This document shows, piece by piece, positions 1 to 39,702 of a DNA stretch of 39,702 bases. This DNA is from Flavobacterium sp. Lineage in GTDB: Bacteria; Bacteroidota; Bacteroidia; Flavobacteriales; Flavobacteriaceae. The stretch is from the NCBI GenBank assembly GCA_016787805.1, contig JAEUTY010000023.1, positions 1 through 39,702 on the forward strand. The letters run 5' to 3'. How positions within the stretch are numbered: the first letter of the stretch is position 1; each line of letters opens with the position of its first letter. Position numbers and translations under genes: made by a program. The notes under the pieces were generated by a model. It was not told the origin of the DNA and ran no database searches. It saw nothing but the letters and a program-made list of their open reading frames with translations.

Positions 1-30
1 TTCATGAGTTTTGGTGTTATGCCGATGTAA
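1..30 (+). CDS. Possible 3' end of an upstream gene (partial)
   Basis: The first ten codons read as nine residues ending SFGVMPM followed by TAA at 28-30. This could be the C-terminus of a gene that begins outside the window. The stretch is too short to recognise a family. A hairpin at 86-119 and a dispersed repeat at 271-336 follow, as expected after a gene end, but this remains a weak inference. Confidence 0.3.
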   Translation, partial: FMSFGVMPM

Positions 31-85
31 TAAAATACTAGGACAATTTATTGTGCTAAATATTTTATACAATCGGTGTAAAATA

Positions 86-119
86 AGAAAAGTTCCAGTA
101 TTTCTACTCGAACTTTTCT
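86..119. terminator. Hairpin, possible terminator
   Basis: A perfect 10-bp inverted repeat (AGAAAAGTTC at 86-95 and GAACTTTTCT at 110-119) encloses a 14-nt loop. There is no long T-run on the plus strand. It may end transcription of the gene that stops at base 30, or be part of the AT-rich leader region upstream of grpE. Confidence 0.35.
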
Positions 120-270
120 CCTATCTAATTGTGAATTAATACTTTTTTGCGCTTTTCAGCTCAACCCCCGAACCTTTTATACTTCCAAATATAGCAAATA
201 CGAAAACGTAATAGTCTTAAATTTTTATTAAATTTTTAAGTAGCACGCATATTGTTTTTCAAATCAACTT

Positions 271-336
271 TAGTCCCGCTTTCCGTTCCAATCCCGTCCA
301 AAAACGGGATTTCCTCTACAATCGGGGCTAGAGTAG
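271..336 (+). repeat. Dispersed intergenic element, copy 1 (TCCCGCT...ATCGGGGCTAG)
   Basis: Contains TCCCGCT, an inner hairpin ATCCCGT/ACGGGAT and ATCGGGGCTAG. The same parts in the same order and orientation recur at 4848-4890 and 31894-31936. All three copies lie on the plus strand between two plus-strand genes, so they would sit in 3' untranslated or intergenic RNA. The rest of the stretch from 31 to 398 holds only AT-rich DNA and the hairpin at 86-119. Confidence 0.7.
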
Positions 337-398
337 AAAGTTCCGTTTTCAAAACCCGTAAAGTTCATTTTGCTTTAAATAAAAAAATAGGTGACAAT

Positions 399-430
399 TT
401 GACATTTTTAAACATTTGGCAGTACTTTTG
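399..430 (+). promoter_or_regulatory. grpE-dnaJ promoter (Bacteroidota type)
   Basis: A -7 box TACTTTTG at 423-430 fits TAnnTTTG exactly, and TTG at 399-401 lies 21 bp upstream as a -33 element. Transcription would begin near 437. That excludes the in-frame ATG at 416 as a start and favours ATG 446. Confidence 0.65.
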
Positions 431-445
431 CAATCCAAAATCACT

Positions 446-1048
446 ATGAATATCAAAAATATATTTAAAAATAAAAGCACAATGAATACTGAGAATTCTG
501 AAAAAGAAGTAATTGACAATGAAAATGAAACGCTAAATCAATCAACCGAAAACATTGAAGAACAAGCTGTTCCTGAGGTTGAAGCTGCTGAAGAGTTAAC
601 CGTTGAGCAAAAACTAGAAGAAGAATTAGCTAAGGAAAAAGATAAATTTTTACGTCTTTTTGCCGAATTCGAAAATTATAAAAAACGTACTACCAAAGAG
701 CGAATTGATTTATTCAAAACAGCCAATCAAGAAGTTTTGCAAGCCATGTTGCCTGTTTTAGACGATTTTGACAGAGCCATGACACAAATTTCCAAAACTG
801 AAGATGAAGTGTTGCTCAAAGGTGTCGAATTAATTCACGAAAAACTAAAATCAACGTTAGTTGCTAAAGGTTTAGAGCAAGTAGAGTTAAAAGCTGGTGA
901 CGATTTTAACGCTGATTTTGCTGAAGCCATCACTCAAATTCCAGCGCCAACCGACGATTTAAAAGGGAAAATTGTCGACGTAATCGAAAAAGGATACAAA
1001 CTAGGCGACAAAATCATTCGTTTCCCAAAAGTGGTAATCGGACAATAA
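446..1048 (+). CDS. grpE: GrpE, nucleotide exchange factor of DnaK
   Basis: GrpE releases ADP from DnaK and so drives substrate release in the DnaK-DnaJ-GrpE chaperone cycle in the cytoplasm. About 70 N-terminal residues are acidic and probably disordered. A long helix follows (residues about 70-115, with FAEFENYKKRT, the dimerisation helix), then the beta-wing head ending in GYKLGDKIIRFPKVVIG, which matches the family's closing motif. At 200 residues the length is normal. ATG 446 was chosen because the promoter's -7 box (423-430) lies downstream of ATG 416; ATG 482 is a second possibility. The gene lies 50 bp upstream of dnaJ and is probably cotranscribed with it. Confidence 0.96.
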   Translation: MNIKNIFKNKSTMNTENSEKEVIDNENETLNQSTENIEEQAVPEVEAAEELTVEQKLEEELAKEKDKFLRLFAEFENYKKRTTKERIDLFKTANQEVLQAMLPVLDDFDRAMTQISKTEDEVLLKGVELIHEKLKSTLVAKGLEQVELKAGDDFNADFAEAITQIPAPTDDLKGKIVDVIEKGYKLGDKIIRFPKVVIGQ

Positions 1049-1098
1049 ATGTGTAGTGACAAATCACTATTTGTCTCAACTATATAATATATGGTATA

Positions 1099-2217
1099 AT
1101 GAAAAAAGATTTTTACGAAATATTAGGCATCAGCAAAAACGCATCGCCCGAAGAAATTAAAAAGGCTTACCGCAAAAAAGCCATCGAATTCCATCCTGAT
1201 AAAAACCCTGGCAATAAGGAAGCCGAAGAAAATTTCAAATTGGCAGCTGAAGCTTATGAAGTATTAAGTGATCCAAACAAAAAAGCACGCTACGACCAAT
1301 ACGGTCACCAAGCCTTTGATGGCGCTGGCGGATTTGGCGGTGGGCACATGAACATGGACGATATTTTTAGCCAATTCGGAGACATATTTGGAAGTGCTTT
1401 TGGTGGTGGCGGTTTTAGTGGTTTTGGTGGCGGTTCTAGTGGTCAACGACGCATGAAAGGAAGCAATCTTCGTATCAAAGTTAAACTTACTTTAGAAGAA
1501 GTTGCTAATGGTGTCGAGAAAAAAGTAAAAGTGAAACGCAAAATCCAAGCACCAGGTGTTCGGTATAAAACATGTTCAACGTGTAACGGTCAAGGTCAAG
1601 TTTTAAGAGTAACCAATACAATATTGGGTCGTATGCAAACCGCAACAACCTGTAATGTATGTGGCGGTTCGGGTCAAACGATTGAAAGCAAACCTTCGCA
1701 TGCAGATGCACACGGAATGATATTGGAAGACGAAACCGTTTCAATCAAAATTCCTGCTGGTGTAACCGACGGAATGCAATTAAAAGTATCCGGAAAAGGA
1801 AACGATGCTCCAGGTAACGGAATTGCGGGTGATTTAATTGTGGCTATCGAAGAGCAAGAACACGAATTTTTGAAACGTGAGGGTGAAAATTTACACTACG
1901 ATTTATACATCAGTTTTGCCGAAGCTGCTCTCGGAGTTTCCAAAGATATTGAAGCGGTAAATGGTAAAGTGCGTATAAAATTAGAAGAAGGTATTCAATC
2001 GGGTAAGATTTTGCGACTAAAAGGTAAGGGAATTCCGAGCCTAAACAGCTATGGAAATGGCGATTTGTTAGTGCATGTGAACGTTTGGACACCAAAAAAA
2101 CTCACTAATGAACAACGTCAATTCTTTGAGAAATCCTTGACTGACGCGAACTTTATACCACATCCAGAAAAAACAGATAAATCTTTTTTCGAAAAAGTTA
2201 AAGATATGTTTTCATAG
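1099..2217 (+). CDS. dnaJ: DnaJ (Hsp40) co-chaperone with reduced zinc region
   Basis: DnaJ stimulates the DnaK ATPase and delivers unfolded clients. The J domain is at residues 1-70 with the essential HPD (in FHPDKNPG). A Gly/Phe-rich linker follows at about 75-115, then a zinc region at about 145-200 and the two C-terminal beta domains. Classical type-I DnaJ has four CxxCxGxG motifs; only two are present here (CSTCNGQG and CNVCGGSG). Their spacing matches motifs 2 and 3, so the ZnII site is kept and the ZnI site (motifs 1 and 4) is lost; [10 protein letters not shown] replaces motif 4. At 372 residues the length is normal and the frame is intact, so this is probably a lineage feature and not damage. 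A strong terminator follows at 2285-2318. Confidence 0.96.
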
Positions 2218-2284
2218 TAAAAAAATTATTTCTACATTTGAATGTTACTTGGAAACAAGTAATTTCTTTTTCATAGCAATTTTT

Positions 2285-2318
2285 CCCATCCTTATGTAAA
2301 AATAAGGGTGGGTTTTTT
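2285..2318 (+). terminator. Rho-independent terminator after dnaJ
   Basis: An 11-bp stem (CCCATCCTTAT with ATAAGGGTGGG, one G-T pair) with a 6-nt loop is followed by six T. It closes the grpE-dnaJ unit and separates it from the promoter at 2331. Confidence 0.85.
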
Positions 2319-2330
2319 GTAACAATTCAT

Positions 2331-2359
2331 TTGAGCTGTTAACTAATTCAGTACTTTTG
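2331..2359 (+). promoter_or_regulatory. Promoter of the ABC exporter operon
   Basis: TTG at 2331-2333 and TACTTTTG at 2352-2359 (exact TAnnTTTG) are 18 bp apart. The predicted start of transcription is near 2366, giving a leader of about 80 nt before ATG 2448. Confidence 0.6.
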
Positions 2360-2447
2360 TCAACTTCAAAGACAATATCAATTACAATAATTCTTTTTTT
2401 GAACTTGAACTTGATATTGATTTTTGACATTGTTATTTAATAAATCT

Positions 2448-3368
2448 ATGAACAACATTCTCGAAGTAAACAAAGTAGTAAAGCAATACGGTGATTATAC
2501 CGCGCTTAACGAAGTTTCGCTCTCTGTTCCCAAAGGCAGTATTTACGGACTTTTAGGTCCGAATGGTGCCGGAAAAACATCCTTAATTCGAATCATCAAT
2601 CAAATTACAATGCCCGATAAAGGGGAAGTAATCCTCGATGGTGAACGATTAAAACCCGAACATGTAGCTGTAATTGGTTATATGCCCGAAGAACGCGGTT
2701 TGTACAAAACTATGAAAGTTGGTGAACAATGTTTGTATTTGGCTCAATTAAAAGGATTGACCAAACAACAAGCTAAAACGCAACTCGATTATTGGTTCAA
2801 TCGCCTCGAAATTCAAGGTTGGTGGAACAAAAAAATACAAGAACTTTCCAAAGGAATGGCACAAAAAATACAATTTGTGGTTACGGTTTTACACCAACCC
2901 AAATTGCTTATCCTCGACGAACCTTTTTCGGGTTTCGATCCTGTAAATGCCAACTTGATTAAAGACGAAATTATTGAACTCAACAAACAAGGAACTTCAG
3001 TAATTTTTTCCACACATCGTATGGAAAGCGTTGAAGAAATGTGCGATCATATTGCTTTAATTCACAAATCAAACAAGCTGATTGAAGGAAAGTTAACGGA
3101 TGTAAAAAAACAATTCCGAACCAATAGTTATGATGTCGGAATTCTAACCAATAATGTCGAAGGTTTAATGTACGATTTGTCACAAAAATTCACGTTGTCG
3201 CAAACTGATTTTAAATCGCTCAATGACGAGCTAAAACTCGAAATTAATTTGGGCAACTCAACACCAAATGAACTACTTAATACGCTGATTCAACGTGGTC
3301 AAGTAACCCATTTCGTTGAGAAAATTCCAAGTGTAAACGATATATTTATTAAAACAGTAACTGAATAA
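2448..3368 (+). CDS. ABC transporter ATPase, NatA-like
   Basis: This is the nucleotide-binding subunit of an ABC-2 type exporter. Walker A is GPNGAGKTS (residues about 36-44), the signature is LSKGMAQ, and Walker B plus the D-loop is LLILDEPFSGFD, followed by the switch histidine in STHRM. The roughly 80 C-terminal residues resemble the accessory domain found in NatA/YhaQ-type ATPases. It is 306 residues long. Start ATG 2448 is preferred to an in-frame TTG at 2424. The permease gene follows after a 137-bp palindromic spacer. The family is known for sodium or drug export; the substrate here cannot be read from sequence. Confidence 0.9.
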   Translation: MNNILEVNKVVKQYGDYTALNEVSLSVPKGSIYGLLGPNGAGKTSLIRIINQITMPDKGEVILDGERLKPEHVAVIGYMPEERGLYKTMKVGEQCLYLAQLKGLTKQQAKTQLDYWFNRLEIQGWWNKKIQELSKGMAQKIQFVVTVLHQPKLLILDEPFSGFDPVNANLIKDEIIELNKQGTSVIFSTHRMESVEEMCDHIALIHKSNKLIEGKLTDVKKQFRTNSYDVGILTNNVEGLMYDLSQKFTLSQTDFKSLNDELKLEINLGNSTPNELLNTLIQRGQVTHFVEKIPSVNDIFIKTVTE

Positions 3369-3372
3369 ATCA

Positions 3373-3491
3373 CAAATAACAAACGTCAAATAACAAATAA
3401 ATTAAAAATTCAAAAAACCAAATTGGTCGAATTGTTTTGAATTTAGAATTTTTACATTGAAAATTGTTTGTTTTTTGTTATTTGCTTTTTG
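3373..3491. repeat. Palindromic AT-rich word array between ABC genes
   Basis: The left side carries words such as CAAATAAC and AAAATTCAAAA; the right side carries their complements TTTTGAATTT and TTTTTTGTTATTTG. The array fills the whole spacer between ATPase and permease genes, so it would be part of the operon mRNA as an imperfect hairpin. It is similar in style, but not in sequence, to the arrays at 6144, 6844, 13036, 14928, 16549 and 39590. Confidence 0.6.
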
Positions 3492-3505
3492 AAATTTTTA
3501 AAAAA

Positions 3506-4813
3506 ATGAGCAAACTCCTCCTTATCATAAAAAGAGAATTCATCGCCAAAGTACGCAACAAATCGTTCATCGTAATGACTTTTTTGAGTCCGCTACTTTT
3601 CGTCGGAATTGGTGTTTTTGTAGGTTATTTAAGCCAAATGAAAGCTGATCAAAAAACCATTGCAATACACGATGAAACAGGCAAATTTGTCAACGATTTC
3701 AAAAGTGATGAAGAATACAAATACGTGAATTTTTCCAATGTTGATGTCAAAACATTAAAAGACAGTATCGTTAGTGAAAGCTACGAAGGTCTTTTATTAA
3801 TTCCCAAAACAACTAATAACACAACTCTTCAAAAAGGAATTCAATACGTTTCTAATGATAGTCCAGGTGTAATGTTTGTTGAAGAATTAGAAAGCATAAT
3901 TGCCAAACGAATTACAGCCGAAAATTACCAAACGCAAGGTTTAGATACCTTAAAAATTAATAAGGCTAAAGCCGACGTTGCTATCAATTTAACCAAAGCT
4001 TCGGGTGAAGAATCACTCAAAGGATTGAACGAAATCAAAATCGGAATTGGCGGCGCTTTTGGTTACCTTATTATGATGTTTATTGTTATTTACGGAAATA
4101 TGGTGATGCGAAGTGTCATTGAGGAAAAAACATCACGCATTATCGAAGTCATTATTTCTTCTGTAAAACCGTTCCAATTGATGATGGGAAAAATCATCGG
4201 AACCTCATTAGCAGGTGTTTTACAATTCCTAATTTGGGCGTTACTCGGACTCACAGCTATGCTCATTTTGTCGTCCATTTTTGGTGTGCAAATGGGAGCA
4301 GCTTCCAGTCCGCAAGCTCAACAAGCACTCGAATTAGCGCAAAAAGAAGCTGGCGGAACCATTCAGTTGTATCTAAAAGAGATTTTAAATCTGCCAATTG
4401 CAACTATAACCATTAGTTTCATCATCTATTTCATCGGCGGTTACTTTTTGTACAGTTCATTCTACGCTTCCATCGGAGCCGCAGTCGATAACGAAACCGA
4501 TTCACAACAATTTCTTCTTCCAATTATAATGCCTTTAATTTTGGGCGTTTACATTGGTTTTTTCACGGTAATTAATGATCCACACGGAACCATTGCTACA
4601 GTATTTTCAATGATTCCTCTTACATCACCAATCGTTATGATGATGCGGATTCCGTTTGGTGTGCCTTGGTGGCAAATTGCTATTTCAATGACATTATTGT
4701 TTGCAACGTTCTTCGGAGTAGTATGGTTTGCTAGCAAAATTTACCGCGTCGGTATTTTAATGTACGGCAAAAAACCATCTTGGAAAGAATTGTACAAATG
4801 GTTAAAGTATTAG
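3506..4813 (+). CDS. ABC-2 type permease, NatB-like
   Basis: This is the membrane subunit partnering the ATPase at 2448-3368. One membrane segment near residues 20-45 is followed by a large external loop of about 130 residues. A C-terminal block of five or six membrane segments (from about residue 190) includes the typical VIEEKTSRIIEVIISSVKP stretch of the NatB/ABC-2 family just after the second segment. ATG 3506 (MSKLLLIIKREF) was taken as the start; the open frame extends upstream only through repeat-derived DNA. It is 435 residues, a usual length. A dispersed element at 4848-4890 follows and may end the transcript. Substrate unknown. Confidence 0.88.
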   Translation: MSKLLLIIKREFIAKVRNKSFIVMTFLSPLLFVGIGVFVGYLSQMKADQKTIAIHDETGKFVNDFKSDEEYKYVNFSNVDVKTLKDSIVSESYEGLLLIPKTTNNTTLQKGIQYVSNDSPGVMFVEELESIIAKRITAENYQTQGLDTLKINKAKADVAINLTKASGEESLKGLNEIKIGIGGAFGYLIMMFIVIYGNMVMRSVIEEKTSRIIEVIISSVKPFQLMMGKIIGTSLAGVLQFLIWALLGLTAMLILSSIFGVQMGAASSPQAQQALELAQKEAGGTIQLYLKEILNLPIATITISFIIYFIGGYFLYSSFYASIGAAVDNETDSQQFLLPIIMPLILGVYIGFFTVINDPHGTIATVFSMIPLTSPIVMMMRIPFGVPWWQIAISMTLLFATFFGVVWFASKIYRVGILMYGKKPSWKELYKWLKY

Positions 4814-4847
4814 GAGCGAAAGACTTGGTTTGTTTCAGCCGTCCATG

Positions 4848-4890
4848 TTCCCGCTTCTCGTCCCGTTGCTAAACGGGATCGGGGCTAGTT
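4848..4890 (+). repeat. Dispersed intergenic element, copy 2
   Basis: Contains TCCCGCT-like TTCCCGCTTCTCG, the hairpin CCCGTT-GCTA-AACGGG, and ATCGGGGCTAG. It is almost identical to copy 3 (31894-31936) over the 25-base core and lies 35 bp past the permease stop. Confidence 0.75.
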
Positions 4891-4912
4891 AAGAAACCAT
4901 TTTAATTTTTGT

Positions 4913-4965
4913 TACCTTTGAAAAAATAATTTTTAAAAAAACTTTGTGCCTTTGTGCCTTTGTGG
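4913..4965 (+). promoter_or_regulatory. -7 box and short tandem repeat upstream of the sigma-54 activator
   Basis: TACCTTTG at 4913-4920 fits TAnnTTTG, but no TTG lies at the right distance, so the promoter is tentative. An 8-bp word CTTTGTGC is repeated three times (4942-4965, last copy with one change) in the leader before ATG 4980. Confidence 0.45.
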
Positions 4966-4979
4966 CAAAAACAAGAACT

Positions 4980-6143
4980 ATGTCAAAAATATTAATCATC
5001 GAAGACGAAGCCTCTATTAGAAGAGTGCTCACCAAAATACTTTCTGAAGAAAACGATACGTACCAAGTAGAAGAAGCTGAAGACGGCATTCAAGGTTTTG
5101 AAAAAATCAAAAATACCGATTACGATTTGGTGTTGTGCGATATCAAAATGCCTAAAATGGATGGTGAAGAATTGTTGGAAGCCGTTAAAAAAATAAAACC
5201 AGAAATTCCAATTGTAATGATTTCGGGTCACGGCGATATGGAAACCGCAATTAATACCATGCGTTTGGGAGCGTTTGATTACATCTCAAAACCACCTGAT
5301 TTGAATCGACTTTTGAATACAGTTCGTAACGCCTTAGACAAAAAACAACTCGTAGTGGAAAACAAAATTCTGAAAAAGAAAGTCAGTAAAAACTACGAAA
5401 TGATAGGGAATTCAGAGCCAATCAATCACATCAAACAAATGATTGAAAAAGTAGCGCAAACTGACGCTCGCGTTTTAATTACAGGTCCAAATGGAACTGG
5501 AAAAGAATTGGTTGCTCATCAATTACATGAAAAAAGTGAACGAGCTCAATTTCCTCTAATCGAAGTGAATTGCGCTGCCATTCCATCTGAATTGATTGAA
5601 AGCGAATTATTTGGTCACGTTAAAGGCGCGTTTACCTCTGCAGTAAAAGACAGAGCCGGAAAGTTCGAAGCTGCTGATGGCGGAACGATTTTCCTTGACG
5701 AAATTGGCGATATGAGTTTAGCAGCTCAAGCCAAAGTATTGCGTGCATTACAAGAAAATTTGATTCAACGCGTAGGAGCTGACAAGGATATTAAAGTCAA
5801 TGTTCGTGTAGTCGCTGCAACCAATAAAGATTTGAAAAAAGAAATTGAAGAAGGTCGTTTCCGTGAAGATTTGTACCATCGCTTGGCTGTTATTTTAATC
5901 AAAGTTCCAGCATTGAATGACCGACGCGATGACATACCTTTACTCATCGAACATTTTGCCGCTAAAATTGCTGAAGAGCAAGGTAATGCGCAAAAATCGT
6001 TTTCTAAAGATGCTATAAAATTATTACAAGAATACGACTGGACTGGAAATATTCGAGAACTACGTAATGTGGTAGAACGACTAATCATCCTTGGAGGAAG
6101 CGAAATTTCAGAAACCGATGTGAAGTTGTTTGCGAGTAAATAA
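4980..6143 (+). CDS. Sigma-54-dependent response regulator lacking a DNA-binding domain
   Basis: A receiver domain (residues 1-120, phosphorylated Asp probably D54 in LVLCDIKMP) is joined to an AAA+ sigma-54 activation domain (about 140-370). Walker A is GPNGTGKE, Walker B is GGTIFLDEIGDM, and the R-finger region and the NIRELRNVVERL helix are present. Two oddities stand out. The sigma-54-contacting loop reads GAFTSA, not the usual GAFTGA. The protein also ends at residue 387 right after the AAA+ lid, without the C-terminal Fis-type helix-turn-helix. It should act on RpoN without sequence-specific DNA binding of its own, or together with another factor. No histidine kinase is adjacent. ATG 4980 gives the normal receiver start MSKILIIEDE. 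Confidence 0.9.
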   Translation: MSKILIIEDEASIRRVLTKILSEENDTYQVEEAEDGIQGFEKIKNTDYDLVLCDIKMPKMDGEELLEAVKKIKPEIPIVMISGHGDMETAINTMRLGAFDYISKPPDLNRLLNTVRNALDKKQLVVENKILKKKVSKNYEMIGNSEPINHIKQMIEKVAQTDARVLITGPNGTGKELVAHQLHEKSERAQFPLIEVNCAAIPSELIESELFGHVKGAFTSAVKDRAGKFEAADGGTIFLDEIGDMSLAAQAKVLRALQENLIQRVGADKDIKVNVRVVAATNKDLKKEIEEGRFREDLYHRLAVILIKVPALNDRRDDIPLLIEHFAAKIAEEQGNAQKSFSKDAIKLLQEYDWTGNIRELRNVVERLIILGGSEISETDVKLFASK

Positions 6144-6229
6144 TAGCCATTAGCCATTAGCAGTTAGCCATTAGCAGTTTACTTTTGCTAAAAGCTGAAA
6201 GCTGAAAGCTAAAAGCTGAAAGCTAAAAA
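6144..6229. repeat. Two-word repeat array with an embedded -7 box
   Basis: The first half is built from ATTAGCC/ATTAGCAG words, the second from AAAGCTG/AAAGCTA words. Between them lies TACTTTTG at 6180-6187, an exact TAnnTTTG box. No TTG lies upstream at the usual distance; TTAG words of the array occupy that place. The array fills the whole gap between the activator and the helicase-like gene. Confidence 0.6.
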
Positions 6230-6230
6230 A

Positions 6231-6842
6231 ATGCAATTAAAAAAAATAAATCCCAACCTTCAACAAGCGCTCATTGAAAACGGTCTCACCGACGCCAATG
6301 AAATGCAACAAGAAACGTTTTCTACTATCAAAAGCGGTGCAGATGCAGTCATTCAATCACCAATAAATTCGAGGAAAACGTCAACAATTGTCCTGAATGT
6401 TATTCAGCGAATGGAAAAAGCAGTAGGCGAGAGCACAAGAGCCTTGATTATTGCATTAGACAAGGAAAAAGTACTAGAAATAGTTGGCCTTTTTGAAACG
6501 TTTGGGAAATATACGGATCTAAGAGTCATTGGTTGCCACGACAAAGGCAATATTGATTATGATAAAAATGTCATTTCTGCCGGAATGGATATCATTGTGG
6601 GAACACCAACACGAATTAACGCTATGTTTTCATCAGCTGGATTCAATATGAATACCATCAAAATGTTTGTGGTAGACGACGCCGATTTGATTTTCCGACT
6701 GCGTCATGACGCAATTATTCAACGCCTTTCAATGAGTGTCGAAAAAACACAACGTTTGTTCTTTTGCTCTGAAATCACCGAAAGAGTTGAAGCACTGGCC
6801 GACAAAATCATGATTGAACCGCTTTTCTTCGAAATGGAGTAA
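6231..6842 (+). CDS. Degenerate single-domain DEAD-box helicase-like protein
   Basis: This 203-residue protein matches only the first RecA-like domain of DEAD-box RNA helicases. A Q-motif-like start (NEMQQETF), VGTPTRI (motif Ib) and VDDADLIF in place of DEAD are visible. Motif I reads SPINSRKTST where active enzymes have a GxGKT-type loop, and motif III reads FCSEIT in place of SAT. The second helicase domain is absent. The reading frame is intact, so the gene appears maintained. It probably no longer unwinds RNA, but could bind RNA, ribosomes or a helicase partner. It stands alone between two repeat arrays, upstream of a DUF2007-type gene. Confidence 0.75.
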   Translation: MQLKKINPNLQQALIENGLTDANEMQQETFSTIKSGADAVIQSPINSRKTSTIVLNVIQRMEKAVGESTRALIIALDKEKVLEIVGLFETFGKYTDLRVIGCHDKGNIDYDKNVISAGMDIIVGTPTRINAMFSSAGFNMNTIKMFVVDDADLIFRLRHDAIIQRLSMSVEKTQRLFFCSEITERVEALADKIMIEPLFFEME

Positions 6843-6843
6843 A

Positions 6844-6958
6844 TTAATGGACAATTTACAATTGATAATTAACAATTGTAAAAAGAGTAATAAAAATTAA
6901 ACATAAAAGACAGGATAATATCAATTATCCATCGTCCATTATCAATTATCAATTAAAA
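6844..6958. repeat. Palindromic word array (AATTGATAATT / AATTATCAATT)
   Basis: The left side carries ATGGACAATTTACAATTGATAA; the right side carries TTATCCATCGTCCATTATCAA-type words, so the halves are partly complementary (TGGAC with GTCCA; TTGATAATT with AATTATCAA). It fills the gap between the helicase-like gene and the small gene at 6959. Confidence 0.55.
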
Positions 6959-7174
6959 ATGGGATTAATCAAATTATTTTCAGGAGACGAAATTTTAGCG
7001 CAAGCTTTACAACAAAAAATTGAAGCAATCGGAGTAAATACAGTGATTCGCGACAATAATCAAGCCAACGTTTTTCCGAGTATTCAATCGAAAAAAGCAG
7101 TCGAATTGTTCATACAAGAAACCGATTTTTCCAAAGCCAATTCTATAGTAGAGGAGTTTCGATTGAGTTTGTAA
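6959..7174 (+). CDS. Small DUF2007-type putative signal-transducing protein
   Basis: A 71-residue protein starting MGLIKLFSGDEI with LAQALQQKIEAIGV and a C-terminal helix FSKANSIVEEF. The pattern (a beta strand, a helix selecting a subunit-like segment, then a helix-closed ferredoxin-like fold) fits DUF2007 proteins, which resemble the regulatory GlnB/ACT-like fold. Function in this family is not known. It has no signal peptide, so it is cytoplasmic. A new promoter follows at 7182. Confidence 0.65.
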   Translation: MGLIKLFSGDEILAQALQQKIEAIGVNTVIRDNNQANVFPSIQSKKAVELFIQETDFSKANSIVEEFRLSL

Positions 7175-7181
7175 ATTTTAT

Positions 7182-7210
7182 TTGTCAATACTACTTTTCC
7201 GCTATCTTTG
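7182..7210 (+). promoter_or_regulatory. Promoter of the ABC-F gene
   Basis: TTG at 7182-7184 and TATCTTTG at 7203-7210 (exact TAnnTTTG) are 18 bp apart, giving transcription from about 7217 and a leader of about 43 nt. Confidence 0.65.
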
Positions 7211-7259
7211 CACCTTTTAATTCAAATCGAGGTTTCTAACTTCCAATTTCTAGTTTACA

Positions 7260-8891
7260 ATGATTACAGTCAATGATATTTCCGTTCAATTTGGCGGAAC
7301 CACTTTGTTTAGCGATGTTTCTTTTGCCATTAATGAAACAGATAAAATTGCCTTAATGGGTAAAAATGGTGCTGGAAAATCGACACTTTTAAAGATTATT
7401 GCTGGAGCAAGCAAACCATCAACAGGCAACATTTCGGCGCCAAAAGAAGCAGTAATTGCCTATTTGCCTCAGCATTTGTTGACCAAAGACGATGCTACTG
7501 TTTTTGAAGAAACCTCAAAAGCTTTTGCCGAAGTATTTGAAATGAAAGCCGAAATCGACGCAATCAATGAGCAATTGACTATTCGCACCGATTATGAAAG
7601 TGACGATTACATGAAGTTAATTGAACGCGTGTCTGAATTGTCTGAAAAATTCTACTCGATTGAAGAAGTGAATTATGAAGCTGAAGTAGAAAAAGTGCTC
7701 AAAGGTTTAGGTTTTGAACGCGAAGATTTTACACGACCAACATCTGAATTTTCGGGTGGATGGAGAATGCGCATCGAGTTGGCTAAAATATTATTAAAAA
7801 AACCCGATTTGATTCTGCTTGATGAGCCAACAAACCACATGGATATCGAGAGTATTGAATGGCTGGAAGATTTTTTGATCAATTCGGCCAAAGCCGTGAT
7901 GGTCATTTCTCATGACAGAGCGTTTGTAGACAATATAACCAATCGCACCATTGAAGTTACGATGGGAAGAATTTACGATTACAAAGCCAAATATTCACAC
8001 TATTTAGAATTGCGAAAAGACCGTCGTGCGCACCAACAAAAAGCGTACGATGAACAACAAAAATTTATAGCAGAAAATCAGGCTTTTATTGAACGTTTTA
8101 GAGGAACTTTTTCTAAAACCGAACAAGTTCAATCACGTGTTCGTATGCTAGAAAAATTAGAATTAGTTGAAGTTGATGAGGTTGATACGTCGGCTTTGCG
8201 ATTGAAATTTCCACCATCGCCTCGCAGTGGTCAATATCCAGTTGTGGTAAATGAGTTGTCGAAATCGTACGGAGATCACGTGGTGTTTAAAGATGCGAGT
8301 ATGGTCATTGAACGCGGACAAAAAGTAGCTTTCGTTGGGAAAAACGGAGAAGGAAAATCGACCATGATTAAGGCCATCATGAAAGAAATTGATTTTGATG
8401 GAAAACTGGAAATTGGGCACAACGTTCAAATAGGTTATTTTGCTCAAAATCAAGCGTCATTGTTGGATGAAAATTTGTCGGTTTTTGAAACTATTGATCT
8501 AATTGCGGTTGGCGACATTCGCAGTAAAATAAAAGATTTATTAGGTGCTTTTATGTTCAGTGGCGATGACACAACTAAAAAAGTAAAAGTGCTTTCTGGT
8601 GGTGAAAAAACGCGTTTGGCCATGATTAAATTGTTGCTTGAGCCAGTCAATGTTTTGATTCTGGATGAGCCAACCAATCACTTAGATATGAAAACCAAAG
8701 ACATCATCAAAGATGCTTTAAAAGACTTTGACGGAACTTTAATTTTGGTTTCACACGACAGGGATTTCTTGGATGGTTTGGCCGAAAAAGTATTCGAATT
8801 CGGACACAAACGCGTCAAAGAACATTTTGAAGACATCAAAGGTTTCTTAGCGCACAAAAAAATGGAGAGTTTGCGTGAAATAGAAAAATAA
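7260..8891 (+). CDS. ABC-F family ATPase (translation factor type)
   Basis: Two ABC domains lie in one chain without membrane segments, which defines the ABC-F class acting on ribosomes. Domain 1 has Walker A GKNGAGKST (about residues 35-43), signature FSGGWRMR and Walker B LILLDEPTNHMD. Domain 2 has GKNGEGKST, LSGGEKTR and LILDEPTNHLD. The inter-domain linker (about 230-310) is long, charged and helical. Its 543 residues and lack of a C-terminal coiled coil suggest the YbiT/YkpA branch more than Uup. Family members restart or relieve stalled ribosomes, and some give antibiotic protection; neither can be assigned here. It has its own promoter and a shared terminator at 8894-8930. Confidence 0.9.
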   Translation: MITVNDISVQFGGTTLFSDVSFAINETDKIALMGKNGAGKSTLLKIIAGASKPSTGNISAPKEAVIAYLPQHLLTKDDATVFEETSKAFAEVFEMKAEIDAINEQLTIRTDYESDDYMKLIERVSELSEKFYSIEEVNYEAEVEKVLKGLGFEREDFTRPTSEFSGGWRMRIELAKILLKKPDLILLDEPTNHMDIESIEWLEDFLINSAKAVMVISHDRAFVDNITNRTIEVTMGRIYDYKAKYSHYLELRKDRRAHQQKAYDEQQKFIAENQAFIERFRGTFSKTEQVQSRVRMLEKLELVEVDEVDTSALRLKFPPSPRSGQYPVVVNELSKSYGDHVVFKDASMVIERGQKVAFVGKNGEGKSTMIKAIMKEIDFDGKLEIGHNVQIGYFAQNQASLLDENLSVFETIDLIAVGDIRSKIKDLLGAFMFSGDDTTKKVKVLSGGEKTRLAMIKLLLEPVNVLILDEPTNHLDMKTKDIIKDALKDFDGTLILVSHDRDFLDGLAEKVFEFGHKRVKEHFEDIKGFLAHKKMESLREIEK

Positions 8892-8893
8892 GC

Positions 8894-8930
8894 AAAACCC
8901 GATAGAATCATTTGATACTATCGGGTTTTT
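8894..8930. terminator. Bidirectional terminator between convergent genes
   Basis: A perfect 12-bp stem (AAAACCCGATAG / CTATCGGGTTTT) with a 12-nt loop has T-runs on both strands. It ends the ABC-F gene on the plus strand and the VWA operon on the minus strand. Confidence 0.85.
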
Positions 8931-8952
8931 CAATTAACCAAAATTAACCTAA

Positions 8953-9309
8953 CTATTTATTTTTTGCTTTCCACTTTGAAAATCCTAAAGTGGTTGGCTT
9001 GATTTCTTCTTGCCATTTGGTTCCAAATTGAATGTTGAGTAAATCAAATGTTTTAGCGTTCAATTCTTCATAATCTTCTAAATTAGTAGGAGCGAGGCAA
9101 CCAAAATCGTGAAATCCTATATTGTACTTTTTGGCAAATGCCATTTCTTTTTCGCCTACAGATGAAACAATTCCACCTAACAAGTAAATAATGGGTTTTA
9201 CTCTAATTTGAGCTGTTTTAGTAGTGTCATCCGACTTGGTTTTGTTTTGTGCTATGCTAATTCCACCTAATAAGATGATTACGAGCAAAAAATGAATTCT
9301 ATTTTTCAT
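8953..9309 (-). CDS. Small secreted protein with a DFGC motif, unknown function
   Basis: A 118-residue protein with a clear signal peptide (MKNRIHFLLVIILLGGISIAQ, cleavage about residue 21). The mature part has a conserved-looking block FAKKYNIGFHDFGCLAP, then FDLLNIQFGTKWQEEI. From memory, similar small FGC-type proteins occur widely and unannotated in Bacteroidota, often near TonB-plug proteins; this needs a search. Its start overlaps the 3' end of the VWA gene by 11 bp, so translation is probably coupled and it belongs to the sigma/anti-sigma operon. Location: periplasm or surface. Confidence 0.75.
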   Translation of the reverse strand: MKNRIHFLLVIILLGGISIAQNKTKSDDTTKTAQIRVKPIIYLLGGIVSSVGEKEMAFAKKYNIGFHDFGCLAPTNLEDYEELNAKTFDLLNIQFGTKWQEEIKPTTLGFSKWKAKNK

Positions 9310-11482
9310 ATGCTAACAATTGATTTCCGCCTTCAATTAATCGAATAAACTCGGCTTTGTAGCCTTCTGTATCGTCATTTAATCCTTCTTTGGCGAGTTT
9401 TTTAATGTCTTTCAACGATTTGTTTTTTACTAATTTGGAATCTCTTAAATTCAATCCAAACCAAGCTACGGCTGCACTAAATTTGAAATCCGAACTAGCA
9501 TTAGCCAAAACCGTTCCATTATTGGCAATCGTGTTTACCATTTCGATGCTTTTGTCTCCATCGGGTTTTTTGTATCGGAATTTAATTGTAGCCAATTCTG
9601 GATTGTAATTTTTGTCAGAAGGTTCAGCCATTACCGTATATTTCAAATCGGTTGGTTCATCAAAAAAAACGCATTTTACACCTCGAGGAACAATTTCATA
9701 CAAAGCGGTTACAGTATGTCCGCTTCCTAATTCGCCTGCATCAATCGCATCATTTTTGAAATCTTCAGGGCGCAATTTTCGGTTTTCATATCCAATCAAT
9801 CGGTAAGCTTGCACATGAACAGGGTTAAACTCAATTTGAATTTTGACATCTTTAGCTATAGCAAACATCGATCCTTTGAACTCTTTTCCCAAAAAACGAT
9901 TAGCTTCTTGTATGTTGTCGATGTAAGCGTAATTTCCATTGCCTTTGTTGGCCAAAACCTCCATTTTGCTGTCTTTGTAATTGCCCATTCCGAAACCCAA
10001 ACACGTTAAGAAAACGCCTGATTTTCTTTTTTCTTCAATCAATCGTTGCATATCATTATCAGAAGAAGCACCTACATTAAAATCGCCATCTGTAGCCAAA
10101 ACCACACGGTTGTTGCCTCCTTTGATAAAATTCTCTTCGGCAGTTTTATACGCCAACATTATGCCTTGTCCGCCGGCAGTACTTCCGCCTGCATTCAACT
10201 TGTCTAAAGCATCAATAATCGTCATTTTTTTATCGCCTGAAGTAGGAGGAAGTACCATTCCAGCAGCACCAGCATACACAACAATCGAAACTTTATCCTC
10301 ACTACGCAATTGATTGACCAATACTTTTAGCGATTGTTTTAGCAAAGGCAATTTGTTTTCATCACTCATCGAACCCGAAACGTCAATCAAAAAAACCAAG
10401 TTTGAAGCTGGTAATTTTTCGCTATCGATATTTTTTCCTTGTAAACCAATGCGAACCAGTTTATTATTAGTATTCCACGGACAATCGCTGTATTCACTGT
10501 TGATTGAAAATGGATGTTCGTTTTGAGGTTGCGGATATTGGTATTTGAAGAAATTCACCATTTCTTCGATACGTACAGCGTCTTTGGGTACTTTTTGTCC
10601 GTTATTGATAAAACGACGAATGTTAGTATAGGATGCATTATCAACATCAATAGAAAATGTGGATAAAGGTGAGGTTCTTGGACTTTCAAACACATTTTCA
10701 ACAAAAGCCTCGTAGTCTTCGTGTTCGTCAACCACTGGAACAACATCAACAGGTGGTTGTGTTGTTATGCTTTTATTCGTTTGAATGACCACAACGCCAT
10801 TGGCTGCGCGACTACCGTACAAAGAAGTGGCTTTTTCGTCTTTCAATACTTCAACTTTAGCAATTTCGGTGGATTTTAATTTTTTAAATTCCTTTTCAGT
10901 AGTGGTTTTTCCATCAATCACGTACAAAGGTGATTTTGAATTTATTGATGAAACTCCTCTAAGTATGACTTCATTTGATGCTCCGACTTGACCATTTGCC
11001 CGCGAAACCTTAACACCAGAGACACTACCTTGTAATGTAGTAGCTTGAGCGGCATAGGCCACAGCTGTTTTTGTTCGCTTAACGCCTAAAGGTTTTGCAT
11101 TTTTGTCGATTACTGATTTTCCTTTGTAAGAGTCGTATTCATCATCGTCAGATCGAGAGTATCCCATAACGACAACTTCCTGAAGATTAGCAATTGATGT
11201 ATTCATTATTACATTAATTACGTTTGCCTTTCCAATAACTCTAAGCTCATCGCGCATTCCGATAAAACTATACACTAATGTTTCGCCTTCCTTAGCTTTA
11301 ATGGTGTATTTTCCATCGATATTAGTTTGTGTACCTCGAGTGGTTCCTTTTACCACTACATTGACTCCAGGTAGTGCCCCGTTTTGGTCTGTAACAGTTC
11401 CAGTAATGGTTTTTTCCTGTGCAATTGTTACGAAACAAATGAGCATAGAAAGGGCTAATGAAAATGTTTTAATTTTTTTCAT
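9299..11482 (-). CDS. SusC-like plug / von Willebrand factor A fusion protein (YfbK-like)
   Basis: Signal peptide at 1-21. Next comes a carboxypeptidase-D regulatory-like beta domain (about 25-95, GTVTDQNGALPGVNVVVKGT), the SusC-type linker QEVVVMGY, and a TonB plug-like domain (about 140-235, VILRGVSSI, PLYVIDG, ANGVVVIQT). No beta-barrel follows. The rest is a YfbK-type module: a VWA N-terminal region (about 255-345), a VWA domain with the MIDAS motif DVSGS (about 355-535), and the C-terminal domain of YfbK proteins (about 545-725). The protein is 727 residues and frame-intact. It is likely exported and envelope-attached, with metal-dependent ligand binding. It is third in the ECF operon, 29 bp after the anti-sigma-like gene, so it is a plausible target or effector of that signalling system. 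Confidence 0.85.
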   Translation of the reverse strand: MKKIKTFSLALSMLICFVTIAQEKTITGTVTDQNGALPGVNVVVKGTTRGTQTNIDGKYTIKAKEGETLVYSFIGMRDELRVIGKANVINVIMNTSIANLQEVVVMGYSRSDDDEYDSYKGKSVIDKNAKPLGVKRTKTAVAYAAQATTLQGSVSGVKVSRANGQVGASNEVILRGVSSINSKSPLYVIDGKTTTEKEFKKLKSTEIAKVEVLKDEKATSLYGSRAANGVVVIQTNKSITTQPPVDVVPVVDEHEDYEAFVENVFESPRTSPLSTFSIDVDNASYTNIRRFINNGQKVPKDAVRIEEMVNFFKYQYPQPQNEHPFSINSEYSDCPWNTNNKLVRIGLQGKNIDSEKLPASNLVFLIDVSGSMSDENKLPLLKQSLKVLVNQLRSEDKVSIVVYAGAAGMVLPPTSGDKKMTIIDALDKLNAGGSTAGGQGIMLAYKTAEENFIKGGNNRVVLATDGDFNVGASSDNDMQRLIEEKRKSGVFLTCLGFGMGNYKDSKMEVLANKGNGNYAYIDNIQEANRFLGKEFKGSMFAIAKDVKIQIEFNPVHVQAYRLIGYENRKLRPEDFKNDAIDAGELGSGHTVTALYEIVPRGVKCVFFDEPTDLKYTVMAEPSDKNYNPELATIKFRYKKPDGDKSIEMVNTIANNGTVLANASSDFKFSAAVAWFGLNLRDSKLVKNKSLKDIKKLAKEGLNDDTEGYKAEFIRLIEGGNQLLAYEK

Positions 11483-11511
11483 GACGTTGATTTTTAAAAT
11501 GTTAGTACTGG

Positions 11512-12429
11512 TTATTCTTTTTTCTTGGGTGTAGGTTTTCCGTTTTTTGTTGTGATGATAACAACTCCATTTTTACCTTTTTCACCATAAATAGAAATCG
11601 CTTTCTCGTCCTGCAGTATTGAGATGGTTTCAATTTCTTGTTTATTTAAAGGAGAATACGGACTGGTTGGGTTGGGGCCAAAAACTTCTTGTTCGGTGTA
11701 ATACACTCCGTTGATGATGTACAAAGGATTGGGCAAATGAACAATAGATTCAAAATCTTCTTCATTAGCGTCTTTTACTACGCTTAAATCTGCTTTTTTA
11801 TCATCAACAACAATAAGAGGATCTTCTTTTTTCTTTATTGTTTGGATAGGTTTCGGAGCCTCTTTATCTTCTATTTTAGCATCCTTGTAGGTAACTCCTC
11901 TCGATTGAAAATTTCGTTCTGCTGTCCATCCATTATTGGTAACAACTGAAGCCATATTGTAGGTTCTAGGATCGACTATTGCAGGAACTTGCATTACCTT
12001 AGCATCACTCTCTGGAATCACCACTTCATTTGCTGCAACAGTTGGTGCCTCGTTAATTTGTTTTTCCAATACTTTTTCAGCATCTGCTTTTATGTTTTGA
12101 TTTTTCTCAGCAACTACAGCTATTGTATTTTTATTTTCGGTACTATCCAAAACAGTAGTCGTTGTATCTATAATGGTAGCCGTCGTGTTTTGTGGTGTAA
12201 TGATTATTTTTTCTTCTTCTTTTAAAAATTGGTAACCAATTGAAACTACTAGCAAAATAGAAGCTGCAACTGCTATTTTTTTCCATAGTGTGTTTTGTTT
12301 GGTCAATACTTTGTGGTCGAGTTTGTCTTCGACGCGGTTCCAAACCTTATCCATAGCGGGGAATTCTTTGGATTCGGCATTTTGGGCAGCCGATTTGATT
12401 TGATTCAATAATGTATCTTGATTGTCCAT
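11512..12429 (-). CDS. Membrane anti-sigma-like protein with a plug-like C-terminal tail
   Basis: The N-terminal ~75 residues are cytoplasmic (MDKVWNRVEDKLDHKVL), followed by one membrane helix (about 78-97, IAVAASILLVVSIGYQF). A long low-complexity periplasmic stretch (about 100-230) and a folded tail (about 235-300) follow. The tail has PLYIINGVYYTEQE, SILQDEKAISIYG and KNGVVIITTKNG, the same string of motifs as the TonB-plug domain of the next gene. The topology and the position 3 bp after an ECF sigma gene imply an anti-sigma role: the cytoplasmic part holds the sigma factor and the periplasmic plug-like tail senses a partner. The cytoplasmic part has no recognisable ZAS cysteines, so the class is uncertain. 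Confidence 0.75.
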   Translation of the reverse strand: MDNQDTLLNQIKSAAQNAESKEFPAMDKVWNRVEDKLDHKVLTKQNTLWKKIAVAASILLVVSIGYQFLKEEEKIIITPQNTTATIIDTTTTVLDSTENKNTIAVVAEKNQNIKADAEKVLEKQINEAPTVAANEVVIPESDAKVMQVPAIVDPRTYNMASVVTNNGWTAERNFQSRGVTYKDAKIEDKEAPKPIQTIKKKEDPLIVVDDKKADLSVVKDANEEDFESIVHLPNPLYIINGVYYTEQEVFGPNPTSPYSPLNKQEIETISILQDEKAISIYGEKGKNGVVIITTKNGKPTPKKKE

Positions 12430-12432
12430 GAC

Positions 12433-12969
12433 TTATTTTACTTTTTTATAATAATGATGGTTGACTAATTCTTTTAATTTGGTTTTAGCCACATTCAATT
12501 GTGATTTTGAGGTTCCTTCCGAAATTTGAAGCATGTTGGCTATTTCTTTGTGACCGTAACCTTCAATCACAAATAGGTTAAAAATAGTTTTACATCCTTC
12601 TGGAATCAAGTTGAGCAGGTTCAATAAATCTTCTTCTTCCAAATTTGTATCAGGTAAACTTTCAGGTTGTAGATGCAGTTTGGTATCTTCTAAATAAAGA
12701 TTAAAGTTTACGTTGCGTTTGAGCTGATGAAGACAATTATTGATTGCAATTCGTCGCGCCCAGCCTTCAAAAGCACCAATTTCCTTTAATTGATCCATTT
12801 TGGTAAAAATAGTATAGAACGCATCGGCCAATACTTCTTCTATTTCCTCTTCTTTCTTTAAATAACGTTTGCAGGTACGGTATAGCTTCGGACTCATGTA
12901 CTCGTACACTTGCCGCTGTGCATCTCGCTGCATTTTTTTACACGCTATTAGTATAGTTTCGTTGATCAC
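12433..12969 (-). CDS. ECF-type sigma-70 family sigma factor
   Basis: A 178-residue sigma factor. Region 2 (about 10-80) has YEYMSPKLYRTCKRYL, a DAF motif and FEGWARRIAINNCLHQLKR. Region 4 (about 110-170) has the helix-turn-helix YGHKEIANMLQISEGTSKSQLNVAKTKL. It has no extra domains, as usual for ECF factors. The start is GTG at 12969; an internal ATG 12 codons later would remove the first helix of region 2. It is the first gene of the operon 12969 to 8953, with 3 bp to the anti-sigma-like gene. No TAnnTTTG box was found upstream, so transcription may be self-directed. Confidence 0.92.
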   Translation of the reverse strand: MINETILIACKKMQRDAQRQVYEYMSPKLYRTCKRYLKKEEEIEEVLADAFYTIFTKMDQLKEIGAFEGWARRIAINNCLHQLKRNVNFNLYLEDTKLHLQPESLPDTNLEEEDLLNLLNLIPEGCKTIFNLFVIEGYGHKEIANMLQISEGTSKSQLNVAKTKLKELVNHHYYKKVK

Positions 12970-13035
12970 AATTGATGTCTTTATTACTAAAGAGGATTAT
13001 TTTTATAAAAAGGTTGGGACGAAGGTGAAAAAAAG

Positions 13036-13117
13036 TTTTCAGTGGTCAGTTTCAGTGTTCAGTTTTCAGAATTCTAATTTCTAACTTCTAATTTCTAACT
13101 TCTAATTTCTAATTTCA
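13036..13117. repeat. Two-word tandem array reaching into a gene end
   Basis: TCAGT words (13036-13069) are followed by TTCTAATTTCTAAC words (13072-13117, 14-bp period, about three copies). On the minus strand the second part contains the last eight codons and the TAG stop of the gene at 13095-13934. Confidence 0.6.
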
Positions 13118-13934
13118 AACTATAGATATTCGATTCCAACAATTCCGTATCATTATCTTCGCAAAGTAAAAATTCGATTTCATTTCCATTTCGCTTATAC
13201 AACGTTATGCCTTCAAATTTATGTGTGTCGGATATTTTTTTGGTAAAATCGATTTTCATAGTTGTAGTATCAATTCGACCAATCCAACTGCCGAGAACTT
13301 CGCCATCATGGTAAGTTGATTCGGTATTTTCGGCTGTAGCTAAAAAGTAAATTTTATCGTCAATGGCTATAGCGTCTGTGAAACTTGAACGCACACCTTT
13401 TGTTTTAGGCAATTTGTATTCGTTGGCAATAATTCTGAAATTTTCTTCAAGATCTTCACCTGAAACGGTAAAAATGACATTCTTTTTATTTTTCCCGTTG
13501 CCACGATTGAGTAAAAACCATTCGTCGTCTTTGTAAATAGCGCCTTCAATATTAAAATCGTCGGCTTCCATTTTGGCAAATGATTGCATGGCTAAATACA
13601 ACATACTTAAATCGAAATTTTTGACTACCTTGTGAGTTTGCGCATCCAATTGTATCATTTTGTTGCGGTTTTCGGTCGAACCTGATCCAAATAGAAAGTA
13701 ATAACTAGTATTGTGAGTAATCGCTTCGAAGTCGGGTTTGAGGTTTTTAGCAATATTTTCAGTTGCGTTTTCTGCTAAAGCAATTTTGTTCAGATGCGTT
13801 GAATCAATTTGGTATTCGTACAAATAATTACTATTGTCTGAAATCAAATACAAGTTATTGTGGTTGAACACCAAACCAGATGCCGAACCAATTCCGATGA
13901 TTTTAAAGAGTAGTGAAAGTTGAAATTTTTCCAT
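13095..13934 (-). CDS. Conserved-looking propeller-like protein, unknown function
   Basis: A 279-residue protein with repeated strand patterns and short aromatic/aspartate motifs (SASGLVFNHNNLYLISDNS, DFEAITHN, FNIEGAIYKDDEWFLLNRGNG, TDAIAIDDKIYFLATAE, KFEGITLYK) that recall six-bladed propellers of the phytase/SdiA-regulated type and the Bacteroidota DUF6929-like group; this is a tentative match. The frame stays open upstream to 14297, but that part lies antisense inside the PPK2 gene, so ATG 13934 (MEKFQLSLLFK) is the start. No clean signal peptide is seen. The C-terminus LKLEIRS is encoded by a tandem repeat. It is divergent from ppk2 with 103 bp between starts. Confidence 0.7.
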   Translation of the reverse strand: MEKFQLSLLFKIIGIGSASGLVFNHNNLYLISDNSNYLYEYQIDSTHLNKIALAENATENIAKNLKPDFEAITHNTSYYFLFGSGSTENRNKMIQLDAQTHKVVKNFDLSMLYLAMQSFAKMEADDFNIEGAIYKDDEWFLLNRGNGKNKKNVIFTVSGEDLEENFRIIANEYKLPKTKGVRSSFTDAIAIDDKIYFLATAENTESTYHDGEVLGSWIGRIDTTTMKIDFTKKISDTHKFEGITLYKRNGNEIEFLLCEDNDTELLESNIYSLKLEIRS

Positions 13935-14037
13935 AAGTTTGCTGATAAGTCTAGCCCAGATAGAGCCGATATCCTCGTAACGCAGTGGAGAGATAAAGGC
14001 GAAAGCTGGAAATAGCTCCTCAAAAATAACACAATTA

Positions 14038-14925
14038 ATGGAATATAATATGAAATCGATCAACATTGCCCATTTTAAAGTAACGGGAAAAGTAGATTTG
14101 TCGAAATGTCCCACAAAACTAGATATTGACACCGATAAAGACGAGGAAATAGAAGCTTTGGATAAAGTCCAAATTAAGTTGAGCAAAAAGCAAGATGCGA
14201 TGTATGCGCACAATCGGCATGCCTTTTTGATTTGTTTGCAAGGCATGGATACGAGTGGAAAAGACAGTTTGATTCGCGAAGTGTTTAAAGAATTCAATCC
14301 GCGTGGCGTAGTCGTTCATAGTTTTAAAACTCCCAATTCGACCGAGTTGGAGCACGACTATTTGTGGCGTCATTATTTGGCGTTGCCCGAAAAAGGGAAG
14401 TTTGCCGTTTTCAATCGCACGCATTATGAAAATGTATTGGTAACGCGTGTGCATCCGGAATATATTTTGTTTGAAAATTTGCCGGGCATTGAGAAAGTGG
14501 AAGATATTACGCCTCAGTTTTGGGAAAATCGTTTTGAGCAAATCAATCATTTTGAGAAACACATTGCTCAGAACGGAACTACGATTTTGAAGTTTTATTT
14601 TCACATGAGTAAAGAAGAACAACGACTTCGACTATTAAAACGTTTGGAAAACCCAGAAGACAATTGGAAGTTTTCGGCAGGCGATTTGAAAGAGAGAGAG
14701 CGTTGGGACGATTATATGAACTACTACGAAGAAGCTATAAATAAAACTTCTACAGATTATGCGCCTTGGTACATTGTTCCTGCCGACGATAAAGGAGTTG
14801 CGCGTTATATTGTGGCCCAAACCATTTGGGAAGAAATGCAAAAACTCGCTGATATTACCGAGCCCGAATTGGATGCGAAAGTAAAGGCAAATATTGAAGT
14901 TTATCGTGAGCAGTTGAAACAATAG
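14038..14925 (+). CDS. Polyphosphate kinase 2 (PPK2) family nucleotide phosphotransferase
   Basis: PPK2 enzymes use polyphosphate to phosphorylate nucleoside mono- or diphosphates in the cytoplasm. Walker A reads GMDTSGKDS (about residues 68-76). The family blocks [52 protein letters not shown] and the C-terminal [27 protein letters not shown] are all present. The 295-residue, one-domain length fits single-domain PPK2, probably the class that accepts AMP and ADP; the class call is inferred. Start ATG 14038 is used; ATG 14050 ([10 protein letters not shown]) is equally possible. A long word array follows the stop. Confidence 0.93.
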   Translation: [295 protein letters not shown]

Positions 14926-14927
14926 CA

Positions 14928-15120
14928 AATTCGAATTCAAATTCAAAAATCAATATCAATAGCAATAGCAAATTCAAAAATCAATAGCAATAGCAAATAC
15001 AAAAATCAAATTTGAATGATGTACTAATTTGATTTCTATTGCCATTGTCATTGCCATTGTCATTGTTATTGTCATTGTCATTGACATTGACATTGCCATT
15101 GCCATTGCGATTGCCATTGT
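14928..15120. repeat. Hexanucleotide word array, inverted halves, ahead of the MATE gene
   Basis: The left half carries CAATAG and CAAATTC words; the right half (about 15040-15120) is a run of ATTGCC, ATTGTC and ATTGAC hexamers, at least 13 in a row. CAATAG and CTATTG-type words are complementary, so a long imperfect hairpin is possible. A six-base period gives an unbroken open frame (Leu/Pro/Ser-rich), which is not a real protein. The right end overlaps the promoter at 15105-15134. Confidence 0.75.
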
Positions 15121-15134
15121 TTAGTTTATCTTTG
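15105..15134 (+). promoter_or_regulatory. MATE gene promoter with -33 element supplied by the repeat array
   Basis: TATCTTTG at 15127-15134 fits TAnnTTTG, and TTG at 15105-15107, inside the ATTGCC array, lies 19 bp upstream. ATG 15153 follows about 12 nt after the predicted transcription start. Confidence 0.55.
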
Positions 15135-15152
15135 CGCTTTCATAAAATCGTC

Positions 15153-16544
15153 ATGAATTTTTCACAATACACTAAAGAATTTCGCTACAATATTCAATTG
15201 GCCTATCCAGTTATTTTGGGTATGCTGGGTCATACGTTGATTGGAATTGTTGATAACATTATGGTGGGTAAATTGGGTTCGACCGAACTGGCTGCGGTTT
15301 CGTTGGGAAATAGTATGATTTTTATTGCCATGTCGCTTGGCATTGGTTTTTCAACAGCGATAACGCCCATTGTAGGCGAAGCTGATGCTGAAAAGAACAC
15401 ATCAAAAATACGTTCGGCGTTTCATCACGGATTGTTTTTATGCACTATTTTAGGCTTTTTGTTGTTTGGTTTGGTGGTTTTGGCTGAACCTATTATGGAA
15501 TTATTGCACCAGCCCAAAGAAGTTATTGTGTTGGCAAAGCCTTATTTGAATTGGGTAGCTTTCTCTTTGGTTCCGCTTATTATTTACCAAGGTTACAAGC
15601 AATTTGCTGATGGTTTGTCGATGACCAAATATTCTATGTATGCTATTGTCATGGCGAATATCGTTCATGTAATTATCAATTATTGTTTGATTTATGGCGT
15701 TTGGTTTTTTCCGAAAATGGGAATTATTGGAGCAGCGTTAGGAACAGTAATTTCCAGAATTGCCATGGTAACGTTTATGCACATTATTTTAGCGAAACAA
15801 GAGCAACTCAAAACGTATTTCCAAGGTTTTAGTTTTGATGAAATCAAGAAAGAAACCATTAAGAAAATTGTTAATTTAGGTTTGCCTTCAGCGATGCAAA
15901 TGTTGTTTGAAGTCGTTTTGTTTACGGCTGCCATTTGGTTGTGTGGCAACATTGGTAAAACTAGTCAAGCCGCCAATCAGATAGCGTTGAGTTTGGCTTC
16001 GATGACGTTTATGTTTGCCATGGGATTGAGTGTGGTTTCGATGATACGCGTAAGCAATCAGAAAGGAAGTCAGGATTATAAAAGTTTGGTTGTAATTGCT
16101 CGATCTATCTTTTTGTTGGCTATTTTAATTGAGATTGTTTTTGCGATTTTGTTTGTTGTTTTTCATCAAATTTTGCCTCCATTTTTTTTGGATATGAGCA
16201 ATGAAATGCAATTGTTAGACAACCAAGAAGTAGTAATGATTGCTTCAAAATTGTTGTTAGTAGCAGCGGTTTTTCAAATTTCAGATGGAATTCAAGTTGT
16301 GGTTTTGGGCGCTTTACGTGGTTTACAAGATGTCAAAATTCCGATGTACATTACGTTTGTTGCCTATTGGATTGTTGGTTTTCCGATTTCGTATTATTTG
16401 GGCGAATATACTTCGTTGAAAGCCGTGGGCGTTTGGATTGGTCTTTTGGCCGGATTATCAACTGCAGCGTTGTTTTTATACCTTCGTTTTCACTTTTTGA
16501 CCAAAAAATTAATACAAACAATTGCTGAAAAACAAGTAGATTAA
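15153..16544 (+). CDS. MATE family efflux transporter
   Basis: A 463-residue membrane protein with about 12 hydrophobic segments in two similar halves. The first half begins LAYPVILGMLGHTLIGIVDNIMVGKLG and the second LGLPSAMQMLFEVVLF, matching the NorM-type MATE pattern. Such proteins export cationic drugs or metabolites in exchange for H+ or Na+. Upstream codons in the same frame back to 15039 translate the hexamer array and are rejected; ATG 15153 (MNFSQYTKEF) follows a good promoter. A long hairpin at 16549-16614 follows the stop. Confidence 0.93.
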   Translation: MNFSQYTKEFRYNIQLAYPVILGMLGHTLIGIVDNIMVGKLGSTELAAVSLGNSMIFIAMSLGIGFSTAITPIVGEADAEKNTSKIRSAFHHGLFLCTILGFLLFGLVVLAEPIMELLHQPKEVIVLAKPYLNWVAFSLVPLIIYQGYKQFADGLSMTKYSMYAIVMANIVHVIINYCLIYGVWFFPKMGIIGAALGTVISRIAMVTFMHIILAKQEQLKTYFQGFSFDEIKKETIKKIVNLGLPSAMQMLFEVVLFTAAIWLCGNIGKTSQAANQIALSLASMTFMFAMGLSVVSMIRVSNQKGSQDYKSLVVIARSIFLLAILIEIVFAILFVVFHQILPPFFLDMSNEMQLLDNQEVVMIASKLLLVAAVFQISDGIQVVVLGALRGLQDVKIPMYITFVAYWIVGFPISYYLGEYTSLKAVGVWIGLLAGLSTAALFLYLRFHFLTKKLIQTIAEKQVD

Positions 16545-16548
16545 AAAA

Positions 16549-16614
16549 GTTGTAGGTTGTATGTTTTAAGTTCTTTAACTTGCGGCTTAAAACATACAAT
16601 ATATAACTTACAAC
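16549..16614. repeat. Long inverted repeat, probable hairpin or terminator
   Basis: TTGTATGTTTTAAG (16557-16570) pairs perfectly with CTTAAAACATACAA (16586-16599). The outer arms GTTGTAGGTT and AACTTACAAC pair with one wobble. It lies between the MATE stop and the small gene at 16625. No T-run follows, so it may be an RNA structure and not a classic terminator. Confidence 0.65.
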
Positions 16615-16624
16615 ATTAATAGTT

Positions 16625-16852
16625 ATGGAATTACCAAAATTCGTTTTAGCCGACAATTCCGATTTTCCGGATGATATTTTTATTATTCATTTGGACTATC
16701 CTCGTTTTTTAATCAACTTGAAAGACGATTCTGTTGAATTTTTAGAAGAATTAGAAGAAGAAGACGAACAAGAACTCGAATCGGAAATGGAACATTTAAT
16801 TACATTGGCTGGCGAATTTTACGATCGCGAAATGGAGCGCTACGAAGAGTAA
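16625..16852 (+). CDS. Small acidic protein, unknown function
   Basis: A 75-residue, strongly acidic protein: a beta-rich start (FVLADNSDFPDDIFIIHLDYPRFLINL) followed by an acidic helix full of E and D (residues about 38-75). It has no signal peptide or membrane segment. Codon use resembles its neighbours, and the intact frame with a specific N-terminal pattern supports a real gene. Its TAA abuts the TAA of the convergent regulator gene (TAATTA at 16850-16855). No family recognised. Confidence 0.65.
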   Translation: MELPKFVLADNSDFPDDIFIIHLDYPRFLINLKDDSVEFLEELEEEDEQELESEMEHLITLAGEFYDREMERYEE

Positions 16853-17494
16853 TTATGGAATAAAAATTTTGTGTTTTACAGCATAAAGTACTAGACCAAT
16901 TCGATTTTTCACATCCAATTTAATAAACAAACTATCGCGATAACCATCGATGGTTTTAGGGCTTAATTTCATGTATTCTGCTATTTCACGGTAAGTAGAT
17001 TCGGTACACAGCAACTTTAAAAATTCAATTTCTTGTTCTTTAAGTTGTGCCTCATAAGTGGTTTTTCCTGTAAAGGAATTCATTAAAACATCGGCTACAT
17101 TGTGCGAATGGTAAAATCCAGTTTCAATGATTTTGTGAAGTGCTTTTTCGAGTGTTTTTTTGTCAACGTCTTTCAGAAGGTAACCTTTTGCACCCGAACG
17201 AATCATTTTTAAAATAGTGTTTTCGTCTTCTTCGACTGTTAAAGCCAAAACATTGATGTTGGGATAATGGTCGTTCAGCCATTTGGTTGTTTCGATGCCA
17301 TTCATAATTGGCATGTTTACATCCATTAGTACAATTTCAGGTTTTCGATTTTCGAGCGTGAGCTTTTCTATTAATTCTTCTCCATTTTTGCATAGATAAA
17401 GGACTTCAAAATTTTCAAAACCCTCTACAACACCTGCAATTGCTTGTGAAAGCAGTGTGTGATCTTCGCAAATTACTACTGTGTGTTTATCCAT
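16853..17494 (-). CDS. NarL/LuxR-type response regulator
   Basis: The receiver domain spans residues 1-125 (acidic pocket ED at 10-11, phospho-Asp D58 in VLMDVNMP, Thr in ALT, Lys in LLKD). A LuxR-type helix-turn-helix is at about 148-210 (EQEIEFLKLLCTESTYREIAEYMKLSPKTIDGYRDSLFIKL). It is 213 residues. Its start overlaps the kinase gene's end by 8 bp, so it is translated from the same mRNA and is the output of the four-gene sensory module. Targets unknown. Confidence 0.92.
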   Translation of the reverse strand: MDKHTVVICEDHTLLSQAIAGVVEGFENFEVLYLCKNGEELIEKLTLENRKPEIVLMDVNMPIMNGIETTKWLNDHYPNINVLALTVEEDENTILKMIRSGAKGYLLKDVDKKTLEKALHKIIETGFYHSHNVADVLMNSFTGKTTYEAQLKEQEIEFLKLLCTESTYREIAEYMKLSPKTIDGYRDSLFIKLDVKNRIGLVLYAVKHKIFIP

Positions 17495-18254
17495 GATTCG
17501 TTTGGTAATATTTGATTGTTAGTTTAGTTCCTTTGTTGATTTCAGACTCAATATTAATATCGGCGTTAATTAAAACACCTCTTTTTTTCATGGTGCTCAA
17601 TCCAATTCCGTTTTGTGGAATTTTAGTCATGTCAAACCCTTTTCCGTTATCATGAGCTTCAATTTCAATCGTGTTTTGATCGTATTTTAGATAAACATTG
17701 AGTTCTGTTGCTCGAGAATGTTTTACTGTATTGGAGAAAAATTCTTGTAAAATTCTGAAAATAACAATCTCTGATTTAGGCTCAATAATAAAGGGTTCAC
17801 CTTCTACAACTAATTTGGATTTAATATAATTCAGACGATTAAATCGATCAATTTCCAATTGAATGGCATCACCCAAATTGATATTAGTAATAAAATCTGG
17901 GTTAATTACTTTTGATAAAGAGCGAACTTCATTTAAAATATTAGTCAAATTATCTCTAATTTCACCAATATTTTCAGGGTTTTCAGCCACATTTTGCAAC
18001 TGAATCTTGGCAAGAGTTAATAACTGTCCAATGTTGTCATGCAATTCCCAACTTATATTGCGCAAAATTTGTTCTCTAATTTCTACTTGAGACTCATTGA
18101 TTTCTTTTTCGAATTGTTTTTTGTCTTCGGCTTGTTTGAGTAAAAGTACGTTTTTCTTTTTTTGGAAAATAGTAAACAGTATAATTAAAATTACACATAA
18201 GCTAAAAAGAACAATGATAGCTACTATTAATCCTTCTGCTCCTTGTTGCTCCAT
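17487..18254 (-). CDS. DesK/NarX-like histidine kinase with no sensor domain
   Basis: A 255-residue kinase with one N-terminal membrane helix (about 8-30) and a short coiled linker. The HisKA_3 dimerisation helix has H72 in SWELHDNIGQLLTLAK, and the HATPase domain (about 155-250) has N-box FFSNTVKHS, G-box DNGKGFD and GIGLSTM. It lacks any extracytoplasmic or PAS/GAF input domain, so a partner must provide the signal. The gene for a 7-TM protein overlaps its start by 28 bp and is the obvious candidate. Confidence 0.9.
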   Translation of the reverse strand: MEQQGAEGLIVAIIVLFSLCVILIILFTIFQKKKNVLLLKQAEDKKQFEKEINESQVEIREQILRNISWELHDNIGQLLTLAKIQLQNVAENPENIGEIRDNLTNILNEVRSLSKVINPDFITNINLGDAIQLEIDRFNRLNYIKSKLVVEGEPFIIEPKSEIVIFRILQEFFSNTVKHSRATELNVYLKYDQNTIEIEAHDNGKGFDMTKIPQNGIGLSTMKKRGVLINADINIESEINKGTKLTIKYYQTNHG

Positions 18255-18889
18255 ATAAAACCTGAGATTAATAATATATTATTTGTAAAAACTAAAAAAT
18301 ACTTGGTTATAAAGATATAGTGAATTGTTGGTGAATCTATATAGTATTTTCTAATAATATAAAAGGGAATATTTGGTAGAAAACTTACTAATAAACCAAT
18401 ACTGACCCAAAAAATAAGCATTTTATTGATGTTGATTATCTTATCAGAGTTTAAAATTTCTGAATAAAACATGATGATGCTTGAAATTATAAACAGAGCT
18501 CCAAATACATATGAAAATGAGAAATAGATCTCTTTAAAATTTGAAGTCAATAAGTTAATGAAAAATGTAACGTAATAAGCAACAATGAAAAATGAAACTA
18601 TTCTTTTGAATTGCAGGCTTTTAACAGCATCTTTAAAAATTAATAAATATAAAGTAAAAGAAACCAATTGAAAAACATTATAAAAAGGAGCATTATATTT
18701 GCATACATGTTCACTATAATAACCTGCAATCGTGTCATTTATGACCACATACCATATTAAATAAAGTAAATATTTTAGTATGGTGTGTTTGTATTTTGCA
18801 AAATAGATACTACCAACAATAGCGGTAACTACTTGTAAAATCAATATCCCATTTTTAATTTCAACAATTGGTAAATTTTTTATATCCAT
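18227..18889 (-). CDS. Seven-transmembrane protein, unknown; likely sensor partner of the kinase
   Basis: A 220-residue protein with seven hydrophobic helices (approximate residues 14-30, 38-57, 70-86, 94-112, 120-142, 155-177 and 188-213) and short polar loops. It has no signal peptide or known catalytic motif. Features include ISNKEQKD-like charged C-tail (WSNKEQKD) and FLPNIPFYI in helix 6. The 28-bp overlap with the kinase gene points to tight co-translation and complex formation. It resembles 7TM receptor-like membrane sensors in topology only; I do not recognise the family. Confidence 0.75.
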   Translation of the reverse strand: MDIKNLPIVEIKNGILILQVVTAIVGSIYFAKYKHTILKYLLYLIWYVVINDTIAGYYSEHVCKYNAPFYNVFQLVSFTLYLLIFKDAVKSLQFKRIVSFFIVAYYVTFFINLLTSNFKEIYFSFSYVFGALFIISSIIMFYSEILNSDKIININKMLIFWVSIGLLVSFLPNIPFYIIRKYYIDSPTIHYIFITKYFLVFTNNILLISGFIWSNKEQKD

Positions 18890-18910
18890 ATATAATCATT
18901 CGAATTTTGT

Positions 18911-19435
18911 CTATCCTGGAGGTGGTGTTAGACTCATTTCATCCATTATTAAACTGGTTCTATTACTATAATTTGAAGTTCCGTTTCCTGTTGTTTCATC
19001 TTTTGAATTCAAAAGACCTTCAATGATTTCAAAACTACCTTTTAAAGAATCGTTGGAATCATCAGGTTTTATACAAAATGGCACATGATGTAGGTTAGGA
19101 TAGTTCGAAGAAGCACTTGTTGAAGAAACTTCTACAGTTGGCACTAAAAATACACTTTCTCTTTCAGAAAACATTTCTTCTGTAATTGTTTCTGCTACTG
19201 AATTTTTGGGATGAGCCCCAAAATAGATTCGAATTCCAGAAATTTCTTTTCCGTTTTTTGTTTTAACGTCATTTAGTTTTTGAATGTAATCTTTGAGTGT
19301 TTCCATATCAATCCAAGCAAATTCGGTTGCTTTATACCCGTTTCCTCGATAATTTTCGATCAATGGTTTGATGTGAGTTTTGTACTCATTTTTCATCTCT
19401 AGGGCTTTTTCGATAGAAATAATTTTTGCACACAT
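18911..19435 (-). CDS. Soluble protein with a PPPG tail, unknown function
   Basis: A 174-residue protein without signal peptide or membrane helix. The N-terminal half is helical (SIEKALEMKNEYKTHIKPL), then a strand region GIRIYFGAHPKN and SVFLVPTVEV, then a Ser/Asn-rich stretch and the tail MDEMSLTPPPG. From memory, proteins with the pattern IRIYFGAYP-VFFVPT and a Pro-rich end are common in Bacteroidota, often beside 7-TM genes, and have no assigned function; this needs a search. It is the first gene of the sensory operon, 21 bp before the 7-TM gene. A -7 box (TATTTTTG on the minus strand, 19475-19482) lies upstream, but its nearest TTG is only 14 bp away. Confidence 0.7.
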   Translation of the reverse strand: MCAKIISIEKALEMKNEYKTHIKPLIENYRGNGYKATEFAWIDMETLKDYIQKLNDVKTKNGKEISGIRIYFGAHPKNSVAETITEEMFSERESVFLVPTVEVSSTSASSNYPNLHHVPFCIKPDDSNDSLKGSFEIIEGLLNSKDETTGNGTSNYSNRTSLIMDEMSLTPPPG

Positions 19436-19791
19436 AAATTTAAGTTTTTTAGTTTAGTTATGAATTGTTTATTACAAAAATATCGTTTTAATCTTACAAA
19501 AAAGACAGGAAAAACACCCTTTTTTTAATGAACAAAGCGCTAGTTTTTTTTAAAAATTAAGTGCTTAAAAATCAATTAAATATTTATTAAAAAACTATTT
19601 TTTTTAACAAAATGTTAGTTGTAAAAGTAAGAAAAAGAACATAAAAACATGATTTAAATTTCATTTTGGTGTAGAATATCGTTTTTTTTGAAAAAGCAAC
19701 CGAAGCATTATTTTGAATTATTTTTTTTTTCATTCAAATTGAATAGATTTGATAGTCAATAATCTTATTAGTTTATTTTAAAATCATTATT
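19436..19791. promoter_or_regulatory. Divergent AT-rich control region
   Basis: This 356-bp region between two signalling operons has long A and T runs. TAnnTTTG boxes occur on the minus strand at 19475-19482 (toward 19435) and on the plus strand at 19744-19751 (TAGATTTG, toward the kinase at 19792). Neither has an ideally spaced TTG. The middle part (about 19510-19720) holds no gene or clear repeat. Confidence 0.45.
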
Positions 19792-22665
19792 ATTAGAAAA
19801 TTATACTATTTATTTACTATTCTGCTTCCCATTTTTTTGGGAAACTTTCTGTACGCGCAAGAATATCAATTAGCCAATCAATTTTCAACCAAAGAAGGCT
19901 TGCCGAGCAACCATATTTATGATATCATAGAGGATAATAGTGGTTTTTTATGGATAACTTCAGACAACGGAATTGCGCGTTTTGATGGAAAGAATTTTTA
20001 CTTGTATACAGTAAAAAATGGTTTACCTTCTAATGACGTTTTGCAAATAATTAAAGACAATAATGGTACTATTTGGGCCAATTGTTATAAAGAATTACCG
20101 AGTTATTTTGATACTTCAACTAACACATTTGTTGCAATTCAGTCTAGTGATAAAATCAATACAATTTGTAATGCTTTATTAAACTACTCTTATTTGCCCA
20201 ATGGAGCCATTCGTTTTTTTAGTGATTACGGTTTTTTTGATATAAAAAATAGAAAAGCTCAAAAAATAAGCTTATCGTATTCAAAAGGTTATCTAGAATT
20301 AAATAAAAACCAACTATCCATTTCTGTCAAAGACAATTTAAAAAATAACTGTATAGTAAGTACCTTTCTTCTAAATGATAAAGTTTATGACAGTTTATTA
20401 ATTCCTTCCGCAAAATCATTAACACAATTTATTCATTCTAATAGAATTTACAACCTTTGCAGGTCTAACGCAATATACGTCTACTCCAATTTTAAACAAC
20501 AACCTTTTTCATTTCATACTGATTTTATCAAAATTCAAGATGACATAAAATGGTACAAAATTTCTGATCAATATTTGAGTATAATATCAAAATCTGGTTC
20601 AATTTATATTTATAATTTAAAAAACTTACAATTCAAAACGCAAATTAAACTCAACTACCAAGTCAATAGTGCTTATATTGACAAGAAAAACCGATTGTGG
20701 ATTGGTACTTTAGACAATGGTGTTTTGTATTATAATTTATCAAAAATAAAGTCAATTGTCTCCACAAAAGAATCGAATAAAACCAATTTTTTGAGTGTTG
20801 CAGTCAATAACGAATCTTTATTTGCAGGAAATTACAATGCAGAAATATTTACAAAAAAAGGAAATAGTATCTCATGGAGCGCTATTCAGGCAAATGAAAA
20901 TGATTTTTGGGTTCGTAAGTTAATTCCAACTAACACCAAACTTTTTGCACTAAGTGATGCAGGTTATTGTGCTGATTTAAAACGGTGCAAAGTTGTTTAT
21001 GATCCTAAATACAAAGGCGTTACTTCATTTAAAACGGGCGTAAAACTCAACGATAGTATTTTGCTGTTGGGAACATTAAACGGTTTGTGTAAACTTACTA
21101 TACAGAGTGAGAAGTTTCAATTTTTACATAGTTCTAAAGGGCGAATTTTGAACATGATTAAGAAATCGGATCATGAAGTATATTATGTAGCTGCACAAGG
21201 AGTTTTTTTATACAACTATCATTCAAATAATTACCAATCAATTGCTTTGCCAAATGATTATAAACGAAATAAACCTTCTACTTTGGCCTTTTACAATCAA
21301 TTACTTTGGGTGGCAACAGTCAAAGGTGATTTGTTGGTAATCAAAGATAATAAGCCTATTTATTCTATAACTAATGATAAAGGTTTGCCCGAAAATATTT
21401 CTTGCATGCTGATTCACAACAATACACTTTGGATAGCAAGTAAATCGGGAATTTATATTCTGAACTATACTTTTAAATCAAATAAATTACAATTCACCAT
21501 TCATAAACTCTCCAAATCGGATGGTTTAAATTCAGATGTAATCCAAGATTTGGCTTTTCACAAAGATACTATTTATGCAGCGACAACCAATGGAATTTCG
21601 GCTATTCCATCTGGGATTCAATTTGAGCGCTACGAAATCAATCCAACTGTCGTTTCATTGACAGTAAATAATAAAAAAATGCAGATTCGTAATCAATATT
21701 CCTTACAAAAAGACGATAAAAACATCATCATTGAATTGGCAGGAGTTGAATTATCAGGACATTTTAAAAATTTTCAATATTCCTTAAACGACAAAAATAA
21801 TTGGGTTGATTTGCATGGAGCTACATTAAACTTATCGTTAAAAGGTGGCGAAAATAATCTTTACATTAGAGCCAAAGACGTTAATAATAATATCAGTCGA
21901 ACAATTAAACATTTAAAGTTTGACATATCGATTCCGTTTTACAATTCAATTTGGTTTTTGGGATTACTGGTTTTTGCTTTAACAGGAATCGTTTTTTGGA
22001 TTTATAACCAGCGAAAACTCAATCATCAAAAAATTGTTTTTCAACAAAAAATGGCTTTAGAACAACAGCGAAGTAAAATAATTGCCGACCTACATGACGA
22101 TATAGGAGCCACTTTAAGTAGTTTGCAAATAAACAGTGCTGTTGCGCATCAATTAGTTGAAAAGAAACCTTCGGAAGCTTTAAAAGTTTTAGAAAAAATT
22201 GAAAGCCAATCGAAAAATCTAGCCGATAAAATTGGCGATATTATTTGGAGTATGAAACCCGGAAAAGATGAGTTCATGGTGATGAGTACGCGTATCAAAA
22301 ATTTTGCAAATGATATTTTAGGCGCAACTAATATCAACTATCAAATTGATATTGATAAACGATTGGATAAGGAAATTACTAATTTTTCAACACGTAAAAA
22401 CATAGTTTTATTTGTAAAAGAAGCTATAAACAATGCTGCGAAGTACAGCCAAGCTTCAAAGTTGACAGTTTCATTATATTTAGTTAAGCAAAAAATCCAT
22501 GTTAGTATTGAAGACAACGGAATCGGTTTTAATCCAAATAATGTTTCAGGAAATGGAATTACAAATATGAAAAGAAGAATAGAAGAACTTCAAGGTACAT
22601 TTGAAATTAGTTCGCAAATTAATGTTGGAACTAAGATTGAGGCTAAAATTCCGTTTATACCTTAA
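19792..22665 (+). CDS. Sensor histidine kinase with propeller and Y_Y_Y sensor (non-ATG start)
   Basis: The extracytoplasmic part (about residues 25-670) has two-component propeller repeats (STKEGLPSNHIYDIIED, GFLWITSDNGIARFDG, NRLWIGTLDNGVLYYN, NTLWIASKSGIYIL) and a Y_Y_Y-type domain (about 640-715). One membrane helix (about 720-740) and a cytoplasmic HisKA_3/HATPase kinase follow (HDDIGATLSSLQ; N-box KEAINNAAKYS; G-box EDNGIGFN; GNGITNMKRR). No ATG lies at the 5' end; the first TTG (19837) would cut into the signal peptide. Upstream codons encode RKLYYLFTILLPIFLGNFL then YAQ, a perfect signal peptide, so ATT at 19792 is the likely start. A -7 box at 19744-19751 fits this. Length 957 residues. 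It pairs with the regulator at 22709. Confidence 0.85.
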   Translation: MRKLYYLFTILLPIFLGNFLYAQEYQLANQFSTKEGLPSNHIYDIIEDNSGFLWITSDNGIARFDGKNFYLYTVKNGLPSNDVLQIIKDNNGTIWANCYKELPSYFDTSTNTFVAIQSSDKINTICNALLNYSYLPNGAIRFFSDYGFFDIKNRKAQKISLSYSKGYLELNKNQLSISVKDNLKNNCIVSTFLLNDKVYDSLLIPSAKSLTQFIHSNRIYNLCRSNAIYVYSNFKQQPFSFHTDFIKIQDDIKWYKISDQYLSIISKSGSIYIYNLKNLQFKTQIKLNYQVNSAYIDKKNRLWIGTLDNGVLYYNLSKIKSIVSTKESNKTNFLSVAVNNESLFAGNYNAEIFTKKGNSISWSAIQANENDFWVRKLIPTNTKLFALSDAGYCADLKRCKVVYDPKYKGVTSFKTGVKLNDSILLLGTLNGLCKLTIQSEKFQFLHSSKGRILNMIKKSDHEVYYVAAQGVFLYNYHSNNYQSIALPNDYKRNKPSTLAFYNQLLWVATVKGDLLVIKDNKPIYSITNDKGLPENISCMLIHNNTLWIASKSGIYILNYTFKSNKLQFTIHKLSKSDGLNSDVIQDLAFHKDTIYAATTNGISAIPSGIQFERYEINPTVVSLTVNNKKMQIRNQYSLQKDDKNIIIELAGVELSGHFKNFQYSLNDKNNWVDLHGATLNLSLKGGENNLYIRAKDVNNNISRTIKHLKFDISIPFYNSIWFLGLLVFALTGIVFWIYNQRKLNHQKIVFQQKMALEQQRSKIIADLHDDIGATLSSLQINSAVAHQLVEKKPSEALKVLEKIESQSKNLADKIGDIIWSMKPGKDEFMVMSTRIKNFANDILGATNINYQIDIDKRLDKEITNFSTRKNIVLFVKEAINNAAKYSQASKLTVSLYLVKQKIHVSIEDNGIGFNPNNVSGNGITNMKRRIEELQGTFEISSQINVGTKIEAKIPFIP

Positions 22666-22708
22666 TTAAGGGATGTGTTGCAATAATTAGGATTGTTATA
22701 TTTGTTTT

Positions 22709-23332
22709 ATGCCAATACGAATATTTATTTACGATGATAGTAATGAACGACGCGATAGTCTGAAAGCATTGCTTATGCTGAATGACGAATTAAAATGCGT
22801 TGGAGAAGCTATGAATTGTAAAAATGTTTTACACGAAATAGAAACCTTTTACCCTGATGTGGTTTTGATGGATATCAACATGCCCGAAGTTGATGGAATT
22901 GAAGGTCTTCGCCAAATAAAAATGCATCATCCAGATGTTAAAGTGCTGATGCAAACCGCTTTTGATGATAGCGATAAAATATTTACTTGTATCAAAAATG
23001 GAGCTAGTGGCTATATTCTCAAAAACGATAAACCTCAACGAATTCTACAAGCCATAGAAGAAGTTTTTCAAGGTGGAGCGGCTATGAATCCTGCAATTGC
23101 TCAAAAAGTATTGGATTATTTTAAACCTTCAGAAATTAAAAGTCCGCTGTCTCCAAAAGAAACTGAAGTTTTAGCACATTTGGCTGAAGGATTGAGCTAT
23201 AAAATGGTTGCTGATAAACTGGGATTAAGTTATACTACGGTCAATACACATGCCAAACATATCTATGAAAAGTTGCACATATCTTCATTAGGCGAGGCAA
23301 TAGCTTACTACTACAAAAACATACGACAGTAA
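22709..23332 (+). CDS. NarL/LuxR-type response regulator
   Basis: A 207-residue regulator. The receiver (1-125) has DD at 9-10, phospho-Asp D55 in VLMDINMP, and a Lys in YILKND. The LuxR helix-turn-helix (about 142-205) has LSPKETEVLAHLAEGLSYKMVADKLGLSYTTV, then HAKHIYEKLHI. It follows the sensor kinase by 43 bp and is its likely partner. A terminator at 23360-23383 separates it from the secreted protein genes that follow. Confidence 0.93.
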   Translation: MPIRIFIYDDSNERRDSLKALLMLNDELKCVGEAMNCKNVLHEIETFYPDVVLMDINMPEVDGIEGLRQIKMHHPDVKVLMQTAFDDSDKIFTCIKNGASGYILKNDKPQRILQAIEEVFQGGAAMNPAIAQKVLDYFKPSEIKSPLSPKETEVLAHLAEGLSYKMVADKLGLSYTTVNTHAKHIYEKLHISSLGEAIAYYYKNIRQ

Positions 23333-23359
23333 AATTCCCAATATCTAACTTCTAAAGTC

Positions 23360-23383
23360 AATCCCTAATTTAAGGGATTTTTT
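23360..23383 (+). terminator. Rho-independent terminator after the regulator
   Basis: AATCCCT and AGGGATT form a perfect 7-bp stem with a short loop, followed by a run of T. It ends the kinase-regulator unit. Confidence 0.75.
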
Positions 23384-23481
23384 GTGTTGTTAAAATGTTA
23401 AAATTTGTATGAGTTAGTTTGTGACTAATTAAGTAGCAAGCTTTCTATTTACAAATAAGTATCATTTATAAGTTGTTATTT

Positions 23482-24837
23482 ATGAAAAAAACACTACTCA
23501 TTTTTGCATTAGTTCTTATTGGATACACAAAAATTCAGGCACAGCAATCTGTTGTTGCCTCTGGAGGCGAAGCATCAGGAACTGGAGGAACCATGAGTTT
23601 CTCGGCTGGGCAAGTGCTTTATACAACCAATTTTGGAGCAAATGGTTCGGCCATTCAAGGTGTACAACAAACGGCAGTCAATCCGATACTGACCAAAGTT
23701 CAGAACTCACAATGCGGAATTACTCTGGCCGCTATAAATCTCAGCATTTTTGCCGATAATGTGCCTATTGCTACTGGATATCGTTTTCGAGTAACTAAAG
23801 TAATTGCCAATGTCCCAAGCACAAATCCGATAGACATACAATCAATTGATAAGCCAACTCGGTCATTCAAAATCACTGATTTAGCGATGTTTGCCTACAA
23901 TACTACTTATCAGATTGAAGTCGCGATTAAAATTGGATTGGTATGGCAACCATTTTATGGAGTTCCTTGTAATGTTACAACTCCAAATGCTTTCACAAAA
24001 GTAAGAGCAATTCAATGCAATACTACTTTAAGCAACATGAACGATGATGTTTTTGCCGACAATGTGAATTATGTTGCAGGCTATCGTTTCAGAATTACGC
24101 ACTCAGTTACTTTGGTATCACAAACCTATGACAACCCTTTGCGTGTATACAAAATGACCTATCTTAATAGTCCAGCAATTGATTATGGAACCACATACAA
24201 GGTTGATGTGGCATTAAAAAACTATGATGGAACTTATACCGCTTTTGGACCCGTTTGTAATGTTACAACACCCAATTTTCCAACTACACAAATTCAATTA
24301 TCACAATGCGGAATTACAGCAACTAGCGGTTCACAAACGATTTATGCAAATTTAATTGCAGCCGCTTCTGTTTATCGATTCCGTCTTACAAATATTAGTT
24401 TGGCCTACAACAGTACAGTTGATAACCCTTTACGATTGTTTACATTAAATCAATTTACTGGCTTGCTTCCTAATACGGTTTATAATGTGGATGTTAGTGT
24501 CAAAATTGGGAATAATTTCGGGCCGTATGGATCGGTTTGTACCATTACAACACCTGCAGTTATTCGTGCAGTTGCAGATGATTTGTTAAGTGATTTTGCT
24601 GTTTTTGCTTCCCCAAATCCATACAATGATAATTTTATGCTTGAAATTAAAACAAATAGTACTTCTCCTATTGAAATTAGGGTTTACGACATGTTAGGTA
24701 AGCTAGTCGAAAATTGGCAAGTAGACATATATGAACTATCTCAAAAAGAAATAGGCCAAAAATATGCTTCAGGTGTTTATAATGTGATTGTTGCTCAAGA
24801 CGAATACCTAGAAAGCCTCAGGGTTATTAAGCGATAA
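23482..24837 (+). CDS. Secreted triple-repeat protein with a T9SS sorting tail
   Basis: Signal peptide at 1-20 (MKKTLLIFALVLIGYTKIQA then Q). The mature N-terminus SVVASGGEASGTGGTMSFSAGQV is typical of flavobacterial secreted proteins. Three repeats of about 85-90 residues follow (approximate starts 78, 180 and 275), each with a QC...T...FADNV...YRFR...T pattern and a closing C-NVTTP, resembling fibronectin-III-like folds with paired cysteines. The C-terminus (about 370-451) has ASPNPYNDNFMLEI, EIRVYDMLGKLVE and YNVIVAQDEYLESLRVIKR, the type A T9SS sorting domain. It should be moved to the surface or medium. ATG 23482 is preferred to the upstream TTG. Confidence 0.85.
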   Translation: MKKTLLIFALVLIGYTKIQAQQSVVASGGEASGTGGTMSFSAGQVLYTTNFGANGSAIQGVQQTAVNPILTKVQNSQCGITLAAINLSIFADNVPIATGYRFRVTKVIANVPSTNPIDIQSIDKPTRSFKITDLAMFAYNTTYQIEVAIKIGLVWQPFYGVPCNVTTPNAFTKVRAIQCNTTLSNMNDDVFADNVNYVAGYRFRITHSVTLVSQTYDNPLRVYKMTYLNSPAIDYGTTYKVDVALKNYDGTYTAFGPVCNVTTPNFPTTQIQLSQCGITATSGSQTIYANLIAAASVYRFRLTNISLAYNSTVDNPLRLFTLNQFTGLLPNTVYNVDVSVKIGNNFGPYGSVCTITTPAVIRAVADDLLSDFAVFASPNPYNDNFMLEIKTNSTSPIEIRVYDMLGKLVENWQVDIYELSQKEIGQKYASGVYNVIVAQDEYLESLRVIKR

Positions 24838-24885
24838 TTGATTAATAGTCCACAAAAAAGAGAAAAAAATTAAATACATAGCATC

Positions 24886-27666
24886 ATGAAAATATATTAC
24901 AACCTCATTATAAAAGTTCTTCTTTTGATTATTTGTTTTTCTACCCAACAGATGGAAGCACAAGCACCTCAAAAAATGAGTTATCAGGCAGTCATTAGAA
25001 ATACTTCAAATGCATTGGTAGTTTCAACTACTGTAGGAATGCGAATTAGTATTCTACAAGGTTCATCAACAGGATCGAGTGTATATACCGAAACCCAAAC
25101 ATTAGTAACCAATGCCAATGGTTTGGTTTCTTTAGAAATTGGTACAGGAACAGTAGTTTCTGGTACATTTTCAGCTATCAATTGGGCAACTGGACCCTAT
25201 TTTATCAAGACTGAAGCCGACCCAACAGGTGGAAATAGCTATACAATTTTAGGAACGACGCAATTAACAAGTGTTCCTTATGCCTTATTCTCAGCAACTA
25301 GCGGAAGCGGAGAAACTCCCGGAACTAATGTGGGTGATATGAAATATTGGAATGGTTCAGCTTGGGTAATGGTGCCAATAGGAGCTCCAGGTCAAACATT
25401 AAAAGTGTCTCCTTCTAATATTCCGCAATGGACTGCTGGTAGTCCTTTATCTACTGTTTCGAGTGATTATGTAACATCAGTGCAAGCACAAGATGCTACT
25501 GTAGGCGGAACGGTTTCAAATTCAGGCGGTGAACTCGTTTTGAGTAGAGGGTTTTGTTATAGTACTTCCGCTAATCCAACAGTTTCCAATAACGTAGTTC
25601 TTGCTGGCGCTGGATTAGGAAGTTTTGCTAGTATGATTAATGGTTTAGCGCCTAATACACTATACTACGTTAAAGCGTTTTCTACGACAATTGCAGGTAC
25701 AGCTTATGGGAACCAAATGACATTTACAACTCAAAATGGAGCAGCAACAGTAACAACGACTACAGCAAACACTATAGCAGCTTGTAGTGCAATGTCGGGA
25801 GGAACAGTAATTAGTGATGGTGGTTCACCAATTTCTTTTGTTGGAGTTTGTTGGAATACGGCTCCCAATCCTACAACATCCAATTTTGCGGTTTATACTG
25901 GCGGTACAAATTACACTTCAAATTTAACAGGTTTATCAGGAAATACCACTTATTATTACAGAGCATTTGTTATTAATGGTTTTGGGACTTTTTATGGAAA
26001 TGAAATGTCGTTTTTAACCACATCAGGTGCGGCAACTTTAACAACTGCTTCTGCTACGTCGGTTGGCCCTTGTACGGCAAATGTTGCTGGGAATGTAACT
26101 TATAATGGAGGGGAAGCTTTAACGATTTCAGGAATTTGTTATGCAACCACTACAAATCCTACAACATCAAACAACAATATTCCTTATAATCCAGGCTATC
26201 CAAACTATGACACATTAACCAATTTTACGGCAAATTTGACTGGATTGACAGCAGGAACAACTTATTATGTAAGAGCTTACACCACCAATTGTGCAGGAAC
26301 AACTTATGGAAATCAAATCAGTTTTACAACCACAACAGGAGCGGCAACTCTCACAACAGCAAGTGCGACTTCAGTGACAGCTTGTACTGCAAACCTTGCA
26401 GGTGCCGTAAGTTTTGACGGCGGCTCGCCTTTAACGATGTCTGGAATTTGTTATGCTACGACAACAAATCCTACTACATCAAACAGCAATATTCCTTATA
26501 ATCCAGGTTATCCAAACTATGACACATTAACCAATTTTACGGCAAATTTGACTGGATTGATAGCAGGAACAACTTATTATGTAAGAGCATACACCACCAA
26601 TTGTGCTGGAATTACTTATGGTAATCAAATCACTTTTACAACATTAGCATTGACTCAACCAGTTGTTACTACAGGAAGTATGGGAACTGCAACAAGTACA
26701 ACTGTAGCTTTTACAAGTAATTTAATAGCACCCAATAGTTGTGAAACTCCTTCGGCTTATGGTTTGTGTTGGAATACATCACCCAACCCAACTACAGCTA
26801 ATAATTCGACAATAAATACTACACCAACAGCTACTTTTAATGATACAGTTTTCGGATTAACAGCAGGAAATACTTACTATGTTCGTGCTTACGCGACTAA
26901 TTCAGCAGGAACTTCTTACGGTAGTCAAGTTAGTTTTACTTTAGGAGCGCCTACTGTATCAACCAGTCCTATAACCGATATCAAAGGAAATGCTGCAAGT
27001 GCTGGTGGGAATATTATCAATAATGGCCTTAGTAGTATTTCTGCTTTCGGATTGTGTTGGAGTACTAGTCCAAATCCAACGACAGCCAATAGCGTTACTA
27101 CTTCATTTACGGCTGTTATGACAGGTTTAACTCCAAATACTACTTATTATGTTCGCGCTTTTGCTACTAATAGTTTCGGAACAGGTTATGGAAATCAATA
27201 TTCATTTAATTCTGGCTATTTGATAGGAACCAATATTTTTGGAGGCTTAGTGTTCTATAATGATGGAAATTCACATGGTGTAGTTTGTGCTACTTCTGAT
27301 CAAAGTACAGGTGCTACATGGGGTTGTGATGGAATTGCAACTGGTGCTTCATCGCATTTGGTTTTTGACGGAGCTCCTAATACGAATACTATTGTTTCAT
27401 TTTGTGGAACGGCAGGAATTGCTGCTGAGATATGTAATAATTTAGTCCTTAACGGATACAACGATTGGTATTTGCCTTCTATTGATGAGTTAATTATTAT
27501 GGACTTGAATTTAGATAATGCCAGTTTGGGTGGTTTTGCACCTACTGCCTATTGGTCTTCGACTGAAACGGGACCTTCAAATGCCTATTCCAATAATTTT
27601 TTCTCTACTTATTTTTTTGGTGTCAAAACAAGTTCCTACAGAGTTCGTGCAGTAAGAAGCTTCTAA
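24886..27666 (+). CDS. Large secreted protein: six Fn3-like repeats plus DUF1566-like C-domain
   Basis: Signal peptide at 1-25 (ends MEAQ). The N-terminal domain (about 25-185: APQKMSYQAVIRN, VSLEIGTG, GPYFIKTE, SVPYALFS, GDMKYWNG-W) is shared with the next gene. Six Fn3-like repeats of about 90-104 residues follow (about 185-775), each with G-CWNT-PNPTT and GLTAGTTYYVRAYATN-AGT-YGNQ-SFTT. The C-terminal part (about 780-926) is DUF1566/Lcl-like with GGLVFY, WGCDG, NGYNDWYLPS-DEL, YWSSTE and YRVRAVRSF. Repeats 3 and 4 are near-identical in DNA. No T9SS tail is visible, so the route to the surface is unclear. Probable adhesin or surface-layer protein (inference). Confidence 0.8.
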   Translation: MKIYYNLIIKVLLLIICFSTQQMEAQAPQKMSYQAVIRNTSNALVVSTTVGMRISILQGSSTGSSVYTETQTLVTNANGLVSLEIGTGTVVSGTFSAINWATGPYFIKTEADPTGGNSYTILGTTQLTSVPYALFSATSGSGETPGTNVGDMKYWNGSAWVMVPIGAPGQTLKVSPSNIPQWTAGSPLSTVSSDYVTSVQAQDATVGGTVSNSGGELVLSRGFCYSTSANPTVSNNVVLAGAGLGSFASMINGLAPNTLYYVKAFSTTIAGTAYGNQMTFTTQNGAATVTTTTANTIAACSAMSGGTVISDGGSPISFVGVCWNTAPNPTTSNFAVYTGGTNYTSNLTGLSGNTTYYYRAFVINGFGTFYGNEMSFLTTSGAATLTTASATSVGPCTANVAGNVTYNGGEALTISGICYATTTNPTTSNNNIPYNPGYPNYDTLTNFTANLTGLTAGTTYYVRAYTTNCAGTTYGNQISFTTTTGAATLTTASATSVTACTANLAGAVSFDGGSPLTMSGICYATTTNPTTSNSNIPYNPGYPNYDTLTNFTANLTGLIAGTTYYVRAYTTNCAGITYGNQITFTTLALTQPVVTTGSMGTATSTTVAFTSNLIAPNSCETPSAYGLCWNTSPNPTTANNSTINTTPTATFNDTVFGLTAGNTYYVRAYATNSAGTSYGSQVSFTLGAPTVSTSPITDIKGNAASAGGNIINNGLSSISAFGLCWSTSPNPTTANSVTTSFTAVMTGLTPNTTYYVRAFATNSFGTGYGNQYSFNSGYLIGTNIFGGLVFYNDGNSHGVVCATSDQSTGATWGCDGIATGASSHLVFDGAPNTNTIVSFCGTAGIAAEICNNLVLNGYNDWYLPSIDELIIMDLNLDNASLGGFAPTAYWSSTETGPSNAYSNNFFSTYFFGVKTSSYRVRAVRSF
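26029..26652 (+). repeat. 312-bp tandem duplication within a coding region
   Basis: Repeat 3 (26029-26340) and repeat 4 (26341-26652) have an exact 312-bp (104-codon) period. In the aligned part 26179-26310 versus 26491-26622 only about five or six of 132 bases differ, far fewer than between the other repeats. This is an in-frame, recent duplication or gene conversion. Confidence 0.85.
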
Positions 27667-27686
27667 TATAAATTAAAATAAAAAAT

Positions 27687-29360
27687 ATGAAAAAAATACA
27701 TCTAATTGTCGTGCTAATTGTTTGCATATTTGCAAATGTAATTCAAGCTCAGGCTCCTCAAAAAATGAGCTATCAAGCAGTTATCAGAAACAATTCAAAT
27801 GTTTTGGTTACTTCTGCAACGGTTGGAATGCGAATTAGTATTTTGCAAGGCACCATGTTAGGACCAAGTGTGTATACTGAAACGCAAACCCTCTCAACCA
27901 ATGCCAACGGTTTGGTTTCTTTAGAAATTGGAACAGGTGTTGTCGTTTCAGGTAGTTTTTCAACTATCAATTGGGCTAATGGTCCCTACTTTATTAAAAC
28001 TGAAACGGATCCTACTGGTGGGACCAATTATACAATTTCAGGAACAGTTCAATTATCAAGTGTACCATATGCTTTGTTTGCAGCAAATGCAGGCGGAAGT
28101 GAAACACCAGGAACAGCAGTAGGCGATATGAAATACTGGAACGGAACTTCGTGGGTAATGATTCCGGTGGGTACGCCAGGGCAGTTTTTGCAACTGAACC
28201 CTTCCAATATTCCAAGTTGGAGTGGAGGAGCTTTTGCAACATTAACACTTGATCCAATTCCAAATCAAGTAGCTAATTTTGCTAATTTCCAAAATACATC
28301 AGGTACTATTACAAATACTGGATTAACAGCAGCTGGAGGTTCAGCTTATGTTGAAGCAGGTTTTTGTTGGAGTACGAATCCTAATCCGACAGTTGCTGAC
28401 AATCAATCTGTTTTTTCCGTAAGTGCACCTGTAGGAAATTATGTAGGGATTGTTCACAGTTTGTTGCCAAGTACTACTTATTATGTTCGTGCTTTCGCAA
28501 GGAATAGTGCGGGTGTTTCCTATAGTAATCAACAAAGTTTTACTACTTTCACTCCAACTCTTCCAACTGTTACCACTTCGGCAATTACCAATATTACTGG
28601 CGGAACAGCTGATGGAGGTGGAACTGTAACCAATGATGGTGGAGCTGCGGTTACACAAAAAGGACTTTGTTGGAGTACATCACCCAATCCTACAATAGCT
28701 GATAGTTTTACGAATAATGGATTTGGAACAGGGACATTCACAAGTATTATGTACGGATTGGTACCAAATACTACTTATTATGTTAGAGCTTATGCCACCA
28801 ATGTAGCTGGTACGGCATATGGCAATCAACAAACATTTACAGCTGGTCCAAACCTTGCAATTGGAAGTTTCCACCAAGGTGGATTAATAGCTTACTTTTT
28901 GCAACCAAGTGATCCAGGTTATGTTGGTCCAAATTTAAACGGAATTATAATTTCACCCAACGTCGTCGGGACTGGCGTGCAATGGGGTTGTATAGGAACA
29001 CTTATTTCTGGAGCGAGTGGTAATACTATTGGTAGCGGCGCACAAAATACTACCGATATTGTAACAGGTTGTACTTCACCAGGAATTGCTGCACAACTAT
29101 GTGATAATTTGGTATTGAATGGTTATTCGGATTGGTTTTTACCATCCAATGCAGATTGGATAGCAATGTGTTCAGGAACTGCCATTTCAAACAATGTGAT
29201 AAGCAATGTTACGGGTTATTGGACTTCTAACCAAGTAGACGCTAACACTGCCAATATTATTTTTAATAATTATCCTTCGTATACAGGATATATTGGAAAT
29301 GTCACCAAAAACGATACTAATTCTTATGGCGGATATGTAAGAGCCATTCGAATGTTCTAG
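27687..29360 (+). CDS. Secreted paralogue with two Fn3-like repeats plus DUF1566-like C-domain
   Basis: Tandem paralogue of the preceding gene, 20 bp downstream. Signal peptide at 1-22 (ends IQAQ), then the same N-terminal domain (APQKMSYQAVIRNNS; VSLEIGTGVVVSGSF; SVPYALFA; GDMKYWNGTSW). Only two Fn3-like repeats follow (about 185-390, with GFCWSTNPNPT, GLCWSTSPNPT and TTYYVRAYATN-AGT-YGNQQ-FT). The C-terminal domain has NGYSDWFLPSNADW, YWTSNQ and YVRAIRMF. It has no T9SS tail. Its stop codon overlaps the stop of the convergent meaB gene by 4 bp. Same probable surface role as its paralogue, with a shorter stalk. Confidence 0.8.
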   Translation: MKKIHLIVVLIVCIFANVIQAQAPQKMSYQAVIRNNSNVLVTSATVGMRISILQGTMLGPSVYTETQTLSTNANGLVSLEIGTGVVVSGSFSTINWANGPYFIKTETDPTGGTNYTISGTVQLSSVPYALFAANAGGSETPGTAVGDMKYWNGTSWVMIPVGTPGQFLQLNPSNIPSWSGGAFATLTLDPIPNQVANFANFQNTSGTITNTGLTAAGGSAYVEAGFCWSTNPNPTVADNQSVFSVSAPVGNYVGIVHSLLPSTTYYVRAFARNSAGVSYSNQQSFTTFTPTLPTVTTSAITNITGGTADGGGTVTNDGGAAVTQKGLCWSTSPNPTIADSFTNNGFGTGTFTSIMYGLVPNTTYYVRAYATNVAGTAYGNQQTFTAGPNLAIGSFHQGGLIAYFLQPSDPGYVGPNLNGIIISPNVVGTGVQWGCIGTLISGASGNTIGSGAQNTTDIVTGCTSPGIAAQLCDNLVLNGYSDWFLPSNADWIAMCSGTAISNNVISNVTGYWTSNQVDANTANIIFNNYPSYTGYIGNVTKNDTNSYGGYVRAIRMF

Positions 29361-30445
29361 TCTTTATCAAAATATTTTTTCAACAAACGCGAAGCCGCTG
29401 CAAAAGGTGATAACTCATTGTTTTGCACGGCTTTTTTGTTTTCTTCTAACGATTGGAAAATCGCTGGGTGATGGTAAAAATTCGACTTTAATTGTTCGTT
29501 GATGGTTTCCAACATCCAATATTGGTTCTGTTCTTGCCGTTTTTGTTCAAAATAATGGTTGGATTTGACTAAGGTAAAGTAATCTGATATGGTGTTCCAA
29601 ACTTCAGCAATTCCTTCTTTAGTATACGAACTACATGTGCTAGCTGTAGGTGTCCAACCTGAATTTTTAGCTGGAAACAAATGGAGCGCTCTATTGAATT
29701 CGGTTTTGGCCAATTTGGCTTTGGCAATATTGTCACCATCAGCTTTATTAATCACAATAGCATCAGCCATTTCCATGATTCCGCGTTTGATGCCTTGCAA
29801 TTCATCGCCAGCTCCTGCTATTTTTAATAATAAAAAGAAATCAACCATACTGTGTACAGCTGTTTCGCTTTGACCAACACCAACCGTTTCTATAATAATC
29901 GTGTCAAATCCGCAGGCTTCACACAAAATAATTGCTTCACGTGTTTTTCGTGCTACGCCACCCAAACTTTCACCCGAAGCACTGGGTCGAATAAACGCAT
30001 TTTCATCCTTTACCAATTCTTCCATTCGGGTTTTATCTCCCAAAATACTGCCATGTGAAATAGTGCTGCTCGGATCAACAGCCAAAACAGCGACTTTTTT
30101 TCCCAGTGAAGTCAAATATTTTCCAAAAGCTTCAATAAAAGTACTTTTTCCAACGCCTGGAACGCCTGTAATTCCAATACGAACCGATTGATTAGCATAA
30201 GGCAAACAAGCATTAATAACGGAATTGGCCTTTTCCAAATGATCTGGATTGGTGCTTTCCACCAAAGTTATCGCTCTACTCAAAGCAGTTTTGTCGCCTT
30301 TCAGAATTCCGTCAATCAATTCTTCGGCTGTAGGTTGCTGCTTGCGTTTCTGCTTAATCACCTGCATCGAACTAGCGCTGAATGTTTGCGGTTGTTCTAC
30401 TCCTTCTTTTTCTGTTAACGCCGATTTTTTGGAAGATTGCTTCAA
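29357..30445 (-). CDS. meaB: MeaB/ArgK-type GTPase, methylmalonyl-CoA mutase chaperone
   Basis: MeaB protects and reloads the B12-dependent methylmalonyl-CoA mutase. The P-loop is GVPGVGKST (about residues 95-103), followed by AVDPSS (Mg2+ switch), the ETVGVGQSE motif and NKAD base recognition. The C-terminal helix bundle is present. At 362 residues the length is somewhat above the usual 320-340 because of a charged N-terminal extension of about 30 residues. Mutase genes are not in this window. It has its own promoter on the minus strand at 30468-30501. Confidence 0.92.
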   Translation of the reverse strand: MKQSSKKSALTEKEGVEQPQTFSASSMQVIKQKRKQQPTAEELIDGILKGDKTALSRAITLVESTNPDHLEKANSVINACLPYANQSVRIGITGVPGVGKSTFIEAFGKYLTSLGKKVAVLAVDPSSTISHGSILGDKTRMEELVKDENAFIRPSASGESLGGVARKTREAIILCEACGFDTIIIETVGVGQSETAVHSMVDFFLLLKIAGAGDELQGIKRGIMEMADAIVINKADGDNIAKAKLAKTEFNRALHLFPAKNSGWTPTASTCSSYTKEGIAEVWNTISDYFTLVKSNHYFEQKRQEQNQYWMLETINEQLKSNFYHHPAIFQSLEENKKAVQNNELSPFAAASRLLKKYFDKD

Positions 30446-30467
30446 AGTAACATCTGTTTTTCTATCA

Positions 30468-30501
30468 CAAATTTAAAATAAATGAACGAGCCATGCACCA
30501 A
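30468..30501 (-). promoter_or_regulatory. meaB promoter
   Basis: On the minus strand TAAATTTG (30475 to 30468) matches TAnnTTTG, with TTG at 30501-30499, 23 bp upstream. ATG 30445 would follow a leader of about 16 nt. Confidence 0.5.
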
Positions 30502-30589
30502 ATCGCTTGTTCTTTTTTCAAGAATTTAGTCTACTGTAAAATGGAATTATCAATTTTAACTATTTCAATAATGACAAAATGAATACGAA

Positions 30590-30623
30590 TTGACCAAAAC
30601 CTAAATCAAAAAAACTATTTTTG
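30590..30623 (+). promoter_or_regulatory. Promoter of the MFS exporter gene
   Basis: TTG at 30590-30592 and TATTTTTG at 30616-30623 (TAnnTTTG) are 23 bp apart, at the long end of the usual range. The start codon GTG 30643 follows about 13 nt after the predicted transcription start. Confidence 0.5.
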
Positions 30624-30642
30624 TACCATCAAAATCATTACA

Positions 30643-31866
30643 GTGGCGCACGATAGTTCAATCTCAACATCCAACCAACAACTCGCTCAGAAAACGGTTT
30701 TTTCGATTCTATTTTCCATCAGTTTTGCACACTTAATCAACGATTTAATTCAAGCTATCATTCCATCGATTTATCCTATTTTAAAGGAAAATTACCATCT
30801 TTCGTTCTCTCAAATCGGATTAATTACATTTGCGTTTCAATTTTCAGCATCTATTTTTCAGCCAATAGTTGGTTATTATACAGATAAACATCCCAAACCA
30901 TTCTCTCAAATTTACGGAATGCTATTTTCCATAGCGGGCGTAGTTTCCATTTCATTTGCTAATAATTTCTATTGGATAGTAATTTCAGTGATATTTATCG
31001 GCATTGGCTCTTCTATTTTTCACCCTGAATCGGCTCGAATTTCAAATTTGGCTTCAGGAGGAAAACGCGGTTTAGCACAATCCATTTTCCAAGTTGGTGG
31101 CAATTTCGGAACGGCACTCGGACCCTTATTAGTTGCTCTTATCGTTGTTCCTAATTCGCAACAATATATTCTTTGGTTCTTAATCGCTGCTACTATTGGT
31201 TTGGGAATTTTAAGCAAAATTGCTTTCTGGTACCGCGATCATTTGGTGCTTCGCAACCACAAAGCGCAACCGTTTATCAACTTGCACAATTTGCCCAAAC
31301 GTAAAGTACAAATCTCGATTGCTATTTTACTGATCGTTATTTTTTCCAAGTTTTTCTATTCGGCCAGTTTGTCGAGTTATTACCAATTTTACATTATCGA
31401 TAAATTCAATTTAACCATCCAACAAGCGCAATACCACATGTTCATTTACTTGATTGCGTATGCGATTGGAACGATACTCGGTGGACCTTTAGGCGACAAA
31501 ATCGGTCGAAAATACGTGATTTGGCTTTCAGTATTCGGTGCAACACCTTTTGCGTTAATGCTTCCCTACGTCAACTTATTTTGGACCGACGTTTTGATGG
31601 TAATTATCGGAATTATCATCTCATCAGCTTTCCCAGCCATTTTGGTGTACGCGCAAGAGTTAGTTCCTAAAAAACTCGGAATGGTTTCGGGTTTATTCTA
31701 CGGTTTTGCCTTCGGAATGGGAGCATTAGGATCGGCCATGTTGGGTAAATTAGCCGATTACAGATCCATTGAATACGTGTATCATGTGTGTTCTTATCTT
31801 CCAATTATTGGCATCATTTGTTACTTTTTGCCCAATTTGAAAAAGAAAGAGCGATCTCGCTTGTAG
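30643..31866 (+). CDS. MFS transporter, fosmidomycin-resistance (Fsr) type
   Basis: A 407-residue membrane protein with 12 predicted segments. The start FAHLINDLIQAIIPSIYPILKE, the loop YYTDKHPKP (MFS motif A-like), SSIFHPESARI, GGNFGTALGP and GGPLGDKIGRKYV in the second half fit the Fsr subfamily of MFS drug exporters. The start is GTG at 30643 (no nearer ATG). The substrate cannot be assigned; relatives export fosmidomycin or other small molecules. Dispersed element copy 3 follows 28 bp after the stop. Confidence 0.88.
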   Translation: MAHDSSISTSNQQLAQKTVFSILFSISFAHLINDLIQAIIPSIYPILKENYHLSFSQIGLITFAFQFSASIFQPIVGYYTDKHPKPFSQIYGMLFSIAGVVSISFANNFYWIVISVIFIGIGSSIFHPESARISNLASGGKRGLAQSIFQVGGNFGTALGPLLVALIVVPNSQQYILWFLIAATIGLGILSKIAFWYRDHLVLRNHKAQPFINLHNLPKRKVQISIAILLIVIFSKFFYSASLSSYYQFYIIDKFNLTIQQAQYHMFIYLIAYAIGTILGGPLGDKIGRKYVIWLSVFGATPFALMLPYVNLFWTDVLMVIIGIIISSAFPAILVYAQELVPKKLGMVSGLFYGFAFGMGALGSAMLGKLADYRSIEYVYHVCSYLPIIGIICYFLPNLKKKERSRL

Positions 31867-31893
31867 AACGAGAAGGCTTCTTTGTAATCCATT

Positions 31894-31936
31894 TTCCTGC
31901 TTCTTGTCCCGTTGCTAAACGGGATCGGGGCCAGAG
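31894..31936 (+). repeat. Dispersed intergenic element, copy 3
   Basis: Shares with copy 2 the hairpin core CCCGTT-GCTA-AACGGG and ATCGGGGC, then CAGAG as in copy 1 (GGCTAGAG). It lies directly downstream of the MFS gene. The rest of the gap (31937-32164) is AT-rich with a small hairpin (GAAATAAA/TTTATTTC, 31985-32008) and no exact TAnnTTTG box; TACCTTTA sits near 32140. Confidence 0.75.
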
Positions 31937-32164
31937 TATGAACGTTTTTTGCAAAATTAGAATTACTAATATGAACTACTTTAGGAAATAAATGCATTTT
32001 TTTATTTCACAGAGTTTCACAAAGAAAATCGGAGTTTTAGAAAGTTTTTATTAGTAAATGGGTGCGATTTTATTTTCCTTTGATGCCTTTTGTGGTTCAA
32101 AAAAACACCACCTGAGATTTAAATGATACTATATTTTTTTACCTTTACCTTTCAAATGTAAGTT

Positions 32165-33571
32165 ATGTCTATTTCACCAGAAATCCACCAAAAATTAGTC
32201 AACATACTCGGCGAAGCTTATGTATTCACTGATCAAGAAACGCGCAATCACTACGGTCACGACGAAACAGAAGATTATGTTTTTCCACCAAGTGTAGTGG
32301 TAAAACCAGCCAATGCGCAAGAAATTTCGAAAATCTTACAATTGGCTAACGAACACAAAATTCCAACTACTCCAATCGGAGCCAGAACGGGTTTGAGTGG
32401 AGGAGCTTTAAGCATTTATCAAGGCATCGGATTATCGCTTGAACGCCTGAATAAAATCATCGAAATCGACGAACAAAATCTGCAAGTAATAGTAGAACCT
32501 GCTGTAATTACACAAGTTTTGCGTGAAACTGTTGCCGAAAAAGGCTTATTCTATCCGGTAGATCCAAGTAGTCAAGGCAGTTGTTGGATAGGAGGGAACG
32601 TAGCCGAAAACTCGGGTGGCGCACGCGCCGTGAAATACGGTGTGACCAAAGATTATGTGCTCAATTTAGAAGTCGTACTTCCCAATGGTGAAATCATTTG
32701 GACTGGAGCCAATACGTTAAAAAATTCTACTGGTTATAATCTCACACAACTGATGGTGGGCAGTGAGGGAACACTTGGCGTGATTGCCAAAATTGTCTTA
32801 AAGTTGTTGCCTCAAAATCAATACAATGTGTTGATGTTGGTGCCATTTTACCAAGCGAGTCAAGCATGTGAAGCTGTTTCCGCTATTTTCAGAGCCGGAA
32901 TAGTTCCCAGTGCCTTAGAGTTTATGGAACGCGACGCTATCGATTGGACATTACAATTCAATGACAATATCAATATCAATGTCAATGATCAAGTTCAAGC
33001 ACATTTACTCATAGAAGTCGATGGCAATTATCCCGAAATTTTGATGCAAGAAGCTGAAAAAATTCTCGGTGTCGTGGAACAATTTGAAATCGATGAGGTA
33101 TTGTTTGCTGACACTGAAGACCAGAAAAATACGTTGTGGAAAATGCGTCGTTCTGTAGCCGAAGCTGTAAAATCGAACTCCATTTACAAAGAAGAAGATA
33201 CAGTTGTGCCTCGCTATGTTTTACCTGAATTACTATTTGGAATTAAAAGTATAGGAAAAAAATACGGTTTTCAATCGGTGTGTTATGGTCATGCCGGCGA
33301 TGGTAACTTGCACGTTAACATCATCAAAGGTGATATGACAGACGACAATTGGAAAACAGAAGTTCCAAAAGGAATTCGCGAAATTTTTGAATTGACGGTT
33401 GCTTTAAAAGGCACACTTTCGGGCGAACACGGCATTGGTTATGTACAGAAAAACTTTATGGACATTGCTTTTTCCAAAACGCATATTGAATTGATGGAAC
33501 GCATCAAATATGTGTTTGATCCGAATAACATTTTAAATCCTGGAAAGATTTTCCCAGACGAAAACCATTAA
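32165..33571 (+). CDS. FAD-linked oxidase, GlcD / D-lactate dehydrogenase type
   Basis: A 468-residue flavoprotein of the GlcD family, which oxidises D-2-hydroxyacids such as glycolate or D-lactate. The FAD-binding PCMH domain (about 35-220) has PIGARTGLSGGALSI, PVDPSSQGSCWIGGNVAEN-GGARAVKYG and GSEGTLGVI. The C-terminal oxidase domain (about 225-465) has EFMERDAID, CYGHAGDGNLHVNI, GEHGIGYVQ and the closing DPNNILNPGKIFP. No GlcE or GlcF partner is adjacent, so a single-subunit enzyme is likely. Its stop abuts the stop of the convergent gene (TAATTA). Confidence 0.92.
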   Translation: MSISPEIHQKLVNILGEAYVFTDQETRNHYGHDETEDYVFPPSVVVKPANAQEISKILQLANEHKIPTTPIGARTGLSGGALSIYQGIGLSLERLNKIIEIDEQNLQVIVEPAVITQVLRETVAEKGLFYPVDPSSQGSCWIGGNVAENSGGARAVKYGVTKDYVLNLEVVLPNGEIIWTGANTLKNSTGYNLTQLMVGSEGTLGVIAKIVLKLLPQNQYNVLMLVPFYQASQACEAVSAIFRAGIVPSALEFMERDAIDWTLQFNDNININVNDQVQAHLLIEVDGNYPEILMQEAEKILGVVEQFEIDEVLFADTEDQKNTLWKMRRSVAEAVKSNSIYKEEDTVVPRYVLPELLFGIKSIGKKYGFQSVCYGHAGDGNLHVNIIKGDMTDDNWKTEVPKGIREIFELTVALKGTLSGEHGIGYVQKNFMDIAFSKTHIELMERIKYVFDPNNILNPGKIFPDENH

Positions 33572-34153
33572 TTACAAACCTAATTTTTCAACTACATCAT
33601 CACCCAAAATTGTTTTGGCTAATTGCGCTTGTGAAGCAGAATAATTCACAAATTTCCATTGGTTCTGAGTAGCTTCACCCAACACACCAATAAGAATTGA
33701 CTTCCCTTCAATAAAAAAGCTATTACGATCTTTTTCATAAGTGACTTTCTCGTATTCTTTGGAAGTCAACAAGCTTTTTTTCATCTCAGCAACTTCCTCA
33801 TCCGATAATTTTTTATCAAAAGTCATTCGCATGGCGTTGTTGTAATTGATAACACAATAGTCAGTGCCATTTATTTTTTGAAATTCCCCATAATTAAAAC
33901 TCACTTTTGGATGCACAAAACGGATTTGAAATGCTTCATTTTCAAAAAGGTTTTGCATTACTTGGGTCATTTGTTCTTTGCTTATTAAATCAAATAATTT
34001 GGGATGTGTATAGTCTAAGATAGCATCATAATCAAGTATGTACGACGCTTCATACATTTTTTCTACTTCAACTTTTAGGGCCTCTTTATTTTGAGCAATA
34101 GCCGAAAAACTTATGAATAGGACCACTAGGAAAGAGCATAATAGTTGTTTCAT
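33572..34153 (-). CDS. Secreted protein of unknown function
   Basis: A 193-residue protein with signal peptide 1-20 (MKQLLCSFLVVLFISFSAIA, then Q). The mature part alternates helix and strand (VEKMYEASYILDYDAILDYTHPKLFDLI, QIRFVHPKVSFNYGEF, YCVINYNNAMRMTF, WKFVNYS), resembling the cone-shaped NTF2-like fold seen in many Bacteroidota periplasmic proteins; this is a fold guess. It follows the arylsulfotransferase-like gene by 14 bp, so the two are cotranscribed. Confidence 0.75.
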   Translation of the reverse strand: MKQLLCSFLVVLFISFSAIAQNKEALKVEVEKMYEASYILDYDAILDYTHPKLFDLISKEQMTQVMQNLFENEAFQIRFVHPKVSFNYGEFQKINGTDYCVINYNNAMRMTFDKKLSDEEVAEMKKSLLTSKEYEKVTYEKDRNSFFIEGKSILIGVLGEATQNQWKFVNYSASQAQLAKTILGDDVVEKLGL

Positions 34154-34167
34154 TTTGATAAGATGAA

Positions 34168-35790
34168 TTATTCAACAATAATTTTGATAGTAGTGAAAAA
34201 TCCATTTTTATGCATTTTCATAAAATAAACAGACGATTCAAGTGGAATAGAAATATGATTGTTTGAAAACCATTTTTCGTAAAACACTTGTCTTCCATTC
34301 ATATCAGTAATACTAACTTCATCTAAATCAATTGTGTTTTCAAATTGAATGAGGTCATTTTTTACTGGGTTTATAAAAGTTAAATTGTCTAAACTAGGCT
34401 CAGGTACAGACAATGCTTGACTGCAAGCAGCTGAAAGCGAATTGGCATTTTCTATTATAGTAGTTGGGGTTAAATCTTTTCCGGTAAAACCGATGAAGTT
34501 TGGCGGGTATTTTTCGGCTTTAAATAAAGCATTTACATTTACAGGAATAGTGGTAAATTGATCATGATAGGTAGTAATGCCAGTTCCAGGATAATAAATT
34601 GAAGTTGGGTTTTTGTACGACCACAAAAGCGTTCCCGATTTGGTGATTTCAGATATTCTTCCTAACAACGCCTCACAGATAATAAAATTTCCATTAGGTT
34701 GGCTTTGTGCGCCTGATTGTCTATCTTGGCTTACCGTTACTCCCAAAATACTTCCATTCCATGACCAATCATAATCACTTGGATTGAAACGGTTGCTTGA
34801 CATCGTATATTGTCCACCAACTATTTCAGGTTCAATTAAATGAACAGAGCTAAATAGTTGACTACTGTTAGGCTCTCCATTGCTAAACACAGATATTTTA
34901 CCAACATCCAAGTAGCCCTCTTCTACCCACATTGGATTATGCTGTAAAAATAATTTTCGATCCGCTTCTGTTCCTTGTCTATATACTTGTGGATTTCCCC
35001 AACGCCATAAAAAATCGCCTCCTTTACCTGAATTTCCACCAGTATGGCTGGCTGCTTCAGCGGTTGTAGTACTATGATCAATAATCATAATTTCATTCAA
35101 ATGTCTTGCAGAAATAAGTATTTGATCTAAATTGGCATTATAGTCAATTCCGTTAAAATGAATAAAATCAGTTGTAGCTCCATTGGCAAAATTAATGTCC
35201 AATAACTCTGGATGATTTTCCACTACGCCATAATTTTCTTTTGTAGCGTCAAAATCTTGTACAAGGTGGTCAATAAACTTCCATTCCCAAACAATATTTG
35301 CTCCATTAGCTCCTACAGGTTGAATTTCTATAATTTTTTCCAATTTAAATTCAGCATCAGTATTTGCAGGATTTCTTCCCTCTATCGTCATTTGCGATTG
35401 CGAGTAAATATCACGTACAATACATATGATATTGCCGTTCGGTAATGGTTCAATATCGTGATGTTGTTCAATGCCATTGGCAGTTGTAGGGTAAGTCCAC
35501 ACTACATTATTATCCCAATCACGAATTTCGAGGTTTTCTTTTCCAGCACGAAGCAAATTGCCATTGGCAAGCAAGTAGCATGTAGCACCAGGTGTTTCGG
35601 TAAATGTCCATTGATTTACTTTTTCCCCACATGGATTTATCAGAAAAACCTCTTTGTTTCTTAAAGGTGAAAATAAGACATATCCTTCGGATACGTTTTG
35701 ATCATGATACAATAAACCCACAGTTGGATCTTGAGCATTAGAAAAAGTAGCATTCGCAATTAAGGCAATCAAAGGTAAAATTCTTTTCAT
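34168..35790 (-). CDS. Arylsulfotransferase-like secreted protein with a T9SS tail
   Basis: Signal peptide at 1-20 (MKRILPLIALIANATFSNAQ). The body (about 25-440) is a propeller of the arylsulfotransferase (ASST/Arylsulfotran_2) type: VNQWTFTETPGATCYLLANGNLL, HHDIEPLPNGNIICIVRD, FIHFNGIDYN, ILISARHLNEIMIID, QHNPMWVE and QPNGNFIICEALLGRISEI. These enzymes move sulfate between phenols; activity here is not proven. The last ~75 residues (LTFINPVKNDLIQF, VSITDMNGRQVF, SSVYFMKMHKNGFFTTIKIIVE) form a type A T9SS sorting domain. Start ATG 35790 gives a clean signal peptide and agrees with a -7 box at 35833-35840; upstream codons are excluded. Confidence 0.85.
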   Translation of the reverse strand: MKRILPLIALIANATFSNAQDPTVGLLYHDQNVSEGYVLFSPLRNKEVFLINPCGEKVNQWTFTETPGATCYLLANGNLLRAGKENLEIRDWDNNVVWTYPTTANGIEQHHDIEPLPNGNIICIVRDIYSQSQMTIEGRNPANTDAEFKLEKIIEIQPVGANGANIVWEWKFIDHLVQDFDATKENYGVVENHPELLDINFANGATTDFIHFNGIDYNANLDQILISARHLNEIMIIDHSTTTAEAASHTGGNSGKGGDFLWRWGNPQVYRQGTEADRKLFLQHNPMWVEEGYLDVGKISVFSNGEPNSSQLFSSVHLIEPEIVGGQYTMSSNRFNPSDYDWSWNGSILGVTVSQDRQSGAQSQPNGNFIICEALLGRISEITKSGTLLWSYKNPTSIYYPGTGITTYHDQFTTIPVNVNALFKAEKYPPNFIGFTGKDLTPTTIIENANSLSAACSQALSVPEPSLDNLTFINPVKNDLIQFENTIDLDEVSITDMNGRQVFYEKWFSNNHISIPLESSVYFMKMHKNGFFTTIKIIVE

Positions 35791-35832
35791 AGAAATTGAT
35801 TTTAAGGAGCTTTTTAAAAAGTTCAACAATTG

Positions 35833-35840
35833 CAAAAATA
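35833..35840 (-). promoter_or_regulatory. -7 box of the arylsulfotransferase operon
   Basis: The minus strand reads TATTTTTG (exact TAnnTTTG) about 43 bp before ATG 35790. A second identical box lies at 35883-35890. No well-spaced TTG accompanies either. The rest of 35841-36016 is AT-rich without other visible signals. Confidence 0.4.
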
Positions 35841-36016
35841 TAAAACCACAATTGAAATAATGAAAGTGTTTTAAATAATTAACAAAAATAAGTCATAATT
35901 CTTTTTTGACTTTCCTACTTTTTGTAACATTATGAATATAGCCAAATATTGATTATGTAGATTTATACTGGGATTGTTGTGCTTCTAAAAAAGTAATCTT
36001 TTAAAAAGGTTCAACA

Positions 36017-36050
36017 AAAAAAGTCGCTCAAACTAAAGAGCGACTTTTCC
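36017..36050 (-). terminator. Terminator of the beta-oxidation operon
   Basis: A perfect 11-bp stem (AAAAGTCGCTC / GAGCGACTTTT) with an 8-nt loop. On the minus strand it is followed by eight T, so it ends the acyl-CoA dehydrogenase transcript 24 bp past the stop codon. Confidence 0.85.
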
Positions 36051-36073
36051 AGCAACAATTAACATAACTAAAA

Positions 36074-37864
36074 TTAAAAACAGTAACTATTTTCAGCGAC
36101 TAACTTCGCCGTTATAGTTTCTCTTAAACCAACGATATTAGGCATATTGGTATATTTTGTATAACGACGTAAACCCATTAGCATCATGCGTTGTTCATCG
36201 CCTTCTGCAAATGAAACAATACTTTCTTTTCCTTTTTGAGTAATGATGTCAACAGCTTTGTATAAATACAATTTAGCCATAGCAATTTGTTCTTTTACAT
36301 TGTCTTCGCCTTGTTTTTTTGCCATTTTTTCGGTGCGAAGAATCGTACTTTCGGCCATGTAAATTTCAATTAACATATCGGCAGCAGCAGTCAACAATTG
36401 CTGATGACCTTCTAAATCGGGGCCGTATTTTTGTACAGCGCCGCCAGCCACCATCAAAAAGGCTTTTTTCAACTTGCCAATCATTTCTTTTTCTTCCGAA
36501 AATAATTCAGAATAATCAGGTGTATCAAACGATGGAATTCCCATTAATTCTTCTTGTACTTTAGTGGCTGGACCTAATAAATCAACATGACCTTTGAATG
36601 CTTTTTTGATTAACATTCCCACTGAAAGCATACGATTAATTTCGTTGGTACCTTCGTAAATACGAGCAATACGAGCATCGCGCCATGCGCTTTCCATTGG
36701 AGTATCTTCGGAGAATCCCATTCCGCCATAAATTTGAATGCCCTCGTCGGCACAATTTTGAACATCTTCCGAAACCGCTACTTTCAAAATCGAACATTCG
36801 ATAGCAAATTCTTCTACACCTTTTAATTCGGCTTCTTGGTGTGAAGTTCCTTCCGCCTCACGTAATTTTATTCTGGTCTCTATATCTTTAGCCGCGCGAT
36901 AAGTAGCACTTTCACCAGCATAAGTAGAAGTTGCCATTTCTGCTAATTTGTAACGAATGGCACCAAAACTTGAAATTGGCACATCAAATTGAATACGCTC
37001 GTTAGCATAATTGATGGCATTAGAAGTCACACGTCGTTGCGCGTCCAAACATGCTGCCGCTAATTTAATACGACCTACATTCAAAGCGTTCATCGCAATT
37101 TTAAAACCGTTTCCTCTTTCAGAAAGCATATTTTCAACTGGAACTTTGGTATCAGCAAAAAACACTTGACGTGTAGAAGAAGCACGAATTCCTAACTTAT
37201 GTTCTTCTTCGTTCATTGTAATTCCGTTACTTGGATCATTCTCTACAATAAAACCAGTGATGTTTTTATCGTCTTCAATTCGGGCAAAAACGATGAAAAG
37301 AGAACAAAAACCAGCATTAGAAATCCACATTTTTTGTCCAGTAATTTTGTAATGCGTTCCATCTTCCGATAAAACCGCTTTGGTTTTTCCAGAGTTGGCA
37401 TCCGATCCTGCGCCTGGTTCAGTCAAGCAATACGCGCCAAACCATTCGCCTGAAGCTAATTTAGGAACATATTTTTGCTTTTGTTCTTCTGTTCCGTATA
37501 ATGTAATTGGCATTGTTCCGATTCCAGTATGTGCGCCAAAAGCCGTAGAAAACGAACCTGTAGCACCCGAAATGTAATCGCATACCAAACACGTATCCAC
37601 AAATCCCATTCCCATTCCGCCATATGCCTCAGGAACAGCAACGCTCAAAAAGCCCATTTCACCTGCTTTGCGCATCATTTCTTCGGTAAATTTGTAATCC
37701 TTGTGCTCAAAACGATCTTTATTAGGCCAAATTTCTTTGTCAACAAATTCTTTTACCGAATCGCGCATCATGATTTGTTCTTCTGAGAAATCTTCAGGTG
37801 TAAAGACGTTCTCACATTTGGTTTCTTTTACGAGGAATTGACCTCCACGAGTGATATCTTCCAT
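36074..37864 (-). CDS. Acyl-CoA dehydrogenase (long, VLCAD-like)
   Basis: This enzyme makes the first double bond in fatty-acid beta-oxidation, passing electrons to ETF. N-terminal helical domain (about 30-150), then beta domain with AYCLTEPGAGSDANSGKTKA (FAD contact) and KMWISNAGFCSLFIVFARIED, then C-terminal domain with QIYGGMGFSEDTPMESAWRDARIARIYEGTNEINRM. The final ~150 residues are an extra helical extension as in VLCAD/ACAD9-type enzymes. It is 596 residues. It lies in the same operon as the thiolase upstream (39582), but a four-helix-bundle gene with flanking repeats intervenes. Confidence 0.93.
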   Translation of the reverse strand: MEDITRGGQFLVKETKCENVFTPEDFSEEQIMMRDSVKEFVDKEIWPNKDRFEHKDYKFTEEMMRKAGEMGFLSVAVPEAYGGMGMGFVDTCLVCDYISGATGSFSTAFGAHTGIGTMPITLYGTEEQKQKYVPKLASGEWFGAYCLTEPGAGSDANSGKTKAVLSEDGTHYKITGQKMWISNAGFCSLFIVFARIEDDKNITGFIVENDPSNGITMNEEEHKLGIRASSTRQVFFADTKVPVENMLSERGNGFKIAMNALNVGRIKLAAACLDAQRRVTSNAINYANERIQFDVPISSFGAIRYKLAEMATSTYAGESATYRAAKDIETRIKLREAEGTSHQEAELKGVEEFAIECSILKVAVSEDVQNCADEGIQIYGGMGFSEDTPMESAWRDARIARIYEGTNEINRMLSVGMLIKKAFKGHVDLLGPATKVQEELMGIPSFDTPDYSELFSEEKEMIGKLKKAFLMVAGGAVQKYGPDLEGHQQLLTAAADMLIEIYMAESTILRTEKMAKKQGEDNVKEQIAMAKLYLYKAVDIITQKGKESIVSFAEGDEQRMMLMGLRRYTKYTNMPNIVGLRETITAKLVAENSYCF

Positions 37865-37895
37865 TTTATATTATTTTAAATTTTGTTTTTATTTT

Positions 37896-37936
37896 GAGGA
37901 AAGAGGAAAGACCGCTGCGCTGAAAGAGGAAAGACT
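37896..37936 (-). repeat. Inverted repeat arm downstream of the four-helix-bundle gene
   Basis: Contains one full 23-bp unit and part of another. Bases 37906-37929 are an exact reverse complement of 38375-38398 (24 bp), and pairing continues with few mismatches on both sides. It starts within the stop codon of the four-helix-bundle gene. Confidence 0.85.
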
Positions 37937-38285
37937 ACTTCAGTTTGGCGATAAATCCTGCAATCATTTTTTGAAGTTCTATGATTTTGTTTTCTAATTC
38001 GATCGTTTTTCTTGTTTCAATGTAATTGTTCATGTTGGCAATTAAAAGTTGTGTCTGCAATTCGAAAGAAGATCCGAGGCTTATATTTAGAAAATGAACA
38101 AAATGAGTATTTCCTCTATTTGAACCTTCAGCAATATTAGAAGGAATGGATACTGATGCACGATTCATTTGACTGACCAAACCATACATTTCATTTTTAG
38201 GAAATCCTAAACAAATTTTATGTATTTCCCTTGTAATTTCCATTGATAAACTCCAGATTCTTAAATTTTTAAAATTGTGATTCAT
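37935..38285 (-). CDS. Four-helix-bundle protein of the 23S rRNA intervening-sequence family
   Basis: A 116-residue protein. FKNLRIWSLSMEITREIHKI, FPKNEMYGLVSQMNRASVSI, PSNIAEGSNRG, FLNISLGSSFELQTQLLIA are hallmark blocks of the four-helix-bundle (IVP, TIGR02436-type) family encoded within intervening sequences of bacterial 23S rRNA genes. Its function is unknown; family members form pentamers, and their host sequences are cut from rRNA by RNase III. Here the gene lies not in rRNA but between thiolase and acyl-CoA dehydrogenase genes, inside inverted repeats (37896-37936 and 38332-38400). The length and frame are normal, so it is probably expressed from the operon mRNA. Confidence 0.9.
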   Translation of the reverse strand: MNHNFKNLRIWSLSMEITREIHKICLGFPKNEMYGLVSQMNRASVSIPSNIAEGSNRGNTHFVHFLNISLGSSFELQTQLLIANMNNYIETRKTIELENKIIELQKMIAGFIAKLK

Positions 38286-38331
38286 GGCATATAATTATTT
38301 TAATTGGTTTATAGTATTTTTTCTCTTTCTT

Positions 38332-38400
38332 CTTTCAGCACAGCGGTCTTGTCTCTTTCAGCGCAGCGATCTTGCCTCTTTCAGCGCAGCGGTCTTTCTT
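38332..38400 (-). repeat. Triple 23-bp tandem repeat, inverted arm upstream of the four-helix-bundle gene
   Basis: Three adjacent units begin at 38332, 38355 and 38378 (CTTTCAGCGCAGCGGTCTT-like, two or three changes among them). The unit nearest the thiolase stop (38401) is complementary to 37906-37929. There are no spacers, so it is not a CRISPR array. Confidence 0.85.
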
Positions 38401-39582
38401 CTACATCAACTCGAAGATCCCCGCACTTCCTTGTCCAGTTCCCACACACATACTCACAATTCCATATTTGGCTTTTCGTAATCGCATTTCATCAAACAAT
38501 TGCACCGATAATTTTGCTCCCGTACAGCCCAGTGGATGACCTAAGGCAATCGCACCACCGTTTACGTTTACGATTTCAGGATTCAATCCTAATTCGCGTA
38601 CAACTGCCAACGATTGTGAGGCAAAAGCTTCGTTCAATTCAATTAAATCGATATCATTCAATGTCAAACCTGCTTGTTGTAGGGCTTTCGGAATCGCTTT
38701 CACTGGACCAATTCCCATGATACGTGGTTCCACACCAGCCGAGGCAAAGTTGACCAAGCGAGCGATTGGAGTGATGTTCAATTCTTTGACCAATTCTTCA
38801 CTCATAATCAATACAAAAGCGGCACCATCGCTCATTTGAGATGAATTTCCGGCGGTTACACTTCCATCAGCTGCGAAAACAGGTTTCAATTTGGCTAATG
38901 CTTCTTTGTTAGTGTCAGCTCTCGGACCTTCATCTTTGTTCACAACATACGATTTGGTTTCCTTTTTGCCGTTTTCGTTCAAGAACGTTTGTTCTACAGT
39001 AATTGGAACAATTTGCTTATCGAATTTACCTTCGGCTTGCGCCTTTAACGCTTTTTGATGCGAATGGAACGCAAACTCATCTTGGTCTTCACGAGAAACA
39101 TTGAATTGCTTAGCCACAGCTTCTGCGGTCAATCCCATTCCCCAATAATAGTCTTCGTTTCCTTCCTTCGCCACAGCGTAATCGGGAGTTGGTTTATAGC
39201 CGCCCATTGGAATAAAACTCATGCTTTCGGCACCGCCCGCGATGATGCAATGTGCCATTCCGCTTTGGATTTTTGCCGTTGCCATACCGATGGTTTCCAA
39301 TCCTGATGCGCAATAACGGTTTACAGTTACACCCGGAACATCGGTTACTTTCAATCCCATAAGGGAAATTAAACGACCTACATTCAAACCTTGTTCGGCT
39401 TCAGGCATGGCGTTGCCCACCATTACATCGTCGATTCTTTTTTTATCAAAATCAGGAAGTTGAGCCATCATGTGTTCAATAGTTTCTGCCGCTAATTCGT
39501 CGGGACGTTTGAAACGGAAAACTCCTTTTGGAGCTTTACCAACTGCAGTTCTGAATCCTTGTACTATATATGCTGTTTTCAT
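38401..39582 (-). CDS. Acetyl-CoA C-acyltransferase (thiolase, beta-oxidation)
   Basis: A 393-residue thiolase that cleaves 3-ketoacyl-CoA with CoA in the last step of beta-oxidation. N-terminal half: RTAVGKAPKGVFR, the nucleophile Cys in VNRYCASGLETI (about residue 90), and AGGAESMSFIPMGG. C-terminal half: NEAFASQSLAV, NVNGGAIALGHPLGCTGAK (catalytic His) and CVGTGQGSAGIFELM (second catalytic Cys). It is probably the second gene of an operon with a 3-hydroxyacyl-CoA dehydrogenase outside the window. The 23-bp repeats start directly after its stop codon. Confidence 0.94.
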   Translation of the reverse strand: MKTAYIVQGFRTAVGKAPKGVFRFKRPDELAAETIEHMMAQLPDFDKKRIDDVMVGNAMPEAEQGLNVGRLISLMGLKVTDVPGVTVNRYCASGLETIGMATAKIQSGMAHCIIAGGAESMSFIPMGGYKPTPDYAVAKEGNEDYYWGMGLTAEAVAKQFNVSREDQDEFAFHSHQKALKAQAEGKFDKQIVPITVEQTFLNENGKKETKSYVVNKDEGPRADTNKEALAKLKPVFAADGSVTAGNSSQMSDGAAFVLIMSEELVKELNITPIARLVNFASAGVEPRIMGIGPVKAIPKALQQAGLTLNDIDLIELNEAFASQSLAVVRELGLNPEIVNVNGGAIALGHPLGCTGAKLSVQLFDEMRLRKAKYGIVSMCVGTGQGSAGIFELM

Positions 39583-39589
39583 GTTTTCT

Positions 39590-39675
39590 ATTTTAAATTT
39601 TAAATTATGAATTTTAAATTAGGTTTATTTTAGATGATTGAGAATCATTTAAAATTTAGAATTTATAATTCAAAA
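39590..39675. repeat. Palindromic AT-rich word array upstream of thiolase
   Basis: TTTTAAATT words on the left (39590-39620) and AATTTAAAATT words on the right (39645-39675) are complementary. They flank a small hairpin ATGATT-GAG-AATCAT (39634-39648). It fills the gap to the preceding gene. Confidence 0.55.
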
Positions 39676-39678
39676 TAA

Positions 39679-39702
39679 TTAATTACGTAGCGGTTTCCCT
39701 TT
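39679..39702 (-). CDS. Possible 3' end of the preceding operon gene (partial)
   Basis: On the minus strand the last bases read KGKPLRN followed by TAA. It lies 96 bp upstream of the thiolase start, where Bacteroidota often have a 3-hydroxyacyl-CoA dehydrogenase/enoyl-CoA hydratase gene. It is too short to identify. Confidence 0.35.
   Translation of the reverse strand, partial: KGKPLRN

Follow-up and report, generated by a model that had tools for sequence, protein, structure and literature searches.

The window, by which we mean the whole stretch of DNA that was analyzed (39,702 nt), is an entire contig (G000:C21) of a Flavobacterium sp. genome of 3.23 Mb, which is assembled in 51 contigs and is 99.93% complete. 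In it, an intact open reading frame for a protein of the four-helix-bundle (FHB) family lies between the genes for a thiolase and an acyl-CoA dehydrogenase, on the same strand as both, and is enclosed by two complementary arms. In the order of transcription, the features are as follows.

38401..39582, minus strand: thiolase (acetyl-CoA acyltransferase), the upstream gene (PF00108/PF02803, TIGR01930)
38324..38402, minus strand: 5' arm (in transcript sense), three copies of a 23-nt-spaced unit with AG repeats, from reading of the sequence
38370..38402, minus strand: section of the 5' arm with the best pairing to the 3' arm, 33 nt, 94% complementary, closing the predicted fold
37935..38285, minus strand: FHB gene, encoding a 116-aa four-helix-bundle/23S_rRNA_IVP (S23) protein (PF05635, TIGR02436)
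37902..37934, minus strand: 3' arm, complement of the 5' arm, adjoining the FHB stop codon
36074..37864, minus strand: acyl-CoA dehydrogenase, the downstream gene (NF058590, 723.6 bits)

An initial annotation of this DNA had placed a gene of the four-helix-bundle family between thiolase and acyl-CoA dehydrogenase genes, and this is confirmed by the profile matches of the neighbors and of the gene itself (PF05635, 118.5 bits against a cut-off of 33.8, E 1.9e-34; TIGR02436, 112.4 bits against a cut-off of 24, E 1.1e-32). It had also pointed to at least 24 exact base pairs flanking the gene, and positions 37906-37929 are indeed the exact reverse complement of 38375-38398. The arms extend further, to 37902-37934 and 38370-38402, giving 33 nt of 94% complementarity around a 435-nt loop. 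The repeated unit is present in three copies on the 38324-38396 side, with a sub-spacing of 7 nt discernible by eye within it, and because the 5' arm holds three copies, the 3' arm can pair also with the other two (89% each). The 5' arm begins within the thiolase stop codon, and the acyl-CoA dehydrogenase gene begins 37 nt past the 3' arm. In the predicted fold of the transcribed strand, the arms close around the gene at -122.7 kcal/mol, compared with -101.6 ± 5.0 kcal/mol for shuffled sequences (z -4.26), none of the 100 shuffles being as stable. The inverted repeat has a score of 27; since only 0.2% of 642 mismatched flank pairs get to 20, a chance origin is excluded. When the whole window was scanned for inverted repeats (score of at least 16, loops up to about 700 nt), the FHB-flanking repeat and one AT-rich hairpin were found and nothing else. 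This hairpin, with short repeats, 31-nt arms, and a 27-nt loop, is gene-less and lies at 39589-39677, immediately upstream of the thiolase gene.

The protein family has been described as functionally uncharacterized (PMC11270868). By sequence, the sole relative of the window protein in the PDB at E ≤ 0.01 is 2gsc (E 4.5e-16), an entry with 5 chains that is described as a homopentamer (PMC4990558). Among the 25 closest orthologue pairs (19 sequences), dN/dS lies between 0.03 and 0.09 in 24 and is 0.18 in the other. Over 87 unsaturated pairs, which include many distant ones, the median is 0.28, a value that may be shifted by the L016 row, which is possibly a fragment of a second FHB gene and is in none of the 25 closest pairs. 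The FHB protein is under purifying selection, and what is conserved in the gene is its protein; the arms drift.

The finding exceeds one locus: a cassette design recurs around this functionally uncharacterized family. In two samples of best matches, which are non-random and include orthologues, flanking inverted repeats with a score of at least 13 were found at 57 of 108 FHB genes (52.8%, the other 51 scoring lower), compared with 2.8% of 642 mismatched pairs of upstream and downstream flanks, and at 36 of 76 loci of a second, named set, compared with 9 of 456. Control open reading frames from the window and 20 control stretches reached this score in 8 of 326 cases, one of the eight being the window FHB gene itself. 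The first sample was drawn from the source genome, 61 genomes of the genus, and 118 of the phylum, including 40 extra places taken in listing order (three near contig ends were skipped), and it used 108 of 114 FHB matches, those without 150-nt flanks or containing N being excluded. Among its rows, L090 repeats the gene of L063 (the pair scores 11), and the second L025 row comes from the same broken gene as the first; in the L092 and L089 rows the gene end is misplaced past the stop or an N run and the downstream flanks are wrong. The second L025 row, L092, and L089 all score 9 or less. Rows flagged with stops are L004, L015, L036, L092, and L107, the flag of L092 being an artifact of its misplaced end. 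The second set used 76 of the best 80 named loci, with the short-ORF loci L168, L178, and L220 retained, and is mostly from Bacteroidota, with a few metagenome-assembled genomes (MAGs) labeled Lambdaproteobacteria, Nitrospirae, Clostridia, Ignavibacteriae, Desulfosarcina, and others. One FHB gene (L182) lies on a contig labeled Methanophagales archaeon, where contamination of the MAG is possible.

Folding of flank, gene, and flank together gave a median of 35.5 inter-flank pairs with the true downstream flank versus 13 with a swapped one, and the true flank gave the lower fold energy in 77 of 108 cases. FHB-family genes number up to 16 per genome, and the source genome has 11 with PF05635. Alongside the ten others, short-period repeats of unrelated sequence can be seen by eye, most of them with reverse-complement repeats on the opposite side; the upstream side of L011 is lost to a contig end. 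Eight of the ten genes scored in this genome, with that of the window included, reach 13 (L002, L004, L005, L007, L008, L009, L010, and L012), the two below being L001 and L006. A TATAAGCC/TATATGCC-like motif was seen by eye ahead of the start codon in most FHB genes of the source genome (L001-L010); as a general feature, a TATAAGCC-like motif ahead of the start was rejected, being found in 10.7% of upstream versus 7.9% of downstream flanks over the sample. Near one of these genes, at L009:547-693(-), there is a match to the Flavo-1 RNA (RF01705, 47.4 bits).

The arm sequences differ between loci, each having its own repeats, mostly of 7 nt. Autocorrelation within the arms is 0.525 at a lag of 7 and 0.513 at a lag of 14, with 0.374 at a lag of 8, and elsewhere between lags of 3 and 13 it stays at 0.25-0.32; by eye, the period of 7 is evident also in most orthologue arms at the thiolase-dehydrogenase site. 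The first arm is richer in AG than in CT at 47 of the 57 loci of the first sample that score at least 13 and at 29 of 36 in the second set, with the reverse in 3 of 57 and 3 of 36. This AG-first polarity is identical when read from either strand and so does not separate DNA from RNA models. The words of which the arms are made do not follow the protein closely, in that FHBs 40-60% identical at different sites share no more of them than do less similar FHBs, and specific pairing of arm with protein was therefore rejected. Only the class of at least 60% identity shares more (a mean of 5.44 shared 8-mers, a fraction of 0.337), and this class may include truncated contigs or missed homology of neighbors.

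The arms and the FHB gene fill the spacer from the upstream stop codon to the next start codon. At loci scoring at least 13, the 5' arm begins a median of 7 nt past the upstream stop (within 15 nt either way in 38 of 55), the 3' arm ends a median of 12 nt ahead of the next ATG, and the loop is of 369-503 nt. Because the arms abut the genes in this way, the upstream stop and downstream start would adjoin at the foot of the stem if it forms. Sense placement between two co-directional genes, as in the window, is likewise found generally: where both neighbors were called, the gene is in sense to both at 97 of 103 loci of the first sample and 68 of 73 of the named set, and is opposite to both neighbors at 2 of 103 and 1 of 73. 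In the control stretches, 168 of 292 gene triples are on the same strand. The sense bias suggests that transcription through the cassette from the upstream gene matters.

The thiolase-dehydrogenase site has a varied history. An FHB gene lies there in 22 of the 61 genomes of the genus sample, with internal stops in three. The other 39 were searched, 37 have the dehydrogenase gene, and 30 of these were read. Among the 30, an FHB gene of the same kind is present in one (L117), one of another subfamily with other repeats in two (L122 and L129), and a truncated one in a further genome (L127). The remaining 26, as grouped by eye, comprise five with relics of arm or gene or with a hairpin of like style that has no gene (L120, L125, L140, L142, and L145), seven with plain spacers of 27-38 nt, seven with a CCCCC..GGGGG hairpin (L124, L130, L131, L136, L139, L141, and L143), four with a TGTCATTCCGACGAAGGAG-type hairpin (L126, L133, L137, and L146), and three with other sequence. 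On these comparisons the spacer looks like an insertion hot spot. In G040 and G032, an FHB gene lies upstream of thiolase rather than after it, as judged from contig coordinates (L118, near the first base, and L084), and so another junction made by the same genes may also take a cassette.

Over the 22 orthologues, the match between a locus's own arms is on average better than that with arms of other species (14.6 versus 11.1, 0 of 20000 permutations). In 18 of the 22, however, a downstream arm from some other species outscores the locus's own, in 3 more it ties, and at 5 orthologue loci the arm match is equaled by shuffles at least 9 times in 200.

A second site is known from G039 and G028, in which FHB genes lie between dapB and lepB (L032 and L049). 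Their proteins are 72-90% identical to the thiolase-site FHBs of seven other genomes, their arms have the same repeat style as those of the seven, and in the tree they fall in a clade with the seven thiolase-site rows (support 94/99), the order inside the clade being unsettled; the very long branches of rows L016 and L001 carry no conclusion. At the thiolase site itself, both genomes have an arm scar only (L145 and L120). At L049, the arm appears to run over the dapB stop codon. In 30 genomes, the dapB-lepB interval holds an FHB gene in 2 and a spacer of 15-220 nt without one in 27, and 1 showed no lepB. Some of the 27 contain a hairpin or sequence resembling an arm remnant (L255, which is in the source genome, L251, L253, and L273); the cassette may thus be old at both sites, and movement in either direction is possible. 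The spacer at L255, of 182 nt, has a tandem ACAATTAG-type repeat and a TTCTATTTTCTATTCTCTC stretch resembling a 3' arm, with no FHB gene, and is perhaps a relic of another cassette. Portability had been proposed in the initial annotation, and the related genomes bear it out, the site being occupied, empty, scarred, or otherwise filled, with an alternative site in addition. The contrary pattern that it had named, a gene always present in relatives with the complementary arms absent, is not what was found: the arms recur, and the gene is missing in 26 of the 52 genomes read at the thiolase-dehydrogenase site.

The intervening sequences (IVSs) of 23S rRNA, with which the locus had been compared from the outset, are an apt comparison. 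In Coxiella burnetii, a 428-nt IVS in helix 45 is closed by a terminal stem of 28 bp and is cut out by RNase III (Warrier et al. 2016, PMC4990558). Its S23p ORF, in sense, is preceded by tandem GACAGAT heptamers, the RNase III site being at the first of these; IVS distribution is sporadic (PMC4990558). The supposed IVS-type anatomy of the window cassette is borne out by complementary arms (33 nt, 94%) that form the terminal inverted-repeat stem in the predicted fold, by a sense S23/FHB ORF, and by Coxiella-like heptamers in the 5' part, a period of 7 being general to the arms and the window unit being 23 nt. The differences lie in host and in the state of the gene. The Coxiella element resides in rRNA and is excised by RNase III, whereas that of the window, whose processing is a prediction, has thiolase and acyl-CoA dehydrogenase genes as neighbors, and no rRNA match was found in the 11 FHB loci of the source genome (about 1.5 kb on each side, less at L011). 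By report, the Coxiella ORF is in decay and is probably untranslated (PMC4990558), whereas the window FHB ORF is conserved. The window cassette has the build of an IVS without being one of the rRNA IVSs.

The further supposition that such elements are described only in rRNA has to be narrowed. A 23S_rRNA_IVP gene lies between cmr3 and cmr2 in cas operons (PMC3936711), and genes of the same family adjoin guanylate kinase genes in F. columnare (PMC5524665); the passages on these genes do not mention flanking inverted repeats, and the open-licence papers searched yielded no account of free-standing FHB genes with inverted heptamer arms. IVP ORFs are also present in rRNA insertions of CPR bacteria (PMC11270868), and an IVP-annotated transcript appears among the differentially expressed ones of F. 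psychrophilum (PMC5787105).

Other systems share parts of the design. The Avd/bAvd proteins of diversity-generating retroelements have a homologous four-helix-bundle fold, the homology being suggested for 4DWL and 2GSC (PMC10053308), and the bAvd Pfam match of the window FHB is weak (20.5 bits, below the cut-off of 40). Dependence on a reverse transcriptase, as in a diversity-generating retroelement, was rejected, as PF00078 (RVT_1) is lacking in the source genome and in 9 more of the 21 FHB-bearing genomes searched (10 of 21 in all). REP/REPIN hairpins are linked to a transposase. They are likewise dispersed intergenic hairpins (PMC3116915), the window family having one gene-bearing copy in its genome, but their protein family is different and the FHB cassette contains no transposase. 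TAACTGA heptamers form intergenic tandem direct repeats, also in five Bacteroidetes (MacGregor 2015, PMC4679880); unlike the FHB arms, they consist of a single fixed heptamer and are almost always direct rather than inverted, and no FHB gene is mentioned for them (0 matches to S23, 23S, or helix bundle).

The anatomy, its recurrence, the sense placement, the occupied, empty, scarred, and alternative sites, and the selection on the protein are all read directly from the DNA, and we consider it probable that we are dealing with a cassette of the rRNA-IVS kind that resides between two cistrons of an mRNA, its parts being a 5' AG-repeat arm, a sense FHB gene, and a 3' arm complementary to the first. 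The two arms would close, in the transcript of the operon, to a stem of about 30 bp with the FHB gene in its loop; the upstream stop codon would then stand next to the start codon of the downstream gene, whose translation could therefore continue. RNase III is encoded in the source genome; its cutting of the stem is plausible and would free an FHB RNA of roughly 0.45 kb. Excision of the gene, or unequal levels of thiolase and dehydrogenase, which the initial annotation had proposed as outcomes, would be hypothetical effects of such a cut. The FHB protein, ring-forming in its solved relative, would most likely act on nucleic acid and possibly on its own repeats, maintaining or moving the cassette, the last being the least certain step. 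Points that count against the reading as a whole are the lack of a G-U bias among arm mismatches, the 51 of 108 FHB genes with scores under 13, the orthologues whose arms are matched as well or better by those of another species, and the decay reported for the Coxiella ORF. A broader proposal, which we put forward tentatively and regard as rather doubtful as a whole, is that S23/FHB cassettes constitute a widespread RNA-level intercistronic class in which the stem would make the insertion nearly silent for translation, RNase III would release the gene RNA, and an FHB ring would read the AG repeats of its own arm, keeping and moving the cassette although it encodes neither a reverse transcriptase nor a transposase. 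On this view most of the family would reside in mRNA, and the rRNA IVSs would be its rare members in rRNA.

A serious contender, if at somewhat less than even chances, is that the arms are the terminal inverted repeats of a mobile element acting at the DNA level, the RNA stem being a by-product and the sense orientation being kept only for read-through transcription. The mismatches between arms are DNA-like, G-U pairs numbering 28 versus 30 A-C in the first sample and 25 versus 29 in the second set. With no excess of G-U over A-C in either, no claim of compensatory RNA evolution is made; either the arms are kept alike as DNA, through origin or conversion, or selection on the RNA is too weak to see. 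A DNA element would also fit the finding of one FHB clade with like arms at two sites, both dapB-lepB genomes being only scarred at the thiolase-dehydrogenase site. Yet the 0.5-kb cassette contains no transposase or other enzyme, its arms vary by locus, unlike ordinary transposon ends, and antisense copies are nearly absent (2 of 103 and 1 of 73). This sense bias points in the direction opposite to the wobble result, toward a role of transcription.

For autoregulation of the FHB protein, the system for comparison is TRAP. An FHB ring would bind to its own message at the AG repeats of the 5' arm, compete with formation of the stem, and tune expression of the operon, and the regular AG spacing of that arm (AG over CT in 47 of 57 and 29 of 36), the conservation of the protein while the arms drift, and the 5 chains of the relative 2gsc, the described homopentamer (PMC4990558), all accord with this. 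The AG-first polarity, being the same on either strand of a hairpin, gives no pointer to RNA by itself, however, and the lack of extra shared arm words among FHBs 40-60% identical at different sites counts against such recognition; we judge this alternative unlikely.

The repeat of the window is also dispersed. A 20-nt core gave 23 matches in the source genome (up to 3 mismatches) at about 8 intergenic places, compared with 0 for a reversed control, and seven of these places have no PF05635 match and look like gene-less hairpins or repeat remnants (including L042-L045, L047, and L247). One more match, L046, appears to lie inside a gene and is probably due to chance. That the arms are merely a species-specific dispersed hairpin repeat which flanks the FHB gene by accident, as the single FHB-bearing copy and the presence of other hairpin families in the same spacer of relatives might suggest, is largely refuted and very improbable, because FHB genes in general show the flank enrichment, and do so with many repeat sequences unrelated to one another, flanking repeats are rare around other genes (8 of 326), and the arms of relatives at the thiolase-dehydrogenase site are built of different repeats.

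With more than 25 years gone since rRNA IVSs were discovered, their function and origin were still called unclear (PMC4990558). Should ordinary operons carry the same cassette, as the reading as an mRNA-resident cassette holds, then processing, movement, and protein function become testable by knock-outs, free of ribosomes. It would also give a setting to a functionally uncharacterized protein family and bring to light an aspect of operon structure that gene annotation misses. In a distant genome of the phylum, an FHB gene (L092) is followed immediately by another thiolase-like gene, read in the same frame beyond the stop, and this is possibly a second association of FHB genes with those of beta-oxidation.
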